The notes beneath the pieces were generated by a model, which did not search any database, was not told the origin of the DNA, and saw only the letters and a list, made by a program, of their open reading frames with translations. The position numbers and the translations under genes were made by a program. DNA of 64,000 bases from contig OX638345.1 in NCBI GenBank assembly GCA_951813535.1, forward strand, positions 1,919,158 through 1,983,157, in the 5' to 3' direction. Origin of the DNA: an uncultured Dehalococcoidia bacterium (GTDB lineage Bacteria; Chloroflexota; Dehalococcoidia; Lucifugimonadales; UBA3495). Below are positions 1-64,000 of this stretch, piece after piece (the stretch's first letter is position 1; every line of letters begins with the position of its first letter).

Positions 1-821
1 TCTGCGCCATGCTTGGGCTCCAGTGCATCGTGTACATGGGCTCTGAAGACACGGTGCGCCAGGCCCTCAACGTCTATCGCATGCGTCTTCTCGGAGCCGA
101 GGTCATCGCCGTGGAATCCGGCACCCGCACCCTGAAGGACGCCATCAACGAGGCAATCCGCGACTGGGTCACCAACGTTGAAACCACCCATTACCTCATC
201 GGCAGCGTGGTTGGTCCGCACCCGTATCCCATGCTGGTCCGCGACTTCCAGTCGGTCATCGGACGTGAGGCCCGCCAACAGATCCTCGATGCGGAAGGTC
301 GCCTGCCGAACGCGGTGGTCGCCTGCGTGGGCGGCGGCAGCAATGCCATCGGAACCTTCTACGAGTTCATCGGAGACGAGGGTGTTCACCTGGTCGGCGT
401 CGAAGCGGCCGGGGAGGGCGTCGACACCGGCCGACACTCCGCGACCCTGTCCGCCGGCCGTCCCGGCGTCCTCCACGGATCACTTTCCTACCTGCTGCAG
501 GACGAAAACGGCCAGATCCAGGAGGCTCACAGCATTTCCGCCGGTCTCGATTATCCCGGCGTGGGTCCGGAGCACAGTTGGCTCAAATCCACCGGCCGCG
601 CGGAGTACCTGGCCGTGACCGACGATGAAGCCCTGGAGGGCTTCCGCCGCCTCTGCCGTACCGAGGGCATCATACCCGCCCTGGAGTCCGCCCACGCAAT
701 CTATCACGTAGGTCGAATGGCGGCCGATATGCCTGCCGACGACATCATCGTTGCCTGCCTCAGTGGTCGCGGCGACAAGGACGTGCCATCCATTGCGGAG
801 CGTGAGGGCATCGGGTCCTGA
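1..821 (+). CDS. trpB: Tryptophan synthase beta chain, C-terminal part (5' end outside window)
   Basis: PLP enzyme that condenses indole and L-serine to tryptophan; cytosolic partner of TrpA. The reading frame is open from base 3, so the gene starts upstream and the PLP lysine domain is missing here. What is visible is the second half: the glycine-rich phosphate loop GGGSNA, the following VGVEAAG stretch, the [11 protein letters not shown] loop and the C-terminal SGRGDKD motif, all typical of TrpB. The gene ends in TGA at 819-821. No trpA follows; the next gene is an unrelated lipoprotein whose probable start overlaps the trpB end by 20 bp. Identification is secure from the motifs; only the partial state is a limitation. 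Confidence 0.97.
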
Positions 822-1650
822 CGGGTATCGAGGTCTGGCGCCATTGCGGGTACTCGCTCTCGCCGCCTGGCTGGTTCTGGCGGCCTTTGTCCTGTTGGTC
901 GCGGCCTGTGCTTCGGGCGTAACCGATTCGATAGACACCGCGAGGAAGTTAGCCGACGACGTAATCAGCAGTCAGGAACCAACGGCGACGACTCCTAAGC
1001 AACCCGACCCCGTCGGAGCAACGCTTCCCGTCGGGGCAACGTTGCCTCCTCCTGAAGTCCAGTCGCTCATCGCAACCCTGCGCGGCCTTCCGGTGGCCAA
1101 CCGAGGCGGCGGTATCGAGTACGATCGCGGAGATTGGCGCCACTGGGTTGATGCGGACCGGGATTGCCAGGATACCCGAGCGGAGGTCCTGATCGCCGAG
1201 AGTCTCGCTCCGGTCTCCTTTGCACCCGAGGACGACGGCGACGAGTGTCGAGTCGTAGCTGGTCGGTGGGCGGGCCCCTGGACCGGAGAAATTTTCGCCG
1301 ATGCTTCGGACCTCGACATCGACCACCACGTTCCATTGGGACACGCCCACCTTTCCGGTGGCTGGCGGTGGCCGCCCGAACGCAAGCGCGCTTATGCCAA
1401 CGACCTGGCCGATCCGGTGTCCCTCCAGGCCACCAGCGCTACGGTCAACCGATCCAAGGGCAAGAGACCGCCTGACGAATGGCGACCCGATGAAACCGCC
1501 AGCTGGTGCCGTTACGCCGCTGACTGGATCTCCGTCAAGGAGCGGTGGGATTTGACGGTCATATCCGCCGAAGTTGACGCCCTTGAGGAGATGCTCTACA
1601 CCTGCGACGACGCTGGCTCGTGGGGCCTGTCCGGGCCGTCGGGACGCTAA
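802..1650 (+). CDS. Lipoprotein with HNH-nuclease-like (DUF1524/GmrSD-type) domain
   Basis: Predicted secreted lipoprotein. The N-terminus has a basic start, a long hydrophobic segment and a lipobox-like LVAAC, so the cysteine is probably lipidated. After a linker of about 60 residues rich in Pro/Thr comes a domain with [11 protein letters not shown], then [26 protein letters not shown] and a C-terminal [15 protein letters not shown], the usual layout of secreted HNH (DUF1524) proteins where DHxxP supplies the catalytic histidine and NRSKG lies on the beta-beta-alpha-metal fold. The substrate is presumably nucleic acid, by family. Start is uncertain: GTG 802 (overlapping trpB) or TTG 844; neither has a convincing ribosome site. 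Confidence 0.75.
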
Positions 1651-1751
1651 AGATTCGGGCTCGCTATGCTATAATTCCCGTTGCCCGTAGACATAATTTA
1701 TCGCCCGAACTATTCGTTTTGTTCGGGCACAGAGCGCTAAGGAGGTGAGCC

Positions 1752-2549
1752 ATGGAGATGGGTTTGGACGGCAAGGTAGCCATTGTCACCGGCGGCAGCG
1801 AGGGCATCGGCAAGGCGGCTGCCGAACGCATGGCCAGTGAAGGAGCCAACGTGATCATCGTGGCCCGCCGGCAGGACGTTCTGGATGCCGCGGCCGACGA
1901 GATTCGCACCGCCACCGAGGGAGAGGTGCTTCCTCTATCCGCGGACGTAACCGACAAGGGAACCGCTGCCCGCGTGGTCAACACCGCCGTCGAGCGGTAC
2001 GGCCGCGTTGACATCCTGGTGAACAACGCCGGCACCTCAATGGCCAAGGGCTTCGAAGACGTAAGCGACGACGACTGGGAAATCGACTTCGAGCTCAAGG
2101 TATGGGGAGCGGTCCGCCTCATCAGGGCATCCATACCCGAGATGCGCAAGGTCGGCGGCGGTCGCATCATCAACGTTACCAACCTCGGCGGGCGCACCCC
2201 GGGCGCCAACTCCATGCCCACGTCCATCTCTCGGGCGGCCGGCATCGCCATCACCAAGGGCCTCTCCAAGGACTTGGCCAGCGACAACATCCTGGTCAAT
2301 ACCGTCTGCATCGGCCTGATCAAGAGCGGCCAGCACCAGCGCCGTTACGATGCCCGCATCGTGAATGAACCCGACCTCGATATGGGCGACTTCTACGCGC
2401 AATTGGCCGCCGGACGCGGGGTGCCGCTGGGACGTGTCGGCGAAGGCTCAGAGGCCGGCGACGTCATCGCCTTCCTGGCCTCCGAGCGTGCCAGTTATCT
2501 CACCGGTGTCGCGATCAACATCGACGGCGGGGCATCGGCCGTAGTCTAG
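1752..2549 (+). CDS. SDR-family protein with substituted catalytic residues
   Basis: Short-chain dehydrogenase/reductase fold, 265 residues. The NAD(P) motif TGGSEGIG (13-20), the NNAG motif (91-94) and the C-terminal LTGVAINIDGG are normal. The catalytic YxxxK is not: the aligned segment reads PTSISRAAG, with Thr157 where Tyr belongs and Arg161 where Lys belongs, and the Ser of the tetrad falls in VTNLGG. The nucleotide fold is kept but ordinary SDR acid-base chemistry looks impossible, so it may bind cofactor or use another mechanism. Start ATG 1752 follows a strong AAGGAGGTGAG site. A TATAAT at 1670-1675 could be its promoter -10. Similar divergent SDRs occur in other bacteria as far as I recall; the reaction is unknown. 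Confidence 0.85.
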   Translation: MEMGLDGKVAIVTGGSEGIGKAAAERMASEGANVIIVARRQDVLDAAADEIRTATEGEVLPLSADVTDKGTAARVVNTAVERYGRVDILVNNAGTSMAKGFEDVSDDDWEIDFELKVWGAVRLIRASIPEMRKVGGGRIINVTNLGGRTPGANSMPTSISRAAGIAITKGLSKDLASDNILVNTVCIGLIKSGQHQRRYDARIVNEPDLDMGDFYAQLAAGRGVPLGRVGEGSEAGDVIAFLASERASYLTGVAINIDGGASAVV

Positions 2550-2596
2550 AGGCGACCCGTCGCATTCCGGCCTGTTTATCCGAGGGGGAGACCATC

Positions 2597-3793
2597 GTGA
2601 CCGAATCATATCGAGACGAATTCGAAGCGCCGAACCGACTCCTGTTGGGCGCGGGACCCTGCACCGTCCATCCCCGCGTCCTCCGTGCCATGACCCAGCC
2701 CGTGGTGGGCCACCTGGACCCGGTGTTCTTCCAGGTTATGGACGAAGTCTGCGAGATGCTGCGCCAGGTGTTCCACACGCGGAACCAGGTGACCATGCCC
2801 ATATCCGCCACCGGCACCGGCGCCATGGAAACCGCGTGCGTCAACGTGCTGGAACGCGGCGACACCGCCATCGTCTGCCGCAACGGATACTTCGGCGTGC
2901 GGCTCGCCGATATCGCCCAGCGGTGCGGCGCCAATACCATCATGGTCGATTCTCCCTGGGGTAAGCCGGCCGACCTCAACGCTCTCGAAGATGCCCTCAA
3001 CGCCAATCCCGGTACCAAGATGGTCGGTCTGGTTCACGCCGAAACGTCCACGGGCGCGATCACTCCTCTGCAGGACGCCATAGACTTGACCCACCGCCAC
3101 GGCGCCCTGGTCGTTGCCGACGCCGTGACTTCCCTGGGCAGCCACGACGTCCAGGTGGACGACTGGGACATCGACGTCTGCTACAGCGCCAGCCAGAAGT
3201 GCCTCGGCGCCCCCCCAGGCCTGGCTCCGGTCAGCTTCGGCGAGCGGGCGATGAGCGTGATCGACAAGCGCGACAGCACTGTGGAAAGCTTCTACTTCAA
3301 CCTGCAGGGCGTCGCCGAATACTGGAACGAAACCCAGCGCGTCTACCATCACACCAGCCCCATCACCATGATCTATGCCATGCGCGAGTCCCTGCGCATG
3401 ATGATGGAGGAAGGTCTCGAGGGGCAGCATGACCGCCACGCCCGGGTCGCCGCGGGTTTGCGGGCCGGCCTGACTGCCATGGGCCTCGACTTGGCCACCG
3501 ACCCCGACTATCAACTCAACCCCATCACCGTGGTCAATGCACCAGAGGGCGTCAACGAGGCCGAGGTGCGCACCCGCCTGCTGAACGATTTCAACATCGA
3601 GGTCAGCGGGGGCCTGGGCGAATTCCGCGGCCGCGTTTGGCGCATCGGCATGATGGGCAACGGCGCCCGCGAGGCCAGCGTACTTTCGGTTCTCTCCGCT
3701 CTTGAGGTAGTCCTCGGTGAGATGGACTACGAGGTGGCTTACGGAGCCAGCGTCGCCGCCGCTCAACGCAGCTTCGCCAACCACGGCGATTGA
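2597..3793 (+). CDS. Class V aminotransferase (alanine/serine-glyoxylate aminotransferase family)
   Basis: Fold type I PLP enzyme of the AGT/SGAT group, 398 residues, which transfers the amino group of alanine or serine to glyoxylate. It opens with the family signature LLLGAGPCTVHPRVL, has SATGTGAMET for phosphate binding, HAETSTG and VADAVTSLG for cofactor contacts, and the Schiff-base lysine in SASQKCLGAPPG. The length fits the family. GTG start at 2597 with GGGGGAG six bases upstream. It lies 47 bp after the SDR and may be co-transcribed; a stable hairpin at 3830-3850 ends the unit. Glyoxylate is also the product of the glycolate oxidase encoded just downstream on the other strand, so the two may share a pathway (inference). 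Confidence 0.92.
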   Translation: MTESYRDEFEAPNRLLLGAGPCTVHPRVLRAMTQPVVGHLDPVFFQVMDEVCEMLRQVFHTRNQVTMPISATGTGAMETACVNVLERGDTAIVCRNGYFGVRLADIAQRCGANTIMVDSPWGKPADLNALEDALNANPGTKMVGLVHAETSTGAITPLQDAIDLTHRHGALVVADAVTSLGSHDVQVDDWDIDVCYSASQKCLGAPPGLAPVSFGERAMSVIDKRDSTVESFYFNLQGVAEYWNETQRVYHHTSPITMIYAMRESLRMMMEEGLEGQHDRHARVAAGLRAGLTAMGLDLATDPDYQLNPITVVNAPEGVNEAEVRTRLLNDFNIEVSGGLGEFRGRVWRIGMMGNGAREASVLSVLSALEVVLGEMDYEVAYGASVAAAQRSFANHGD

Positions 3794-3829
3794 TCTGCAA
3801 ATCCTGCGTGGCGATATGGTCAGTAAATC

Positions 3830-3850
3830 GGGGGCGCGAGTAGCGCCCCC
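3830..3850 (+). terminator. GC-rich hairpin after the aminotransferase gene
   Basis: Perfect 8-bp stem GGGGGCGC / GCGCCCCC with a 5-base loop, 37 bp after the stop codon. No T-run follows (AATCTG), so it is a weak intrinsic terminator or an mRNA 3'-end stabiliser. It resembles the dispersed GGGGCG palindromes of this window but lacks their GAATGATC centre. Confidence 0.5.
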
Positions 3851-4000
3851 AATCTGTGGCTCCCTACCCTGTCATAGCCATTGCCCGGATCAAATCCGCG
3901 GACATCTGGGCGCAAGTGAACGCGCGAATCACCCGGTTCCAGCTCGACGCCTCAGGCTGCAGTGTCACGCTCACTGGCACACCGATGCTTGCCAGCAATC

Positions 4001-4237
4001 ATGCGATTCACAAGTTATTTCCAAACCGTCCGCCAACGCCCTGATCGCTCTTTCATTGCATTGGAATGGATCCAGCAAGTGATTGATCACCCAATCCATG
4101 AAGTAGTTCAGGCCGACGGTCGCATCAGATTGTGGGCTTCAATCCCTGAAATGGATGGACGGCATTTGAGGGTCGTCCTGCTGCCAGATAGAATAACGGT
4201 GCACAACGCTTTCTTTGACCGGAGGTTTAGGCCATGA
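4001..4237 (+). CDS. Small hypothetical protein, candidate toxin partner of the DUF2283 protein
   Basis: A 78-residue protein, basic at its start, with the patterns FQTVRQRPDRSFIALEW, ADGRIRLWASIPE and a conserved-looking C-terminus VHNAFFDRRF. I recall similar small proteins paired with DUF2283 proteins but cannot assign a family with certainty. Its stop overlaps the start of the DUF2283 gene (ATGA), the classic layout of a translationally coupled toxin-antitoxin pair. Toxin activity is inference from size and pairing only. Start chosen at ATG 4001 because similarity-like content begins there; GTG 3962 is possible and no clear ribosome site supports either. Confidence 0.55.
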   Translation: MRFTSYFQTVRQRPDRSFIALEWIQQVIDHPIHEVVQADGRIRLWASIPEMDGRHLRVVLLPDRITVHNAFFDRRFRP

Positions 4238-4446
4238 AGGTCAAGTATTTTTCGGACACCGACACCCTATACATCGAACTTTACGCTGCTGCCGTCGATG
4301 AAACCCGCGACTTGGACGAGAATACGCTTTTGGATCTCGATGACGCCGGCTGCCTGTGCGCGATCACCATTGAGCACGCCAGCGCTCGCATGGACATCCC
4401 CGCGTTTTCCTTCGAACAGGTCCCCGCGCCTCACCGCTCCGCCTGA
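4234..4446 (+). CDS. DUF2283 domain protein, candidate antitoxin
   Basis: A 70-residue acidic protein with the DUF2283 pattern: MKVKYFSDTDTLYIEL, then acidic residues, ENTLLDLDDAG and ITIEHAS near the end. DUF2283 proteins are small, often lie beside small toxin-like genes and have been proposed to act as antitoxins; that role is not shown by sequence here. The start overlaps the upstream gene by 4 bp and has a GGAGG site inside that gene at 4221-4225. The 3' end overlaps the convergent glcF by 16 bp. Confidence 0.75.
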   Translation: MKVKYFSDTDTLYIELYAAAVDETRDLDENTLLDLDDAGCLCAITIEHASARMDIPAFSFEQVPAPHRSA

Positions 4447-5831
4447 TACGCCGCGTCCAGTATCTCCACCACGTGCATCACCCGGATGCCGGCGCTGGCA
4501 TCCCGTAGCCCCTGCTCCAGCTGGCCGATGCACCCGGGGTTGGCGGACGCGATCACCTCGGCTCCCGTTGCCGTCGCGTTGCCGACCTTTCGCTCCTGCA
4601 ATCGCCGCGACATGTCCCGTTGTATCAGTGAGTAGAACCCGGCTGACCCACAGCAAAGCGACGACTCTGCCATCTCGACCAGTTCCAGTCCGGGTATGCT
4701 CCGTAGCACCTGCCGGGGCGCTTCGGTAATTCGCTGCGCGTGCGCCAGGTGGCAGGGATCCTGCATGGTGACCCGCCAGGGCAACTCCGCGCCGGGAGGA
4801 TGCAGCGGCAATCCGGCCAGGAACTCGGTGATATCTCGCGTGTTGCGAGCAAACTCGTGCGCCGCTTCAGCGTATTCCGGATCGTCGCGAAGCAGGTCGC
4901 CGTACTCCTTCATCGACGAACCGCACCCGGCCGAGGCTGTCACGACCACGTCTACCTGAGCCCGTTTGAAAGCGTCGATATTCCGTCGGGCCATGTGGCG
5001 GCCCAACTCCAGATCGCCGGCGTGCAGATTCAACGCTCCACAGCAGCCTTGCGCCGGCGGCACCGCGACGTCGCACCCATTCCGTTGCAGCACCCTGACC
5101 GCCGCCCGCATCGCGTCGCCCTGCATCAACGGCATCACGCATCCGGACAGCAGGCCCACGGTCATGCGCTTCTCGCCCGCGGCCGGAAAGACCTGGCCGC
5201 GCGGGCTGAAGAACTCCCTGCCCATGACGGGCATCTGCGCTTCCATTGCGGCGAGATCGCCCGGCATCAGGCTCAGTACCCGCGATTTGCGCACCAGTCG
5301 CTGCACGCCGGTCCGTTGGTATAACCGCATCAGGTGTCCGGCCAGGCGCAGCCTCCCATTGTGGGGCAGCGCGGCTCGCAGAAACAGCCGGGACAGGTGG
5401 CCCAGCTCGCGACTCTGCAGGTCATTGTCCTGGACCTGTGCCCGCGTGTGTTCCATCAGTCGTCCGTAGGGCACACCCGACGGACAGACCGCCTCGCACG
5501 CCCGGCACTGCAGGCACAGCTCCCAGTGCGAAACCAGCCGCTCGCTGATCCCGGCGCGACCCTCGTGCACTGCCTTCATCAGCGCGATCCGACCCCGCGG
5601 CGACTCCGTTTCCAGACGCGTTTCCACGTAGGTGGGGCACGCGCTCAGGCACAGGCCGCAGTGCACGCACCGGTACAGGTCTTCCTCGGCGGGCGCGTCG
5701 GAACCGGCAAACCCGGGCCCATCGTTCAGCGACCCTTCGAAGGGCAATCCGTACGGGAAACCGTGACCGGCGTCAATCCCTCCGCCCATGTGCTGGCCGG
5801 CGTCCGAGTGGCGGTCCGGTGCGCTGACCAT
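4431..5831 (-). CDS. glcF: Glycolate oxidase iron-sulfur subunit
   Basis: Electron-transfer subunit of the membrane-associated glycolate dehydrogenase GlcDEF. Near residues 40-110 there are two ferredoxin-type [4Fe-4S] clusters, CVHCGLCLSACPTY and CLQCRACEAVCPSG. They are followed by two CCG domains of the heterodisulfide-reductase type: GCCGALNLHAGD and, in the second half, DPCHLAHAQR and SLCCGSAGFYS. The ATG at 5831 shares one base with the glcE stop (TGATG) and has GGAGGATTGTG before it, so I choose it over upstream codons that would extend into glcE. It is last in the glcD-glcE-glcF order on this strand and overlaps the convergent DUF2283 gene by 16 bp. Confidence 0.92.
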   Translation of the reverse strand: MVSAPDRHSDAGQHMGGGIDAGHGFPYGLPFEGSLNDGPGFAGSDAPAEEDLYRCVHCGLCLSACPTYVETRLETESPRGRIALMKAVHEGRAGISERLVSHWELCLQCRACEAVCPSGVPYGRLMEHTRAQVQDNDLQSRELGHLSRLFLRAALPHNGRLRLAGHLMRLYQRTGVQRLVRKSRVLSLMPGDLAAMEAQMPVMGREFFSPRGQVFPAAGEKRMTVGLLSGCVMPLMQGDAMRAAVRVLQRNGCDVAVPPAQGCCGALNLHAGDLELGRHMARRNIDAFKRAQVDVVVTASAGCGSSMKEYGDLLRDDPEYAEAAHEFARNTRDITEFLAGLPLHPPGAELPWRVTMQDPCHLAHAQRITEAPRQVLRSIPGLELVEMAESSLCCGSAGFYSLIQRDMSRRLQERKVGNATATGAEVIASANPGCIGQLEQGLRDASAGIRVMHVVEILDAAYQAER

Positions 5832-7213
5832 CACAATCCTCCTATGAAGCGGCCGGGGTTCAGGATGTTCTGGGAATCGAATTGCTGCTTCAACCGGCGC
5901 ATGATTTCCATGCCCGATGGTTGTTCGCCCCAAACATCGATCAGCGCCTTGACGGCATCGGGACACCGCTCGATGATGGCTCCTCCACCCAGCGACGTGG
6001 CCTCGGACTGGATACCCTGGAGCCCGATTGCCACCAGCGCCGGGTCTGCGTCGGCCAATTCGCCCCACCAGAGCAGACGACCGCCGCCAAAGCCAACGTC
6101 CGCCGCCACCGACGGCGGCTCGGCGCTACCGAGCGCGACCCGCGAGAATGCCAGTACCTGCTGCAACGCTGACGGTTGAGTGTTGATCCGGACGCACACT
6201 CGGGGCGGCGAGTCGCCGCCGGCCGGCAGATCGGTGAGGGCATTGATCAGGCCGTTTGCTTCGTCGTTCCTGGCGACGTGAACCGTGTTCCCGACCTGCG
6301 CCCAGAGACCCACTGTGTCCTCCACTCGGCGCTTCATCGACGTTGGCCGTCCGCCTAATATTGCGACGCTGAGCGCGCTCCCAGCCACCGAAGGCGCGAT
6401 CCGCATGGCCGCCTCTCCGGTCAGGACGTGCAATCCCAACGGCGCGTAGTGCTGGCCTTGCAGGTTCTGGGCCGCGCCGGCGGCAGCGTCGATGCTGTCG
6501 AACCCGGCCACGATTACGGCCCATTCCGTCGGCGCCGGAGCCAGCTTGAAAGTCGCTTCTGTGATGATCGCCAGCGTGCCCAGAGAACCCGTATACAGGC
6601 GGTTGAGGTCGTATCCGGTCACGTTTTTTACAACTTTGCCGCCCGCTTTGCTCTGGGTACCGTCTGCTCCGACGACGCTGATTCCTATCAGCCAGTCCCT
6701 GGGCAGTCCGTACGCCGACCGCATGGGCCCACTGATCCCGGTGGCCAGGGTTCCGCCCACGGTCGCCCGATCACCCAACGGCGCTGCGATGGGCACGTGT
6801 TTGCCGTCCTGCGCCACGGCGCTATCCAGTTGTTCGATGGTGACGCCGGCTTCGACGATCACGGTGAGGTCGGCCGGCTGGAAGTCCACGATCCGGTTCA
6901 TTCCGGTCAGGTCCAATGCGATCCCCGGGCGTGTCGGCGTGTTTCCCAACTGCGTAAGCGTCCGTCCGCCCGACGGATACACCGCAATGCCGGTTCGATG
7001 CGCCCAGGCCATCACCGCCGCCACTTCATCAGGGTTGGTCAGCTTCACCGCCGCCACCGGCAACAGCGGACCGATTGCGTAATCCGGCAGATCCGCCGCG
7101 CGAACTACAGCCTCAGTCCCTACCAGATCGACCAGTTGGGAGACGAGGGAACCGGAGCGGGTCATGCCGCGAGCGGGCACGATGGTTCCTGTTCCCGTGC
7201 GATCGTTGACCAC
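5831..7213 (-). CDS. glcE: Glycolate oxidase FAD-binding subunit
   Basis: FAD-binding subunit of glycolate dehydrogenase, 460 residues. The PCMH-type FAD domain fills the first half: YPSGGRTLTQLGN for pyrophosphate binding, then GDRATVGGTLATGISGPMR and the GKVVKNVTGYDLNRLYTGSLGTL block that is typical of GlcE. The C-terminal part ends with SQNILNPGRF, the usual FAD-oxidase C motif. At 460 residues it is longer than the E. coli protein (about 350), mainly from extra N-terminal sequence. GTG start at 7213, four bases after the glcD stop, indicating one operon with glcD and glcF. Confidence 0.9.
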   Translation of the reverse strand: MVNDRTGTGTIVPARGMTRSGSLVSQLVDLVGTEAVVRAADLPDYAIGPLLPVAAVKLTNPDEVAAVMAWAHRTGIAVYPSGGRTLTQLGNTPTRPGIALDLTGMNRIVDFQPADLTVIVEAGVTIEQLDSAVAQDGKHVPIAAPLGDRATVGGTLATGISGPMRSAYGLPRDWLIGISVVGADGTQSKAGGKVVKNVTGYDLNRLYTGSLGTLAIITEATFKLAPAPTEWAVIVAGFDSIDAAAGAAQNLQGQHYAPLGLHVLTGEAAMRIAPSVAGSALSVAILGGRPTSMKRRVEDTVGLWAQVGNTVHVARNDEANGLINALTDLPAGGDSPPRVCVRINTQPSALQQVLAFSRVALGSAEPPSVAADVGFGGGRLLWWGELADADPALVAIGLQGIQSEATSLGGGAIIERCPDAVKALIDVWGEQPSGMEIMRRLKQQFDSQNILNPGRFIGGL

Positions 7214-7217
7214 GCGC

Positions 7218-8651
7218 TCACACGTACATCCCGGCGGTGTAAGCCGCCGGGTGCGCTGACGGCCGCCAGTAGCTTCCGTCCGGAAATATCTTGCCGGGGT
7301 TCAGCCGGTTCTCGGGAGCGAAAGCCTCCCTTACCCGCTGCATCGCCTCCATGTCCGCATCCGTGTACACCAGCGGCATGAATTCTTTCTTCTCCAGGCC
7401 GATGCCGTGCTCACCACTCAGCGTGCCGCCCAGCAGCGCGCATTCTTCCATAAGTTCCGCGGCGGCCGCCATCGCGCCTTCCATAACGCCGGGCTCGCGG
7501 GCGTCAAACAGCATGCACGGATGCAGGTTCCCGTCGCCGGCGTGGAACACGTTGGCGATGGTGATCCCGTAGCGCTCGCTCACCTCGCTGACCTTCCGCA
7601 GCATCTGAGTGAGGCGGGTTCGCGGGACCACACCGTCCACCAGATAGTAGTTCGGCGCGATGGTACCGAATGCCCCAAACGCCGTCTTGCGACCCACCCA
7701 CAGGCGCTCCCGCTCCGCGTCATCCTCCGCGACCCGCACGTCGGCGGCGCCGGTGTCCCACAGCGCGGCTTCAACCTCGCCGCTTACTTCGTCCACCTCT
7801 TCGTTCAACCCTTCCAGTTCGATCAGCAGCACTGCCCCGGCGTCGTTGGGATAACCCGCGTCGGTCACGTTCTGCACCGCCTTGATGCTGAGCGCGTCGA
7901 TCATCTCCAGGGCGGCGGGCACGATTCCGTGACCGATCACCGCGGATACCGCGGTGCACGCCGAATCGATGTCGGGGAAAATTCCGAGGAAGGTTCGTAC
8001 CGTCTCCGGCAACGGCAACAGCCTGACCAGTATCTTCGTGGCGATGCCGAAAGTGCCCTCGGAACCCACGAAAGCGCCTCTCAGGTCGTATCCGGCCGCC
8101 TCCCGCGCCATGCTGCCCAGATGCACGATCTCGCCGTCTTCCAGCACCACCTCCATCCCGATGACGTGGTTGGTGGTCGCGCCGTACGCCAGGCAATGCG
8201 GCCCGCCCGCGTTTTCGGCGATGTTCCCGCCCAGGCTGCACGCCCTCTGGCTCGACGGATCCGGCGCGTAGCGCATCCCGAACCCCCGCACGTGGTTGTC
8301 CAGATCCAGGTTGATCACGCCCGGCTCAACCAGGGCGGTGCGGTTCACCGTGTCGACTTCCAGGATCCGGTCCATTCGCGGGAACGCAATCTGCAACCCT
8401 TCCGGCGGCGTGATTGCCCCGCCACTCAGGCCGGTGCCGCTCCCGCGTCCCACCACGGTCACGCCGGCGTCGTAGGCCAGCGCCATCACCCGGCTCACTT
8501 GCTGCGTGTCGGCCGGCAAAACGACCGCCCGAGGCATCGAGCGGTCGACGGAGCCGTCGTATTCATAGACCAGGAGGTCTTCCCGGTGCGCGATCACATA
8601 TTCGTCACCAACTACGGCGCGAATGCTCGCCAGAAGATCGTGGTCTGTCAA
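7218..8651 (-). CDS. glcD: Glycolate oxidase catalytic FAD-linked subunit
   Basis: FAD-linked oxidase that converts glycolate (possibly D-lactate) to glyoxylate. Of 477 residues, the N-terminal FAD domain shows VVGRGSGTGLSGGA and the block SLGGNIAENAGGPHCLAYG; the C-terminal FAD-oxidase domain has NVFHAGDGNLHP and the cofactor-contact motif LSGEHGIGLEKK, ending in NRLNPGKIF. TTG start at 8651 preceded by GGAAGGA about 11 bases upstream. First gene of glcDEF, 7 bp downstream of the NHL gene, so probably transcribed with it. Glycolate and D-lactate specificity cannot be told apart here, but the presence of glcE and glcF favours glycolate. Confidence 0.92.
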   Translation of the reverse strand: MTDHDLLASIRAVVGDEYVIAHREDLLVYEYDGSVDRSMPRAVVLPADTQQVSRVMALAYDAGVTVVGRGSGTGLSGGAITPPEGLQIAFPRMDRILEVDTVNRTALVEPGVINLDLDNHVRGFGMRYAPDPSSQRACSLGGNIAENAGGPHCLAYGATTNHVIGMEVVLEDGEIVHLGSMAREAAGYDLRGAFVGSEGTFGIATKILVRLLPLPETVRTFLGIFPDIDSACTAVSAVIGHGIVPAALEMIDALSIKAVQNVTDAGYPNDAGAVLLIELEGLNEEVDEVSGEVEAALWDTGAADVRVAEDDAERERLWVGRKTAFGAFGTIAPNYYLVDGVVPRTRLTQMLRKVSEVSERYGITIANVFHAGDGNLHPCMLFDAREPGVMEGAMAAAAELMEECALLGGTLSGEHGIGLEKKEFMPLVYTDADMEAMQRVREAFAPENRLNPGKIFPDGSYWRPSAHPAAYTAGMYV

Positions 8652-8658
8652 GGTTCGG

Positions 8659-9693
8659 TCAGTCCTTCCGGCGCTGGTACACCTGGATCCGGTGCCGGTT
8701 GGCCTCCACCACGAACAGCCGCTCCTCAGGGTCCAGCCGGAGGGACACAGGCCCCCAGAAGTACGGTTCGGTTTGTGCGGAGATCAGGTACGGCGTGTCC
8801 AGGTGGTCCGGCAAATCGGGGACCAGGTTGGCGATCTGACGGGTGTTGTACTCGTCGGGGTTCACCGACATGAAGTCCTGGGCCCATTTCGACAGCGTGG
8901 CCTGCCCTCGCAGCGACTGGATGAAATGTCCGTCCGAATCCAGCAACTGGATCCGTTCGTTGCCCCAGTCGGCGACGTAGATGTAGCCTTCGGAATCCAC
9001 GGCAACCGCAGACGGTCGGCTGAACTCCCCGTCTCCAGTCCCGGAAGAGCCGTAGGTGGTCAGGTGCTGGCCGTCCTTGGTGAACTTTTGGATCCGGTCG
9101 TTTCGCCAGTCCGCGACGTACACGTTGCCGGTTGTGTCCAAGGCCAGTCCCCAAGGCATGTTGAACTGGCCGTCGCCGTCGCCGAACTCGCCCCAAATGG
9201 AAACCGGCTCACCTTCGGAGGTGAAAACCTGCACGCGGTGGTTGTACTGCTCGGCCACGTACACGGTTCCGTCAGCGGCGACTGCGACACCGGCCGGGCC
9301 GTTCAACTGGCCGGCCCCGTCACCTTTTTCTCCCCACATCCTGACGAAATCGCCGTCCGTGTCAAACACCGTCACTCGGTGCAGATGCTCGTCCGTGACG
9401 TGGATGCGCTGGTCGTTGCTGATCGTCATGCCAATGGGCAGCGTCCACTGCCCTTCGCCTCGCCCGGTGCCCTTGCTGAACTCGCCCAGGTATTCCTCGT
9501 CCCAATTGAGGACGCCAATGCGGATCAACGCGGTGCGCGCAGCGTCGGCATGGTTCAGCACCATGATGCGTCCGTCGTTGGTGAAGCCGCAGTCGTACGG
9601 GTTGATGAACCCTCGGCCGCTCTGATTGGTGGTCACGCCGATGGTTTTGAGGTATTCCATCGGGCCCGCGCTGACCGCAGTTGCGGTAGTCAT
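8659..9693 (-). CDS. NHL-repeat beta-propeller protein
   Basis: A 344-residue protein made of NHL repeats of about 45 residues: GQLNGPAGVAVAADGTVYVAEQYNHRVQVF, GQFNMPWGLALDTTGN..., GEFSRPSAVAVDSEGYIYVADWGNERIQLL and weaker copies at both ends, which would build a six-bladed propeller. No signal peptide or membrane segment is visible, so it is probably cytosolic. NHL propellers bind proteins, RNA or ligands; no catalytic pattern is seen. ATG 9693 chosen because GGAG lies eight bases upstream; GTG 9702 is the alternative. It sits 7 bp upstream of glcD and downstream of the DUF1800 gene with a perfect palindrome between. Confidence 0.85.
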   Translation of the reverse strand: MTTATAVSAGPMEYLKTIGVTTNQSGRGFINPYDCGFTNDGRIMVLNHADAARTALIRIGVLNWDEEYLGEFSKGTGRGEGQWTLPIGMTISNDQRIHVTDEHLHRVTVFDTDGDFVRMWGEKGDGAGQLNGPAGVAVAADGTVYVAEQYNHRVQVFTSEGEPVSIWGEFGDGDGQFNMPWGLALDTTGNVYVADWRNDRIQKFTKDGQHLTTYGSSGTGDGEFSRPSAVAVDSEGYIYVADWGNERIQLLDSDGHFIQSLRGQATLSKWAQDFMSVNPDEYNTRQIANLVPDLPDHLDTPYLISAQTEPYFWGPVSLRLDPEERLFVVEANRHRIQVYQRRKD

Positions 9694-9715
9694 TGCACCC
9701 ACTCCTCTTTTGCGT

Positions 9716-9739
9716 AGGGGCGAATGATCATTCGCCCCT
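9716..9739. repeat. Dispersed palindrome, copy 1 (perfect 24 bp)
   Basis: Perfect inverted repeat with half-sites AGGGGCGAATGA and TCATTCGCCCCT, between the DUF1800 stop and the NHL ribosome site. It is the archetype of the repeat family also found near 23895, 35621, 52064 and 55370. Confidence 0.9.
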
Positions 9740-9769
9740 GCAATTGTCCGCTACGCGTTTTCGCCGACT

Positions 9770-11185
9770 TTACGCCAACTGGTACTCTCGCGTAGCCGTC
9801 AGCAGACGCAACAGGTTGGCGATGCGCTGCTCGTCAGCCTCGGTGCGGGAACCGTCCCTGAGGTCGGCAGGTCCCTGCTCGCTGGCGAACTCCCTGATTG
9901 ACGTGAAGGTCCCTTCGGACAGTTCCAGCGGTCCAATGAGGTCCGCACAGGCGCTAACCTGTTCTTCGGGCGATAGTGCGCCTGCGCTCTGCCGGCTCAT
10001 CCGGTCGATGATCGCCCGGACGCCCGGGTTGCTAGGGTCGCCCAGTTCCCGGCCCACGAAGTTGACCCGTTCCACCAGCGCGCCGCTGTCGATCCACTCG
10101 GCGCCCTCATGCCAGCCCTCCACGCTGGGCGGCTGGAAGATGCCCTGACCCATGTACATGGCCTGGCGGGCCAGTTGGTCGGCGCCGAAAGTCGGCTCCT
10201 GATAGGTGCCGGCCATGCGGACCGCGCCCACCACCAGTTCCACCGGCCCCTTGACCCGGGCGAACCGGGACTCCTCTGATCTGAAGTAGTCCGAGTTGAA
10301 CAGCGTGCGCATGACGGAGCGAATTTCGTACTCGGATGCGAAGTAGGTGGCCATCATGTCGCTGATGACCGCTTCCCCTGCCTCGTTCACGTCGTCAGCG
10401 GCAAAGAACTGGAACAGGCGGGTGCAGACGAACCGTGCCGTGGCTTCCTGCTGCACAATGATGTCGATGATGTCCTCACCATTGAAGTTGCCCGTGTGCC
10501 CCAGGAAGGTCTTTTCACCGTCGTCGTGGTCGTAGTCACGGTAGTTGAAGTGCCAGTTGATGCGGCTGTACGGCCAGATGGAGTCGCGGCTGGCGCGAGT
10601 GGACATGTACTCGACGTTGCCCAGCGTCCATCCGGTGAACGCGCGGGCGCACTCCTTGATGTCGTCCTCGGTGTAGTTGCCGACGCCCATGGAGAAGAGT
10701 TCGAGCAACTCGCGCCCGTAGTTCTCGTTGATGTTGTCGCGGTGATTGTCGTGGTTGTCCAGCCAGATGATCATGGCCGGGTCCTTGGACAGTTCCACCA
10801 GCATCGTCTTGTAGGAACCCAGTGAGTGGCGGCGGAAGGTGGTGATCTGGTTGACCAGAGCGTTGGCCTGGTTCAGCTTGGAGTACCCGGTGGCGAACAG
10901 CCCGTGCCAGAACAGGGCCAGTTTCTCTTCCAGTTGGTTCCGAGTCGTCACCATCCGGTACATCCAGTATGCGCCGGCGCTGTTCAACTCGCGCATCTCG
11001 GCCATTTCCGAGTGGTACCTTCGGATCACGTCGTCAGGCATCACGCCGGCGTCGCCGGGATTTAGCAGATTTTCTACCACGTTTTCGTAACCCTGCCCGA
11101 CCAGCTGCTCCAGCTCATCGCGGGTGGCGCCGAAGCCGGCTCGACGCATCAGGTGCGCCATCAGGGCAATATCGGCATTGCTCAT
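9770..11185 (-). CDS. DUF1800 domain protein
   Basis: Member of the DUF1800 family, 471 residues, function not established. It starts with HLMRRAGFGATRDELEQL, the family opening, and carries KLALFWHGLFATGYSKL, a long conserved block around NENYGRELLELFSMGVGNYTEDDIKECARAFTGW, and TFLGHTGNFNGEDIIDIIV. The block PPSVEGWHEGAEWIDSGAL near the C-terminus is also diagnostic. Such genes are nearly always next to a DUF1501 gene, as here. No signal peptide is seen, although many members are exported. ATG 11185 has GGAGG five bases upstream; the longer GTG/ATG alternative at 11212 lacks one. Confidence 0.9.
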   Translation of the reverse strand: MSNADIALMAHLMRRAGFGATRDELEQLVGQGYENVVENLLNPGDAGVMPDDVIRRYHSEMAEMRELNSAGAYWMYRMVTTRNQLEEKLALFWHGLFATGYSKLNQANALVNQITTFRRHSLGSYKTMLVELSKDPAMIIWLDNHDNHRDNINENYGRELLELFSMGVGNYTEDDIKECARAFTGWTLGNVEYMSTRASRDSIWPYSRINWHFNYRDYDHDDGEKTFLGHTGNFNGEDIIDIIVQQEATARFVCTRLFQFFAADDVNEAGEAVISDMMATYFASEYEIRSVMRTLFNSDYFRSEESRFARVKGPVELVVGAVRMAGTYQEPTFGADQLARQAMYMGQGIFQPPSVEGWHEGAEWIDSGALVERVNFVGRELGDPSNPGVRAIIDRMSRQSAGALSPEEQVSACADLIGPLELSEGTFTSIREFASEQGPADLRDGSRTEADEQRIANLLRLLTATREYQLA

Positions 11186-11234
11186 AATTGCCTCCGCAAG
11201 TTCTGTTTTCAAATGATTGATGTGACCGGTCGGG

Positions 11235-12365
11235 TTAGTTCCGGACGAAGTCCCACTGCTCGAACTGGCCGTTCACAATGTTGACCGGGTCCAGGCCCAG
11301 CCACTTGTCGGCAATTGTCGAGTAGGTCGAGCGGAAGTCGTTGTTCCAGTGCAGGTCACCATCCAACTGGTCGCGCTCGGCCAGGGACGGGTATTGCCCG
11401 TAGAAGCCGCCGTTCACCTGGTTGCCGATGATGAAGGCGGTCCCGCCCGAGCCGTGGTCGGTGCCGGTGCCGTTGTCGCGGATCCGGCGCCCGAACTCAG
11501 TCCACACCAGCACGATGGCGTCGTCGCCTCGGCCGTGCTCATCCAGGTCGGCCAGGAAGTCGCTGATGGCGCCGGAAACCTGGGTCCACAGCCCACCGTG
11601 TACCTTGATTTCGTCACCGTGGGTGTCAAAACTGCCGTGCTGGGTGTAGTAGATGCGGGTGCCCAGATCGGCGGTCATCACCTGAGCCACGTTTTTCAGG
11701 GACTGGGCGATGGGGTTTTCCGCGTACTCCACCGAGGAGGAATACTTTTCGGGAGCGGTGCGCAGGATGTCCGCGCCTTTCAGGGCGTCGCGCCCGGTTT
11801 GGCCCAGGTAGTCCATCACGGCATCCTGTATGGACCCGCCGTACATCTTGCCAAAGGCGTCCAGGCACAGCCCGCGGATGCGCTCTTCCTCCACGTCGGG
11901 GAACAGGCCGTAGGTCTCCAGGTTGCCCACGGAGGCGACGGGAACGCCGGAGGCGCCCATGGAGCGAGGAAGGCCGCGGCCGAAGTTGACGCCGGTAATC
12001 ACGTTCTGTCCGGCGGGGTCAAGGTCGCGGATGACGCGGCCCAGCCAGCCCTCGGTGGCGATCTTTTCGGGCTCGCAGGTGTGCCAGATGTCCATGCTGC
12101 GGAAGTGGGAGCGCGTGGGGTTGGCGTATCCGATGCCGTTGACGATCGCAACTTTCCCTTCGTCCCACAGCGCCTTGATCGGGGCCATGTTGGGATTGAG
12201 GCCGAGTTGCCCGTCCAGCGGGATCACCTGTTCGGTGGGGATACCGACGTTGGGCCGGAAGTCGTAGTAGTGCCCGTCGGCGTAAGGAATCACGGTATTG
12301 AGCGGGTCATTGGCGCCAGTCAACTGGACTACGACCAAAGACCGGTCATTGTTGGTGGTGGTCAT
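11235..12365 (-). CDS. DUF1501 domain protein
   Basis: 376-residue DUF1501 protein, a fold related to the alkaline-phosphatase/sulfatase superfamily. Visible family marks are VVVQLTGANDPLNTVIPY at the start, NGIGYANPTRSHFRSMDIWHT, QHGSFDTHGDE and WTEFGRRIRDNGTGTDHGSGG towards the end. Most relatives carry a Tat signal; this one begins directly with the conserved core, so no export signal is visible. ATG 12365 has GAGGAGG about ten bases upstream, better than the upstream in-frame start at 12446. It is 49 bp upstream of the DUF1800 gene and is the first gene of the minus-strand run to glcF. Confidence 0.9.
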   Translation of the reverse strand: MTTTNNDRSLVVVQLTGANDPLNTVIPYADGHYYDFRPNVGIPTEQVIPLDGQLGLNPNMAPIKALWDEGKVAIVNGIGYANPTRSHFRSMDIWHTCEPEKIATEGWLGRVIRDLDPAGQNVITGVNFGRGLPRSMGASGVPVASVGNLETYGLFPDVEEERIRGLCLDAFGKMYGGSIQDAVMDYLGQTGRDALKGADILRTAPEKYSSSVEYAENPIAQSLKNVAQVMTADLGTRIYYTQHGSFDTHGDEIKVHGGLWTQVSGAISDFLADLDEHGRGDDAIVLVWTEFGRRIRDNGTGTDHGSGGTAFIIGNQVNGGFYGQYPSLAERDQLDGDLHWNNDFRSTYSTIADKWLGLDPVNIVNGQFEQWDFVRN

Positions 12366-12716
12366 CGCGGATGGACCTCCTCGATCTGGGCGCGACGAAG
12401 TTCGCCAGCGCAGGTTTGGCTGATGTTCGCAGTTTAAAGTGTGCACCCCGGCGTGTCAACGCGATACGCGCAGTATTGACGCTCTCTGACGAGGTTTTGT
12501 CGTGGTGTCAATACGCGCCGTACCCGTGGGAAGCCAACGCTCTCATCATCGGACAGGGCCAACCGGCTGGACGGGCACAGCCACTTGATACCATCCATCC
12601 ATATCGTCCAATTTGATGCCCGATTACCCATAGGCTATACTACCCGCCGCCCCGTGCCTGGCCCGATTCAGGGCCGAGCAATCGGGGACGCTCGATCAAT
12701 CGGAGCCGTTGGCAAC
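12366..12716. other. Divergent intergenic region with three GTCAA/TTGAC elements
   Basis: 351 bp between the DUF1501 gene and leuB. It holds an inverted repeat GTATTGAC (12473-12480) / GTCAATAC (12507-12514), extended by GCGC on both sides with one bulge, and a further GTGTCAA at 12453-12459 that repeats 12505-12511 and could pair with the same TTGAC. The leuB promoter lies at its right end. The arrangement suits an operator or an RNA hairpin; no coding sequence is supported. Confidence 0.5.
12613..12641 (+). promoter_or_regulatory. Putative leuB promoter
   Basis: TTGATG, 17-bp spacer, TATACT, 76 bp before the leuB start; near-consensus housekeeping sigma promoter. Confidence 0.6.
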
Positions 12717-13808
12717 ATGGATTTCAACATCGCCGTGCTGGGCGGAGACGGTATCGGTCCGGAGGTCACCGCCGAAGGCGTTAAGGCCATGCAGGCCGTC
12801 GGCCGCGCCTTCGGTCACAATTTCATCCTTGAGTACGGAGACGTCGGCGGTATATCCATCGACAAACACGGCACGCCCCTCACCGACGGTGTGCGAGACC
12901 TGGCAACCGCCGCCGATGCGGTTCTGTTTGGCGCGGTCGGCGGTCCCAAATGGGACGATCCCTCCGCTCCCACTCGACCCGAGGATGGCCTGCTTGCTCT
13001 GCGCGCCCACCTTAACGTCTTCGCCAATATCCGGCCCGTCAAGGTCTACCCTGAGCTCACCGACTCCAGCGTGCTGAAGCCTCACGTCCTGGAGGGCGTG
13101 GATATGGTCGTCGTCCGCGAGCTTACCGGTGGTCTCTATTACGCCCAGCCCAAGGGCCGCACCGAGACCCCCCAGGGCATCGTCGGCGTCGACACCATGC
13201 GCTACTCCGAATCGGAAATTGAGCGTGTCCTTCGCGTCGGGTTCGAGTTGGCCCGCGGGCGGCGCGGTAAGCTGACCTCGGTGGACAAGGCCAACGTCCT
13301 AGAGACCTCCCGCCTCTGGCGCGCCACCGCCACCCGTCTCGCCGGCGAATATCCCGACGTCGAACTGGAACACGCCCTCGTCGACGCCTGCGCCATGCAG
13401 ATCGTGCTGCGCCCCGCGTCCTACGACGTGATCGTCGCCGAGAATACCTTTGGCGACATCCTGACCGACGAGGCCGCCATCCTCGCCGCGTCCATGGGCC
13501 TTCTCCCGTCCGCCAGCCTGTCGGGCGTGCCCCAGGCCGGCGCTCGGACACCAGGATTCTACGAACCCATCCACGGCACCGCCCCCGACATCGCTGGCCA
13601 GGGCATTGCCAATCCCTGCGGTTCCATTCTCAGCGCAGCGATGATGCTGCGCTATTCCCTCGGCCTCACCGAGGAAGCCGCCGCCATTGAGCGCGCGGTT
13701 CAATCCGTCCTGGAGCAGGGCCACCGCACGGCTGACATCGCCACCGCCGGGGACACCGCGACGGCAACCACGCAGATGGGCGACCTTATCGCCAACGCAA
13801 TCGGCTAG
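12717..13808 (+). CDS. leuB: 3-isopropylmalate dehydrogenase
   Basis: Leucine biosynthesis: NAD-dependent oxidation and decarboxylation of 3-isopropylmalate to 2-oxoisocaproate. At 363 residues the length is normal. It opens with [13 protein letters not shown], has the LeuB-type substrate loop [46 protein letters not shown] with the catalytic lysine, and [12 protein letters not shown] and [18 protein letters not shown] for metal and NAD binding. ATG 12717 is chosen because the family sequence begins there. No other leucine genes are adjacent. The exchanger gene starts 19 bp downstream and is probably co-transcribed. Confidence 0.96.
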
Positions 13809-13827
13809 GGCATCCGTCGCTTCCACC

Positions 13828-14844
13828 GTGTTCAACCTTCTGGGCAGCGTCGGCCTGACGGTCGCAATCCTGGTTTTTCTGGCGAGCGCGGTCGCCGTAA
13901 TCTTCCTCGGCGTACAGTTGGCCCGCTACGGCGACGCCCTGGCATCCCTCACCGGATGGGGTCGCCTCTTCGTTGGCAGCATCCTGGTCGCCCTCGCCAC
14001 GTCGCTCCCCGAGCTTTCCAATAACATCACGGCCGTCCGCATCGACAATCCCGAGTTGGCGCTCGGGAACGTTGTCGGCGCCAACATGGTCAACATGTTC
14101 ACCATGGGCATGGTGGCTTTGGTCTTCGGAGGCCGGCGCTTTCTGCAGCGGGTGGCCCCGGAACAGGGCTATCTCATTGTCCTGGCGGCCATCCTGACCG
14201 GCTTGGCCGTGCTCTTCGCCGCCCTCCGCAACGACGTCAACATCTGGCAGATCGGGGTTTCGTCAATCATCCTGCTGGTCGTATACGTCATCGGTATGTG
14301 GATCGTGTACAAGCGCCGCCCGGCCGGCGCGGACGCCGAAGAAGAGGAAGAGGCCGGCATAACCCTCAGCCGGGCCTGGCTAATGTTCAGCCTGGTGTCC
14401 ATCGGCGTGATTATTGCCGGCGTGTTCCTCGCTCAGAGCGTGGACCGCGTCGCCGACCTGACCGGCGTGTCCTCCGGGGTCCTGGGCATCCTCGCCGTGT
14501 CCATCGTGACCACCATGCCCGAGGCGTCCGCGACCGTCGCTGCCGCCCGGATGGGGGCCGCCGACCTGGGCGTGGCCGGCCTTTACGGCAGCTGCGTGTT
14601 CAACGTTACGATCCTGGCTTTCGCCGACCCCTTCTATCGCAATGGAATCGTGCTCAACAGCTCGGAACCTGAGCACTTCGTCGCCGGCATCATCGCCGTC
14701 TGCCTGATCCTGTTCGGCGGATTGCTGCTCCTGGGGCGCAGCCGGCTGCCGCAGCCCGTGATCGTCGCCGGGCTGGCTTTGATGGCCGGCGTTTACATTG
14801 CCGGCGCGATCTGGGTCGCGATTCTCGGCACACCCACCACCTAG
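13828..14844 (+). CDS. Calcium/sodium antiporter (CaCA family)
   Basis: Inner-membrane cation exchanger of about ten transmembrane helices, 338 residues. The two inverted alpha-repeats that form the ion site are clear: GSILVALATSLPELSNN followed by LALGNVVGANMVNMF in the first half, and LAVSIVTTMPEASATV followed by GVAGLYGSCVFNVTIL in the second. Between them lies an acidic loop (DAEEEEEAG) that would be cytoplasmic. In the second repeat the motif reads TTMPE rather than TSLPE and SCVFN rather than SNIFN, mild departures. GTG 13828 is used because the first helix begins there. The stop overlaps the convergent JAMM gene. Confidence 0.9.
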   Translation: MFNLLGSVGLTVAILVFLASAVAVIFLGVQLARYGDALASLTGWGRLFVGSILVALATSLPELSNNITAVRIDNPELALGNVVGANMVNMFTMGMVALVFGGRRFLQRVAPEQGYLIVLAAILTGLAVLFAALRNDVNIWQIGVSSIILLVVYVIGMWIVYKRRPAGADAEEEEEAGITLSRAWLMFSLVSIGVIIAGVFLAQSVDRVADLTGVSSGVLGILAVSIVTTMPEASATVAAARMGAADLGVAGLYGSCVFNVTILAFADPFYRNGIVLNSSEPEHFVAGIIAVCLILFGGLLLLGRSRLPQPVIVAGLALMAGVYIAGAIWVAILGTPTT

Positions 14845-15329
14845 ATTTGAGCCCCCGGAAAACGGGCCAGTTCCACGAAACCGGACGCGTCGTCATCCCA
14901 GTCGAAAAGCGCCGCTTCCACCACGCGTTCGCCGTCGATTCCCACCACCAGTTGCTGCACGGGATATGCCGGCCCGTCTCCCCATGGACTCGTTGCCACC
15001 GTTCGGTCAGTGTCAGACAAGTACGCGCGGCCGTTGGGATGGGAATGATAGATGATGCGCGGCGGATGTTCCGAATCCAGGCCGTTGTTCAGCTCCAGGA
15101 GGTCGCCCGTGCTGAATACGTACGCCGACTCGGCGGTGCGTTCGGCGACGGTGGGGTGATTGCCCGATGCCTGGTCGTTCACGACCGGTCTGATCGTGCT
15201 CACCGAGGATCCCCCGGCCGGGCCGCTCAGCCATCCGCAGCACTCCGCCGGAAACGATTGCCGGGCCTGGCGGAATACTTCCTCCATGATTTCAGCCGGA
15301 ATTTCCAGCGGTTCGCCAAAATTGGGCAT
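14841..15329 (-). CDS. JAMM/MPN+ metallopeptidase (M67 family)
   Basis: Predicted zinc isopeptidase of 162 residues. The complete JAMM motif is present: the upstream Glu in PAECCGWL and HSHPNGRAYLSDTD, matching HxHx7SxxD. Bacterial members cleave ubiquitin-like or sulfur-carrier protein tails, or Cys adducts; the substrate here is unknown and no ubiquitin-like gene is adjacent. ATG 15329 with AAGGGGG seven bases upstream. It is divergent from the first zinc-ribbon gene and shares the 15330-15488 control region with it; its 3' end overlaps the exchanger gene by 4 bp. Confidence 0.9.
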   Translation of the reverse strand: MPNFGEPLEIPAEIMEEVFRQARQSFPAECCGWLSGPAGGSSVSTIRPVVNDQASGNHPTVAERTAESAYVFSTGDLLELNNGLDSEHPPRIIYHSHPNGRAYLSDTDRTVATSPWGDGPAYPVQQLVVGIDGERVVEAALFDWDDDASGFVELARFPGAQI

Positions 15330-15380
15330 AAAACCCCCTTGTTACGAAAACCGTAACCTGATATTCTAATTCGGCCGTTA

Positions 15381-15425
15381 TTGACTGGTTTACCGTAACA
15401 CTCCGGTAATACAATAGCGGTAAAC
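15381..15425. promoter_or_regulatory. Putative promoter and operator between JAMM and zinc-ribbon genes
   Basis: Inverted repeat GTTTACCG (15388-15395) / CGGTAAAC (15418-15425) flanks a -10-like TACAAT at 15410-15415. TTGACT at 15381 is too far for a standard spacer (23 bp); TTTACC at 15389 gives 15 bp. Further CGTAAC/CCGTAA copies lie at 15346-15356 and 15393-15399. A repressor binding the repeat would cover the -10 element (inference). Confidence 0.4.
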
Positions 15426-15488
15426 TGAAATCGTAAATCGGCACAGCGTCCCGCCAAACACGGCGATAACCGCGAACAGGATGGAGAA

Positions 15489-15707
15489 ATGCAGACCCTA
15501 ACCCGCAAGTCTTTGAAGCTCAAGGCGTGCCCCCGTTGCGGCGGCGATGTTTGCCGTATGAGGGACACCTTCGGAGTCTATCACCAGTGCGCCCAGTGTG
15601 GCCGCGAAATCCGACGCGTGGCGACCAGCCCGGCCCCAGCCGCCGCCGTTGTCACCGGGGACGCGCCATCTAATCCGCCGCACCATCGCGAGAAGATGTT
15701 GGCCTGA
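15489..15707 (+). CDS. Zinc-ribbon miniprotein 1
   Basis: A 72-residue protein of unknown function. A basic start (MQTLTRKSLKLK) leads into CPRCGGDV and, 19 residues on, CAQCGREI, a four-cysteine zinc ribbon; the C-terminal third is Ala/Pro-rich and looks disordered. It is a paralogue of the gene at 15884, sharing the spacing between CxxC pairs and the string GGDV. It has its own strong terminator at 15739-15777. Small DNA-, RNA- or protein-binding role is possible; nothing in the sequence decides. Confidence 0.75.
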   Translation: MQTLTRKSLKLKACPRCGGDVCRMRDTFGVYHQCAQCGREIRRVATSPAPAAAVVTGDAPSNPPHHREKMLA

Positions 15708-15738
15708 TCCAAATACCGAGCACAAGTTACCGTGGGCA

Positions 15739-15777
15739 GCGGCCTCGGACTTGGCTCCGAGGCCGCAATTCTTTTTT
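15739..15777 (+). terminator. Intrinsic terminator of zinc-ribbon gene 1
   Basis: Perfect 11-bp stem GCGGCCTCGGA / TCCGAGGCCGC, 6-base loop, followed by AATTCTTTTTT. The best intrinsic terminator in the window. Confidence 0.92.
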
Positions 15778-15883
15778 AACACCGCATCTCGACTGTAGCG
15801 ACCACCGTACATCGATCATAGCCAGCCGCGTACGCACAGCCACGACCAACGGAAACCGCATCCCGTTGGGGTAAGGAGATGAG

Positions 15884-16123
15884 ATGATGGAAAGCACACT
15901 GAACCGGGCTCGGTCTGTTCGCGGCGTACGCCGTCGGCGCATGGATCTGGGCTCGTGCCCCCATTGCGGCGGCGACGTGCGCCACGTCCGCGACATCTAC
16001 GGCGACTACCGTCAGTGCCTGCAGTGCAGCCGGGAAATACCCGTGGATCCCGCTCCGCTGATGAGGTCCGCGGGGGCTGCCAAACCGGCCACGCCGAAAT
16101 CCGATGAGCTGTTGGCCGCTTGA
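15884..16123 (+). CDS. Zinc-ribbon miniprotein 2
   Basis: A 79-residue paralogue of the preceding small gene. After an Arg-rich start come CPHCGGDV, then RDIYGDYRQ (compare RDTFGVYHQ in copy 1) and CLQCSREI, so the ribbon is CxxC-x19-CxxC in both. The tail is Ala/Pro-rich. ATG 15884 follows AAGGAGATGAG; the second ATG three bases on is equivalent. It lies downstream of the first gene's terminator, so it must have its own promoter in 15778-15870, though I see no clear one. Own terminator at 16150-16182. Confidence 0.75.
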   Translation: MMESTLNRARSVRGVRRRRMDLGSCPHCGGDVRHVRDIYGDYRQCLQCSREIPVDPAPLMRSAGAAKPATPKSDELLAA

Positions 16124-16149
16124 TCCGCCACCGCTCTGATGAATGTTTG

Positions 16150-16182
16150 CGGGGTCTGCGTTCAGAACGCGGACCCCGTTTT
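16150..16182 (+). terminator. Intrinsic terminator of zinc-ribbon gene 2
   Basis: 13-bp stem CGGGGTCTGCGTT / AACGCGGACCCCG with one wobble pair, 3-base loop, then TTTT. Confidence 0.85.
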
Positions 16183-16228
16183 CATGCCGACCCGGTTCGC
16201 GTGCCGGAATTCGTATCCCGTCGGCCCA

Positions 16229-16708
16229 TCACCGGAACCGACGCGGCATGTTGTCGTTCCGATCCTTCACGAAAACCGCGTATTCCCGTATCGCCTGCTC
16301 TTGGGAGGCGGTCTGGATCGAACCCGGGCGCAGTTGACGAATGTAATCGATTGCCTCGTCAGCTTCCCAACCGGTGTTCACCAGGTAGGACGCCAGGATC
16401 GTGCCCGTTCGGCCGATTCCGGCCGCGCAGGTAACCACCGTGGGCCGTTCCCAAGTCTCGATCTGCTGCTCAGTGAAGGTGACGATGCGGTCAATCTGCT
16501 CTACAGATGGAGCTTCGAAGTCCCCCACCGGCTCGAACAACTCCTCGAAACCCCAGGGTTCTCCCGAGATGGTTTGCTCTTCCATTCGCACAATGGCCGT
16601 GACGTCGTTCAGTTCGAAGTAAATCAGGTGCCGGCGTTCCGTCGGCCCCATGGCTCCCGCCAGTGCGCCGGGCAGGATCCAACTGAAGTTGCGAAAATTG
16701 TCTTGCAT
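16229..16708 (-). CDS. Dual-specificity/tyrosine-type protein phosphatase
   Basis: 159-residue cysteine phosphatase. The P-loop is TCAAGIGRTGT, matching CxxGxxRT; the usual His before the Cys is Thr, a substitution that should raise the Cys pKa. The N-terminal part (ILPGALAGAMGPTE and the GVTAIV-like LNDVTAIVRMEEQ) follows the atypical dual-specificity layout in which the enzyme opens with a 'gala' segment. The substrate may be phosphotyrosine, phosphoserine or a small phosphate ester. ATG 16708 with GGAG seven bases upstream. It is followed in this direction only by the zinc-ribbon terminator on the other strand. Confidence 0.85.
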   Translation of the reverse strand: MQDNFRNFSWILPGALAGAMGPTERRHLIYFELNDVTAIVRMEEQTISGEPWGFEELFEPVGDFEAPSVEQIDRIVTFTEQQIETWERPTVVTCAAGIGRTGTILASYLVNTGWEADEAIDYIRQLRPGSIQTASQEQAIREYAVFVKDRNDNMPRRFR

Positions 16709-16772
16709 GGGTCGCTCCGTATCCTGGCAGACCGTTCTATCGTCGGTGCGCGACTGCCGCCTGAGTATCTGG

Positions 16773-17054
16773 TCACAACAAATCTGTCAGGCGACGCCGT
16801 AGTTCCGTCTCGTCGATGCCGGCTATTTCCATAATCTTGTCGCGGGACCCGTGGCCCCGCACGACGCCAACATCCGTTCGGGGAATATCCAGGGCATTGG
16901 CCAGCATCTCCGCCACCGCCTGATTGGCTTTGCCTCGGGACGGGGGAGCGGTGGTCCGGATCCGTAGCGCCTCGCCATACCAGCCCAATATCTCGGTCCG
17001 GGCGGCGTTGGGTTGCACCCTCACCCGCAAGCGAGCTGTGACCGGCCTGGTCAT
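16773..17054 (-). CDS. DUF167 (YggU-like) family protein
   Basis: Small conserved protein of unknown function, 93 residues. Family marks are RVQPNAARTEILGW, LRIRTTAPPSRGKANQAVAEMLA and VGVVRGHGSRDKIMEI. The fold is a compact alpha/beta domain. ATG 17054 preferred to TTG 17057. It precedes the phosphatase on the same strand by 64 bp, and is divergent from the enoyl-CoA hydratase. Confidence 0.9.
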   Translation of the reverse strand: MTRPVTARLRVRVQPNAARTEILGWYGEALRIRTTAPPSRGKANQAVAEMLANALDIPRTDVGVVRGHGSRDKIMEIAGIDETELRRRLTDLL

Positions 17055-17131
17055 CAATCACATGATAATAGGTCTGGTATAGTATGGGCACTGGCGGTTC
17101 TGGGAACCGTTGCGCTTTGACAGGAGATCGA

Positions 17132-17911
17132 ATGGAGTATAGCAACATTACGCTTTCGGTGGGAGACCGCGTCGCTACGCTCCGCCTCAACCGTCCCGAC
17201 GCGCTCAACGCGCTCAACCCCGAACTACTCGGCGAGTTCTCCCACGCCGTTGCGTCCGTCGGTGCAGATTGCTCCGTTAAGGCGATGGTAGTGAGGGGCG
17301 AGGGACGGGGTTTCTGCGCCGGCGCCGATTTGCTTTATTTCGACCAGGTTTTCGAGGACCTCTCCCTGCTGCCCGATTACGTCAAAGACCTCAACGATGC
17401 ATTCTTCGCTTTGGAAGCGTTGCCCATCCCGACCATCGCGGTTGTGCACGGCTACGCCCTTGCCGGGGGAATGGAGTTGATGATGGCTTGCGATATGGCC
17501 GTCGTCGCCGACGACGCGCGCATCGGCGACCAGCACGCCAACTTCGGGCTGATCCCCGGCGGCGGCTCCACGCAGCGCCTGCCCCGCCGGGTCGGCATGC
17601 CCCGCGCGATGGAATTGTTGACTACCGGCCGTTGGCTGTCGGGCAAGGAGGCTGTCGACTGGGGTCTGGCTCTCCGGTCCGCCCCGTCGGAATTCCTCGA
17701 GGCCGAGTTGGAATCCCTTCTCGAAGGCCTTCGCCCCAAGAGCCGGGTGGGTCTGGGCCTCATGAAGTCCCTGGCTCGCCGGAGCCAGGATCTTCCCCTG
17801 CGCGACGGCGTCGCCCTGGAAGGGGCAACCTTTACCCACGTGTTCGCCACGTCGAGCCATCCGCGGGAGGGTATCCGAGCCTTCAAGGAGAAGCGCCAGC
17901 CCGAATTCTGA
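17132..17911 (+). CDS. Enoyl-CoA hydratase/isomerase family protein
   Basis: Crotonase-fold enzyme of 259 residues. The oxyanion-hole segments are GRGFCAGADL and HGYALAGGMELMMACDMAVV; the region IGDQHANFGLIPGGGSTQRLPR contains the first general-acid/base Glu position as Gln-His-Ala-Asn-Phe, so the canonical catalytic Glu (usually in PELxLGL) is not obvious, while the second region LGLIPGGGSTQ is present. It may be hydratase, isomerase or another crotonase reaction. ATG 17132 with AGGAG eight bases upstream; a TATAGT at 17078-17083 may be its -10. Confidence 0.88.
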   Translation: MEYSNITLSVGDRVATLRLNRPDALNALNPELLGEFSHAVASVGADCSVKAMVVRGEGRGFCAGADLLYFDQVFEDLSLLPDYVKDLNDAFFALEALPIPTIAVVHGYALAGGMELMMACDMAVVADDARIGDQHANFGLIPGGGSTQRLPRRVGMPRAMELLTTGRWLSGKEAVDWGLALRSAPSEFLEAELESLLEGLRPKSRVGLGLMKSLARRSQDLPLRDGVALEGATFTHVFATSSHPREGIRAFKEKRQPEF

Positions 17912-17991
17912 AGCCGCGTAGTGGTAAGCCCTATCCCAATTCCGTACTATTGCTGCCCTTGTCTTGGGCGGCCTGACTTTGGATTATTGGT

Positions 17992-18870
17992 TTGAAAATT
18001 AAGGACATCCTCAGCCGCCGAAGGACGATTTCCTTCGAATTCTTCCCGCCCCGTGAGGCCGACGGCGTCCCCGGCGTGGTTGACGTCGCCGACCGCCTGC
18101 AGCGGTTCGCCCCGGACTTCGTCTCGGTTACTTACGGAGCCGGTGGGGGCACCAGGGCCTTCACCGAAGAGATCACCATGCGCCTCAAGCGACGTGGGGA
18201 CATGGAAGTTATGGCCCACCTGACCTGTGTGGCCCAGGGCCGCGACGAAGTTCACGGCGTGCTCGAACGACTAGACGATGCCGGCATCGAAAATGTCATC
18301 GCCCTCCGCGGTGATCGTCCCCCGGGAACCGAGGATGATGCGCCAGGTGAGGACGAATTCGCCCACGCCACCGAACTCATCGAGCACATCCAGGCCAATT
18401 TCGATTTTGGCGTGGCTGGCGCCTGCTATCCGGAAGGTCACACCGAGTCCGACAACCTGGAATCGGATATCGCCTACGCTCGTATGAAGCAGGACCTCGG
18501 CGCGGACTTCCTCATCACCCAGCTTTTCTACGACAACGACTACTTCTACAGTCTCCAGGAACGCGCCGCCGCCGCGGGGATAACCATTCCCATCATCCCC
18601 GGCGTGCTGCCTATCTTGAGCACCCCGCAGATTCGACGCTTTACCTCGCTGTGCGGCGCGACGATTCCGTCCCAACTGGACGCTCGGCTGGAACGCTTCG
18701 CCGATGACAATCGGGCCGTACGTGAAATCGGCGTTGAACACGCCACTCGACAAGCCGAGGACCTGTGGGCCAATGGCGTGCCGGGTATCCATTTCTACGT
18801 ACTCAACCGCACCTACTCGGTTTCCCATATCCTCAGCGATCTGCACATCGGGGGCCACGACGGCGATTGA
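17992..18870 (+). CDS. metF: 5,10-methylenetetrahydrofolate reductase
   Basis: FAD enzyme reducing methylene-THF to methyl-THF for methionine synthesis, 292 residues. The start FEFFPPRE, SVTYGAGGGTR, AHLTCVAQGRDEV and ALRGDRPPG are the family blocks for FAD and folate binding; DFLITQLFYDN and IIPGVLPI follow in order. TTG start at 17992, because an in-frame TGA lies just upstream (17974-17976) and no other start fits; no strong ribosome site is seen. acpS begins 23 bp downstream, so metF, acpS and the NAD(P)HX gene look like one unit. Confidence 0.94.
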   Translation: MKIKDILSRRRTISFEFFPPREADGVPGVVDVADRLQRFAPDFVSVTYGAGGGTRAFTEEITMRLKRRGDMEVMAHLTCVAQGRDEVHGVLERLDDAGIENVIALRGDRPPGTEDDAPGEDEFAHATELIEHIQANFDFGVAGACYPEGHTESDNLESDIAYARMKQDLGADFLITQLFYDNDYFYSLQERAAAAGITIPIIPGVLPILSTPQIRRFTSLCGATIPSQLDARLERFADDNRAVREIGVEHATRQAEDLWANGVPGIHFYVLNRTYSVSHILSDLHIGGHDGD

Positions 18871-18893
18871 TCCAACCGCGCTGCTGATCGCTC

Positions 18894-19328
18894 ATGCTCT
18901 CCACCGGCGTTGACTTCATAGAGATCGACCGCGTTGCCGACGTCCTTGACCGGTACGGGGAACGGTTCCTGCGCCGCGTCTTCACCCCCGGGGAGATCGC
19001 CTACTGTCGAGGTCGCGCTCCCAACCTGGCGGCGCGTTTCGCCGCCAAAGAGGCGGTCATGAAATCCCTGGGCACCGGTTTTCGTGGCGTTGGCTGGCGT
19101 GATGTCGAGGTCGTCCGCGCCCCCAGCGGGGCCCCCAGCCCGCGACTCCACGGCCGGGCCCGCCGTCGCGCCGAACGTTTGGGCGTCACCGAAATCGCCA
19201 TCAGCCTCTCTCATTCCCGGGGGTTCGCCATGGTCGTCGCGGTGGCCATGCGTCCTGACACCCCGGAATCTCTGGAGGCCGCCGGAGCCACTCTTTGGGG
19301 CGACGCTGTGGCTCCACGGGCCGGTTGA
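18894..19328 (+). CDS. acpS: Holo-[acyl-carrier-protein] synthase
   Basis: Transfers 4'-phosphopantetheine from CoA to acyl carrier protein. The two magnesium-binding motifs of AcpS are present: GVDFIEIDRV at the start (Asp8 region) and AARFAAKEAVMKSLGTGF near residue 50. ISLSHSRGFAMVVAVA closes the core; the last 25 residues are an extra tail. 144 residues, slightly longer than usual. ATG 18894. It is 6 bp upstream of the NAD(P)HX repair gene, an association seen in many bacteria. Confidence 0.94.
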   Translation: MLSTGVDFIEIDRVADVLDRYGERFLRRVFTPGEIAYCRGRAPNLAARFAAKEAVMKSLGTGFRGVGWRDVEVVRAPSGAPSPRLHGRARRRAERLGVTEIAISLSHSRGFAMVVAVAMRPDTPESLEAAGATLWGDAVAPRAG

Positions 19329-19334
19329 TCCGGG

Positions 19335-20915
19335 ATGGCGGTCAAGGTTGTCACTGTCGCTGAGATGCAGGCGCTGGAAGCCGCCTCTGAAGCCGCCGGC
19401 GTCAGCACGGACACCTTGATGGAAAACGCCGGTCTGGCGTGCGCCCGGCGCGTGCGCCAGCGCATGGGTGGAGCCGCCGGACGCCGCGTAGTCGTCCTGG
19501 TCGGACCCGGCAACAACGGCGCCGACGGCTTGGTCCTGGCGCGACACCTGAGCCGGTGGGGCGCCGACGTGTGCTGCTACGTTGTCCGAGGACGGCCCAC
19601 GGATGACGCGAAGATGACCGACGCCCTGGCTTACGGCGTGGCGGTTGCGGACGCTTCGGAAGACCACGGGCTGGCCAGCTTGGGTACACTGCTGGGCCGT
19701 TGCGATATGGTCGTTGATGCAATCCTGGGCGCCGGTCGGTATCGCCCCCTGGAAGCGCTGGTGGCAGATGTCGCCTCGCTGGTCAACCGTGTCCGTTCTG
19801 GCCGGTCGGATCTCCCGGTTGTCGCTGTGGACTTGCCCACGGGCGTTAATCCTGACACCGGGGTTGCTGACCCCCGCTCCATCGTTGCTGACGAGACCCT
19901 CGCTCTCTGCCATCCCAAGTACGGCATCGCCAACTTCCCCGGCGCGGGGTACGCCGGCCAGATCAACGTGCTGGGCATCGGTTTGCCGCGCCAGGTGTCT
20001 GCCTCGGCTGATGCAGACTTGCCCATCGAGTGGATGACCCCGGAGTCGGCCCGTACCCTCCTTCCTTCCCGGCCCCTCACTTCCCACAAGGGCACCTTCG
20101 GTCACCTGCTGATCGTGGCCGGTTCTCGAAACTTCGTCGGCGCGGCGTCCCTCGCCGCCCGGGGAGCCCATCGTGCCGGCGCCGGCCTCGTCACCCTGGC
20201 CGCTCCCGAATCGGTGTACCGGATCGCCGCCTCCCGGCTGACCGAGACCATCCATCTGCCCCTTCCCGAAGACACCGATGGACGCATCGACCCCTCTGCC
20301 GCCGCCATTATCCGGGAGCGGATCGGCAACTACTCGGCGTTGGCGGTGGGCTGCGGGCTGGGTTGGTCCAGCGGCACGACCAGCCTCATCGAGCGTCTGC
20401 TGCTGGATGGAGAAGACGCGCCAGATCTGCCAACCGTCATTGACGCTGACGGGCTGAACAACCTTTCCGGATGCCCAGATTGGCAGGACCGTTTGGGCGC
20501 CAACGCCGTCCTGACCCCTCACCCCGGAGAGATGGCAACCCTCACCGGGATGCCCACCGCCCGGATACAGGCCGACCGTCTGGACGTCGCCAGCCAATCG
20601 GCGGCAACCTGGAGGCAGACGCTCCTGCTCAAAGGAGCCCACTCCATCGTCGCTTCGCCAGGTGGTCAGCGTTGCGTCCTTCCCTTCGCGAACCCGGCGC
20701 TGGCGGCCGGCGGAACCGGCGACGTCCTCACCGGCATCATCGGCGGCCTGCTGGCCCAGGGCCTCGCTCCCTACGACGCGGCACGGCTTGGCGGCTTCCT
20801 TCACGGCGCCGCCGCCGATCAGGTGCGGTCCGAATACGGCGACGCCGGAGTGGTTGCCAGCGACCTCCTGGATCTTCTGCCCGCGATGATTGCCGGCCTG
20901 CGCAGCCCGGAATGA
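19335..20915 (+). CDS. nnrDE (nnr): Bifunctional NAD(P)H-hydrate epimerase / ADP-dependent dehydratase
   Basis: Repairs hydrated NADH and NADPH. The N-terminal half (about 1-215) is the epimerase YjeF_N domain with VLVGPGNNGADGLVLARHL and VDLPTGVNPDTG; the C-terminal half is the ribokinase-like dehydratase with HKGTFGHLLIVAGS, AVGCGLG, DADGLNNL, LTPHPGEMATLTG and ALAAGGTGDVLTGIIGGLLAQG, whose Asp is catalytic. 526 residues, the usual length of the fused form. ATG 19335, 6 bp after acpS. Also read easily in another frame as a long open frame on the opposite strand, which is only a GC-rich shadow. Confidence 0.94.
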   Translation: MAVKVVTVAEMQALEAASEAAGVSTDTLMENAGLACARRVRQRMGGAAGRRVVVLVGPGNNGADGLVLARHLSRWGADVCCYVVRGRPTDDAKMTDALAYGVAVADASEDHGLASLGTLLGRCDMVVDAILGAGRYRPLEALVADVASLVNRVRSGRSDLPVVAVDLPTGVNPDTGVADPRSIVADETLALCHPKYGIANFPGAGYAGQINVLGIGLPRQVSASADADLPIEWMTPESARTLLPSRPLTSHKGTFGHLLIVAGSRNFVGAASLAARGAHRAGAGLVTLAAPESVYRIAASRLTETIHLPLPEDTDGRIDPSAAAIIRERIGNYSALAVGCGLGWSSGTTSLIERLLLDGEDAPDLPTVIDADGLNNLSGCPDWQDRLGANAVLTPHPGEMATLTGMPTARIQADRLDVASQSAATWRQTLLLKGAHSIVASPGGQRCVLPFANPALAAGGTGDVLTGIIGGLLAQGLAPYDAARLGGFLHGAAADQVRSEYGDAGVVASDLLDLLPAMIAGLRSPE

Positions 20916-20936
20916 GCCTGTGTTTAGAAGGAACCC

Positions 20937-21362
20937 GTGTTTAGTCTGACCCCGGAGCAAGCTGTCCGCCTGTCTGAAACCCCGGTGGGCCACCTGGCCA
21001 CCGCCGACGCCAACGGACGGCCCCACGTCATACCGGTCTGCTTCGCTTACGACGGCCACTGCATCTACTCTGTCCTCGACGCCAAGCCGAAGCGCGGCAC
21101 GCTCACCGGCTTGCGTCGCGTTCGCAACATCCTGGCCAATCCGCAGGTCTCGCTGGTCATTGACCACTACGACGAGGATTGGACCCGGCTCTGGTACCTG
21201 TTGGTCCAGGGCAGAGCTGAGCTGGTCGAAAACGGCCCCGAACCGTCGACGGCGATCGCGCTGCTGCGCGAAAAATATTCCCAGTACCGAAATATGGCCC
21301 TGGATGGCAATCCGGTGATACGGATCACGCCCGAACGCGCCACCGGCTGGTCCGGTAGTTGA
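20937..21362 (+). CDS. PPOX-class (probably F420-dependent) flavin-fold protein, Rv0121-like
   Basis: Split-barrel flavoprotein of 141 residues. The core GHLATADANGRPHVIPVCFAYDG, DAKPKRG, RRVRNILANPQVSLVIDHYDEDWTRLWYLLVQGRAEL and the end VIRITPERATGW match the PPOX-class F420-dependent family typified by Rv0121. It would bind F420 or FMN and reduce a small molecule; the substrate is unknown. GTG 20937 with AGAAGGA seven bases upstream, 21 bp after the preceding gene. Confidence 0.85.
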   Translation: MFSLTPEQAVRLSETPVGHLATADANGRPHVIPVCFAYDGHCIYSVLDAKPKRGTLTGLRRVRNILANPQVSLVIDHYDEDWTRLWYLLVQGRAELVENGPEPSTAIALLREKYSQYRNMALDGNPVIRITPERATGWSGS

Positions 21363-21450
21363 ACCGCGCGCCGAATCGCCTTGACCCAGTAGCCGCCGCA
21401 CCCTAGAATGCCGGCACCCGGCCCGGTGCGGCCGCCTTCCGCAGGTTGCT

Positions 21451-22164
21451 ATGACCCAGCTCGTTTTTATCCACGGACCCGGCGCCGGCGGCTGCGCCGA
21501 CTCCTATATCAACCAACTCTACCATTACCCGAGCAGCCTCGCTCCCAACCTGCCCGGCCATCTCGATGGCGCTCCGTGCACCAGCGTGGAGCGATATACC
21601 GACTGGTTGCGGGGTTGGTTGCACTCCAGGGGACACACCCGCGACTTGGTGCTGAGCGGGTTTACCCTGGGCGCTTGCGTGGCGTTGCAGTACGCCCTGG
21701 ACTACCCGGAAGAGGTCAAAGGGCTGGCGCTCATGACCATCGCCATGCGTCCCAAGGTGCGACGCCCACAGGACTTGCAGTTCCGCCTTGACGCCGCCGG
21801 GGACGATGCCACCTACGAGAAGTGGCTTGGCATGATGGACGGCATCATGCATTTCATCGAGCCGGACCTCCGCGCCCGCCTTTTGCAGCGACACCGCGAG
21901 GTCGGACCCGTGGCCCAGCACGCGGATCTGGTGGTGATCGACCGCTTTGACGTGCGCGACCGGATCCACGCCCTCGAGGCTCCCCTGCTGCTGGTCCAGG
22001 GCGTCGACGACCCCCTGGCCACCGGCGACTACGAGGAAGAGATACATCGCGCCGTTCCCGGTTCCAAACTCATCAAGATGAAAAACGCCGGCCATTTTCC
22101 CATGGTGGAAAAGCCCGACGAATTCAACGCTGTCCTCGACGATTTCCTGGCCGAGATCGGGTGA
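21451..22164 (+). CDS. Alpha/beta hydrolase-fold protein with Thr at the nucleophile position
   Basis: 237-residue alpha/beta hydrolase. FIHGPGAGGCADSY gives the oxyanion-hole HG; the acid is in LVQGVDDPLATG and the base in NAGHFPMVEKP. The nucleophile elbow reads GFTLGA (residues 70-75), so Thr72 stands where Ser (GxSxG) is expected. Threonine is rare there and may mean low or changed activity. The lid region is Met/Asp-rich. ATG 21451. It lies 48 bp before the ThDP enzyme and may be co-transcribed with it, so the two could share a pathway; this is inference. Confidence 0.8.
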   Translation: MTQLVFIHGPGAGGCADSYINQLYHYPSSLAPNLPGHLDGAPCTSVERYTDWLRGWLHSRGHTRDLVLSGFTLGACVALQYALDYPEEVKGLALMTIAMRPKVRRPQDLQFRLDAAGDDATYEKWLGMMDGIMHFIEPDLRARLLQRHREVGPVAQHADLVVIDRFDVRDRIHALEAPLLLVQGVDDPLATGDYEEEIHRAVPGSKLIKMKNAGHFPMVEKPDEFNAVLDDFLAEIG

Positions 22165-22212
22165 TACCGGGACAGCCATCCAATTGCCAACACAACCCGG
22201 AGGAACATAGAC

Positions 22213-23859
22213 GTGGACGGAGTTACCGCAGTAGCCAACGTATTGAAAATGGAAGGCGTGGATTGGATCGCCGTCATGCCCTCCAACCCGCTCATTGAGG
22301 CGGCTGCCATCGCCGGAATCCGCCCGGTGGTGTGCCGACAGGAGCGGACCGGCGTGCACATGGCCGACGGCTTTTCCCGCATCACCAACGGCAACAAGAT
22401 CGGTATCTTCCTGGCCCAGAACGGACCCGGCGCCGAAAACTCTTTCGGCGGCGTCGCCCAGGCCTATGCCGACTCCGTACCCATCCTGGTGCTTCCGGCC
22501 GGCGTCGCCCGCAATCGCATCGGCGTGGAGCCCAACTTCCATCCCGTGCAGGCCTACGCGCCCATCACCAAGTGGGCCGCCCATGTGAACTTCGCCGACC
22601 GGGTGCCCGAGCTCTTTCGCCAGGCCTTCACCAAGCTCCGTTCCGGCAAGCCCGGCCCCGTCCTGCTCGAAATACCCTCCGACCTGGTGTCTGACCAGAT
22701 CAGCGAGGAGAACTTTGATTACGTCCCGCCCAGGAAGATGCGCGTCGCCGCTGACCCTGCTGCCATCTCACACGGAGTTCGCGGCCTGCTATCGGCCCGC
22801 CGGCCCGTCATAATGGCCGGCCAGGGTGTGATGTACGCCGAAGCAACCGACGAGCTTCTGGAACTCGCCGAGTTCCTCCAGGTCCCGGTGCTCACCACCC
22901 TGGAAGGCAAGAGCGCATTCCCTGAAAACCACCCGCTGTCCCTCGGTGTCGGCGGATCCAGCCAGACCGGCCCCGTGCACCGGTTCCTCACCAACTGCGA
23001 CGTCGTGTTCGGTGTGGGCGTCAGCTTCACCAAGAGCGGCTTCACGGTACCCATTCCGTCCGGCAAGACGCTGATCCACCTTACCAACGGCGAGGACGAC
23101 ATCAACAAGGACCACCGCACCGAGTACCCCATCCTCGGCGACGCCAAGCTGGCGCTCCGCCAGTTCATCGACGAACTGAAGGCCCAGGGAGCCCAGCAGC
23201 GCGCGCCCAACCAGGAACTGGCCGACGAGATCACCGCCAGCCGGGAGGCCTGGATGGCCGAATGGCTGCCCCGGCTCACCAGCAATGAGGTCCCGCTGAA
23301 CCCTTATCGCGTGGTCTGGGACATCATGCACACGGTCGATCTTGACAACACCATCGTCACCCACGAGTCGGGCAGCCCCCGCGAACAGGTCTCGCCCTTC
23401 TGGGAAGCCCGCGCTCCCCGCAGTTTCATCGGCTGGGGCAAGTCCACGCAGTTAGGTTACAGCCTGGGCCTCGCCATGGGCGCCAAGATGGCCGCTCCCG
23501 AGAAGATGGTCATCAATTTCATGGGTGACGCGGCTTTCGGCATGGTCGGGCTGGACGTAGAAACCGCCGTCCGCTCCAACATCCCCATCACCACTGTGGT
23601 GATGAATAATTCGACCATGGCGATCTACCCGGACAGCCGCATCCCCACCGCGGTCGAGCGGTACGGTCTCAAGGACCTCAGCGGAGATTTCTACCGGGTG
23701 GCCCTGGCCCTGGGCGCGTACGCCGAACAGATTCACACGCCTGACGAAATCAAGCCGGCCATGCAGCGCGCCATGCAGGCCAACGCCGACGGGCGTCCGG
23801 CCCTGCTCGAGTTCATCACCAAGGAAGAGGGCACCTTCTCCAAGTTCCGCTTCGATTAG
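22213..23859 (+). CDS. Thiamine-diphosphate enzyme of the acetolactate synthase family
   Basis: 548 residues in the order ThDP-PYR, central, ThDP-PP. The catalytic Glu lies in VCRQERTGVHMADG (about residue 44). The ThDP/Mg motif GDAAFGMVGLDVET...VVMNN in the last third has GD...NN at the proper distance. FLAQNGPGAENSF and ADSVPILVLPAG match acetolactate-synthase relatives, but the catalytic subunit signature for FAD is weak and no regulatory subunit gene is adjacent, so a decarboxylase or synthase with another substrate is possible. GTG 22213 with GGAGGAACATAGAC upstream. A palindromic repeat lies after its stop. Confidence 0.85.
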   Translation: MDGVTAVANVLKMEGVDWIAVMPSNPLIEAAAIAGIRPVVCRQERTGVHMADGFSRITNGNKIGIFLAQNGPGAENSFGGVAQAYADSVPILVLPAGVARNRIGVEPNFHPVQAYAPITKWAAHVNFADRVPELFRQAFTKLRSGKPGPVLLEIPSDLVSDQISEENFDYVPPRKMRVAADPAAISHGVRGLLSARRPVIMAGQGVMYAEATDELLELAEFLQVPVLTTLEGKSAFPENHPLSLGVGGSSQTGPVHRFLTNCDVVFGVGVSFTKSGFTVPIPSGKTLIHLTNGEDDINKDHRTEYPILGDAKLALRQFIDELKAQGAQQRAPNQELADEITASREAWMAEWLPRLTSNEVPLNPYRVVWDIMHTVDLDNTIVTHESGSPREQVSPFWEARAPRSFIGWGKSTQLGYSLGLAMGAKMAAPEKMVINFMGDAAFGMVGLDVETAVRSNIPITTVVMNNSTMAIYPDSRIPTAVERYGLKDLSGDFYRVALALGAYAEQIHTPDEIKPAMQRAMQANADGRPALLEFITKEEGTFSKFRFD

Positions 23860-23894
23860 AACTCCCGGCGGTCAACACTCGAAGTTCTTCCCCG

Positions 23895-23920
23895 CAGGGG
23901 CGAGCCATCATTCGCCCCTG
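23895..23920. repeat. Dispersed palindrome, copy 2
   Basis: Half-sites CAGGGGCGA (23895-23903) and TTCGCCCCTG (23911-23920) around GCCATCA, followed by TATTTTCG; 35 bp after the ThDP enzyme stop. Imperfect centre compared with copy 1. Confidence 0.85.
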
Positions 23921-23996
23921 TATTTTCGTCTCGACACCGCTCGTCAGATCCGGCCATCCGACTGCGCGATATGGCCGAGCCTCGCACAATGGTGAT

Positions 23997-25130
23997 ATGG
24001 CAAACCAACCTACGATTCCGGAAACTGCAAGCGACATAACCGCCGACTGGATGCAACGTGCCTTGGCCGGCATCTCGTCCAATCTGCCCTCTGTAGCCGA
24101 CGTTGCCGTCGAAAACATCGGGGCTGGCGTCGGCTTGGTGGCAACTATCCTGCGTTGCCATCTGTCCTATCGTGATGATCCCGGTGGGTTGCCGGAGACG
24201 CTTATCGTCAAGCTGGCCAGTCCTCACCCCGAGACCTTTCAGACCGCCCGCAGGCTCCAGTTGTATCGGCGCGAGTACGACTACTACCGCCTGCTGGGCG
24301 CTCACGTTCCTTTGCGTTCGCCCACGCTGTTTTACGGCGATTTCGACGACTCCACCCACCATTTTGTTCTGGTCCTGGAAGACCTGAACGCAATGGTCAC
24401 CGTGGACCAGATCGACGGGGCCAGCGAGGCGCAGGCCCGGACCGCCGTGCGCGCACTCGCCCGTCTGCATGGTCACTATTGGAATCTGGTGGATCGCCCA
24501 CCCGTGTCCGGTTTCCACGATCCTGCGAGTCCGGAGCGGCGTCGTCTGGTTCAGAATGTATATCAGGCGAGCCTGCCGACCGCCCTGGACCGTTTCGGAA
24601 GTCTGTTCTCCCACCGGATGCAGCGGCTGGCCCGGGAGTACGGGGATCGCCTCATTGAGCACATGGACGCACTTGCCGCCGGCCCGCTCACCTTTTGCCA
24701 CGGCGATTTCAGGCTGGACAACATGTTTTTCGCTGAAGATGGGAGCGACGATTTTGCCGCCGTGGACTGGCAGGTATGTGGCGTGCGCAGTGGTCTGTAC
24801 GACGTCGCTTATTTCCTGTCCTCCAGTGTTTCCACACCGGTTCGAAGAAGGATCGAGCGCAGCATCATCGAGGAGTACCATCGCATCATTCGCCAAATGG
24901 GGGCGGGAGATTTGACCGCTGACGATTGCTGGCGCAGCTATCGGCAGAATATGCTGAGTTGTTTCCAGACTCCGATCATCGCCGGCGGCCAACTGGACTT
25001 CAGCGACACCCGCAGCAGCCAACTGGCCGACGTGTTCCTGACGCGCACCCTCACCGCCATAGACGATCTGGGCGCGGATGAGTTTCTGCCGGACGGTCCT
25101 CCCGTTGATGAAACGGAGCAGCCGGCGTAA
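23997..25130 (+). CDS. Aminoglycoside-phosphotransferase-like (CHK/EcKL-type) kinase, copy 1
   Basis: Small-molecule kinase of 377 residues. Brenner motif LTFCHGDFRLDNMFF and DFAAVDWQVCG give the catalytic Asp and the metal-binding Asp; the N-lobe has ETLIVKLASPH with the ATP-anchoring lysine and YRREYDYYRLL. The layout recalls ecdysteroid-kinase-like or choline/aminoglycoside kinases. Substrate unknown. It is a tandem paralogue of the next gene, 7 bp apart, sharing DITADW, EEYHR/EEYHA and the C-terminal LDAEEFLP-like end. ATG 23997, preceded by a palindromic repeat upstream. Confidence 0.85.
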   Translation: MANQPTIPETASDITADWMQRALAGISSNLPSVADVAVENIGAGVGLVATILRCHLSYRDDPGGLPETLIVKLASPHPETFQTARRLQLYRREYDYYRLLGAHVPLRSPTLFYGDFDDSTHHFVLVLEDLNAMVTVDQIDGASEAQARTAVRALARLHGHYWNLVDRPPVSGFHDPASPERRRLVQNVYQASLPTALDRFGSLFSHRMQRLAREYGDRLIEHMDALAAGPLTFCHGDFRLDNMFFAEDGSDDFAAVDWQVCGVRSGLYDVAYFLSSSVSTPVRRRIERSIIEEYHRIIRQMGAGDLTADDCWRSYRQNMLSCFQTPIIAGGQLDFSDTRSSQLADVFLTRTLTAIDDLGADEFLPDGPPVDETEQPA

Positions 25131-25137
25131 AACCGCT

Positions 25138-26316
25138 ATGGCTGCCCGTCCCGCCATACCGGCCGGTGCACGTGACATAACGGCGGATTGGCTGCGCCAG
25201 GCATTGGCATATCCCGCAAGTTCCAACCTACCGGAGTTGCAGGGCGTTCAAGTTGAACCCGTTGGTTCCGGGCGGGGGTTCATCAGCGAAGTGATTCGCT
25301 GCCGCCTGTCGTGGCCCCGGGACGCTCCGTCGGCGCCGAACAGCCTGATCATCAAGCTTCACAGCCCGGAGCGCAAAACGTCATGGGTCGCTCGAGCCGT
25401 CAGGTTCTATCGGCGGGAGTACGAATTCTACCGGCGTATCGGTGCCTTGGCTGTCGTTCGTTCCCCGGCCATGTATTACGGAGACTTCGCTCCGCGCACG
25501 CATCGGTTCGTGTTGGTATTGGAAGACTTGGCGGATTGGGTTTCAATTCCGCAGCCGCAAGGGGCCAGCCATGATCAGGCAAAATCCGCCGTTCGCGCGG
25601 CCGCTGGTATGCACGGGCTGTATTGGAACAACTTTAGCCAACTCGCCGCGGCGGGCGTGCTCGACTACTTGGAAAAATACCGTCTCGCAACCCAACTGGG
25701 TTACCTGTTCTATTTGCCGCCCGCCCTGCGCCGGTTCGGCGATCTGTTCACTGCGGGGACGCGTCGCCTCGCCGAGACTTACGGACCTCGCATCGCCGAT
25801 CACCTGGCCGATTTATCCGCTGGACCAAAGACTTTCACCCACGGCGATTTCAGGCTCGACAATGTGCTCTTCGCACCGAATGCCAGCGACGATTTCGCAG
25901 CTATCGATTGGCAAAATTGCGGCATCCATTCCGGCATGCGCGATGTTTCTTATTTCTTGTCCAACAGCGTGACCACTGAATTGCGGCGTTCGATTGAACG
26001 GGAAGTCATCGAGGAATATCATGCCGCCCTGTGTCGTGCGGCCATCACTCATTTCACCCTCGAGGAATGCTGGACCCTGTACCGCAACGTCACGTTGAGT
26101 TGCCTGATTGGTCCCATCGTCATGTGCGGCAGTTTGGATTTCAGGGACCCGGAAAGCCGGCGCACGATCGTAATCGGTTTGCGTCGCACCTTGTCCGCCG
26201 TGGAGGACCTGGACGCCGAAGAATTCCTCCCCGGGCGGCAGCGAATCTTCAGCATTGGGCGCGTCTCCTCCGAGTTGTCCGCCGCTGCGTATCACGCGCG
26301 AAGGATGATCGGGTAG
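25138..26316 (+). CDS. Aminoglycoside-phosphotransferase-like (CHK/EcKL-type) kinase, copy 2
   Basis: 392-residue paralogue of the preceding gene. It has NSLIIKLHSPE, YRREYEFYRRIGAL, the catalytic loop KTFTHGDFRLDNVLFA and DFAAIDWQNCG, then LDAEEFLPGRQ and a unique C-terminal tail of about 25 residues. The motifs needed for phosphotransfer are intact in both copies, so both are probably active. ATG 25138 is preferred because similarity to copy 1 (IPAGARDITADWL) starts there; longer starts at 25078 and 25108 overlap copy 1. The duplication is old: the N-lobe and lid differ widely between copies. Confidence 0.85.
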   Translation: MAARPAIPAGARDITADWLRQALAYPASSNLPELQGVQVEPVGSGRGFISEVIRCRLSWPRDAPSAPNSLIIKLHSPERKTSWVARAVRFYRREYEFYRRIGALAVVRSPAMYYGDFAPRTHRFVLVLEDLADWVSIPQPQGASHDQAKSAVRAAAGMHGLYWNNFSQLAAAGVLDYLEKYRLATQLGYLFYLPPALRRFGDLFTAGTRRLAETYGPRIADHLADLSAGPKTFTHGDFRLDNVLFAPNASDDFAAIDWQNCGIHSGMRDVSYFLSNSVTTELRRSIEREVIEEYHAALCRAAITHFTLEECWTLYRNVTLSCLIGPIVMCGSLDFRDPESRRTIVIGLRRTLSAVEDLDAEEFLPGRQRIFSIGRVSSELSAAAYHARRMIG

Positions 26317-26452
26317 TCTCTCTGGGCAAGTCCGCACGTACCTGCCGACCCACGGAGGAAACTCGCACAGGATTGATGACAGCGCTTGGTGGCGCGCCTG
26401 CCCGTCTGCGCATTAGACTGGCCGCTGACATTCTCGACCAACGGAGCCAACG

Positions 26453-27319
26453 ATGACTGTCGCGGGATCACCGATTGAACGTGCGGAGCTGGACGATTTG
26501 CGAGATGAGCTGGCCAGGATAGTCGCCGGCGCTCCGGCGGCCGCCGCTGGTGACACTCCCGTAGGTGCGGACCCCGAATCATCCCGGACCGTAACCCCTT
26601 CGCAGCCTCCCCGTGCCAGCGCGTATCAGCCAACCATTCTCGATCTGCCAGCCTGTGAGCGGCCGCGCGAACGCCTGCGCGAGCACGGACCCCGTTACCT
26701 CAACAACGCCGAGCTCGTGGCAATCCTCCTCCGTTCCGGCATCGCCGGCGAGAACGCTCTCAGTCTGGCCAATCGCGTCATTGCTGAGTTCGATGGCCTC
26801 GCCGGCCTCGCCCGCGCCGGGCATGCCGAACTCTGTGACCTGCGCGGTCTAAGTCACGCCAAGTCCTGCGAGATCATGGCCGCACTCGAGCTGGGCCGCC
26901 GGATCGCGTCCCTTGCTCCCGAGGAGCGGTTGCAGATATCCTGCCCTCAGGATGCTGCGAACCTCGTTTCCGCAGAGCTCGAATTGGAGGCCCAGGAAAA
27001 CCTGGTCGTCCTGTTGTTGAACACCCGCAACCAGGTCGTGGCCCGCCGCACCATTTATATTGGCACCGTCAACAGCAGCGCGGTGCGTCCCGCCGAGGTT
27101 CTGCGACCTGCCATTCGGGAAAACGCCCCGTCCATTATCGTGGTCCACAACCATCCTTCCGGTGATCCAACGCCCAGTCCGGAGGATGTGTCGGTAACCC
27201 GGGATCTGGCCGCCGCTGGTAAGCTGATGGACATCGAGCTGCTTGACCACCTGATTATCGGCCACGGCGGCCGTTTCACCAGCCTGAAAGAAAAGCGATT
27301 GGGATTCGAAGCACCCTGA
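26453..27319 (+). CDS. radC: RadC-family protein (JAB domain)
   Basis: 288 residues. An Ala/Pro-rich N-terminal extension of about 50 residues is followed by the UPF0758 helix-hairpin-helix region (ACERPRERLREHGPRYLNNAELVAILLRSG, AGLARAGHAELCDLRGLSHAKSCEIMAALELGRR) and the MPN domain with VVHNHPSGDPTPSPEDVSVT, the full JAMM metal motif. The name implies DNA repair but the role is not proven; in other bacteria it is mostly a marker of competence or mobile elements. ATG 26453 with CGGAG six bases upstream. The cupin follows at 18 bp. Confidence 0.93.
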   Translation: MTVAGSPIERAELDDLRDELARIVAGAPAAAAGDTPVGADPESSRTVTPSQPPRASAYQPTILDLPACERPRERLREHGPRYLNNAELVAILLRSGIAGENALSLANRVIAEFDGLAGLARAGHAELCDLRGLSHAKSCEIMAALELGRRIASLAPEERLQISCPQDAANLVSAELELEAQENLVVLLLNTRNQVVARRTIYIGTVNSSAVRPAEVLRPAIRENAPSIIVVHNHPSGDPTPSPEDVSVTRDLAAAGKLMDIELLDHLIIGHGGRFTSLKEKRLGFEAP

Positions 27320-27336
27320 CGCGAGGAGTGAGCGCA

Positions 27337-27669
27337 ATGAGCAACTATTTCCTGCAACTCGAGGGCCGCGGCTACAAGGAACTGGCCGAGGGCGCCCGCA
27401 CCCGCACTTTCTGGGGCGACCAGATGCTGTTTTCGCTAGTGGAGGTTGAAGCCGGAGCCACGGTGCCGCTGCACACTCACCCGCATGAGCAGGGCGGCAT
27501 CATCGTCGAGGGTGAACTCGAGATGGGAATCGGCGGCGAGGTTCGCGTGCTGAAGCCCGGCGACATGTACATCATCCCGGGCAACGTGGAGCACTATGCC
27601 CAAGGACAAGCGACCAAAGCGGTCGCCCTGGACATATTCAGTCCGGTTCGTGAGGAGTTCAAGTATTAA
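27337..27669 (+). CDS. Small cupin-domain protein
   Basis: A 110-residue single cupin. The two metal-binding motifs are clear: VPLHTHPHEQGGIIVEGELEMGIGG (H, H, and Gln/Glu) and KPGDMYIIPGNVEHYAQ. Such one-domain cupins may be small dioxygenases, isomerases or metal sensors; substrate unknown. ATG 27337 with GAGGAG nine bases upstream; GTG 27328 is a weaker option. The stop TAA shares bases with the convergent hemD stop. Confidence 0.85.
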   Translation: MSNYFLQLEGRGYKELAEGARTRTFWGDQMLFSLVEVEAGATVPLHTHPHEQGGIIVEGELEMGIGGEVRVLKPGDMYIIPGNVEHYAQGQATKAVALDIFSPVREEFKY

Positions 27670-28490
27670 TCGGCGTCGCCGAAGTACTCCGCAACCGCCA
27701 TAACCAGGTTCCCCATGTGCGGGTGGTCCGGCTCAACGTCAACCCGGATGTCGAACTCCTGCAACTTCCGGGTGCATACCGGGCCCACTGATGCCACCGC
27801 TACGGTGCCGCCAAGGCTGGCCCGCAGCGATTCTTCGCGCCCCGATGCGGCCGCGATGGCTATGAGGTTGGGTACCTGGGGTCGGCTGGTGAAGGCCAAA
27901 GAGTCAATCGCTCCCTGTTCCATGCGGTCGATCAGGTCAACCACCGGGGTAATGTCGTCGGGCAACCCCCAGTCGTACAGGGTCAACTCTTCGTAGTCCG
28001 CCTTCTGTTCCCTCAGGTACGTGGGAAGCTCCGAGTCCGGTCCGCCGTAGCGCTGGAAGACCACCCGTTTGCTTTCCAGGTCCAGATCGCGCATCGCCAC
28101 GATCAGATCGCTTGAGGTGTAAGGCTCCGGCGGCATGATGTCGATGGGGATCTTGTGCCGGCGCAGTATCCGACCGGGCTTGGGGCTGCGCGCCACCACC
28201 GTGATTCTGCGCAACGCCTCTTCGAACTCCGCCAGCCGGCCCATGCCCTCGGCGATTCCCATCATCGCGTTGGCGCCGACACCGGTCAGGAAAATAGCGG
28301 TGTCAACGCGACCTGCACAGACGTCGTCGATCGCCTGCTGGACCTCCGGGCTGTCCTGCCGGTAATGCTCTTGCATCACCGGCGCGCCCAGCGGTACCCC
28401 GCCGTGCCGCCGGATGAGGCTGGCCATTTCGTCGGGCATCCGCGCCTCGACGAAGGCCAGCACTCTCCCGTTGAGCGATGCTCTGGCCAT
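27666..28490 (-). CDS. hemD: Uroporphyrinogen-III synthase
   Basis: Cyclises hydroxymethylbilane to uroporphyrinogen III, precursor of siroheme and other tetrapyrroles. 274 residues of the two-domain HemD fold; recognisable features are IFLTGVGANAMM, VARSPKPGRILRRHKI, LVFQRYGGPDSEL-like VVFQRYGG, DSLAFTSRPQVPNL and VASVGPVCTRKLQEF near the end. HemD is poorly conserved, so the assignment rests on order and spacing of these blocks and on context: it follows, by 22 bp, the siroheme-dependent reductase. ATG 28490; the open frame to 28610 overlaps that gene and is not needed. Confidence 0.85.
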   Translation of the reverse strand: MARASLNGRVLAFVEARMPDEMASLIRRHGGVPLGAPVMQEHYRQDSPEVQQAIDDVCAGRVDTAIFLTGVGANAMMGIAEGMGRLAEFEEALRRITVVARSPKPGRILRRHKIPIDIMPPEPYTSSDLIVAMRDLDLESKRVVFQRYGGPDSELPTYLREQKADYEELTLYDWGLPDDITPVVDLIDRMEQGAIDSLAFTSRPQVPNLIAIAAASGREESLRASLGGTVAVASVGPVCTRKLQEFDIRVDVEPDHPHMGNLVMAVAEYFGDAD

Positions 28491-28512
28491 TGCTTGCGAT
28501 GTCGAGACGCCG

Positions 28513-30348
28513 CTAAACGGCGCACTCGCCTTCGCCGCGCTCCAGCACGTACTGGTTGGTTCGTTCCCAGTCGAAGTACATCTCACCGCCGCCCTCGGCC
28601 TCGTGCCCAACTTCCTGGGCCCTGGCCGCCACCGCGGTCATCTCTTCAAGACCAACCCGATCCAGGAAGTCGTTGAACCGTTCGGCATCGTCGGCACGGT
28701 TGTCTTTGTAATAACCAACGATGTCTTTTAACACCGATGGAACCAGTTTGGCTGGCACCTTGACCCGCGGCACCCTGGTGCCGATGCGGGAGTCTTCGAC
28801 CTGGTTGTCGCCATAATTGCCGCCCAGGAACAGTTCATAAGCCGGAATCTGCTGGCCTTCCGCTCCCTTGACGGCGGCACCGTGAAATCCGATGTTGGCG
28901 ATGTGATGCAGGCCGCAGCCGTTCGGGCAGCCACTCATCTTGATGCGGATGTCGCCCACACCCTTGTCCTCGGCAAGGCCGTTCCACTCCGCCATCTCGT
29001 CGCGCAGGGCCTTCGCCAGGCCCATGGAAGCGGTGATCCCCAGCTTGCAACTGTCGGTCCCCGGGCACGACACCACGTTGCTGATGTGCGCATGTCCGGC
29101 CTCCGCCAGATCCAGGGCCCGGAGCGCCTGCCAGACATCGTACAGGTGGCCCGTTGGGACCCATCGCAGCACGATGTTTTGCTCCTGCGTCGTCCGTGCC
29201 TTGCCGCCGGTGTACTTGCGCACGATGTCGGCCAGCCCATAAAACTGCTCGGGTGAAAGGTCTCCGCGCACTATTTTAATGTGGGCGACGTGGTAGCCGT
29301 CCTGCCTCTGCGGCTCCACATTGGCGTCCAGCCACGCCTGATATGCAGGGTCGCTGTGATCGCCATTTCCGGTGGAGGGTTGCGCCGGAGGCTCCTCGTG
29401 CTGGATCTCCTCGGCGGTCATCAGCGGACGGAAGTCGATCGGCCCGATGTTCGCCAGTTCAGCGTCCACCATTACCCGGAATTCGTCCAGCCCGATCTTG
29501 TCGATCAGGACCTTGAGCCGGGCCATCATCCGATTCTTGCGCAGGATGTCAGCATTGTTGAAAACCGTCCAGACCGCCAGCGCCACGCGAAGGTAGTCGT
29601 CCTCCGACACCCACTCGTACAGCGGCTTGGCCAGACGCGGCATGATCGACGTCCCGCCGCCGCAGTAAACCTTGAAGCCTTTCCGCTGCTCTCCATCCAC
29701 TTCCTGGTACTGGGACACGAACGTCAGGTCCTGGATCGCGGCTGCTACTTCGTCGCGCTGGTCGTTGCCGGTAAACGCTGACTTGAACTTGCGGGGGAAG
29801 CTTTGCGTGATGGGATGGCGCACGCCGAAACGGACGTAGGCCGTGAGATACGGCGTCGGGTCGAAAACTTCCAGCGGGTTCACGCCAGCCGTGGGAGCCC
29901 CCACCACGTTGCGCACGGTGTTGCCGCACGCTTCGCGGCTCGACAAACCCACGCTGCCGAGGATGCGCAGCACCTCAGAGGTCTGCTCCAGCGGCACGTG
30001 GTGTATCTGGATGTTCTCCCGCGTGGTGATGTGACCTTTCTTCAACGGCGCGTACTTCTCGGTCACGTCGCCGAAGCAGTCGAGCATGTCCGCCGATATG
30101 ATGCCTCCCGGCAGCTTGACCCGGATCATCTGCACATCGGCTTGACGCTGGCCGTACACACCCTGGCGCAGGCGGAAGGGCGTGAACACGGTGTTGTCCA
30201 ATTCTCCCGTGCGGAACCGGTCGACCTCCGCGTCAAACCGCTGTATCTCGTCCTCCATGAACGGGATGATCGCGGGCGCGTCGGCCGCCAGGCGCATACT
30301 GGACGCGTGGATGTCTTCCTGGTTGGGAATTTGCGCTTGGCTGGTCAA
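28513..30348 (-). CDS. Siroheme [4Fe-4S] nitrite/sulfite reductase
   Basis: Six-electron reductase of nitrite to ammonia or sulfite to sulfide; 611 residues with the duplicated ferredoxin-like/reductase layout. Binding of the coupled siroheme-[4Fe-4S] pair is shown by SCPGTDSCKLGIT and, later, KMSGCPNGCGLHHIANIGFHG. Arg-rich substrate segments GHITTRENIQIHHV and EQNIVLRWV occur in each half, and FDPTPYLTAYVRFGVRHPITQ links them. I cannot separate nitrite from sulfite specificity. TTG 30348 with GGAGGAC six bases upstream is chosen; the frame further upstream runs through a structured leader and would be improbable. HemD is downstream, so siroheme supply is coupled. Confidence 0.92.
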   Translation of the reverse strand: MTSQAQIPNQEDIHASSMRLAADAPAIIPFMEDEIQRFDAEVDRFRTGELDNTVFTPFRLRQGVYGQRQADVQMIRVKLPGGIISADMLDCFGDVTEKYAPLKKGHITTRENIQIHHVPLEQTSEVLRILGSVGLSSREACGNTVRNVVGAPTAGVNPLEVFDPTPYLTAYVRFGVRHPITQSFPRKFKSAFTGNDQRDEVAAAIQDLTFVSQYQEVDGEQRKGFKVYCGGGTSIMPRLAKPLYEWVSEDDYLRVALAVWTVFNNADILRKNRMMARLKVLIDKIGLDEFRVMVDAELANIGPIDFRPLMTAEEIQHEEPPAQPSTGNGDHSDPAYQAWLDANVEPQRQDGYHVAHIKIVRGDLSPEQFYGLADIVRKYTGGKARTTQEQNIVLRWVPTGHLYDVWQALRALDLAEAGHAHISNVVSCPGTDSCKLGITASMGLAKALRDEMAEWNGLAEDKGVGDIRIKMSGCPNGCGLHHIANIGFHGAAVKGAEGQQIPAYELFLGGNYGDNQVEDSRIGTRVPRVKVPAKLVPSVLKDIVGYYKDNRADDAERFNDFLDRVGLEEMTAVAARAQEVGHEAEGGGEMYFDWERTNQYVLERGEGECAV

Positions 30349-30374
30349 GGTGTCCTCCTCCGAACTCCGGCAAT

Positions 30375-30411
30375 AAAAAACCCACCGTTGCCGCGCGGCA
30401 AAATCGGTGGG
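30375..30411 (-). terminator. Attenuator-like terminator in the reductase leader
   Basis: Read on the minus strand: stem CCCACCG / CGGTGGG with inner GCCGCGCGGC pairing, then TTTTTTATT. It lies 26 bp before the reductase start, inside the transcribed leader, so it fits transcription attenuation rather than the end of another gene. Confidence 0.75.
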
Positions 30412-30480
30412 CGCAGGTGCGAACCTGTAGTTGTTAATCAGGTTTTGCCTGCCCCCGCTGTCGGGGGACAGGTACATGTG
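30412..30480 (-). ncRNA. Structured 5' leader of the reductase mRNA
   Basis: On the minus strand a hairpin CCTG-t-CCCCC...GGGGG-CAGG is followed by AACCTG...CAGGTT (6-bp stem, 11-base loop). The CAGGT segment can alternatively pair with ACCTG right after it (loop TCGC), next to the terminator stem, so mutually exclusive structures are possible. I do not recognise a known riboswitch class. Confidence 0.55.
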
Positions 30481-30484
30481 CAGA

Positions 30485-30500
30485 TGCAAATCGATTTGCA
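30485..30500. promoter_or_regulatory. 16-bp perfect palindrome, candidate operator
   Basis: TGCAAATCGATTTGCA, centred about 20 bp downstream of the predicted transcription start of the reductase gene. A related half, GCATTTGCG, lies at 30509-30517. A repressor binding here would block elongation. Confidence 0.65.
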
Positions 30501-30520
30501 AGTACTATGCATTTGCGAAA

Positions 30521-30549
30521 ACTATACTGCCGAGGTCGGGAATTGTCAA
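30521..30549 (-). promoter_or_regulatory. Strong promoter of the nitrite/sulfite reductase gene
   Basis: On the minus strand TTGACA, 17 bp, TATAGT: one mismatch from consensus at ideal spacing. Start of RNA would be near 30513, giving a leader of about 165 bases. Confidence 0.85.
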
Positions 30550-30603
30550 CGAGGGCATTTCGCCCATTATTCGCGGATTTTGGACGTTGTCCAATCGCCC
30601 GGA

Positions 30604-31284
30604 TCAGCGCAGCGACCGGTCCGATTTCATACTCCCGGTCCCCACAGTGCGCCCCGAAACCAGCCACATCACCCGCTCAGCGATGTTGGTGGCCCGGTCG
30701 GCGATCCTTTCGAGGTCGTGGGCAACCCACAGGAGGTACGTTGCCCGCTCGATATTGCGCGGGTCCTGCAGCATGTACGTGAGCAGTTCGCGGTAAATCT
30801 GGTTGTACAGGTCATCGACCGCGTCGTCGTCCTGGCAGATCTTGCGAGCCTGCCATTCGTCCCGGTTGGCGTGGCACTGCAGGCTCTCGTCAAGCATGGT
30901 CAGCGCCAGGTCTGCCATCCTCGGGATGTCGATGAGCGGCTTGAGCAGCGGTTGATCCCCGATCCTCAGGCAAATCTTGGCGATGCCCTCGGCGTAATCC
31001 CCCATCCGCTCCAGCTCCACCCCGATGTGAACCGCTGACATCAGCGCCCGCAGGTCGATGGCCGTCGGCTGCTGCGTGGCCATCAGCGTGACGCACTTGT
31101 TCTCCAGGTCGTCTTGCAGCTGGTCGATGTGGTCGTCTTCGTCGATGATCTGCTGCGCCAACGCGAGATCCTGGGTCTCCAGCGCGTTGAGCGCCCGCCG
31201 TGTCGCCTGTTCGACGTGTGTCGCCATTTCTGCCAGGTCGGCTTGCAGGCTCGACAGATCGCGTTCGTAATCTGATCTCAGCAT
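30604..31284 (-). CDS. phoU: Phosphate transport regulator PhoU
   Basis: Negative regulator of phosphate signalling and transport, acting with PstB and the PhoR-type kinase. 226 residues of two three-helix bundles. The metal-binding signatures ExxxxD/DxxxD appear as HIGVELERMGDYAEGIAKI in the first and LLWVAHDLERIADRATNIAE in the second repeat. Start ATG 31284. It is the last of pstC-pstA-pstB-phoU on this strand; the reductase promoter follows 55 bp after its stop. Confidence 0.95.
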   Translation of the reverse strand: MLRSDYERDLSSLQADLAEMATHVEQATRRALNALETQDLALAQQIIDEDDHIDQLQDDLENKCVTLMATQQPTAIDLRALMSAVHIGVELERMGDYAEGIAKICLRIGDQPLLKPLIDIPRMADLALTMLDESLQCHANRDEWQARKICQDDDAVDDLYNQIYRELLTYMLQDPRNIERATYLLWVAHDLERIADRATNIAERVMWLVSGRTVGTGSMKSDRSLR

Positions 31285-31336
31285 TCGACGCCCCCTTTTT
31301 GTTGAACCTCAAACCGCCTGGCGGTTGCTCGTGCGC

Positions 31337-32122
31337 CTAGCCAAAGCGGCCGGTAATGTAAGCTTCTGTGCGTTCGTCGGTAGGGTTGGTGAACAGCGTA
31401 CGCGTGTCGCCGAATTCGATCAGATGCGCTACCCGATTTTCGTCGGGCAGCAGGAAGGCGGTCTTGTCGGATACCCGGCCCGCCTGCTGCATGTTGTGCG
31501 TCACGATCACGATGCTGTACGTCTTCTTGAGCTCCTGCATCAGCTCTTCGATAGCCAGGGTGGCGATCGGGTCCAGGGCTGAGCAGGGTTCATCCATGAG
31601 GATCACGCTCGGTTCCACCGCCAGCGCTCGGGCGATGCACAACCGCTGCTGCTGCCCGCCGGACAGCGAAAGCGCAGACTCCTTCAACCGGTCTTTAACC
31701 TCGTCCCACAGCGCCGCGCCTTGCAGCGACTGCTCCACCAACTCGTCCATGTTCCCCTTGAATCCATTGATCCTGGGCCCGAAAGCGATGTTGTCGTAAA
31801 TGGATTTCGGGAATGGGTTTGGGCGCTGGAACACCATTCCGATCCGATAGCGGATCTGAGTGGGGTCTGAGCCCGGAGCGTACAGGTTGAAGTCCCCGAA
31901 CCACATCTCGCCTTCCATCCGGAATATCTCGATCAGGTCGTTCAACCGGTTGATGCAACGCAGCAGCGTGCTCTTACCCGCTCCGCTCGGCCCAATGATG
32001 GCCGTGATCTCGTTCTCCGGCATGTCCATGGTCACGCCCTCAATCACCTTGTTTGAGCCGTAATAGACCCCGACGTTGATGGCGCGGACGGCGGGACGGG
32101 TCGCCATTGAGGTTGTAGCCAT
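31337..32122 (-). CDS. pstB: Phosphate ABC transporter ATP-binding protein
   Basis: ATPase of the high-affinity phosphate importer, 261 residues. Walker [14 protein letters not shown], signature [15 protein letters not shown], Walker [14 protein letters not shown] and the H-loop VTHNMQQA are intact. The insert [20 protein letters not shown] is the PstB-specific Q-loop stretch, and the protein ends [10 protein letters not shown] as PstB does. ATG 32122 with GGGGGTAACGGA before it; ATG 32107 is possible. It begins 4 bp after pstA. Confidence 0.97.
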
Positions 32123-32126
32123 TCCG

Positions 32127-33047
32127 TTACCCCCGTAGGTTCTTCTGTAACCGGTTACGCAGGAAGATCGCGAACGCGTTCATCCCCAAAAGCATGATCA
32201 ACAGCACCACGATACCGGCGGCCGCCAGGTGGTGGAACTCTTCCTGCGGCTTGGATATCCAGACGTAGATCTGGATTGGCAGCACGGTGAAACGGTCCAG
32301 CGGGCTGGCCGGCGCGAACGGCACGAAGGACAGCGCGCCCATGATAACCAGCGGCGCTGCCTCTCCCATCGCGCGGCTCACCGCCAGGATGATTCCCGTC
32401 AGGATACCTGGCATGGCCTGCGGCAGCACTAGGCGCCAGATCACCTGCCATCGGGTTCCGCCCAACGCGAACCCGCCTTCCCGTATTGATGACGGCACTG
32501 CCTTGATCGCTTCCTGGGAAGACACGATCACCACGGGCATGATGAGTAACGCCAGGGTCAGGCCCGCCGCGGTCACGTTTTTGCCGTCCGTGCCCGGAGC
32601 CACCACGACAAAGAAGGTCACGAAGATGGACAGGCCCAGGATGCCGTACACGATGGAGGGAACTGCCGCCAGGTTCTGTATGTTTATCTGGATCAATTCA
32701 GCTAGGCGACTGCCGCCGGAGTATTCCTCAAGGTATATGGCTGCGGATACCCCTACGGTGAAGGATACAAACACGCAGATTCCCATGACCCACAGGGTGC
32801 CCACGATCGCGGGGAACAGCCCTGAATTCACCGCCTTGCTGGACGGTATTTCCGTCAGCAGTGTTTTGATCGATGTACCGTCGAGGTTGAGCCACGCCAC
32901 GGCCTCCGAGATCACGCTGTAAAGCAGCGCGACCAGCATCAACAGCGCGAGGATCACCGCCGCCACGCAAACGCCGTGGAAAAGCGAGGCGCGTCGTTTG
33001 CGGTGGGCCAGCCGCTGGCTGTAATTGCCGTCAATTCCTGCTGCCAT
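32127..33047 (-). CDS. pstA: Phosphate ABC transporter permease PstA
   Basis: Inner-membrane permease of 306 residues with about six transmembrane helices. The permease domain carries [16 protein letters not shown]-type sequence and the EAA loop [48 protein letters not shown], which docks on PstB. The end [14 protein letters not shown] is PstA-like. The ATG at 33047 shares one base with the pstC stop, so translation is coupled. Confidence 0.96.
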
Positions 33048-34378
33048 TATTCGTACACCTCGCGGAACTTGGACACGACGAACTGGCTGATCAGATTCAT
33101 GCAGAGGGTGATGATGAACAGCGTGATGCCCACGGCGAACAGCGCCTGAAATTGTGCAGTCCCCGGGATTGCGTTGTCGCTGAAGTTTGTGGTCGCCATG
33201 AAGCCGGTCATGGTGTTCACCGGATCCAGCGGGTTGAAGGTCAGGCTGTCGTTTTGTCCCGCAGCGATGAAAACGATCATCGTTTCGCCAATCGCCCGGG
33301 ACATCGCCAGGATGAACGCGGCCACGATGCCCGACAGAGCGGCGGGCAGCACCACCTTGGTGGCCACTTCAACCTTGGTTGCTCCCAGGGCATAGGCGCC
33401 TTCTCTCAGCGCGTTCGGCACCGCCCGCATCGCGTCCTCGCTGAGGCTGGACACCATGGGGATGATCATCAAGCCCATCACGATGGCGGCCGACAGCGCG
33501 TTGAAGATGCCAACGTCGTCGCTGAATGAGCGCAGGATCGGAGTGATGAAGAACAGCGCGAAGAACCCGTACACCACCGTGGGGATACCGGCCAGCACCT
33601 CCAATATCGGCTTGGTGATCGCCCGAACTCGCGGGTGTGCGTACTCACTCAGGAAGATCGCGCTCAGCAGTCCCAGGGGCACTGCCACCACCATCGCCAG
33701 CACGGCGATCATGGTGGTGCCCACCAGAAGCGGCCAGATGCCGTAGGACCGCGGAACCAACAGCGTCCGCCATTTGGTGTCCGTCAGGAACCGGTGCCAT
33801 TTCACCTCTTCGGGCACGCTGAAGGATTCGGTTTGCAGGCCGACTCCCTCGCCGGGACCGGCCAGCGCCGTGACCGTCACCTTGTGCGAGCGGCCCGGCG
33901 CCGCGTTGGCGATCACGCAGGATGTCTGATCCGCCGCCAGATTGGCGCAGTCCGAAAGGTCCGCATTGAGGCTGGGCAGGACGGACACCTCGTATCGGGT
34001 GACTTCTCGCCCCGGGGTGGGTTTTTCCCAGTTCACGTAGATCAGCGAGTCGGTGGTGGCCCTGACCTCCACCCGGGGAATGATCCCGGGGGCCAACGTG
34101 CCGGGCGCTGCGCCGTTCTGGGCCTCGGCTTCGTTGGTAGCCACCCGTTCCGTCGGCCGCTGCTCGTAAAAGTCCGACGTGAAGAACCGCACGCCCTCGA
34201 ACAGCAGCACCGACACGATTCCAACGGTAGTCAGCACCGAAACGGACGCCAAAAGAAAAAGTACCCACTTGACGATGCGTTCAAGTAGGTACTTTGTGCC
34301 GCTGCCTTTGAGCGGTAGCCCGGCTGTCGGAGTATCTCCCACCCCCGGTTTTGCTTTAATTATTTTATCGAAAAGCAA
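33047..34378 (-). CDS. pstC: Phosphate ABC transporter permease PstC with inserted FN3-like domain
   Basis: Permease partner of PstA, 443 residues, more than 100 longer than usual. Residues 36-62 form helix 1. The extra sequence follows in the periplasmic loop: a linker with EAEAQNGAAPGTLAPG and a fibronectin-type-III-like domain at about 99-187. After it, WRTLLVPRSYGIWPLLVGT leads to the normal permease core with the EAA loop NALREGAYALGATKVEVATKVVLPAALSGIVAAFILAMSRAIGET. No pstS is present in the window. The operon promoter lies at 34472-34500. Confidence 0.93.
   Translation of the reverse strand: MLFDKIIKAKPGVGDTPTAGLPLKGSGTKYLLERIVKWVLFLLASVSVLTTVGIVSVLLFEGVRFFTSDFYEQRPTERVATNEAEAQNGAAPGTLAPGIIPRVEVRATTDSLIYVNWEKPTPGREVTRYEVSVLPSLNADLSDCANLAADQTSCVIANAAPGRSHKVTVTALAGPGEGVGLQTESFSVPEEVKWHRFLTDTKWRTLLVPRSYGIWPLLVGTTMIAVLAMVVAVPLGLLSAIFLSEYAHPRVRAITKPILEVLAGIPTVVYGFFALFFITPILRSFSDDVGIFNALSAAIVMGLMIIPMVSSLSEDAMRAVPNALREGAYALGATKVEVATKVVLPAALSGIVAAFILAMSRAIGETMIVFIAAGQNDSLTFNPLDPVNTMTGFMATTNFSDNAIPGTAQFQALFAVGITLFIITLCMNLISQFVVSKFREVYE
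33818..34084 (-). other. Fibronectin-III-like insertion inside PstC (residues about 99-187)
   Basis: The stretch opens with IPRVEVRATTDSLIYVNWEKP (strands A-B with the FN3 Trp), continues with PGREVTRYEVSVLPS (C strand with Tyr), and ends with PGRSHKVTVTALAGPGEG (F-G strands, TVTALAGPG being the classic FN3 finish). Two cysteines (about 144, 154) may form a disulfide. It lies between helix 1 and the permease core, so it would face the cell exterior. Confidence 0.75.
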
Positions 34379-34471
34379 AGCGGTTCACCTGTCTGGTCGG
34401 CAACCGGCGCCTTTTGTCCGGCGCCGTGTGGCTGGAGTTATAGGCCGCTACTTTCTCCGTTGGGCGTTATT

Positions 34472-34500
34472 ATAATATGCCAGCCGGCCCCTGCCGACAA
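34472..34500 (-). promoter_or_regulatory. Putative pstCAB-phoU promoter
   Basis: On the minus strand TTGTCG, 17 bp, TATTAT, giving a leader of about 85 bases with a hairpin CGGCGC / GCGCCG at 34405-34426. On the plus strand the overlapping TATAAT at 34471-34476 could serve the divergent LLM gene, so this may be a bidirectional site. No clear Pho-box direct repeat. Confidence 0.6.
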
Positions 34501-34587
34501 GACGAGCCTTCTTGATACTAAAAATACCGGCGTCGGATACCCCGCTGCTGGCCAGCATCTGACGCACCGACAACCCAGGGGGATCAC

Positions 34588-35622
34588 TTGAGCCAAAAAC
34601 TGCAACTGAGCGTGGTCGACCAATCGCCGATGCGGGAGGGCAGCAACGCCGGTGTCGCTCTTCGAGAAACCATCCAACTCGCGGTAGCCACAGAGCAGAT
34701 GGGTTACCAGCGTTATTGGGTGGCGGAGCACCACAACCTGCCCAACTTCGCCGGCACTGCCCCCGAGGTCATGGTGGGCCAGATCGCGGCGCACACCCGG
34801 AGCATCCGCGTCGGTTCCGGCGGCGTGATGCTGCCTCACTACAGCTCCCTCAAGGTGGCCGAGACCTTCCGGATCCTGGACTCGCTGTACCCGGACCGCA
34901 TCGACCTGGGCATCGGTCGCGCCCCCGGCAGCGACCAGATCACCGCTGCGGCCCTCGCCTATCCCAGCATGCCCAAGGACGTCCGCCACTTTCCGCAGCA
35001 AGTAAGGGACGTCATCAACTACCTGAACGATACCCAACCTGACGATCATCCATTCAACGAGGTCCTCGCCGCGCCGGAGGAGTCCGAGACAGTCCCCCAG
35101 GTCTGGCTCCTCGGTTCCCGCTACGAATCCGCATTCATGGCCGCCAAGATGGGCCTGCCCTTCGCCTACGCCCATTTCTTCGGCATGGGCGCCACCGACG
35201 GCCCGCAGATCGTCGAGTCCTACCGCCAGAACTTTGAGGCCTCAGAGTACCTGCCCGAACCCCTGGTGAACGTGGGCGTCCAGGTGCTGTGCGCCGACAC
35301 CGAGGAGGAGGCCCGCCGCATCGCGTCCAGCAGGAACCTTGGCCGCCTCCGCTCGGTGACCGGTCGGGCCAAGGGTGTCCCGCACCCCGATTTGGCCGCC
35401 AATTACAAGTACCTCGCCAACGAATGGCAATTCATCCAGCAGTACAGCCGTAACTGCGTCGACGGCGATCCTGACCAGGTCAAGGAAGGCTTGGAGAAAG
35501 TGGCCGAGGATTATCAGACTCCTGACCTCAGCGTCGTTACCATCTGCTACCACTTCGAAGACCGCGTTCGATCCTATGAACTGGTCGCCGCGGTTTGCGG
35601 TCTTGAACCGCTAACTGATTAG
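34588..35622 (+). CDS. LLM-class flavin-dependent oxidoreductase, MsnO8-like
   Basis: Luciferase-like (beta/alpha)8 flavoprotein, 344 residues. Typical blocks: LSVVDQSP at the start, TEQMGYQRYWVAEHHNLPNFAGTAPEV, IRVGSGGVMLPHYSSLKVAE, LYPDRIDLGIGRAPGSDQ and VWLLGSRYESAFMAAKMGLPFAYAHFF. These match the FMN-dependent MsnO8 subgroup rather than F420 enzymes. Substrate unknown. TTG 34588 with CAGGGGGA six bases upstream. A palindromic repeat starts within its stop codon, at the 3' end. Confidence 0.88.
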   Translation: MSQKLQLSVVDQSPMREGSNAGVALRETIQLAVATEQMGYQRYWVAEHHNLPNFAGTAPEVMVGQIAAHTRSIRVGSGGVMLPHYSSLKVAETFRILDSLYPDRIDLGIGRAPGSDQITAAALAYPSMPKDVRHFPQQVRDVINYLNDTQPDDHPFNEVLAAPEESETVPQVWLLGSRYESAFMAAKMGLPFAYAHFFGMGATDGPQIVESYRQNFEASEYLPEPLVNVGVQVLCADTEEEARRIASSRNLGRLRSVTGRAKGVPHPDLAANYKYLANEWQFIQQYSRNCVDGDPDQVKEGLEKVAEDYQTPDLSVVTICYHFEDRVRSYELVAAVCGLEPLTD

Positions 35623-35644
35623 GGGCGAATGATCATCCGCCCCT
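35621..35644. repeat. Dispersed palindrome, copy 3
   Basis: AGGGGCGAATGA joined to TCATCCGCCCCT, one mismatch from the perfect copy, and flanked by TT/AA to 28 bp. It begins at the stop codon of the LLM gene and lies 29 bp before the convergent HAD gene stop, so both genes end beside it. Confidence 0.9.
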
Positions 35645-35672
35645 AATCATCGTGGCTATGGCCGTTTGAGCC

Positions 35673-36398
35673 TTACGCTCCCAGCTTGGCCGCCAGGTCC
35701 ACGAAACTGTCCGCCACCACGTTGAACGACGGGTCCGGAGTCGGATCCGGCGTGCGGTCCGGCCCGTGCTCCCTCGGGCGCGGCACGAACCCAGTGCGCA
35801 GGCCCACCTTGGCCGACGCCAGCAGGTCGCCCTGGTGCGCCGCCACCATCATCACCTGCTCGGGCTTCAAACCAAGCAGCTTTACCGCCGTTCCGTAGCT
35901 CTCCGGGTCCGGCTTGTAGTGCTGCGCCACCTCGGCGCCCAGGATGCAGTCCCAGGGCATGCCGCCGTTCTTGGCCATGTTGGTCATCAGCGCGATGTTG
36001 CCGTTGGACATGGGCGCGATGACAAACCTGTTCTTGAGCCGGTACAGGCCCGGCACGCTGTCGGACCAGGGGCGGAGGTTGTGCCAGAAGTAGGTGACTT
36101 CCATCTTCTCGTCGTCATCCAACCCGCTGATCTCGTATTCGTCCAGCACCTCGTCCAGGGACATCCGGTGCAGAGCGTCAAGGTTGGTCCAGGGCAGTTC
36201 GCCGGTGCGCACCTTGTTCATGTAAGGTCCGTACTTGCCGCGCCACGCATCCGCGAACGCGCCCCAGTCCCGGTCGATCCCCTTGATCCGACCCATGTTC
36301 GCGCACTGCTCGGTGATGCTTGACCGCCAGTCGACCACGGTGCCGAAAACGTCAAAAATGCAGGCTCTGATGTCCAGCCCCAACGGGGTATTCGCCAT
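35673..36398 (-). CDS. HAD-superfamily haloacid-dehalogenase-type hydrolase
   Basis: 241 residues of the type II haloacid dehalogenase subgroup. Nucleophile motif CIFDVFGTVVDWRSS, motif II region VIAPMSNGNIALM, and DCILGAEVAQHYKPDPESYGTAV with the conserved Lys, then MMVAAHQGDLLASAKVGLRTGFV with the acidic residues. It may dehalogenate 2-haloacids or act as a phosphatase; the pattern around SNGN is dehalogenase-like. ATG 36398 with AAAGGAG about ten bases upstream. Confidence 0.88.
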   Translation of the reverse strand: MANTPLGLDIRACIFDVFGTVVDWRSSITEQCANMGRIKGIDRDWGAFADAWRGKYGPYMNKVRTGELPWTNLDALHRMSLDEVLDEYEISGLDDDEKMEVTYFWHNLRPWSDSVPGLYRLKNRFVIAPMSNGNIALMTNMAKNGGMPWDCILGAEVAQHYKPDPESYGTAVKLLGLKPEQVMMVAAHQGDLLASAKVGLRTGFVPRPREHGPDRTPDPTPDPSFNVVADSFVDLAAKLGA

Positions 36399-36542
36399 GA
36401 TGTGTGTCTCCTTTGCTGGCAGTTCCGCCCTGCCGTTGCCGCCGATATCCTAGCATATCCCGCCGCCGCTCCCCGGCCGGGCGTGGCCGACATTGCCCTT
36501 GTCCCATGCGCGACCCGTGAAATTCTTCTGGCGATCACTCGG

Positions 36543-36571
36543 TTACGTACTGAGCAAGTACACGCTATAAT
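36543..36571 (+). promoter_or_regulatory. Putative promoter of the small membrane-protein gene
   Basis: TTACGT, 17 bp, TATAAT; the spacer contains the inverted repeat GTACT / AGTAC (5-base loop). Confidence 0.5.
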
Positions 36572-36615
36572 CCAGTCCAGATCTCCGGTTCCGCTGCGCA
36601 GGGGTAGGTGCGAAG

Positions 36616-36999
36616 ATGAAAGACCGTTACGAACAGGAAATCGAGCAGCTGCTCAACGAGCTGGACTCCGACGTTCCCGACCCTCCGGCCGCACCGGCGG
36701 ACGCTCCGCCGCCCCTGGATGACCAGCCGTCCCCCTACGCTCCCCGGCCGCGCCGTTCCAAGGCCTTCATCTCGCCCACCAAGCTTGCCATCGCTGGCGG
36801 AGTGCTGGCCCTCATTGGCTTGTTCCTGGCCAGGATGATGTGGCTTTCCCTGGCCGGCCTGGTCCTGATGGCGGCGGCAATCGCGTGGATGTTCTTCCGG
36901 CGCATGGGCAACCGGAGCCAGCAGTATTGGCGCGGCCGTCCCATCGAGCCGGAACCACAGGGAACCTGGCAGCGCTTCCGCAGGTGGCTGTCCCAGTAA
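36616..36999 (+). CDS. Hypothetical two-helix membrane protein
   Basis: 127 residues. An acidic N-terminus (YEQEIEQLLNELDSD) and a Pro-rich linker (PPAAPADAPPPLDD) precede a basic patch and two close hydrophobic helices (about 58-72 and 75-92), ending in a basic tail (RRMGNRSQQYWRG). I do not recognise it. The Pro-rich linker plus acidic start recall small membrane anchors. It ends one base before the gamma-glutamyltransferase stop, tail to tail. ATG 36616, preceded by a promoter-like TATAAT. Confidence 0.6.
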   Translation: MKDRYEQEIEQLLNELDSDVPDPPAAPADAPPPLDDQPSPYAPRPRRSKAFISPTKLAIAGGVLALIGLFLARMMWLSLAGLVLMAAAIAWMFFRRMGNRSQQYWRGRPIEPEPQGTWQRFRRWLSQ

Positions 37000-38601
37000 T
37001 TACCAGCCGACGGCGGCGCCGTCTTTGCGCGGCTCGCTGCCGCCGCTCAGCACCCCGGAGTTGGGGTCCCTGCTGATCACCTGCCCGCCGCCCATACCGC
37101 CGGCGCCGCCCCGCTGCGGACCGTGCATCACGTTGACCCGGTGGCCCCGCTGGTGCAGACCAGAGACCACTTCATCGTCAACGTCCCCTTCCAGCCACAC
37201 CGAATCGCCCGCCACCTGGAACCGCAGGGCGTCCAGCGCTCCCTGCGCGTCCATGCCGAAGTCCACCATGTTGGAGATCACCTGCAGGTGACCCTGGGGC
37301 TGCATGAACCCGCCCATGACGCCGTAACTCAGCCACAGCTCGTCATTCCGCGTCGCCATGGCCGGGATGATGGTGTGGAACGGCCGTTTACCGCCTTCCA
37401 GCGAGTTGGGATGGCCCGGCCTCACGTTGAACAGGGACGCCCGGTTGTGCATCACGATCCCGGTGCCGGGTACCACTAACCCTGACCCGAAGTTCGCGAA
37501 CACGCTGTTGATCAGCGAGCAGGCGTTCCCCGCGCCATCGACCACGCTGATGTACACGGTGTCGCTGCCCGGAACCATCTTTCCGTAGGGTGCGGTGTCC
37601 ATCGCCCGCTCAGGACTGATCAGTCCGCGCCGGCCCTTGGCGTACTCCTTGGACGTCCACATTTCGGTGGGCACGTCGGCGCAGCGCGGGTCGGCCAGGT
37701 ATTCAAACGCGTCCGCAAATCCTAACCGGGTGGCTTCGATCAGAAGGTGGTACCGTTCCGCGCTCTGGGGTCCCATGCCAGAAATGTCAAACCCTTCGAC
37801 GATGTTCAGCGCCTCCAACGCGACGATGCCCTGGCCATTGGGCGGGCACTCCCAGCAGGTCACCCCCCGGTAGTCCGTCTTGATGGGCACGTCCCAATCC
37901 GAGTGGTGCGACTCCAGGTCCTCTTCGGCTAGCCAACCGCCCTGCTCCTGCACGAACTGCGCCATGACCGACGCTATCGGCCCAGTGTAAAACGCCTCGC
38001 TCCCGCCCTCGGCGACCGCCCGCAGCGTGCCAGCTAGGGTCGGCAGCCGCATGACTTCGCCCTCACGCGGAGCGCGCCCGTTCACCAGCAACTCCTGGCC
38101 CGACGGCAACGCCGCAAGTTTGTCTTCCTGCTGCTGCCACTGGAAACCGATGATGTCGCTGACCGGAAACCCGTTCTCAGCATAGTCGATGGCCGGCCCC
38201 AACGCGTCGGCCAGGCTTATCGTCCCTTCGCTCTCCAGCAGCGCCTCCCATCCGTGCACCGTTCCGGGAACCGAGATGGACAACGGGCCGAATGCTGGCA
38301 TGCGGCTGCGTCCCTTGGCGTGCAGGTCCTCAATCGACGCTGCCTTCGGAGCCCGTCCGCTGCCGTTCAGCGCCAAAACGTTCTTGTCCGCTGCTTTCCA
38401 GATCAGCGCGAACAAGTCGCCGCCGACCCCGGTCGACATCGGCTCCACCACGTTAAGTGTCGCCGCGGTCGCCACCGCCGCGTCAACGGCGTTCCCTCCA
38501 TCCATCAGTACCTTGAGTCCGGCCATGGCCGCCAGCGGTTGGCTGGTGGCGACCATCCCGTGGGTGGCATGAATGGTGGAACGACGCGAGTTGAAGAACA
38601 T
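37000..38601 (-). CDS. ggt: Gamma-glutamyltransferase family protein
   Basis: Ntn-hydrolase that autocleaves into two chains and transfers gamma-glutamyl groups, 533 residues. The large-chain start HGMVATSQPLAAMAGLKVLMDGGNAVDAAVA and STGVGGDLFALIW are typical. The self-cleavage and catalytic Thr should be in DTVYISVVDGAGNACSLINSVFANFGSGLVVPGTGIVMHNR; the usual TTH reads TVY, so the second Thr and His are replaced while the first Thr is kept. GGPQ-like MGGFMQPQGH ends the core. No signal peptide, so cytosolic like many bacterial homologues. ATG 38601. Confidence 0.9.
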   Translation of the reverse strand: MFFNSRRSTIHATHGMVATSQPLAAMAGLKVLMDGGNAVDAAVATAATLNVVEPMSTGVGGDLFALIWKAADKNVLALNGSGRAPKAASIEDLHAKGRSRMPAFGPLSISVPGTVHGWEALLESEGTISLADALGPAIDYAENGFPVSDIIGFQWQQQEDKLAALPSGQELLVNGRAPREGEVMRLPTLAGTLRAVAEGGSEAFYTGPIASVMAQFVQEQGGWLAEEDLESHHSDWDVPIKTDYRGVTCWECPPNGQGIVALEALNIVEGFDISGMGPQSAERYHLLIEATRLGFADAFEYLADPRCADVPTEMWTSKEYAKGRRGLISPERAMDTAPYGKMVPGSDTVYISVVDGAGNACSLINSVFANFGSGLVVPGTGIVMHNRASLFNVRPGHPNSLEGGKRPFHTIIPAMATRNDELWLSYGVMGGFMQPQGHLQVISNMVDFGMDAQGALDALRFQVAGDSVWLEGDVDDEVVSGLHQRGHRVNVMHGPQRGGAGGMGGGQVISRDPNSGVLSGGSEPRKDGAAVGW

Positions 38602-38769
38602 GGTATCGGCTCCGGGGTTGAGGTGCCCGCCAGTTTAGCATGCCCCCGGAAACGTGGACGCGAGGGCCGTTATGATAAGATGCTGGCGTCGCTTCTCCGG
38701 ACCTTCTTTTCCGACCGTCAGCGACTCGATCACACGCACGTTAATTGGCACCAGCCAGGAGGTTCCTCG

Positions 38770-39243
38770 ATGGCTATCACCGTAGGCCAGCCCGCACCCG
38801 ATTTCACCCTGCACGAAAACCCCGCGACGCGCCACAGTCTCAGCGACTATCGCGGCAAGAACGTGGTGCTCGCCTTCTTCCCGGGCGCTTTCACCGGCGT
38901 ATGCACCACCGAAATGTGCACGTTGCGCGACAGCATTGGCGAGTTCGAAAACATGAACGCCGAGGTCATCGGCATCACCGTCGACCCGCCCTTTGCCCAG
39001 GCCGCTTGGAAGGCTGCCAACAATGTCAACTACACGTTCCTGAGCGACTACAACCGGGAGGTGGTCAACTCCTACGACGTCGCGCTGCCCGGTCTCGCCG
39101 GCATGGAAGGCTACGTCGCCGCCAAGCGCGCCGTGACCATCGTCGATGCTCAGGGCGTTGTCCGCTACCACTGGGTCGCCGACGCGCCGGTCAACGAGCC
39201 GAACTACGATGAGGTCAAGGCGGCGGTAGCCGCGCTGGGTTAG
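38770..39243 (+). CDS. Peroxiredoxin (Bcp/AhpE-like)
   Basis: Thiol peroxidase, 157 residues. The peroxidatic Cys45 is in FFPGAFTGVCTTEMC and a second Cys50 lies five residues on, as in Bcp-type enzymes where it resolves the sulfenic acid. VIGITVDPPFAQAAWKAANNVNYTFLSDYNREVV and the Arg of KRAVTIVDAQGVVRYHW follow. Nearby sulfite reductase and gamma-glutamyl enzymes do not add specific partners. ATG 38770 with GGAGG eight bases upstream; the long in-frame extension to 38254 overlaps ggt and is not real. Confidence 0.93.
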   Translation: MAITVGQPAPDFTLHENPATRHSLSDYRGKNVVLAFFPGAFTGVCTTEMCTLRDSIGEFENMNAEVIGITVDPPFAQAAWKAANNVNYTFLSDYNREVVNSYDVALPGLAGMEGYVAAKRAVTIVDAQGVVRYHWVADAPVNEPNYDEVKAAVAALG

Positions 39244-39268
39244 CGCACAGACTGAACCGGAAATTTCA

Positions 39269-39295
39269 GGGGCGGCCCTCGCGGTCGCCCTTTCT
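39269..39295 (+). terminator. Terminator after the peroxiredoxin gene
   Basis: Stem GGGCGGCC / GGTCGCCC (one G-T pair), loop CTCGC, then TTTCT, 26 bp after the stop; convergent with the nucleoside hydrolase gene. Confidence 0.7.
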
Positions 39296-39322
39296 CGTTA
39301 CCGAGCGTCTACGGCCGGACCG

Positions 39323-40294
39323 CTAGGGCTTCCACGGGTTGCTCACCAGCCTCTGCACCACCATTTCCGTCAGCCGTTCGGCGTCCACCTCAAGACACAC
39401 GTCGACGTTGGCAGCCCGGCCGGTCAGGCCGTACCAGTCCGTCACCGTTTGCCCGCGAGTCAGGTTGCTTCCCGTGTCGACGACCACCGGCAGCCGCCGC
39501 ATGGTCATCAGGGTCGGATCGACGGCGGCCGCCACGGCGGGCACATCGTTGTAGCGCACCGCTTCGCCGTCCGCTAACCGACCCAGCCGGCGGTATGCCG
39601 CTTGCGTGTAGGCCGATGCTGACACGAGCAGCCGCACCGCCGGGGCGGAACTGGCGCGCAGCTGCTCGAACTGCTGGTCCGAAATCCCGCACCGGTCGCA
39701 TACGTCCAGACCCACTTGGACAATGGGCACGCCCGAGTCGTACAGGATCGCCGCCGCTTCCGGATCCTCGTGGATGTTGGCCGTGGCCACCGGCGAAACG
39801 TTGCCGGGAACCCTCACCGCGCCGCCCATGACCACCACGCCGGCCAGCGCGCCCGCAATTTCCGGCGCCAGCCGCAGGGCCAACGCCACGTTCGTCATCC
39901 GGCCCAACGCCAGTACCGTGATCTCCCCAGGCGCGTCCAGCGCCCTGGCCGCTATCTCCACCGCCGCCCGACGGGTCGGGCCGTTTTCGACCGGCTGGGT
40001 GGGCGGGGCACTGTTTGTTACCTCGCCCAATGCGTCGCCGCCGTGGATGTGCGACGCCCAGCCCGCCACCGGGGGCCGAATCAGTGGACCCTCCGCTCCC
40101 GCATACACCGGTATGTCCTCGCGCCCCGCCGCTTCCAGGATTCTGCGGGCATTATCAGCGCACCGCGGCATCGAACCGTTGCCATAGCTGATCGTCAGCG
40201 CGTCGACCTGCAGTTCCGGGCTCGCCAGCGCCAGCAGGATCGCCGCGCAGTCGTCAACTCCCGGATCCGTGTCGATGATTACACGCTTCGTCAT
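39323..40294 (-). CDS. Nucleoside hydrolase
   Basis: Cleaves the N-glycosidic bond of nucleosides, 323 residues of the inosine-uridine preferring family. The calcium-binding start RVIIDTDPGVDDCAAI is diagnostic; TISYGNGSMPRCADNARRILEAAG, GALAGVVVMGGAVRVPGNVSPVATANIHEDPEAAAIL and a late DVCLEVDA follow. NIHEDPEA matches the purine/pyrimidine subgroups' metal Asp region. ATG 40294 with GGAG six bases upstream; the 40309 alternative lacks a site. Confidence 0.92.
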   Translation of the reverse strand: MTKRVIIDTDPGVDDCAAILLALASPELQVDALTISYGNGSMPRCADNARRILEAAGREDIPVYAGAEGPLIRPPVAGWASHIHGGDALGEVTNSAPPTQPVENGPTRRAAVEIAARALDAPGEITVLALGRMTNVALALRLAPEIAGALAGVVVMGGAVRVPGNVSPVATANIHEDPEAAAILYDSGVPIVQVGLDVCDRCGISDQQFEQLRASSAPAVRLLVSASAYTQAAYRRLGRLADGEAVRYNDVPAVAAAVDPTLMTMRRLPVVVDTGSNLTRGQTVTDWYGLTGRAANVDVCLEVDAERLTEMVVQRLVSNPWKP

Positions 40295-40594
40295 GTTGTT
40301 CTCCGGCACTTGTCTGTCCCTTGAGTAAGACCTGGAGCCGCGTCTTCTCCATTCAACCTCCGTCGTCAGTGAGATGCGCTCCCGGGTGTAGGGTCATCGA
40401 TCCCGCGTGCCCGCGATACGGCGAGTGGTTGGCAAGGGCGAGACCTGCCCAGTCGTCGATTGTTTAGGAACCGGCGGCGGTTGTTCCCGGTGGTTACCAA
40501 AATCGGCCGCCTGTTTTGACGTCCGCAGCCGGTTGCGGCATTATACCTGCCGCTACGCGGGCCGCTCGGAGTGGCCCACTCGGAGGGACAAGCA
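40295..40594. other. Intergenic region between nucleoside hydrolase and alcohol dehydrogenase
   Basis: 300 bp, divergent starts. A promoter-like pair TTGACG (40516-40521), 17 bp, CATTAT (40539-40544) lies 50 bp before the dehydrogenase start. I see no coding sequence and no hairpin of note. Confidence 0.5.
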
Positions 40595-41683
40595 ATGCCG
40601 GTCAATGAAGTTCAGGGTGTGGTGTCGCGTGCCAAAGGCGCGCCGGTGGAACTGGTTCCGATCCTGGTGCCGGATCCGGGCGAAGGTGAGGCCTTGGTGC
40701 GCGTGCAGGCCTGCGGTGTCTGCCACACCGATCTGCACTACCGGGAGGGCGCCATCAACGACGACTTCCCCTTCCTGTTGGGACACGAAGCTGCCGGCGT
40801 GGTAGATAAGGTCGGCCCGGACGTGACCAACGTTGCGCCCGGCGACTTCGTGATCCTCGCCTGGCGGGCGCCCTGCGGCAACTGCCGGTCCTGTCTGCGC
40901 GGCCGGCCCTGGTATTGTTTCGCTAGCCGCAACGCCGAGCAAGAAATGACCCTCGCCGATGGCTCCCCGCTGTCCCCTGCCCTTGGCATCGGCGCGTTCT
41001 GCGAGTTGACCCTGGTCGACGCCCTCCAGGCCGTCAAGGTCGATACGTCCGCCAGCCCGTTGGCCGCCGGCCTCATCGGCTGTGGCGTCATGGCCGGTTT
41101 GGGTGCCGCCATGAACACCGGCAACGTCGGTCGGGGGGACTCCGTCGCCGTCATCGGCTGTGGAGGCGTGGGCAACGCGGCCATCGCCGGCTCACGTTTG
41201 GCTGGCGCCCACACCATCATCGGCGTCGACATCGACGAACGAAAGCTGGAGTGGGCCCGCCAACTGGGTGCCACACACACCGTCAACTCAACAGACACTG
41301 ATCCGGTCGAGGCGATCCGCGCCCTGACCGACGGTAACGGAGCCAACGTAGTCATCGAGGCCGTCGGTAACCCGGCCACCTACGAGCAGGCCTTCTACGC
41401 CCGTGATCTGGCTGGCACTGTCGTCCTGGTCGGCGTGCCTGATCCCACCATGAAAATCGAATTGCCCCTCATCGAGGTGTTCGGTCGCGGCGGTTCGCTG
41501 AAGTCTTCGTGGTACGGCGATTGCCTGCCCACCCGCGATTTCCCCATGCTCATTGACCTGTATCTGCAGGGTCGGCTCGATCTGGATGCTTTCGTGAGCG
41601 AACGCATCGGCATCGGTGAAGTCGAAGCCGCCTTCGCCAGCATGGAGCGCGGCGAAGTGCTCCGCTCCGTCGTCGTGATGTAG
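40595..41683 (+). CDS. Zinc-dependent alcohol dehydrogenase
   Basis: Medium-chain dehydrogenase, 362 residues, of the class close to glutathione- or mycothiol-dependent formaldehyde dehydrogenases. Catalytic zinc ligands are in [20 protein letters not shown] and LIGCGVMAG; structural zinc is bound by the four Cys of [20 protein letters not shown] site: [19 protein letters not shown] with Asp in VDIDERK. The end [10 protein letters not shown] is usual. Thiol cofactor and substrate unknown. ATG 40595 with CGGAGGG eight bases upstream. The hydrolase begins 9 bp after it. Confidence 0.92.
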
Positions 41684-41692
41684 GCGCACGTC

Positions 41693-42430
41693 GTGGCAAC
41701 CTTCATCCTCATCCACGGCGCCTGGCACGGCGGATGGTCCTGGTGGAAGACCGCTCCGCTGCTGCGTGACGCCGGCCATCACGTCCTGGCGCCCAGTCTC
41801 ACCGGTCTGGGCGAGCGGCAGCACCTGGCGGCGCTCATGCCTCCCGCCGCGATCAATCTCGACCTGCACGTCCGCGACGTCGTTTCCCTGCTCCACGCAG
41901 AGGACCTCACTGAGGTCATTCTCGTCGGTCACGCCTACGCCGGAATGGTCATTGCCGGCGTCGCGGAACTGGCTCCCGAACGCATCTCAGCCCTCGTCTA
42001 CGTCAACGGCGTAGCGCCGTCCGACGGCGAGGCCATGGTCGATCAACTCGAGGCCGTCCGCGGTCCCGAATTCGTCACCCGAATCCGAGGATTCATCGCC
42101 GAAGGCGCGCCGTTCATGCCCGCGCCTACCGACGCTGAGGAAATCGCCCGTCGCTGGTCCATAACCGACCCGTCAGATCAGGCGTTCATGCTGCCCCGTC
42201 TCTCCCCACAGCCAACTCTCACCTTCTCGCAGCCGATCCGAACCGGCAATCCTGACGCTGCTGCCCTGCGCCGGGAATTCATCCTGTGCAGCGAGTCGGG
42301 TTTCGAGCCCGTCGCCGTGCGCGCTTCCGCCTCCGGCTGGGGCGTCCACCACATCGATACCGGCCATGATCCCATGGTCACCACTCCCCGGGAGTTGGCC
42401 GACATTCTGCTCGCCATCGCATCATCGTGA
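41693..42430 (+). CDS. Alpha/beta hydrolase-fold protein with Ala at the nucleophile position
   Basis: 245 residues, of the AB_hydrolase/EST family with LIHGAWHGGWSWWKTAPLL. The nucleophile elbow reads GHAYAG (residues 79-84), with Ala81 where Ser is normal in GHSYAG; the DNA codon is GCC. The acid and base would be in SESGFEP and DTGHDPMVTTP, where His is conserved. Loss of Ser suggests no esterase activity, or activity by an alternative route as in hydroxynitrile-lyase-like folds (inference). GTG 41693. Close to the dehydrogenase (9 bp), so co-transcribed. Confidence 0.82.
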   Translation: MATFILIHGAWHGGWSWWKTAPLLRDAGHHVLAPSLTGLGERQHLAALMPPAAINLDLHVRDVVSLLHAEDLTEVILVGHAYAGMVIAGVAELAPERISALVYVNGVAPSDGEAMVDQLEAVRGPEFVTRIRGFIAEGAPFMPAPTDAEEIARRWSITDPSDQAFMLPRLSPQPTLTFSQPIRTGNPDAAALRREFILCSESGFEPVAVRASASGWGVHHIDTGHDPMVTTPRELADILLAIASS

Positions 42431-42544
42431 ACCGCGTTGTCGCGAGGCTGCGCCGGGCCAACGGCGTAGCGTTTGCGCCCCAAACCTGCCCTGGATAGCC
42501 TGGCCCGGAGAGGCCGAACTCCATCGTCCGGCCGCGCCCGTTTC

Positions 42545-42573
42545 TTGACGCATTCCGGGTTAGGCAGTACCAT
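42545..42573 (+). promoter_or_regulatory. Putative rpmH promoter
   Basis: TTGACG, 17 bp, TACCAT, 23 bp before the rpmH start. No dnaA or DnaA-box cluster precedes it. Confidence 0.5.
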
Positions 42574-42596
42574 AATTTGCCGTCGGAGATCAACCA

Positions 42597-42734
42597 ATGC
42601 CCAAACGAACTTACCAACCCAAAAAGCGACGCCGCGCCCGCGTGCACGGTTTCCGCTCGCGTTCCCGCACTTCGGACGGCCGCGCCGTCCTGCGCCGCCG
42701 GCGTTTCAAAGGCCGGCACCGGCTGTCCGTATAG
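42597..42734 (+). CDS. rpmH: 50S ribosomal protein L34
   Basis: A 45-residue basic ribosomal protein with the invariable frame [44 protein letters not shown]. It starts at ATG 42597 with CGGAG seven bases before. Followed by rnpA at 47 bp, the universal pairing. dnaA is not next to it here. Confidence 0.96.
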
Positions 42735-42781
42735 CCAACGGTCTGTTGGCCGCTTTGATCGTCGCCGGTTCCTTTCAATCG

Positions 42782-43159
42782 ATGCAACGGCAACATAGGC
42801 TGGGCAGCGCCGGGCGTATCTCTGAGATCCACCGTAGAGGGCGGAGCGTGGCCAATGGGCTGCTGGTCATGCGCGTACTGCCCAACGGTCTGGACCGCAG
42901 CCGCTTCTGCTTCGTAACCGGAAAACGCGTCGGCAAAGCCGTGGCGCGAAACCGCGTTAAACGCCGTTTGCGAGAGGTTGTCCGCCGCTCCGCAGCCGCT
43001 CCCGGATGGGACAGCGTACTCATCGCCCGCAAAGGGGCCGCCGACGCGGATTTCGGGCAGTTGGAACGCGCGGTACACAACCTGATGCGCCGGACCAGGC
43101 TCAACGCTCCGCCAGCGCTGACCGAGGGTTCCGAAGGTCCCCAGGATGCGGTGCAATGA
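42782..43159 (+). CDS. rnpA: Ribonuclease P protein component
   Basis: Protein subunit of RNase P, tRNA 5' processing. 125 residues. The RNA-binding block RFCFVTGKRVGKAVARNRVKRRLREVVRR is unmistakable, and the following WDSVLIARKGAADADFGQLERAVHNLMRR is normal. ATG 42782 is chosen because the family sequence begins near residue 8; the longer open frame back to 42473 runs over rpmH. It overlaps yidD by 4 bp (ATGA). Confidence 0.95.
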   Translation: MQRQHRLGSAGRISEIHRRGRSVANGLLVMRVLPNGLDRSRFCFVTGKRVGKAVARNRVKRRLREVVRRSAAAPGWDSVLIARKGAADADFGQLERAVHNLMRRTRLNAPPALTEGSEGPQDAVQ

Positions 43160-43365
43160 AAGTCGTCGCTCTCGCCGCAATCCGCCTGTATCAGCAGGCT
43201 TTTTCTCCTTACCTGCCCAGCGCTTGCCGTTACCAGCCCAGTTGCTCCCAGTACACGGTGGACGCAATCACCCGCTACGGCGTCGGCCGGGGAACCTGGC
43301 TCGGCTTGCGCCGAATTTTGCGCTGTACCCCCGTGGGCGGTCACGGGTATGACCCTGTCGTTTGA
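43156..43365 (+). CDS. yidD: Membrane protein insertion efficiency factor YidD
   Basis: Small membrane-associated factor that assists Sec/YidC insertion. 69 residues with the family core IRLYQQAFSPYLPSACRYQPSCSQYTVDAITRYG and WLGLRRILRCTPVGGHGYDPV. The three Cys of the core are all present. ATG 43156 overlaps the rnpA stop. Confidence 0.95.
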   Translation: MKVVALAAIRLYQQAFSPYLPSACRYQPSCSQYTVDAITRYGVGRGTWLGLRRILRCTPVGGHGYDPVV

Positions 43366-43374
43366 CCGTTGATT

Positions 43375-44619
43375 ATGTCCTACCATTTCCTGCCCTTCCG
43401 CAACTTCCTGTCCCGCCGGGGCTTTCCGCACACATCCCGCTACTTGAGGCTGGTTCTGGTCTTGGCCGCGTTGGCTGTTTTGTGCCTGGCGGCAACCGGC
43501 TGCGGCCGCGATTTGGGGGCGTCGACCAAGGGATGGGGTTCCGTTGCGGTGGGCAACGGCGTCGTCTACGCCACCACGTTGGCCGGCCAGGTCTATGCCC
43601 TGGACGATTTCGGACTGGATGGCGTCAGTACCCGTTGGGTCTCCGCTGTCGGCAGTGAACGCGGGTTCGGCGGCGCCTACGGTTCTCCCGCCATTGGGCG
43701 CTATGTCTACGTGTCCGGCATCGACGGTATCCTGTACGCCTTCGACGGTTCCGCTGGCGCCGGTTCGGTCCAGGTGGCCTGGCGCCAGCCCCAGTTCGAG
43801 ACCGAAGACATGCCGTCTCTGGTCGGCAGCCCGGCGCTGGACGAGGCCGGAGGCATCATCGCCGTCGGGTCCGAAGACGGTGGACTGTATGCGTACAACG
43901 CGTTGACCGGGGAAAATCTCCATTGGTCTCCCTTCCGCACTGACGGCAAGGTTTGGTCAACCCCGGTTTTGCGCAACGGTGTCGCCTACTTCGGCTCCCA
44001 GGATGGCAGCGTCTACGCCGTCAGCCTGGAAACTGGGGCCCTGGTTTGGCGTTATGACACCGGGGGTTCGGTGGTCGCTACTCCCCTCGTCCATAAAAAC
44101 CTCCTCATTGTCGGCTCCTTCGACCGCCAGTTGTACGCTCTGGGCCTGAATGATGGCCAACCGCGCTGGCAGTTCGCCGGACAAAACTGGTGGTGGGCAA
44201 CTCCGGTGTCCTCCGGCCGTGCGATATACGCCGCGTCCATGGACGGCAATGTTTACGCCATCGACGACAACGGAGTGCCGCTCTGGAACTACGATATGGG
44301 CGCGCCAATAGTCGCCGATCCCCTGCTGGTGGAACGCGGATTGGTCGTCGCCTCTCGTGATGGCAGGGTCGTGCTGCTTCGGGCATCGGCGTCAGCCCAG
44401 GAGACGCCTCAGGAAATCGCCTCGTACAGTATCCGGGATGGCGAGATAAAGGCTCCGCTGGTCCAGTCGAGCACCATCGGATTGGGAGGCGCCAACGAGC
44501 AGGAAGCGATTTACGTCGGAACCGACGACGGCAAAGTGCGGCGGCTGCAGGTGTTGTCCGGCTTTATGCCCCATTGGTGTTACGACACGGACAACAACGT
44601 GCAATGTCCCCGCAATTAG
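43375..44619 (+). CDS. PQQ-type beta-propeller lipoprotein between yidD and yidC
   Basis: 414-residue lipoprotein. N-terminal signal with lipobox LAATGC (Cys about 41), then PQQ-like/WD-type blades, for example GVVYATTLAGQVYALDD, GVAYFGSQDGSVYAVSLETGALVWRYDTGG, AIYAASMDGNVYAIDDNGVPLWNYDMG and GAIYVGTDDGKV-like YVGTDDGKVRRL. About seven blades. The fold resembles BamB but no outer-membrane complex is expected in this kind of cell. Its place in the rpmH-rnpA-yidD-yidC-jag order is abnormal; a role in membrane-protein insertion or as an envelope scaffold is inference. ATG 43375 follows yidD at 9 bp. Confidence 0.85.
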   Translation: MSYHFLPFRNFLSRRGFPHTSRYLRLVLVLAALAVLCLAATGCGRDLGASTKGWGSVAVGNGVVYATTLAGQVYALDDFGLDGVSTRWVSAVGSERGFGGAYGSPAIGRYVYVSGIDGILYAFDGSAGAGSVQVAWRQPQFETEDMPSLVGSPALDEAGGIIAVGSEDGGLYAYNALTGENLHWSPFRTDGKVWSTPVLRNGVAYFGSQDGSVYAVSLETGALVWRYDTGGSVVATPLVHKNLLIVGSFDRQLYALGLNDGQPRWQFAGQNWWWATPVSSGRAIYAASMDGNVYAIDDNGVPLWNYDMGAPIVADPLLVERGLVVASRDGRVVLLRASASAQETPQEIASYSIRDGEIKAPLVQSSTIGLGGANEQEAIYVGTDDGKVRRLQVLSGFMPHWCYDTDNNVQCPRN

Positions 44620-44659
44620 GAACCCGGAGCTGCTGACCGGCGGCGACAGGCAGGAATAA

Positions 44660-45589
44660 GTGGAATTTTTCTCCATATTCATCCTCATCTGGAACGAGGT
44701 GATCATTCGGCCCATGCTCAACACCTTGCTGGTGTTGTATGTGCTGTGCTTCTCCCAGATGGGTGTCGCCATCATCGCGTTCACGGCGCTGGTGCGTGTA
44801 GCGACCATACCCCTGACCGTGCGTCAGTTGCGGCAGATGCGCGCAATGACCGGGATGCAGCCCCGGGTCCGCGAGATCCAGCAGCGCCACGAGGGTGACC
44901 GTCAGCGAATCTCCCAGGAGACCATGCGGTTGTATCGCGAGAGCGGCGTCAATCCCATCGGCTGTCTGGGCCCATTGATCGTCCAGATGCCGATCCTGAT
45001 CGGCTTGTTCCGCGTCCTGATTCTTACCCTGTTCAACAACCCGGAAGACCTGGTAAATCTTTCCGACAAACTGTACCCGTGGATCGACTTTGTGCCGATC
45101 CATTCGGCGGCGCCGGTCAACAATACGTTCCTCTGGCTCGATCTCAGCCAGCCGGACCCGTCGCCCATAGTCATGCCGATCCTGGTGGCCGTCACCACCT
45201 GGGTGCAGCAGAAGATGACGCAGATGCCGTCACCGGACCCGCGTCAACAGTCCAGCCAAACGATGATGTTGTGGATGATGCCCATTTTCCTCGGCGCATT
45301 CTCCCTGGGTTGGCCCAGCGGATTGCCGCTCTACTGGGTGGTTTCCAACCTCATCGGCATCACGATCCAGTATTTCATCACCGGTTGGGGGCCCTTGTTC
45401 CCGCTGTTCCCACGGCGCGGGCAGGATGCGGAAGAGACCGCGCCGGTTGTCCCTGCTCCCGACCCGCAGGAGAGTAGACCCGATGGATCAGATAGTGCAA
45501 ACCGGGAGAACCGTAGAAGAAGCCGAAGAGCAGGCGCTCGCAGCTCTCGGCGCCGACCGCAGCGAGGTAGAGGTCGAAATACTAAATAG
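44660..45589 (+). CDS. yidC: Membrane protein insertase YidC
   Basis: 309 residues, short YidC1 form. Core helices show VLYVLCFSQMGVAIIAFTALVRVATIPLTVRQLRQMRAM, then GCLGPLIVQMPILIGLFRVL, PILVAVTTWVQQKMTQMPS and MMLWMMPIFLGAFSLGWPSGLPLYWVVSNLIGI. No N-terminal large loop domain, as in Gram-positive-type insertases. The last 45 residues are Arg-rich, a tail that in other species binds ribosomes. Its last 107 bp overlap jag in another frame. GTG 44660 with CAGGAA eight bases before. Confidence 0.94.
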   Translation: MEFFSIFILIWNEVIIRPMLNTLLVLYVLCFSQMGVAIIAFTALVRVATIPLTVRQLRQMRAMTGMQPRVREIQQRHEGDRQRISQETMRLYRESGVNPIGCLGPLIVQMPILIGLFRVLILTLFNNPEDLVNLSDKLYPWIDFVPIHSAAPVNNTFLWLDLSQPDPSPIVMPILVAVTTWVQQKMTQMPSPDPRQQSSQTMMLWMMPIFLGAFSLGWPSGLPLYWVVSNLIGITIQYFITGWGPLFPLFPRRGQDAEETAPVVPAPDPQESRPDGSDSANRENRRRSRRAGARSSRRRPQRGRGRNTK

Positions 45590-46244
45590 GGGACGCCAGG
45601 GCTTCCTGGGCATCGGCGGCGAGTTGGCCGAGGTGCGCGTTACCCGCCGCGACGCCGCTCCACCCTCCACTCCGGAGAGCGCCGTTCCCGATGCGGATGA
45701 ACCTCAGACGGACGATGCGGAGCCGTTCGATGAACCTGTCGAGGCCGAGGAGCGTGCTCCAATTCCGGCCATAACTGCCGACACCCCCGCGGGAACCGCA
45801 GTTCAGGCCATCCAACGCATCCTCACCGCCGTCGGCGCAGACGTCGACGTGACTCTACGCGCTGAGCATGACGAGTTGGCCGGTGGCCCCGTGATCGACA
45901 TCAACGGCCTGGACTCCGGGCTATTGATCGGACGGCGCGGCAATACGTTGCATTCGCTGCAATTCATCGTCCAGAGTATCGTGCGCCAGCAGTTCGATGA
46001 GGAGGTCCGGGTTTCGTTGGACGTCGAGCAATACCGGCAGCGGCGGGAGGATTCCCTTCGTGAGATGGCGGACCGCGTTGCCGACCGCGTCCTGCAGACC
46101 GGCCGGGGCATTACTTTGGAACCCATGGCCCCGGCCGACCGCCGGGTTATCCACCTGTATCTGGGCGAGCGCGACGGTATCAGGACCGAAAGCGTCGGAT
46201 TCGGCGACTCCCGCAAGGTGCAAATCATCCCCGAGCGGGACTGA
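45483..46244 (+). CDS. jag: Jag/SpoIIIJ-associated RNA-binding protein
   Basis: 253 residues with Jag_N, KH and R3H domains: N-terminal VEEAEEQALAALGADRSEVEVEILNRGRQGFLGIGG, then an acidic linker (about 68-105), the KH domain with GLLIGRRGNTLHSLQFIVQSIV and R3H with RREDSLREMADRVADRVLQ and APADRRVIHLYLGERDGIRTESVGFGDSRKVQIIP. ATG 45483 has CAGGAGA about ten bases upstream inside yidC; the frame before it lacks Jag similarity. Overlap with yidC is 107 bp. Translational coupling is likely. Confidence 0.93.
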   Translation: MDQIVQTGRTVEEAEEQALAALGADRSEVEVEILNRGRQGFLGIGGELAEVRVTRRDAAPPSTPESAVPDADEPQTDDAEPFDEPVEAEERAPIPAITADTPAGTAVQAIQRILTAVGADVDVTLRAEHDELAGGPVIDINGLDSGLLIGRRGNTLHSLQFIVQSIVRQQFDEEVRVSLDVEQYRQRREDSLREMADRVADRVLQTGRGITLEPMAPADRRVIHLYLGERDGIRTESVGFGDSRKVQIIPERD

Positions 46245-46334
46245 ATCCTTTGCGGACCCGATATCGGGGCTTCGGCGCATATTGCCGGCGGCGTTTTCGT
46301 TGACCCACCGCCGGCTGCCACATAGAATGCAACC

Positions 46335-47783
46335 ATGATTTCGCATCCCGTAATGGGTTCGGGAAGCCCCGCCCTCGACCACCCGCGCGAGGAGTGCGGA
46401 GTGGTGGGTGTCTATGCGCCGGGTTCGCACAGCGCCACGTTGACCTCCATCGGCCTGTTCGCGTTGCAGCACCGGGGACAGGAATCGGCAGGCGTCGCCG
46501 CAGCCGAATACGGTCAGATCAAGTTGCATACGGGCATGGGTCTGGTGTCCGAGGCCTTTCGGGATGGTGACATCGACGGCATCACCGGAGGGATGGCAAT
46601 CGGTCACACCCGGTACTCGACCACCGGCGCCAGCCGCAGCGCCAACGCCCAGCCGCTGCTGGTTGACGGGTTGAACGGCCCCCTGGCGATCGCCCACAAC
46701 GGCAACATCATCAACTCCAAGCAGCTGCGCGAGCAGGTTGAGTCCCAATGGGATTGTAGCTTCCAGACCAGTACCGACAGTGAGGTCGTAGCCCATCTCC
46801 TGGCTAACGCCCCTGGCGATACCTGGCCTCAGCGGCTCTTTTACGCCATGGCCCGCATGCAAGGGGCGTTCTCCCTCGCTCTGTTGACTCCCGACGCCAT
46901 TATCGCGGTCCGCGATCCTTTGGGCATACGGCCCTTGTGCCTGGGCCGCCTCGAAAACGGTTGGGTCGTCGCCTCCGAGACCTGCGCCCTGGACCATATG
47001 CAGGCCGAGTTCACCCGCGAACTCGAACCCGGGGAGGTGTTGGTGATCAGCGACGATGGCGTTCAAAGCGCGATTTACGGCGATGCCGCCCGCCGGGGTC
47101 GAGCATTGTGCGTGTTCGAGTGGATCTACTTCGCCAGGCCGGATAGCGTCATGGATGGCCGGCTCATGCATACCGCCCGGGAGGACATGGGCGCCCAGTT
47201 GGCGCGAGAGCACCCCGCCGACGCGGACCTGGTGATCGGCATCCCCGACTCTTCTACGTCCGCCGCCGTGGGTTTTGCCCGCGAATCTGGTATCCCCTTT
47301 GCCAACGGGTTGGTACGCAACCGCTACGTGGGGCGTACCTTCATCGAGCCGGAGCAGCAGCGGCGCGACCGCGGCGTCCGGCAGAAGTTCAACCCGATGC
47401 CAGCGGTGCTTAGCGGCAAGCGTCTGGTGGTTGTGGACGATAGCATCGTTCGGGGCACCACGACCCCCCATGTCGTGGACCTGCTCCGTCGCGCCGGCGC
47501 CACCGAAGTGCACCTGAGGGTATGTGCCCCGCCCATCAAACATCCCTGTTATCTCGGCGTGGATATGGCGACGCGAGGGGAACTGATCGCCGCTAACAAG
47601 ACCATCCCCGAAATCTGCGAGTTGACTGGCGCTGATTCCCTCGGATACCTCAGCGTGCGCGGTTTGATGGACCTGGTGTACGGCCAGCAGGGTGGGTTCT
47701 GCGACGCCTGTTTCACCGGCAACTACCCGGTGCCGGTGCAGCTTGAACTCACCAAACAGTCCCTGGAACGGGCCACTGCCTGA
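46335..47783 (+). CDS. purF: Amidophosphoribosyltransferase
   Basis: First committed step of purine synthesis: PRPP + glutamine to phosphoribosylamine. 482 residues. A 20-residue propeptide ends at CGVVGVYAPG, so Cys21 is the N-terminal nucleophile. The glutaminase has GHTRYSTTGAS and HNGNIIN. The PRPP-binding loop is VVVDDSIVRGTT. Cys in RALCVFEW, VCAPPIKHPC and GGFCDACFTGNYPV match the [4Fe-4S]-type (B. subtilis-like) PurF. ATG 46335 with TAGAAT six bases upstream and no ribosome site, suggesting a leaderless transcript. purM starts at the stop (TGATG). Confidence 0.96.
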   Translation: MISHPVMGSGSPALDHPREECGVVGVYAPGSHSATLTSIGLFALQHRGQESAGVAAAEYGQIKLHTGMGLVSEAFRDGDIDGITGGMAIGHTRYSTTGASRSANAQPLLVDGLNGPLAIAHNGNIINSKQLREQVESQWDCSFQTSTDSEVVAHLLANAPGDTWPQRLFYAMARMQGAFSLALLTPDAIIAVRDPLGIRPLCLGRLENGWVVASETCALDHMQAEFTRELEPGEVLVISDDGVQSAIYGDAARRGRALCVFEWIYFARPDSVMDGRLMHTAREDMGAQLAREHPADADLVIGIPDSSTSAAVGFARESGIPFANGLVRNRYVGRTFIEPEQQRRDRGVRQKFNPMPAVLSGKRLVVVDDSIVRGTTTPHVVDLLRRAGATEVHLRVCAPPIKHPCYLGVDMATRGELIAANKTIPEICELTGADSLGYLSVRGLMDLVYGQQGGFCDACFTGNYPVPVQLELTKQSLERATA

Positions 47784-48835
47784 TGACCGCTGGCGAGGTT
47801 CGCGCAGTTCCCCCGGCATCGGCGGAATACGAGGCCGCAGGCGTCGCCCTGGACGCCATGGATGGCCTGAAGGATCGGATCAAGGCCTTTGCGGCCATAA
47901 CCCACGGTCCGGAGGTGTTGGATAGCAGCGGCGGTTTCGCGGGCCTCTTCGCCCTGGGCGGCTATCGCGACCCCGTGCTGGTCGCCAGCGCGGACGGCGT
48001 GGGCACGAAGCTGAAGATAGCGGCTCAGCTCGGCCATTTTGAAGGAGTCGGTCAGGACCTGGTCACCCTGAACGTCAACGATATCCTGACCAAGGGTGCC
48101 CGCCCGCTGTTCTTTTTGGACTATGTGTCCTTCAGCGCGTTTGACGAGCATCGCCTGGAAATGCTCATGCGCGGCATGGTCTGGGGCTGCCGGGAGGCCG
48201 GCTGCGCCCTGATTGGCGGTGAGACCGCCCAGCTACCCGGTGTCTACCGGGACTCCGATTTCGACCTCGCCGGTTTCGTGGTGGGCGTGGCCGAGCGGGA
48301 CGACCTGCTGGACGGCAGCCGGGTCGTTCCAGGCGATCGTCTCATTGGCATCCCCTCCAGCGGAGTCCATACCAATGGGTTTTCGCTGGTCCGACGGGTG
48401 TTCAACACCGACGATGACCCAGAAGCGCTGTTCCGCCCTTGCCCGGGTCTTGATCGTAACCTTGGCGACGAGCTGATGGTGCGTCACCGGGCATACTACC
48501 CCCTACTGGAACCATACTTAGGCAGCATCAAGACGCTGAGCCACATCACCGGCGGCGGCCTTCCCGGCAAGATGCCGGCATCGTTACCGCCTGGCGTCAC
48601 CGCGGAGTTCCGCCTGGGCGCCTGGCCCATCCCTCCCGTATTCGGCGCAATTCAGCGGGCCGGCGGGATCAGTGATGACGAGATGTACCGCGTGTTCAAC
48701 ATGGGGCTCGGCATGGTCGCGGTGTGTGGCCCGGAGCAAGCCGCCGAGTTGACCTCCGGCGTGCCGGACGCGATCGACGTCGGTCAGATTGTCCAGAGTT
48801 CCGGCCCGAGCCGGACCGCATTTCGGTCGGCGTGA
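47783..48835 (+). CDS. purM: Phosphoribosylformylglycinamidine cyclo-ligase
   Basis: AIR synthetase, purine step 5, ATP-dependent ring closure. 350 residues with SADGVGTKLKIAAQLGH, DLVTLNVNDILTKGARPLFFLDY, CALIGGETAQLPGVY and SSGVHTNGFSLVRRVF, then SHITGGGLPGKMPASLP; all are PurM signatures. Shares bases with the purF stop, so translation is coupled. A small ORF separates it from purH. Confidence 0.96.
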   Translation: MTAGEVRAVPPASAEYEAAGVALDAMDGLKDRIKAFAAITHGPEVLDSSGGFAGLFALGGYRDPVLVASADGVGTKLKIAAQLGHFEGVGQDLVTLNVNDILTKGARPLFFLDYVSFSAFDEHRLEMLMRGMVWGCREAGCALIGGETAQLPGVYRDSDFDLAGFVVGVAERDDLLDGSRVVPGDRLIGIPSSGVHTNGFSLVRRVFNTDDDPEALFRPCPGLDRNLGDELMVRHRAYYPLLEPYLGSIKTLSHITGGGLPGKMPASLPPGVTAEFRLGAWPIPPVFGAIQRAGGISDDEMYRVFNMGLGMVAVCGPEQAAELTSGVPDAIDVGQIVQSSGPSRTAFRSA

Positions 48836-48877
48836 TCCAATCCGAAAAGGTCGACAGAGTAGAAGGTGGAGGTTGTT

Positions 48878-49129
48878 ATGAATCTGAGAAACCCGTTCCG
48901 CCGTAACGTCCGCAACAACGCCGACGACAGATCCGAACCCGTTCTCGACGTCATGCGCCCCTGGTGGGCGTGGGGCCCACTGGGTCTGGTGTGGTACGGG
49001 AGCCACCACTCCGACACTCCCGTCGACCCGGGACAAATTCACCATTCCGGCGACGCGGCCAATTTTCATCATCCCGGCGACACGGGTGGTGGGTTTGGCG
49101 GCTTCGACGGAGGTGGCGGCGCAATTTAG
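48878..49129 (+). CDS. Small His/Gly-rich protein between purM and purH
   Basis: 83 residues. MNLRNPFRRNVRNN is basic, then a short hydrophobic patch WWAWGPLGLVWYGSHH, then HHSGDAANFHHPGDTGGGFGGFDGGGGAI. I do not recognise it; the His-rich middle could bind metal and the tail is disordered. ATG 48878 has GGAGG five bases upstream, so it is probably expressed; GTG 48866 is the alternative. Function unknown. Confidence 0.5.
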   Translation: MNLRNPFRRNVRNNADDRSEPVLDVMRPWWAWGPLGLVWYGSHHSDTPVDPGQIHHSGDAANFHHPGDTGGGFGGFDGGGGAI

Positions 49130-49165
49130 TTTCGACCCCCATTCAACGAGGAGCATCCAGGCAAG

Positions 49166-50704
49166 TTGAAAGCATTACTCAGCGTATTCGACAAGACCGG
49201 CATCGAAGATTTTGGCAAATCCCTTTCGGATGCCGGCTATGAACTGATCAGCACTGGCGGCACCCACCGGAGCATCGCCGATGCCGGGGTTCCGGTCACG
49301 CAGGTTTCCGACGTTACGGGTTCGCCCGAAATCCTGGAGGGCCGCGTCAAGACCCTGCATCCGGTGATACACGGCGGCCTGCTGGCCCGCCGCGATTCTC
49401 CCGCGCACATGGCGGAGTTGGCACAGCACGGCATCGGCCCAATCGATGTGGTGGTCGTTAACCTCTACCCCTTCGTCGAGACCATTAGTCAGTCCGGCGT
49501 CACGCTGGACGACGCCCTGGAGAACATCGACATCGGCGGCCCGACTATGCTGCGCGCCGCGGCCAAGAACTTCCCGTCCGTCGCCGTCGTCGTCGACCCG
49601 TCCGACTACCACTGGGTCGCCGACGCCCTGTCCGGACCCGGCCTGGACGCGCAACAGCGCCGAGCGCTCGCTACCAAAGCCTTTCAACACGTCGCGGTGT
49701 ACGATGCTGCGGTGGCGGACTACCTCTCCAACGATCCCACCTCCGAAGTGGAAATGCCCCAGCAGGTGACCATCGGGCTCACCCGCGTCTCCAGCCTGCG
49801 CTACGGCGAGAACCCCCACCAGCGGGGCGCATTGTACGTCCCCGCCAGCGGTGGCGAGGGGGGCCTCGCCAGGGCCACGCAATTGCATGGCCGCGAACTG
49901 TCTTTCAACAACCTGATGGATGCCGACGCTGCATGGCGCACGGTAAGCGACTATGCTGATCCGTCGGTGTGCGTAATCAAGCACGCCAACCCCTGCGGCC
50001 TCGCGTCGCGGGACGACGTCGCGCAAGCTTACGAGCTGGCCTATGAGGGCGATCCTGTGTCCGCCTTTGGCGGCATCGTCGGTTTCAACCGCAGAGTCAC
50101 CGCCGCTGCGGCGCAGGCCATGGACCCCGTGTTCTACGAAGTGGTGGTCGCGCCGGCCTATGATGACGACGCCCTGGAGATACTGCGGCGGAAGCGCAAC
50201 CTGCGTATCCTCTCGGTGGACCCCGTAGCGGGCGCTCCGGGTTCCGTGGATTACGATGTTCGCCCGCTGAGCGGCGGCGTCCTGGTGCAAACGCCCGACG
50301 CCATCGACGAAGACCCCGAGGCCTGGGCAACCGCGACCGAACGCGCCCCGTCTCCGGCCGAGTTGGCCGACCTGGCATTCGCCTGGAAGGCCGTGAAGCA
50401 CATCAAGTCCAACGCCATCGCTTTCGTCAGGGATCGTACCCTGGTAGGGATGGGCGCCGGCCAGCCGAACCGGGTGGTCAGTGTGCATCTTTCGCAACGC
50501 GCGGCCGGCGATAAAGCCGCTGGATGCGCTTTGGCGTCCGATGCTTTCTTCCCCTTCCCGGACAATATCGAGTTGGCCGCTGAGGCCGGCATCACCGCCA
50601 TCGTTCAGCCCGGGGGATCCATCCGCGACGACGAGGTGATTGCCGCCGCCAACCAGGCCGGCATCGCCATGGTGTTCACCGGCGTTCGTCACTTCCGGCA
50701 CTGA
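49166..50704 (+). CDS. purH: Bifunctional AICAR transformylase/IMP cyclohydrolase
   Basis: Last two steps of purine synthesis. 512 residues: MGS-like IMP cyclohydrolase domain (1-150) with LLSVFDKTGIEDFGKSL, ELISTGGTHR, SGSPEILEGRVKTLHP-like SPEILEGRVKTLHP; then the transformylase domain with SLRYGENPHQRGALY, FNNLMDADAAWR, VIKHANPCGLA, KHIKSNAIAFVRD and GMGAGQPNRVVSV, DAFFPFPDNIELAA. TTG 49166. Follows the small His/Gly-rich ORF at 36 bp in the purF-purM-orf-purH unit. Confidence 0.96.
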   Translation: MKALLSVFDKTGIEDFGKSLSDAGYELISTGGTHRSIADAGVPVTQVSDVTGSPEILEGRVKTLHPVIHGGLLARRDSPAHMAELAQHGIGPIDVVVVNLYPFVETISQSGVTLDDALENIDIGGPTMLRAAAKNFPSVAVVVDPSDYHWVADALSGPGLDAQQRRALATKAFQHVAVYDAAVADYLSNDPTSEVEMPQQVTIGLTRVSSLRYGENPHQRGALYVPASGGEGGLARATQLHGRELSFNNLMDADAAWRTVSDYADPSVCVIKHANPCGLASRDDVAQAYELAYEGDPVSAFGGIVGFNRRVTAAAAQAMDPVFYEVVVAPAYDDDALEILRRKRNLRILSVDPVAGAPGSVDYDVRPLSGGVLVQTPDAIDEDPEAWATATERAPSPAELADLAFAWKAVKHIKSNAIAFVRDRTLVGMGAGQPNRVVSVHLSQRAAGDKAAGCALASDAFFPFPDNIELAAEAGITAIVQPGGSIRDDEVIAAANQAGIAMVFTGVRHFRH

Positions 50705-50713
50705 CCGTCCCCG

Positions 50714-51214
50714 TTGGACGCCTACCTGGACATCGAGACCACCGGTTTCATCGGTGGTCGCTCCTACCCGACCGTCGTTGGCATCGCCGTGGACTTCCCC
50801 GGCGACTGGTCGACCACCCAGTTGGTGGGCAACGGCATCACTGCGGACGCCGTGCTGCACCTGCTGGAAGGCGTAACCACCATCTTCACCTTCAACGGCG
50901 CCAGTTTCGACCTGCCGTTCCTCGCCTGGAACCCCGGCGTAGACCTTCGGCGTCGTTTTGAGCACCGGGACCTCATGCGGGAGTCCCGTCGCGCCGGTCT
51001 GAAGGGCGGGCTGAAAGCTATAGAGAAAGCTCTGGGTGTCGCTCGGAACCTGCCGGATATGGCTGGTTATGACGCGGTGCTGCTTTGGGACAAGTATTGT
51101 CGTGAGGATAACCACGACGCCCTGGATATGCTGCTTGAATACAACCGCGATGACGTGGAAAACCTGCGCGTCCTGCGGAATATATTGGAGGATGAAAATT
51201 GGAACTTGGACTGA
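50714..51214 (+). CDS. RNase H-like exonuclease (YprB-type)
   Basis: 166-residue DEDDh/y-type 3'-5' exonuclease fold. Exo I DIETTGF near the start, Exo II FNGASFDLPFL (about 70), Exo III YNRDDVENL near the end; the four acidic residues are present. The stand-alone form is shorter than YprB, which carries extra domains. Substrate DNA or RNA not determined. TTG 50714, ten bases after the purH stop. Its 3' end overlaps the next SDR gene by 16 bp. Confidence 0.85.
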   Translation: MDAYLDIETTGFIGGRSYPTVVGIAVDFPGDWSTTQLVGNGITADAVLHLLEGVTTIFTFNGASFDLPFLAWNPGVDLRRRFEHRDLMRESRRAGLKGGLKAIEKALGVARNLPDMAGYDAVLLWDKYCREDNHDALDMLLEYNRDDVENLRVLRNILEDENWNLD

Positions 51215-51996
51215 AAGGCAAGAACGTGCTGGTGACCGGCGGCGGCAACAATATCGGTCGGGCCATTGTGCTGGCCTTTGCCGCTGAAGGTTGCAACATC
51301 GCCATCGCCGAGTTGAACCACGACGCCGGCAAACGCGTCGCCGCCGAGGTCGCCGCCCTCGGATCGGGCGCCTCCGCAATCGTGGTCGACGCCGACGTGA
51401 CCGATCAGGTCCGCACCGTTTCCATGATGACTGAAGCAATCGACCGCCTGGGAAGCGTCGATGTCCTGGTCAACAACGTTGGTTGGACCATCGACCGCCT
51501 TTTCATGGAGAAATCGCGTGACGAGCACGTCAAAGAGGTCGACGTCAACCTTTGGGGCGCCATCAACTGCATCCACGCTGTGCTCCCGCACATGATCGAG
51601 CGGCAGTCCGGCGCCATCGTCAGCATCAGCAGCGACGCCGGCAGGATGGGCGAGTACCGCGAGGCCGTTTACTCCGCGTGCAAGGCCGGCGTTGTCGCCC
51701 TGAGCAAGTCACTGGCCCGCGAGACCGGCCGTTATGGTCTCCGGTTCAACATGGTTTGCCCCGGCCTGGTGGTTCCCGATCAGTCCGAGGTCGCCGGCGC
51801 CGAGAGCATGTGGAGCCAGGGCATGCAGGACCTTTTCACTGACGAGGTGCTGGAGCGCGTGAGGCGCGCCTACCCCCTGCGTCGCATCGGCTCGGCCCAG
51901 GAGGTTGCCAATGCGGTGGTATTCCTCGCCTCCGACGCGGCGAGCTTCATTACCGGGCAAACCCTGAGCGTCTCCGGCGGCTACACGATGATGTAG
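51199..51996 (+). CDS. SDR-family oxidoreductase
   Basis: 265-residue classical SDR with VTGGGNNIGRA for NAD(P), NNVG, catalytic Ser in ISSDAG and YSACK carrying the intact Tyr and Lys. The Asp in VDADVTDQ fits an NAD(P) acidic residue. The end ITGQTLSVSGG is normal. TTG 51199 has TTGGAGG eight bases before. Contrast with the atypical SDR at 1752, which lost these residues. Substrate unknown. Confidence 0.9.
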   Translation: MELGLKGKNVLVTGGGNNIGRAIVLAFAAEGCNIAIAELNHDAGKRVAAEVAALGSGASAIVVDADVTDQVRTVSMMTEAIDRLGSVDVLVNNVGWTIDRLFMEKSRDEHVKEVDVNLWGAINCIHAVLPHMIERQSGAIVSISSDAGRMGEYREAVYSACKAGVVALSKSLARETGRYGLRFNMVCPGLVVPDQSEVAGAESMWSQGMQDLFTDEVLERVRRAYPLRRIGSAQEVANAVVFLASDAASFITGQTLSVSGGYTMM

Positions 51997-52024
51997 CGCG
52001 CCGCATCCCCGAATCGCCAAAGTT

Positions 52025-52051
52025 CAGGGGCGGGTCATCGACCCGCCCCTG
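52025..52051. repeat. GGGGCG palindrome, variant of the dispersed family
   Basis: CAGGGGCGGGT / ACCCGCCCCTG around CATCG, 29 bp after the SDR stop; same arms as the family but a GGGTCAT centre. Tandem with the copy at 52064. Confidence 0.8.
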
Positions 52052-52063
52052 GCGTTTCACCTG

Positions 52064-52089
52064 CAGGGGCGAATGATCGTCCGCCCCTG
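52064..52089. repeat. Dispersed palindrome, copy 4
   Basis: CAGGGGCG-AATGATCGTC-CGCCCCTG, with the family GAATGATC centre. Fifteen bp before the convergent stop at 52104. Confidence 0.88.
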
Positions 52090-52103
52090 TTGTAGCGCCG
52101 TGA

Positions 52104-52907
52104 TTACTGCTGGTTGGTGCCAACCAGAGCCCAGGCCTTCTCTTCCATCGACGGAAGGATGGCCTGCACCAGGTCATTGTCGAGATTGGCGGCCACGGTG
52201 GGGTAGCCGGCGCGGTCGATCATGCTGGCCAGGTTGCCGGACTTGAACTGGTCCAGGGTCCAGGCCAGGGTGTTCCCGCTGGTGGTCACGTCCCAATAGA
52301 TCCGCACGTCCTGGTTGCGCGGGCCATAGTGGTAGTGCGGAGCGATCTCGAAGCAGTCGAAAGCCAACAGCTCGAACTCCTGCCCCAGGTGGTCGGTCAG
52401 CACGTGGATGGCAACGCCGCGGTCGTTGGCCGCGCCGATGTTGCTGCGGAATTCCACGCCGAAGCGGATGTTGCCCGCCTCGTAGATGTGGTCGCCGCGG
52501 AAGTGCGTGACCGTGCGCCGCTCGTCGCGGGACTTGCCCAACGCGCAGGCCTCGACCTCATCCATCTTGTTCTCGTCGATGCCCTGGGACTCGACGGCAG
52601 AGGCCAGATCGTCGTAGCCGGCTCGGCGCACCATGGCGGGCAGGTTGGTCCGGATGTTCTTCAGAGTCCAGCCCAACGGCGTGCCAACGGTGGTCTTGTC
52701 CATGTGCAGCCGGATGTTCATGTTCTCCGGCCCGTAGTGGTAGTGCGGGTCCTGGTCGAAGCAGTCAAACCGCAGGATCTCCGTGTCGTGTCCGTCGACA
52801 TCGCCGAACACCTGGACCATCAAACCCTGGTCGGGCATGATTTCCTTGCGGTAGGACAGGGCCACGTCCACCGGCCCAATATTGACAATGGTGTCTCCCT
52901 TTTCCAT
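52104..52907 (-). CDS. Internally duplicated protein with FDCF and PHYHYGP motifs, function unknown
   Basis: 267 residues made of two homologous units: about 26-105 and about 162-242. Each contains FDCF, PHYHYGP, an Asn, an Arg, D-TT-G, WTL, M and RAGY in the same order; about half of the residues are identical across the best 50. The His-Tyr-His motif suggests a metal or ligand site repeated twice. No signal peptide or membrane segment. I do not recognise it. ATG 52907 with GAGGAGG about eight bases before. It stands alone, convergent with the SDR and divergent from the SprT-like gene. Confidence 0.75.
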   Translation of the reverse strand: MEKGDTIVNIGPVDVALSYRKEIMPDQGLMVQVFGDVDGHDTEILRFDCFDQDPHYHYGPENMNIRLHMDKTTVGTPLGWTLKNIRTNLPAMVRRAGYDDLASAVESQGIDENKMDEVEACALGKSRDERRTVTHFRGDHIYEAGNIRFGVEFRSNIGAANDRGVAIHVLTDHLGQEFELLAFDCFEIAPHYHYGPRNQDVRIYWDVTTSGNTLAWTLDQFKSGNLASMIDRAGYPTVAANLDNDLVQAILPSMEEKAWALVGTNQQ

Positions 52908-53066
52908 GAAGCTCGCCTCCTCGTGGAATGTGCGTTTGTACGGAGGTCACGGCTGTCGTGACCGTTCCTGTTTCCGGGATTATAGCACTGCCGGAAATTA
53001 GCGCAAGAACACTTTTCAAAAGTTCGTCCAATTCCATGGCGAAATGGCGCACACCTCTTATAATTC

Positions 53067-53774
53067 ATGCGCCCCTCGAACCCCATGAGCCAGCGACGCC
53101 ACACTCCCATCACCGCCGATTTTCCCGGTGCGGTCTGCCCGCCCCGCAGCGTCATCCGTTTCGCCGGAGTGGGCGGCCGCGAGCATCGCGCCACGGTCAC
53201 GTCGATTCTCGCCCGCCATGCGCACGTCGTGGACGACGACGGCGTCGAGTGGAAGGTCCCGTACGCTTCCGTCCGGTCGGTCGACAATGTCCCCGCGCCG
53301 GAATGCACCCTTCGGGAAATCGAGGGCATTGGCAATAGTCTCTTGTCCGGGTTCCAGTCCAGTGGTGCCTTGCCCAAGGCGTGGTCGTTCGGATTTGACC
53401 TCGCCACATCCCGCGCCGGCGTTTGCCGGTACGCTGAGCGGCGCATCGATCTATCCGTCAGCTACTGCCTCGCCGCCACCCGCGACGAAATCACGGATAC
53501 TGTGCTCCACGAAATCGCCCACGCTATCGTCGGGCCTCGGCATAACCATGACGCGGTATGGAAGGCCAAGGCCCGCGAAATCGGATGCGCCGGCGAACGC
53601 TGTCACCGCGTGCAGCATTCCACGCCAAAATGGATCGGAGAATGCGGCTGCGGCCAGCAGTGGTTCCGCCAAACCTTGCAGCGTCGCATCATGCGCAACC
53701 GGGCCTGCGCCCGGTGCGGGGGCGCGATAACCTGGCGCAGGAACACCGACGGTGTGGCCCCCGTGAATATATGA
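53067..53774 (+). CDS. SprT-like zinc metallopeptidase family protein
   Basis: 235 residues. The zinc site HEIAHAIVG has both His and the catalytic Glu; the third His is probably in GPRHNHDAVW. The C-terminal zinc ribbon shows CGCG and CARCGG. The N-terminal 90 residues contain a small barrel-like VTSILARHAHVVDDDGVEWKVPYASVR. Eukaryotic relatives (Spartan) cleave DNA-protein crosslinks; bacterial role is not proven. A TATAAT lies at 53059-53064, so if it is the -10 the first ATG 53067 is unlikely and ATG 53085 (MSQRRHTP) would be the start. Confidence 0.85.
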   Translation: MRPSNPMSQRRHTPITADFPGAVCPPRSVIRFAGVGGREHRATVTSILARHAHVVDDDGVEWKVPYASVRSVDNVPAPECTLREIEGIGNSLLSGFQSSGALPKAWSFGFDLATSRAGVCRYAERRIDLSVSYCLAATRDEITDTVLHEIAHAIVGPRHNHDAVWKAKAREIGCAGERCHRVQHSTPKWIGECGCGQQWFRQTLQRRIMRNRACARCGGAITWRRNTDGVAPVNI

Positions 53775-53837
53775 GCACAAGCGTGGAGTAGCGGTGATAA
53801 AATTGGAGCCGGACGACCCTCCGGCGCGATCGACGAT

Positions 53838-54299
53838 ATGGAAATCACATTAAGCGCAGAGTCAGTTGCCATCATTGGCATCTGCGTAGTCATACTGCTG
53901 GCTGTAGTAGGTGGGTTTATCGCCCAGGTGCGCTATACCAGCAGGCTGCCCACGCGGGAGGAGTTGCACGCCACTTGCGACGAACTCCGTCAGGAAATGG
54001 CCACCATGCGCGAGGAGCTCCGTCAAGAGATGGTAGCCATGCGGGAGGAGTTCCGCCGGGACATGGCGGCCATGCGTGATGAATTGCGGGAGGAGTTCCG
54101 CCGGGACATGGCGACCATGCGCGAGGAGTTCTCCCGGGACATGGCGGCCATGCGTGACGAACTCCGTCAGGAGATGGCTGCGATGCGCAATGAGCTCCTC
54201 GGGGCGATCCGCGAGAGCGAGGCCCGGATCATCAAGGCTTTGGTCAATCACCAGCACCCACAGCCGGACGGCCCGACCATTTTCATTGAGCCTGTCTGA
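53838..54299 (+). CDS. Membrane-anchored coiled-coil protein with 11-residue repeats
   Basis: 153 residues: one transmembrane helix (8-30) then a long charged helix. Residues 48-117 hold six copies of an 11-residue unit (DELRQEMATMR, EELRQEMVAMR, EEFRRDMAAMR, EEFRRDMATMR, EEFSRDMAAMR, DELRQEMAAMR), with an extra DELR inserted after the third. Such hendecads make a right-handed coiled coil. The last 30 residues are less ordered. Unknown role; a membrane-attached scaffold or spacer is plausible. ATG 53838. Confidence 0.75.
   Translation: MEITLSAESVAIIGICVVILLAVVGGFIAQVRYTSRLPTREELHATCDELRQEMATMREELRQEMVAMREEFRRDMAAMRDELREEFRRDMATMREEFSRDMAAMRDELRQEMAAMRNELLGAIRESEARIIKALVNHQHPQPDGPTIFIEPV
53979..54188 (+). 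repeat. 33-bp tandem coding repeat
   Basis: The six 11-residue units are also repeated in DNA (GAGGAG...CGTCAAGAGATG and similar), with a 12-bp insertion after the third unit. Copy number may vary among strains by slippage. Confidence 0.75.
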
Positions 54300-54399
54300 A
54301 GTCCAATCCGGCTGACCGCGACAGTAGTATAATGCCGCCGCCGCCGCAAACCCTGCGGCCGTGCCCCGTCGACCCGCCCAGAGGCCAGGAGATTTTCGT

Positions 54400-55341
54400 A
54401 TGAAAATAGGAGTCAGCATCCCACGTCTGCCGGACGCCGAAGGTATCCGCGAGTTCTGCGAGCGCGCTGAACGGTTGGGCTTCGAGTCGGTGATGGCTGG
54501 CGATCACATCGTGCTTCCCGTGGGCGGGACCAATCAGTATCCGTACACGCCAACCGGCGCCTTCCAGCGTCCGTCCGACGAGCCTTTCCTGGAAACCATG
54601 ACCATGCTCGGGTTCATGGCCGCCTGCACCAACGAAATCCGCCTGGGGAGCACCGTCCTGATCCTCCCCTACCGTAATCCCGTGGTTCAGGCCAAGATGT
54701 TCGCCTCGCTGGACGTGCTGTCCGGCGGCCGTATCATCTGCGGTGTGGGCGTCGGCTGGCTGGAGAAAGAGTTCGACATCCTCGGCGTCCCTTACGCCGA
54801 CCGTGGGCCGATGACCGACGAATTCCTCGCCATATTCAACGCCCTGTGGACCGAGGAAGTCCCCGATTTCCAGGGCAAGTACTACCAGATCGACGGCATC
54901 TACTTTGAGCCGAAACCCATCCAGCAGCCGCGCATCCCGATTTGGGTCGGCGGTCACACCCGGCGCGCGCTGCGCCGCACCGCGAAGTACGGCGACTGCT
55001 GGCATACCACCCGCCAGACGCCCGACTTCGTGGCCGAGAACCTGCCCTACCTGCGAGAGCAGACGGAACTGGCCGGCCGCGACCCGGCTGACATAGTCAT
55101 CTCTCTGAAGCGCAGCCTGCACTTCACGGACATGGCCGGCTCCGAGGAGGGCGTGGGAGTTCGTTCCGGCGGCGCTCTCATCAACACCACCCAGGCGGTC
55201 ATCGACGATGTCCACTACTGCAACGAACTCGGGATCGATCAGTTGACCTTCGATTTCCGTGTCGACGGTATCGGACCGTGTATCCAGGTGATGGAACACC
55301 TGGCGGAGCACATCCTTCCCGTGGCGGAACGGCTGGGCTGA
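54400..55341 (+). CDS. LLM-class F420-dependent oxidoreductase (TIGR03619-like)
   Basis: 313 residues of the luciferase-like fold. MKIGVSIPRLPDAEGIREFCERAERLGFESVMAGDHIV is a typical F420-type start; then IRLGSTVLILPYRNPVVQAKMFASLDVLSGGRIICGVGVGWLEKEFDILG and RIPIWVGGHTRRALRRTAKYGDCWH. Substrate unknown. ATG 54400 with CCAGGAG nine bases before. A hairpin at 55370 ends the unit. TATAAT at 54328-54333 may be its -10. Confidence 0.88.
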   Translation: MKIGVSIPRLPDAEGIREFCERAERLGFESVMAGDHIVLPVGGTNQYPYTPTGAFQRPSDEPFLETMTMLGFMAACTNEIRLGSTVLILPYRNPVVQAKMFASLDVLSGGRIICGVGVGWLEKEFDILGVPYADRGPMTDEFLAIFNALWTEEVPDFQGKYYQIDGIYFEPKPIQQPRIPIWVGGHTRRALRRTAKYGDCWHTTRQTPDFVAENLPYLREQTELAGRDPADIVISLKRSLHFTDMAGSEEGVGVRSGGALINTTQAVIDDVHYCNELGIDQLTFDFRVDGIGPCIQVMEHLAEHILPVAERLG

Positions 55342-55369
55342 GACGATGCGGCCAGCCAGAAAATGAAAC

Positions 55370-55399
55370 GGGGCGAATGAAAATTCGCCCCTGGTTTTT
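55370..55399 (+). terminator. Dispersed palindrome copy 5 acting as terminator
   Basis: GGGGCGAAT-GAAA-ATTCGCCCC, a 9-bp perfect stem, followed by TGGTTTTT. Belongs to the dispersed palindrome family but with a GAAA tetraloop and a T-run, so it reads as an intrinsic terminator of the LLM gene. Confidence 0.8.
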
Positions 55400-55417
55400 G
55401 TGCCGGCTCCGGCCGCC

Positions 55418-55921
55418 CTACAGACCGCTCTCCTTGAACCATTCCGCCCGCTCCACCAGATGCTCGGCGGTCATCCGCATCTGCTCAATCTGCTCGTCGG
55501 AAACCGCCCGTTTCACGGACCCGGGCACACCCGCCACGAAGCTGCGGTCGGGCACGTCCACGTTGGACAGCACCACCGCATTGGAGGCGATCAGGCACTC
55601 CTTGCCGATGGTCGATTCGGTCAGAAAAGTACAGTTGTTGCCCAGCAGGCTGCCCGTGCCAATGCGATCGCCGTGGACCACCACGCAGTGACCGATGGAC
55701 ACGTAGTCCTCGATCACCAGACCGTCGCCATGCACCACGGAACCCTCCTGGATGTTCACATGGTTGCCGATGGTGATGAGCTCTCCGTCTCCTCGTATCG
55801 TTACCCCCGGCCAGATGCTGCTGTACTCGCCGATCACCACGTTGCCCACCACGTAAGCCGCCTCGCTCACCCATGCCGTGGGCGCGATCTTCGGTTCGAT
55901 GCCTCGCAAGCTACGTATCAA
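55418..55921 (-). CDS. Gamma-class carbonic anhydrase family protein
   Basis: 167 residues of left-handed beta-helix with repeated VVIGEYSSIW, ITIGNHVNIQ, VIEDYVSIGH hexapeptides. The zinc ligands are His64, His78 and His83 (VVH, IGH, VVH), and the conserved Arg/Asp of IRGDGE are present. Equilibrates CO2/bicarbonate or, in many relatives, is a metal-dependent scaffold. TTG 55921 with GTGAGG nine bases before. Upstream lies smpB on the same strand at 101 bp. Confidence 0.9.
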   Translation of the reverse strand: MIRSLRGIEPKIAPTAWVSEAAYVVGNVVIGEYSSIWPGVTIRGDGELITIGNHVNIQEGSVVHGDGLVIEDYVSIGHCVVVHGDRIGTGSLLGNNCTFLTESTIGKECLIASNAVVLSNVDVPDRSFVAGVPGSVKRAVSDEQIEQMRMTAEHLVERAEWFKESGL

Positions 55922-56022
55922 GATGCTTACCTCACAATAGAACGCCCCGGCCCCTGCGAGCCGGGACGCCGTTTTCCTCGGAAATTATAGCGCGATGAGG
56001 CGGCGGCAAACAGTGGGCGTTA

Positions 56023-56529
56023 TTACTCCCGCCACTCCTTGATCGCTTGCCTCGCCTGCCGCTCGCGTTCCCGTTCGATGATGGTGCGCCGCTTGTCGTA
56101 TTGGCGCTTTCCACGCGCCACGCCCAACTCGACTTTGGCGTGGTGGTTCTTCAGGTACAGGCGCAGCGCCGCCAGGGTTAGTCCCTTTTCCGCAATCTGA
56201 GCCGCCAGGTCTCCCATCTCGCTGCGGTGCACCAGGAGCTTCCGAGCGCGTCGCGGCTCGTGGTTCATGTAGCTCCCCGCGTCGTACGGCGCGATGTGGG
56301 CCCCGTGGAGCCACAGCTCACCGTCCTGGACGCGCGCGTAGGCGTCACGGAGGTCGACCTTCCCGGCGCGAATCGACTTGATCTCGGTGCCGGTGAGCAC
56401 CAGGCCCGCTTCTACCCGGTCCAGGATTTCGTAGTCGTACAGGGCTTTGCGGTTGACCGCAATCTGGCGGTTGTTGCCGCTGCCCGTTGACTGGACCTTT
56501 TTCTTACTGTTTCGGTTTTTTCTCGGCAT
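56023..56529 (-). CDS. smpB: SsrA-binding protein (tmRNA binding)
   Basis: 168 residues. SmpB core: NRKALYDYEILDRVEAGLVLTGTEIKSIRAGKVDLRDAYARVQDGELWLHGAHIAPYD, then RARKLLVHRSEMGDLAAQIAEKGLTLAALRLYLKNHHAKVELGVARGKRQYDKR. The basic tail RTIIERERERQARQAIKEW is normal. It guides tmRNA to stalled ribosomes. ATG 56529. ssrA itself is not seen nearby. Confidence 0.96.
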   Translation of the reverse strand: MPRKNRNSKKKVQSTGSGNNRQIAVNRKALYDYEILDRVEAGLVLTGTEIKSIRAGKVDLRDAYARVQDGELWLHGAHIAPYDAGSYMNHEPRRARKLLVHRSEMGDLAAQIAEKGLTLAALRLYLKNHHAKVELGVARGKRQYDKRRTIIERERERQARQAIKEWRE

Positions 56530-56606
56530 GATGGCCGCCGTTTGTTGCTTGTTGTGGTCGCCGCGTATTAATGGCCCATTCCCGCTGATTCCATTTTATC
56601 CCGACC

Positions 56607-57809
56607 CTAGCGCTGCGCGATTTGCTGGTTGAGCACCTCGAAGGCTCGTTTCAGCGCTGCGTCCTGCTCGAAATCTACGGGCATTGGGTGCGCGTCGGCC
56701 TCGATCTCGATGTCGGGGGTGACCCCCTCACCTTCAATCTGGGTTCCATCGGACAGGTACCACCGCCGGATGGTGAAGTAGATCGCCGACCCGTCCGACA
56801 ATTCTCGGGCGATGTTGACGCTGCCCTTGCCGAAGGTGCTCGTTCCCACCACGGTTGCTCGCCCGCTGGTCTGGATCGCGCCGGCCATGATTTCACTGGC
56901 ACTGGCCGAGAATTGGTTGACGATCACGATCAGCGGCACGTCCGTGGCCGGCCCGCGTCGCGCCGCCTCATAGTCGCTCCGGTCGCCTTCTGCATCAATC
57001 TCGTACAGTATCGTCCCGCTTTCCAGGAACAGATCGGTAACGCTGATGACCGACGCCAGCAGGCCCCCCGGGTTGTTCCGCAAGTCCAAAATGAGGCCGC
57101 GTCCGCCCTCGGCTTCCAGCTGATCCAGTGCCCGCCGCACCTCGTCCTCGGTGGTGTTGGAGAAGCTGTACAGCCACAGGTGACCGATGCCGTCTTCCAA
57201 CATCCGGAAAGCGGTGCTCTCGATGGGAATTCGTCCCCGCGTCACCGTGATGCTGACGTCCTCGAACTCGCCGACGTGCCGGACCAGCAGAGTGACCTCG
57301 GTGCCGCCCGGCCCACGGATCAGGTTGACCGACTCGATCAATGTCAGCCCGTCGATGTCTTCGCCGTCCACCGCCAGGATCAGGTCGCCGGCGCGTATGC
57401 CCGCCTCCTCGGCCGGCGCGCCTGGAATCGGGGCAATCACCGTCAAACCTGCTTCCGTCAGGGTGACCTGCGCCCCAATACCCTCGAAGTACCCCCGGTA
57501 GCCTTCCTGCTCCCGGGAGTGCTGCTCGGCGCTGAGATACGAGGCGTGGGGGTCTTCCAACGCCGCCAGCATCCCCCGAATCGCCCCGTCGGACAGGTTT
57601 TTCGGCTCCAGCACTTCGTGGTCGACGTGTTCATCCAGCAGGATGCGGTACGCCTCGCCCACGGTCCCCAACTCCGCCGGCAATCGGTCGCCCGGTGGAA
57701 TCGGCTCTGTGGCGCCCGCGCTCACCCGGTTGCAACCGGTCAAAACCACGAGCAGTGACAGGGCAATCAGAAGTAGCGGCAACCTCGCGGCTGTCAAGCG
57801 ATCAGTCAT
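56607..57809 (-). CDS. S41-family C-terminal processing peptidase, lipoprotein
   Basis: 400 residues. Lipobox LTGC at about residue 25 after a hydrophobic stretch; then an N-terminal helical part, a PDZ domain (GIGAQVTLTEAGLTVIAPIPGAPAEEAGIRAGDLILAVDGEDIDG) and the peptidase with RGLILDLRNNPGGLL, NQFSASASEIMAGAI (catalytic Ser) and GTSTFGKGSVN (catalytic Lys). It resembles CtpA/Prc enzymes acting in the envelope. ATG 57809 or 57818; a TACAAT box ends 7 bp upstream of 57809 and no ribosome site is seen, so a leaderless start is possible. Confidence 0.92.
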   Translation of the reverse strand: MTDRLTAARLPLLLIALSLLVVLTGCNRVSAGATEPIPPGDRLPAELGTVGEAYRILLDEHVDHEVLEPKNLSDGAIRGMLAALEDPHASYLSAEQHSREQEGYRGYFEGIGAQVTLTEAGLTVIAPIPGAPAEEAGIRAGDLILAVDGEDIDGLTLIESVNLIRGPGGTEVTLLVRHVGEFEDVSITVTRGRIPIESTAFRMLEDGIGHLWLYSFSNTTEDEVRRALDQLEAEGGRGLILDLRNNPGGLLASVISVTDLFLESGTILYEIDAEGDRSDYEAARRGPATDVPLIVIVNQFSASASEIMAGAIQTSGRATVVGTSTFGKGSVNIARELSDGSAIYFTIRRWYLSDGTQIEGEGVTPDIEIEADAHPMPVDFEQDAALKRAFEVLNQQIAQR

Positions 57810-57902
57810 TGATTGCATTGTAGCACGCACCCTTTCGTTGACACTCCGTTGGGCCCGCTGATAGCATCGCCCGTACGTTGTTCCCCACCAAGGAGTAGGA
57901 CT

Positions 57903-59336
57903 TTGGTCGGCATCGCGGCCTATGGCGCGTACATCCCCCGCTACCGATTGGGAGCGGAAACCGTCGGCTGGAACTCGCGCCAGGAAAGGGCGGTGGCCAA
58001 CTTCGACGAAGACAGCGTGACCATGGCGGTCGCCGCCGGATCCGACTGTCTCTCCGGACGTGATCGGTCCCTCATCGACGGCATCGTGTTCGCCAGCACC
58101 ACCCTGCCCTACGCCGAAAAGCAGTGCGCGGCCATCGTGGCGGCGGCCCTGGACCTCCGGACCGACATCTTTGCCGTCGACGTCGCGAATGTACTCCGGG
58201 CCGGCACCAACGCGTTGCAGGCCGCTCTGGATGCCGTGGCTGCCGGACGCGCCGGCCAGGTTCTCGTGGTTGTCTCCGACACCCGCCAGGGCCCACCCCG
58301 CGGCGAGACCGAACGCGCATCCGGTGACGGCGCGGCCGCTTTTGTCATCGCCGACCAGGGAGTGATCGCGGAACACGTTGGCAGCCACGCCGTGACCGAC
58401 AACATGCTCGATGCCTGGCGTGCGCCCGGCGACCCCTTCGTGCGCACGTGGGAGGACCGCTTCGCCACCGAGGAGGGCATCGAGCGGATCGTCCCTGACG
58501 CCGTCACTGGCTATTGCCAACGAACCGGTGCAGCCCCGGCTGACGTCGCGAAAATCGCGCTGTACGCGCCCGATGCCCGTCGCCACGCGCGGCTGGCCCG
58601 CCAGTTGGGTTTTGCCGATGCCCAGATCCAGGAGCCGTTGTTCGGCGCGGTTGGCAACACCGGCGCCGCCTTCGCGCCCATGCTCCTCGCGTCGGCGCTG
58701 GAAACTGCCCAGGCCAGCGATCTGTTGCTGACGGTGTCGTATGGCGACGGCAGCGACGTCATCGGCTTCCGTGCCACCGACGCCATCGGAGATACCTCGT
58801 CTCCGCCCATGGGCGTGTCCGGCTGGCTTGCAGCCAAGCGCACGCTCAGTGACTACGAAACCTACGCCCGCTGGCGCGAGGTCTGGACTCTTGACGACGC
58901 CTCCCGTCGCCCCGCCGCCGCATCACCGTCGGTGTCGGCGTTGTGGCGCGAGGGCGACAAGAACGTGCGACTCTATGGGGCCCGTTGCCGCAACTGCGGC
59001 TACGTGCAATACCCGGCCCAGCGCGTATGCGTCGAGTGCCGCAAGGTGGATGATGGCGAACCGGTGCGCCTCAGCGAGACGCCGGCGTCAGTCTTCACCT
59101 ATTCGATGGATTACATCGCCGGCGCGGTCGATACCCCGCTGGTGGTTGCCGTCGTGGATTTCCAGGGCGGCGGTCGTGTCCTTTGCATGATCACCGACCG
59201 CGAACTGGACGAGATTCGGGTTGGCATGCCGGTCGAAATGAGCTTCCGGAAACTGCGCGTAGTCAACGGGATCCACAACTACTACTGGAAAGCCATACCC
59301 AGGCGAACGCCCGAGCCGGCGGCAATGGCCGCGTAA
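57903..59336 (+). CDS. HMG-CoA-synthase-like protein fused to OB-fold/zinc-ribbon (DUF35) domain
   Basis: 477 residues. The N-terminal part (1-330) follows the thiolase-fold HMGS layout: VGIAAYGAYIPRYRLGAETV, FASTTLPYAEKQ, VVVSDTR, ASGDGAAAFVIAD and GNTGAAFAPMLLASAL. The catalytic Cys position reads VLRAGT, with Leu98, so ordinary HMGS chemistry is unlikely. The C-terminal part (about 355-470) is a zinc ribbon (CRNCGYVQYPAQRVCVEC) with an OB-fold. DUF35 proteins assist thiolases; the next gene is a thiolase. TTG 57903 with AAGGAG eight bases before. Confidence 0.88.
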   Translation: MVGIAAYGAYIPRYRLGAETVGWNSRQERAVANFDEDSVTMAVAAGSDCLSGRDRSLIDGIVFASTTLPYAEKQCAAIVAAALDLRTDIFAVDVANVLRAGTNALQAALDAVAAGRAGQVLVVVSDTRQGPPRGETERASGDGAAAFVIADQGVIAEHVGSHAVTDNMLDAWRAPGDPFVRTWEDRFATEEGIERIVPDAVTGYCQRTGAAPADVAKIALYAPDARRHARLARQLGFADAQIQEPLFGAVGNTGAAFAPMLLASALETAQASDLLLTVSYGDGSDVIGFRATDAIGDTSSPPMGVSGWLAAKRTLSDYETYARWREVWTLDDASRRPAAASPSVSALWREGDKNVRLYGARCRNCGYVQYPAQRVCVECRKVDDGEPVRLSETPASVFTYSMDYIAGAVDTPLVVAVVDFQGGGRVLCMITDRELDEIRVGMPVEMSFRKLRVVNGIHNYYWKAIPRRTPEPAAMAA

Positions 59337-59351
59337 TTGGAGGAAAGAACG

Positions 59352-60524
59352 ATGAGCGGAATCAGGGATCGGGTCGCCGTGGTCGGCATGGGTTGTACCC
59401 GTTTTGGCGAGCGTTGGGACGCCTCGGCGGCAGACCTTATGGTCGAAGCCGCGTACGAAGCATACGAAGACGCCGGGCTGGAAACCGGCGACATTCAGGC
59501 CGCCTGGCTGGGCACCGTCAGCAGCTTCCGCACCGGCCAGCCGCTGGCCGAAGCCCTCAAGCTGGACTACATTCCCATCACGCGCGTGGAAAACGCCTGC
59601 GCCACCGCTACCGACGCCTTCCGTAACGCCTGCTATGCGGTGGCTGCCGGAGTGTACGACATCGTGCTGGCCATGGGCGTCGAGAAACTCAAGGACAGCG
59701 GCTTTTCCGGTCTGGCCATCGCCGCCGGCCCGGGCTCCGATGTCGAACCTCCCACGCCGCCACCATCCCAATTTGCCATGGCGGCCACCCGTTACTTCCA
59801 CCACTACGGCATCGACTACGATGACGGCAAGCGCACCTTGGCCCAGATCGCTTCCAAGAACCATCACAACGGGACGCTGAACTCCAAGGCCCACTTCCAG
59901 CGTGAGGTCAGCGAGGATCAGATCATCAATGCCCCGATGATCGCCTGGCCCCTGGGTCTGTATGATTGCTGCGGCGTCAGCGACGGCGCGGCCGCCGCCA
60001 TCATCACCACGCCCGAGATCGCCCGCACCCTCCGCGACGACTACATCCTGGTCAAGGGTCTCGGCCTCGCAGTCGGCGCGTTTGGCGTCCTTCGCAACGA
60101 CTGGGACTTCACCTACTTCCCGGAGACCGTTCGCGCCAGCCAGGCCGCCTACGAGGAGGCCGGGATCACCGACCCACGCGCCGAAATCGACATGGCGATG
60201 GTTCACGACTGCTTCACCATCACCGAGTTGATCATCATGGAGGACCTGGGGTTCAGCCCCCGCGGCCAGGCCAGCGCCGACGTCGCAGACGGCGCGTTTT
60301 CCCTGGAGGGCGACCTGCCGGTGAACACCGACGGCGGCCTCAAGTGCTTTGGCCATCCCATCGGCGCCAGCGGCATCCGAATGATCTACGAGGTCTACAA
60401 GCAGATGCAGGGCAAGGCCGGCGGCCGGCAGTTGCAGAAGGCCGATCTGGGCATAACCCACAACCTTGGTGGTCGCCCGGGATCGTTCACCTGCTCCGTG
60501 GCTGTGTTCGGACGTCCCGACTAG
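59352..60524 (+). CDS. Thiolase (SCP-x/acetyl-CoA acetyltransferase family)
   Basis: 390-residue thiolase. The catalytic Cys is in VENACATATDAF, HDCFTITELIIMEDLG contains the conserved His/Cys region, and FGHPIGASGIRM is the second His motif. It resembles archaeal and bacterial partners of DUF35 OB proteins, fitting the upstream fusion gene; probably they form a complex. Could be a degradative or synthetic thiolase. ATG 59352 with TTGGAGGAA eight bases before, 15 bp after the fusion gene. Confidence 0.92.
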   Translation: MSGIRDRVAVVGMGCTRFGERWDASAADLMVEAAYEAYEDAGLETGDIQAAWLGTVSSFRTGQPLAEALKLDYIPITRVENACATATDAFRNACYAVAAGVYDIVLAMGVEKLKDSGFSGLAIAAGPGSDVEPPTPPPSQFAMAATRYFHHYGIDYDDGKRTLAQIASKNHHNGTLNSKAHFQREVSEDQIINAPMIAWPLGLYDCCGVSDGAAAAIITTPEIARTLRDDYILVKGLGLAVGAFGVLRNDWDFTYFPETVRASQAAYEEAGITDPRAEIDMAMVHDCFTITELIIMEDLGFSPRGQASADVADGAFSLEGDLPVNTDGGLKCFGHPIGASGIRMIYEVYKQMQGKAGGRQLQKADLGITHNLGGRPGSFTCSVAVFGRPD

Positions 60525-60622
60525 CCGTCGTTCGCCTGCGCAGACGCGACGCCAGAATCGGCAAACATCCCGGCCGGAACCGTGCGAGCGGTCTCCGGCC
60601 AATTTCATGAGGAAGCGACTCC

Positions 60623-61027
60623 ATGCTGGGCCCGATCAAAACCGTAGGAATCTACGTTTCCGACCAGGCGAAATCCGTCGATTTCTACGTCAACGTTTTG
60701 GGTTTCGAGGTCCGCCGCCGCATGCAGATGGGCGCCGACGCCCAGTGGGTGGAAGTCGCCCCACCCGACGCGGAAACGTGCCTGGTAATTTACCCGCGAG
60801 ACCTGATGCCGGACTGGGCGGAACGCAAGCCATCGATCGTTTTTCACTGCGCGGACGTTGCTGCCACGGTGGCCGATCTGGAAGCGCGCGGCGTCAAAAT
60901 CACCATGCCGCCTGCCGAACTGCCGTGGGGCACGTTTGCCGCCATCGAAGACCCTGACGCCAACTGGCTGGGTTTGACCGACCAAACCATGGCACGGGAG
61001 CCTGAACCGCCCGATGCCGACTCGTAA
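60623..61027 (+). CDS. VOC-family (glyoxalase-like) protein
   Basis: 134 residues, one or two beta-alpha-beta-beta-beta units: IKTVGIYVSDQAKSVDFYVNVLGFEVRR at the start and IEDPDANWLGLTDQ towards the end. Metal ligands of the family appear partly (Glu in the C-terminal half is not obvious: IEDPDAN). Could be a glyoxalase, dioxygenase or binding protein. ATG 60623 with GAGGA seven bases before. Separated from minC by 110 bp. Confidence 0.85.
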   Translation: MLGPIKTVGIYVSDQAKSVDFYVNVLGFEVRRRMQMGADAQWVEVAPPDAETCLVIYPRDLMPDWAERKPSIVFHCADVAATVADLEARGVKITMPPAELPWGTFAAIEDPDANWLGLTDQTMAREPEPPDADS

Positions 61028-61137
61028 CGCGCCGGCGGGGCGGTAACCGCACTCTGCCCGCCGATTTTTGAATTGGGCCAAATTTGCAAGCCCGGCCCAA
61101 GGCTGACGCCCGCCGCCAATTGCTATAACTGGTGGCG

Positions 61138-62007
61138 ATGTTCACCGATACTACAGGGACCCAGGATTTGGTCAGGGTGTCCGGGCGGGGCGCGCTGGTC
61201 AACTTTGAGATCGACGACAGCGTGCCTCTCAATGACGCCTGCCGCGCTCTGCGCGAGCACCTGGGCCGCAACCGTCACCTCTACTCCGGAGGCGAGGTCA
61301 TCGCCGATATCGGCGCCCGCCTGCTCAACGACGCCGATCAGGACCGTATCCGCAAGGTCATCGAGTCCGAATCCGGCCTGTCCGTCAAGCAATTCTGGTG
61401 CCGATCCGAAATCCTGGAACGGGAGAGTCGGCGGATCGCCCAGTTGATGGAGCAGCAGGCCGGCATCGCCGGTTTCCCCGCCAAGCGTGGCGATCCTGAA
61501 ATGACGCCGCCCGAGGCGACCGAAGAACCGGACCCGATCCCCAAGGTAGCGTCCAACCCAGCCGTCGAGGAAACGCACACCCCTGGGCTTGTCACCGTCG
61601 AGGGCAGCGAAACTTACCAAGTGCCCATTGATATCGCGCGCGGGAACCTGCGCGCCGGCGAGACGCGCCGCTTTCCGGGTCACGCCGTAATCCTGGGTAA
61701 CGTGAACCCCGGCGCCCAGGTCATCGCTGAGGGCGACGTCATCGTTTTCGGAGGATTGCGGGGCCGGGTCCATGCCGGCGCCAGCGGCGACATTACCGCC
61801 ACCATCCTCGCCATGTCCATCGCGTACCCGGTGCTCCGGATCGCCGATTACTCCTGGCATCGTGATGGCCCCTCAAATGGAAATGCGCGCCAGAGCAACG
61901 ATGGCAACGGTCCCACCTTGGCCCGGGTCTCAAACGGCGCCATCCACGTTGCCCCTTACCTGAAAAACAATTCCATCGACCAGGGAGGCAATCCCAATGA
62001 GCGGTAA
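61138..62007 (+). CDS. minC: Septum-site determining protein MinC
   Basis: Inhibits FtsZ ring formation away from midcell with MinD. 289 residues: the N-terminal part (about 1-110) binds FtsZ; a Pro/Glu-rich linker (about 125-150) follows; then the right-handed beta-helix domain with RSGQTVRFPGHAVILGNVNPGAQVIAEGDVIVFGGLRGRVHAGASGD (MinC_C signature). A tail rich in Asn/Ser and His follows. TATAAC at 61124-61129 sits eight bases before ATG 61138. Overlaps minD by 11 bp. Confidence 0.92.
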   Translation: MFTDTTGTQDLVRVSGRGALVNFEIDDSVPLNDACRALREHLGRNRHLYSGGEVIADIGARLLNDADQDRIRKVIESESGLSVKQFWCRSEILERESRRIAQLMEQQAGIAGFPAKRGDPEMTPPEATEEPDPIPKVASNPAVEETHTPGLVTVEGSETYQVPIDIARGNLRAGETRRFPGHAVILGNVNPGAQVIAEGDVIVFGGLRGRVHAGASGDITATILAMSIAYPVLRIADYSWHRDGPSNGNARQSNDGNGPTLARVSNGAIHVAPYLKNNSIDQGGNPNER

Positions 62008-62821
62008 GACCATCGTCATGACTTCCGGAAAGGGAGGCGTGGGCAAGACTACCGCAACCGCCAACGTGGGGACCGCCCTGGCCCTCCGTTCCAATCGCGT
62101 CGCTGTCATCGACACCGACATTGGCCTGCGCAATCTCGACGTGGTGATGGGCCTCGAGAATCGCATCGTCTATGACCTCGTCGACGTTGTGGAAGGGCGC
62201 TGCCGCCTCGAGCAGGCCCTGATCCGCGACAAGCATGCCGGCGATCTGTACTTGATTGCTGCCGCCCAAACCCGCGACAAGGATTGCATCACCACCCAGC
62301 AGCTCGTCAGCCTCTGCAAGCGGTTGGAGGACGATTTCGACTACGTCATTGTCGACTGTCCCGCTGGCATCGAGCAGGGTTTCCGCAACGCCATTGCTGC
62401 CGCCCAGGAAGCCCTCGTCGTCACCACTCCCGAGGTTTCGGCCATCCGCGACGCCGACCGGGTGATCGGCCTGCTCCAGGCGGCGGACATCCGCGAGATC
62501 CGGCTGATCATCAATCGGATTAACCCCGCGATGGTTCGCCAGGGCAATATGATGGACGCCTCTGACGTCCTCGAAATGCTGGCGATGGATGCCATCGGCC
62601 TGGTTCCGGCCGATGACCGCGTCATCACCTCCACCAACAGTGGCACCCCCGTGGTGTACGACGCCCAGTCGGCCTCGGGTCGTGAGTTCGTCCGTATCGC
62701 TGCTCGCATCGACGGCGAGCACCTCCCGCTGATCGATCCGGTCGACGAGACTCCCACGTCCATCATGGACAAGGTGCGCAACATCATGGGCATCAACCGC
62801 AGAGCTTCCGCCCATGTTTGA
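61997..62821 (+). CDS. minD: Septum-site determining ATPase MinD
   Basis: 274 residues. Deviant Walker A SGKGGVGKTT, IDTDIGLRNLDVVMGLENRIVYDLVDVVEG, DYVIVDCPAGIEQGFRNA, TTPEVSAIRDADRVIGLL and LGLVPADDRVI all match MinD. The C-terminal amphipathic membrane-targeting helix is DKVRNIMGINRRA. Overlaps minE by 8 bp. Acts with minC and minE at the membrane. Confidence 0.96.
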   Translation: MSGKTIVMTSGKGGVGKTTATANVGTALALRSNRVAVIDTDIGLRNLDVVMGLENRIVYDLVDVVEGRCRLEQALIRDKHAGDLYLIAAAQTRDKDCITTQQLVSLCKRLEDDFDYVIVDCPAGIEQGFRNAIAAAQEALVVTTPEVSAIRDADRVIGLLQAADIREIRLIINRINPAMVRQGNMMDASDVLEMLAMDAIGLVPADDRVITSTNSGTPVVYDAQSASGREFVRIAARIDGEHLPLIDPVDETPTSIMDKVRNIMGINRRASAHV

Positions 62822-63071
62822 TCTGCTGCGTAAAAATCGGGCCCGCGGCCGGGGCAACCCACGGCAGGTTGCCCGGGAACGGGTTCAATCGGCCATCCGA
62901 CGGGACCGCATGGAAGTGTCTGCGCCGCAGTTGTCCGCATTGCGCGACAGCATGCTCTGCACCATCGGGGAACACCTGCCGGTCGCTCCCGAGTTCACCG
63001 AGTTCGGCATTCAACGCGACGGCGACGAGCTTTTCCTGATCTCTCGCGTCCGCCTCCAGCAGGGCCACTGA
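62814..63071 (+). CDS. minE: Cell division topological specificity factor MinE
   Basis: 85 residues. Contains the MinD-binding region ARERVQSAIRRDR followed by the dimerisation part VAPEFTEFGIQRDGDELFLISRVRL. The N-terminal MFDLLRKNRARGRG would be the membrane-targeting basic helix. The full minCDE set suggests pole-to-pole oscillation, though this is inferred. ATG 62814. Confidence 0.9.
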   Translation: MFDLLRKNRARGRGNPRQVARERVQSAIRRDRMEVSAPQLSALRDSMLCTIGEHLPVAPEFTEFGIQRDGDELFLISRVRLQQGH

Positions 63072-63456
63072 CGACCTGACCCGTGCCATCCGCTCTGTAG
63101 CCTCGAAGCAATCCGTCCCACCCGCGCCACGCCCGGACCCGGGTGGTCCGAGCTTGTAGTCCCGTGGCAACCGGCGGGGGTATGCCTCGCGTCACTGGCC
63201 GCCGGCTCCCCATGGTTAGTCTCGCGTGGCGCAACTGGGAACTGCGCGGGAGGTTCCCGCCATGCGCCCACCCGGTTCGGCGCAATTTGACCCCCGGTTA
63301 GCGTGGGTTATAATGCGCCAACTGTCACTAGTTGACCACTGGCAAAGACGACATCCGCGCGTATGGAAGCGGATGTCTGTCGGTTTCTGACCTGCGCACG
63401 TAGCCGGATCACGTCGGTTGTCAGACCCGGTCTTGGTCGCAAGCAGGAGTGTCGAA
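63072..63456. other. 385-bp intergenic region with several hairpins and a promoter
   Basis: Holds CCACCCG (63118-63124) / CGGGTGG (63140-63146); a nested hairpin with outer GGCGCA / TGCGCC (63228-63268) and inner GGGAAC / GTTCCC; and a perfect 9-bp stem GACATCCGC / GCGGATGTC (63350-63377). The last lies downstream of the promoter at 63287-63314, inside the MFS leader. No ORF, tRNA or known riboswitch is recognised. Confidence 0.5.
63287..63314 (+). promoter_or_regulatory. Putative promoter of the MFS transporter gene
   Basis: TTGACC, 16 bp, TATAAT, giving a leader of about 135 bases with a 9-bp hairpin. Confidence 0.7.
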
Positions 63457-64000
63457 ATGGCCACGGCTCCCGCCCCGCAGCGTAATTTCTTTCAACAGAA
63501 AGCCTATCGGTTCCTCGCCGCGCTGGTTTTCCGCGACTTCCGGTTCCTCGCCGTGGCCTCCCTGTCCAGCGGCAGCGGCGCCTGGGCTCTCATTGTCGCC
63601 CGCGGCGCCTGGGTTTACAGCATCCCGGAGTTGCAGGGAACTTGGGGCCTGTGGGTCGGCCTGATCACCTTCGCCGCCATGTCGCCCCGCTTCTTCGCCA
63701 CACCCTTCATCGGCTACCTTGCCGACAAGATGACCCGCAAGACCCTGCTGCAGTGGGTCTACGCCCTGCAACTCACTCAAGCGGCGATCATGGCGTTACT
63801 GGTGATGACGGGGGTCGACAACCCCTGGTACGTGTTGCTGCTGGCCATCGTGAACGGCACCCTGCGCGCCACCCAGCAGACCGCTGCCCAAGCGTTGACG
63901 CCAAACCTCGTGGACCGGGAGCGACTGCCCAACGCAGTGGCCCTCAACGAGGCCATGCAACAGGGCTCCCGCGCCGTGGGCCCCGCCATTCTCCTGGCAG
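63457..64000 (+). CDS. MFS transporter, N-terminal part (runs off window)
   Basis: Open to the window end; 181 residues visible. The start has FRDFRFLAVASLSSGSGAWALIVARGAWVYS, then GLWVGLITFAAMSPRFFATPFIGYLADKMTRKTLLQW with the MFS signature loop (GxxxDKxxRK), and helices to the end. It resembles EntS/DUF894-type exporters. ATG 63457 with AGGAG seven bases before. Substrate unknown. The 3' end lies outside. Confidence 0.88.
   Translation, partial: MATAPAPQRNFFQQKAYRFLAALVFRDFRFLAVASLSSGSGAWALIVARGAWVYSIPELQGTWGLWVGLITFAAMSPRFFATPFIGYLADKMTRKTLLQWVYALQLTQAAIMALLVMTGVDNPWYVLLLAIVNGTLRATQQTAAQALTPNLVDRERLPNAVALNEAMQQGSRAVGPAILLA

What the first reader, a model, noticed from the sequence alone, without database searches (positions are those of the whole stretch)
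52104..52907. Unrecognised two-unit protein with repeated PHYHYGP motif
Two units of about 80 residues share FDCF, PHYHYGP, D-TT-G, WTL and RAGY in order. The His/Tyr motif is unusual and repeated, implying a pseudo-symmetric ligand or metal site. No known family comes to mind, and it stands as a lone gene between palindromes and a SprT-like gene.
Basis: seen in the sequence. Interest (0 to 1): 0.6.

Follow-up and report, generated by a model that had tools for sequence, protein, structure and literature searches.

The report
Two-unit DUF7700 protein of marine Chloroflexota
The gene makes a protein of two matching halves that belong to a catalogued but unstudied family (DUF7700), each half carrying a conserved Asp/His/Arg cluster that looks like a small active or metal-binding site; the family is real and strongly kept in one group of marine and sponge bacteria, but nobody knows what it does.

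Summary
The ORF at 52104-52907 (-) encodes 267 aa in two tandem homologous units (39% identical, E=8e-29) with the motifs in the order described. The family is not unknown: both units are DUF7700 (PF24777, E=1.7e-75), a named Pfam family with no function and no paper found. Single-unit homologues exist, in the same genome and elsewhere. A deep-alignment AlphaFold2 model (pLDDT 94) gives both units the same six-strand-plus-helices layout; no solved structure matches well. The gene is under strong purifying selection, is almost always a lone gene, and is one of four DUF7700 paralogues in this SAR202-type genome. New here: in a sister paralogue, unit 1 has lost exactly the polar conserved residues (R20, E43, D48, P54, H55, H57, R66) while keeping the structural ones. 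This defines one D-HxH-centred functional site per unit. I favour a cytosolic two-site enzyme with a metal-binding or acid-base D/HxH centre (about 0.4). A distant tie to DUF7718 is suggestive, to TumE toxins weaker; the gene is not a toxin-antitoxin pair. Within the genus the mRNA leader carries a hairpin whose sequence changes but whose pairing persists.

The parts
52104..52907 (-). Protein-coding gene, 267 aa, two tandem DUF7700 domains (type A paralogue)
   Evidence: dN/dS 0.03-0.13
52548..52886 (-). Unit 1, DUF7700 match (residues 8-120)
52134..52484 (-). Unit 2, DUF7700 match
52728..52769 (-). Unit 1 motif FDCFDQDPHYHYGP (residues 47-60) with D48, H55, H57
52320..52361 (-). Unit 2 motif FDCFEIAPHYHYGP (residues 183-196) with D184, H191, H193
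52916..52921 (-). Shine-Dalgarno AGGAGG
   Evidence: sequence; a GGAGG core is present in all 16 aligned upstream regions
52945..52963 (-). Leader hairpin GGUCACG-ACAGC-CGUGACC, just after the promoter -10 box; pairing kept with changed sequence in the genus
   Evidence: no such dyad expected by chance in the window; no Rfam match
52979..52984 (-). -10 box TATAAT (extended, TGCTATAAT)
   Evidence: conserved in relatives; not listed by the consensus scan, which asks for a better -35 hexamer
53001..53006 (-). -35-like TTGCGC (TTGCCA in many relatives), 16 bases from the -10 box
52027..52087 (.). Two REP-like palindromes between the convergent SDR and DUF7700 genes

Best explanation
The gene encodes a cytosolic, stand-alone protein made of two DUF7700 domains. 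Shown: the two units arose by duplication; both belong to PF24777; they are predicted with the same order of secondary structure; and the family is maintained as several paralogues in this clade. Shown at sequence level: each unit carries one block of conserved polar residues (unit 1: R20, E43, D48, H55, H57, R66; unit 2: R154, E179, D184, H191, H193, R202), and this block is lost together in unit 1 of paralogue B. Inferred: the block forms one active or ligand site per unit, on adjacent strands of the sheet, with Asp and the HxH pair as metal ligands or acid-base pair and the two arginines binding an acidic (phosphate or carboxylate) substrate. The type A protein is then a two-site enzyme, probably of small-molecule or nucleotide/RNA phosphoester metabolism, and type B has become a one-site version in which unit 1 is only a scaffold. 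The substrate and the metal are not known.
For: DUF7700 match, two stretches, 250.7 bits against a cut-off of 25. Unit-unit homology. AlphaFold2 model pLDDT 94.2, pTM 0.80, same element order in both units. Among 194 distinct units, D48/H55/H57 read D-H-H in 160 and N-S-V, N-S-I or H-S-I in 32, with no intermediates (the other two are incomplete matches); the 32 also lose R20, E43, P54 and R66 but keep G28, C49, F50, Y56, Y58, P60, D70, W80 and M92. Those 32 are unit 1 of type B, one clade at 100/100 support. All six polar positions of unit 2 are invariant in 47 homologues. Divergent single-unit homologues keep D...HxH even where C, F or Y change. Purifying selection, dN/dS 0.03-0.13. One homologue is fused to a carboxymuconolactone decarboxylase-like domain, which fits a metabolic role.
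Against: The joint loss is a single event in one clade, so it shows that the residues belong together but not what they do. No coordinates were available, so spatial clustering of the six residues is untested. No solved homologue with a ligand, and no fold match with Foldseek E under 0.001. Gene neighbours give no pathway, as the gene is almost always monocistronic. A ligand-binding, non-catalytic protein would show the same pattern.
Confidence: 0.4

Rival explanations
1. DUF7700 is a chromosomal, non-toxin relative of the RYD...HxH families DUF7718 and TumE, and acts on RNA or another nucleic acid; the two-unit form is a domesticated enzyme without an antitoxin.
For: Three divergent single-unit DUF7700 proteins weakly match DUF7718 over the motif block (E 0.0032, 0.027, 0.033). 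Profile comparison of divergent DUF7700 with DUF7718 and with TumE scores 24.9 and 28.1, against maxima of 19.3 and 19.7 in 150 column shuffles each. TumE is described as an alpha+beta fold with helices packed on an antiparallel sheet, inhibits translation, and is proposed but not proven to be an RNase (PMC10584680).
Against: The TumE alignment spans only 19 columns and does not pair HxH with HxH. The abundant DUF7700 units alone give next to no signal. DUF7718 and TumE proteins do not hit the DUF7700 model. The window protein is acidic, pI 4.9.
Confidence: 0.22
2. A non-catalytic ligand- or metal-sensing or scaffold protein: the D-HxH site binds a ligand and the two-unit protein signals or sequesters.
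For: Some type A homologues end in a coiled-coil-like tail of the KTKAQLIDELEALRQQVAAL kind. Loss of one site is tolerated in type B. The gene is lone, with its own promoter and a leader hairpin.
Against: No effector domain in the window protein; no neighbouring regulated gene is kept across genomes beyond local synteny.
Confidence: 0.22
3. A nucleic-acid-binding protein of the PUR/Whirly kind (two repeats of four strands and a helix forming an intramolecular dimer).
For: The best rows of the second-look structure alignment are PUR-alpha repeats I-II (Z 5.1-5.4, 80-82 residues, rmsd 3.0-3.5), and Whirly, MRP1/2 and ThermoDBP chains recur lower down.
Against: Z under 8 is common for unrelated chains (note). 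Foldseek itself gives no E under 0.001. The protein is acidic, 41 D/E against 24 K/R, pI 4.9, and most homologues are at pI 4.7-6.1, unlike a protein that binds nucleic acid through a basic sheet.
Confidence: 0.08

Closest known systems
DUF7700 (Pfam PF24777)
   Same: Both units match over the whole model, far above the cut-off
   Different: Nothing disqualifying; the family has no known function. Here it occurs as a tandem pair; single-unit members also exist
DUF7718 (Pfam PF24839)
   Same: Strand ending in RYD followed by a His motif; weak hits from divergent DUF7700 members
   Different: The window protein does not match the model; DUF7718 is a short single-unit protein
TumE (DUF6516, PF20126), toxin of TumE-TumA systems (PMC10584680)
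   Same: RYD/RWD strand end followed by a His-rich HxH stretch and a C-terminal helix; alpha+beta fold of a sheet plus helices
   Different: No model match; no partner antitoxin gene; two units; kept across the genus at a fixed chromosomal place
PUR-alpha / Whirly fold
   Same: Weak structural likeness of units of strands plus helix and a two-repeat arrangement
   Different: Acidic protein, no sequence match, low Z

Membership tests
DUF7700 (PF24777) | Profile match above the curated cut-off (25 bits) | tested here: met
   250.7 bits, E=1.7e-75, two stretches
TumE-TumA toxin-antitoxin | Match to the TumE model PF20126 | tested here: not met
   No TumE hit for the protein up to E=10; none in the whole genome up to E=10
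TumE-TumA toxin-antitoxin | Two-gene operon with an antitoxin | tested here: not met
   Lone gene in the window; only 5 of 66 loci have any same-strand neighbour within 100 bp
TumE-TumA toxin-antitoxin | Inhibits growth/translation in E. coli and is neutralised by its partner | not testable with these tools
   Needs an experiment; feature described in PMC10584680
TumE / DUF7718 superfamily (remote) | Profile-profile similarity beyond composition | tested here: inconclusive
   0 of 150 shuffles reach the real score for either family, but short alignments, low hhalign probabilities and no reciprocal hmmscan hits
DUF7718 (PF24839) | Match to the model by the window protein | tested here: not met
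   Only DUF7700 listed up to E=10; weak hits only from divergent relatives
PUR/Whirly nucleic-acid-binding fold | Same fold | tested here: inconclusive
   Z 5.4 at best
PUR/Whirly nucleic-acid-binding fold | Basic nucleic-acid-binding surface | tested here: inconclusive
   pI 4.87, 41 acidic against 24 basic residues; surface not mapped
Metalloprotein with D/HxH ligands | Bound metal | not testable with these tools
   Only conservation and joint loss of the residues

The most novel reading that the evidence does not exclude
DUF7700 is a new two-site enzyme family, built on a fold shared with the TumE toxins and DUF7718, that a marine bacterial clade has turned into a set of core house-keeping paralogues, one of which has let one of its two active sites die.
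Probability: 0.2. Interest if true: 0.6.

Novelty: new member of a known kind. Interest (0 to 1): 0.36.

Why it matters
SAR202-type Chloroflexota are abundant in the ocean and in sponges, and part of their conserved gene set has no known function. DUF7700 is a strongly conserved, multi-paralogue family in this clade. The natural comparison between paralogues A and B names a handful of residues and a ready-made dead-site control, which makes a functional test direct. If the tie to TumE/DUF7718 holds, it would link a toxin family of unknown chemistry to stand-alone cellular proteins.

Tried and rejected
No match: NCBIfam, PADLOC, phages and plasmids by tblastn, viral contigs, solved structures by sequence (best E 0.89). 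PHROGs gave only a weak hit (E 0.084). Rfam over the gene and leader: nothing. The single-sequence AlphaFold model was useless (pLDDT 43) and was replaced by the alignment-based one. Foldseek against PDB and viral models: no E under 0.001. No paper in the library mentions DUF7700 or DUF7718. Gene neighbourhood as a route to function: the type A neighbours (SDR, glycosyltransferase-like, purH/M/F, LLM oxidoreductase, gamma carbonic anhydrase-like, smpB) are conserved synteny without operon linkage, so no pathway is claimed. Toxin-antitoxin reading rejected for lack of a partner. The leader hairpin as an intrinsic terminator: rejected, as no terminator was found on the gene's strand and it lies between promoter and Shine-Dalgarno. 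The 974-codon frame in L066 is an open frame only; just its last third matches DUF7700. In one search the per-residue table is shifted by one; one search holds the corrected counts.

Full report
What is there. The open reading frame at 52104-52907 on the minus strand starts with ATG and encodes 267 residues. Its halves, residues 1-131 and 132-267, align at 39% identity over 108 residues with E=8e-29. The gene is real by selection: against 13 orthologues, dS is 0.19-0.88 and dN/dS 0.03-0.13.

Family. Pfam names it: DUF7700, PF24777, E=1.7e-75, two stretches. NCBIfam, PADLOC, phage and plasmid collections, and the PDB by sequence have nothing. No paper in the library mentions the family. So the claim 'no known family' is wrong, but the family is a name without a function.

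Distribution and architecture. The host genome (4.38 Mb, one contig) holds four DUF7700 genes: the window gene (type A); a second two-unit gene (type B, L002); a single-unit gene (type C, L003); and a distant one (type D, L004/L019). All 13 other genomes of the genus searched have 5-6 matches, as do most of the family; 43 of 60 relatives are positive, but only 9 of 301 genomes sampled across the phylum. A scan of a collection of 84,980 genomes confirmed 239 relatives from one motif pattern; the 80 kept are mostly labelled SAR202, Dehalococcoidia or Chloroflexi, with some in Entotheonella/Tectomicrobia and Alphaproteobacteria. One homologue (L015) is fused to a carboxymuconolactone decarboxylase-like domain.

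Context. In the genus the gene lies convergent to an SDR gene, beside RNase H-like, purH, purM and purF on one side, and SprT-like, LLM oxidoreductase, gamma carbonic anhydrase-like and smpB on the other (domain names and, for the pur genes, smpB and carbonic anhydrase, from reading the sequence). The synteny is old, but the gene is its own transcription unit: only 5 of 66 loci have a same-strand neighbour within 100 bp. The promoter is visible as TTGCGC/TTGCCA-16-TATAAT with an extended -10, and is kept in relatives.

Structure. A model from 47 aligned homologues has mean pLDDT 94 and pTM 0.80. Each unit reads six strands, then helices, with corresponding elements 134-137 residues apart. No PDB match reaches E 0.001 with Foldseek. 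The realigned candidates put PUR-alpha repeats first at Z 5.1-5.4, with Whirly, MRP1/2 and ThermoDBP chains lower down. That level is common among unrelated chains, and the protein is acidic (pI 4.9), so I do not lean on it.

The site. Among 194 distinct units, D48, H55 and H57 are D, H and H in 160, and N/H, S and V/I in 32; no unit is in between (the other two are incomplete matches). The same 32 also lose R20, E43, P54 and R66, but keep the glycines, C49, F50, Y56, Y58, P60, D70, W80 and M92. They are all unit 1 of type B, a clade with 100/100 support. So the conserved positions split into a polar block that can be lost as a whole and a structural set that cannot. I read this as one functional site per unit, with the tyrosines of PHYHYGP belonging to the framework. 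The loss happened once, so this groups the residues but does not tell chemistry. Divergent single-unit relatives keep D...HxH while other motif letters drift.

Mechanism. My best account is a two-site enzyme, with D/HxH as metal ligands or acid-base pair and the arginines holding an acidic substrate; type B is a one-site derivative. Shown: homology, conservation, joint loss. Inferred: pocket, metal, catalysis, substrate class. A sensing or sequestering role is not excluded.

Remote relatives. Three divergent single-unit DUF7700 proteins weakly hit DUF7718 (E 0.0032-0.033). Profile comparison of the divergent set with DUF7718 and TumE exceeds all 150 column shuffles. But probabilities are low, the TumE alignment covers only 19 columns, and the reverse searches do not list DUF7700. 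TumE is a translation-inhibiting toxin of two-gene systems whose RNase activity is proposed but unproven (PMC10584680). The window gene fails the tests for TumE membership: no model match and no partner gene. The relationship is a lead, not a filing.

Leader hairpin. Between the -10 box and the Shine-Dalgarno, all 14 genus members can form a hairpin at the same place (mean z -3.2 against dinucleotide shuffles; the region further upstream gives +0.7), although the stem sequence differs between lineages (GGTCACG/CGTGACC, GCAGCC/GGCTGC, and others). Neighbouring genes do not show it (there some DUF7700 starts were called too far upstream, which weakens the DUF7700 row), nor do most type B genes. 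Rfam has no match. Changing sequence with kept pairing suggests an RNA element rather than a fixed operator; its role is unknown, and a formal covariation count was not made.

Verdict. A confirmed observation. The 'unrecognised' protein is a member of a catalogued but dark family. The gain here is the definition of the site through the A/B paralogue comparison, the lone-gene and clade-wide conserved status, and a cautious lead to DUF7718/TumE.

Noticed in passing
window 52945-52963 and equivalent leaders in L020-L031, L040: Conserved-position mRNA leader hairpin with changing stem sequence in front of the DUF7700 type A gene, absent from the leaders of neighbouring genes and most type B genes.
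   Followed up: partly
window 9717, 23897, 35622, 52027, 52066, 55370 (and 3831): Dispersed REP-like palindromes of the form GGGGCGAATGATCATTCGCCCC; two of them sit between the convergent SDR and DUF7700 genes.
   Followed up: no
window 53838-54299: 153-aa protein with a hydrophobic start and a repeated ELRQEMAAMREE-type coiled coil; only sub-threshold Pfam matches such as Apolipoprotein.
   Followed up: no
L015 1474-2499: Fusion of a carboxymuconolactone decarboxylase-like domain (PF02627) to a DUF7700 domain whose motif is PHYHAP.
   Followed up: partly
L043, L045, L051, L058, L065 C-termini: Type A homologues with an added tail of the KTKAQLIDELEALRQQVAAL kind, like linkers seen before PAS domains (recalled, not tested); Pfam finds nothing in L043 besides DUF7700.
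   Followed up: no
L019/L004 (type D paralogue): Distant DUF7700 paralogue kept across the clade with motif RFDPHGSRGHWHKGG: D and HxH kept, C and F lost.
   Followed up: partly
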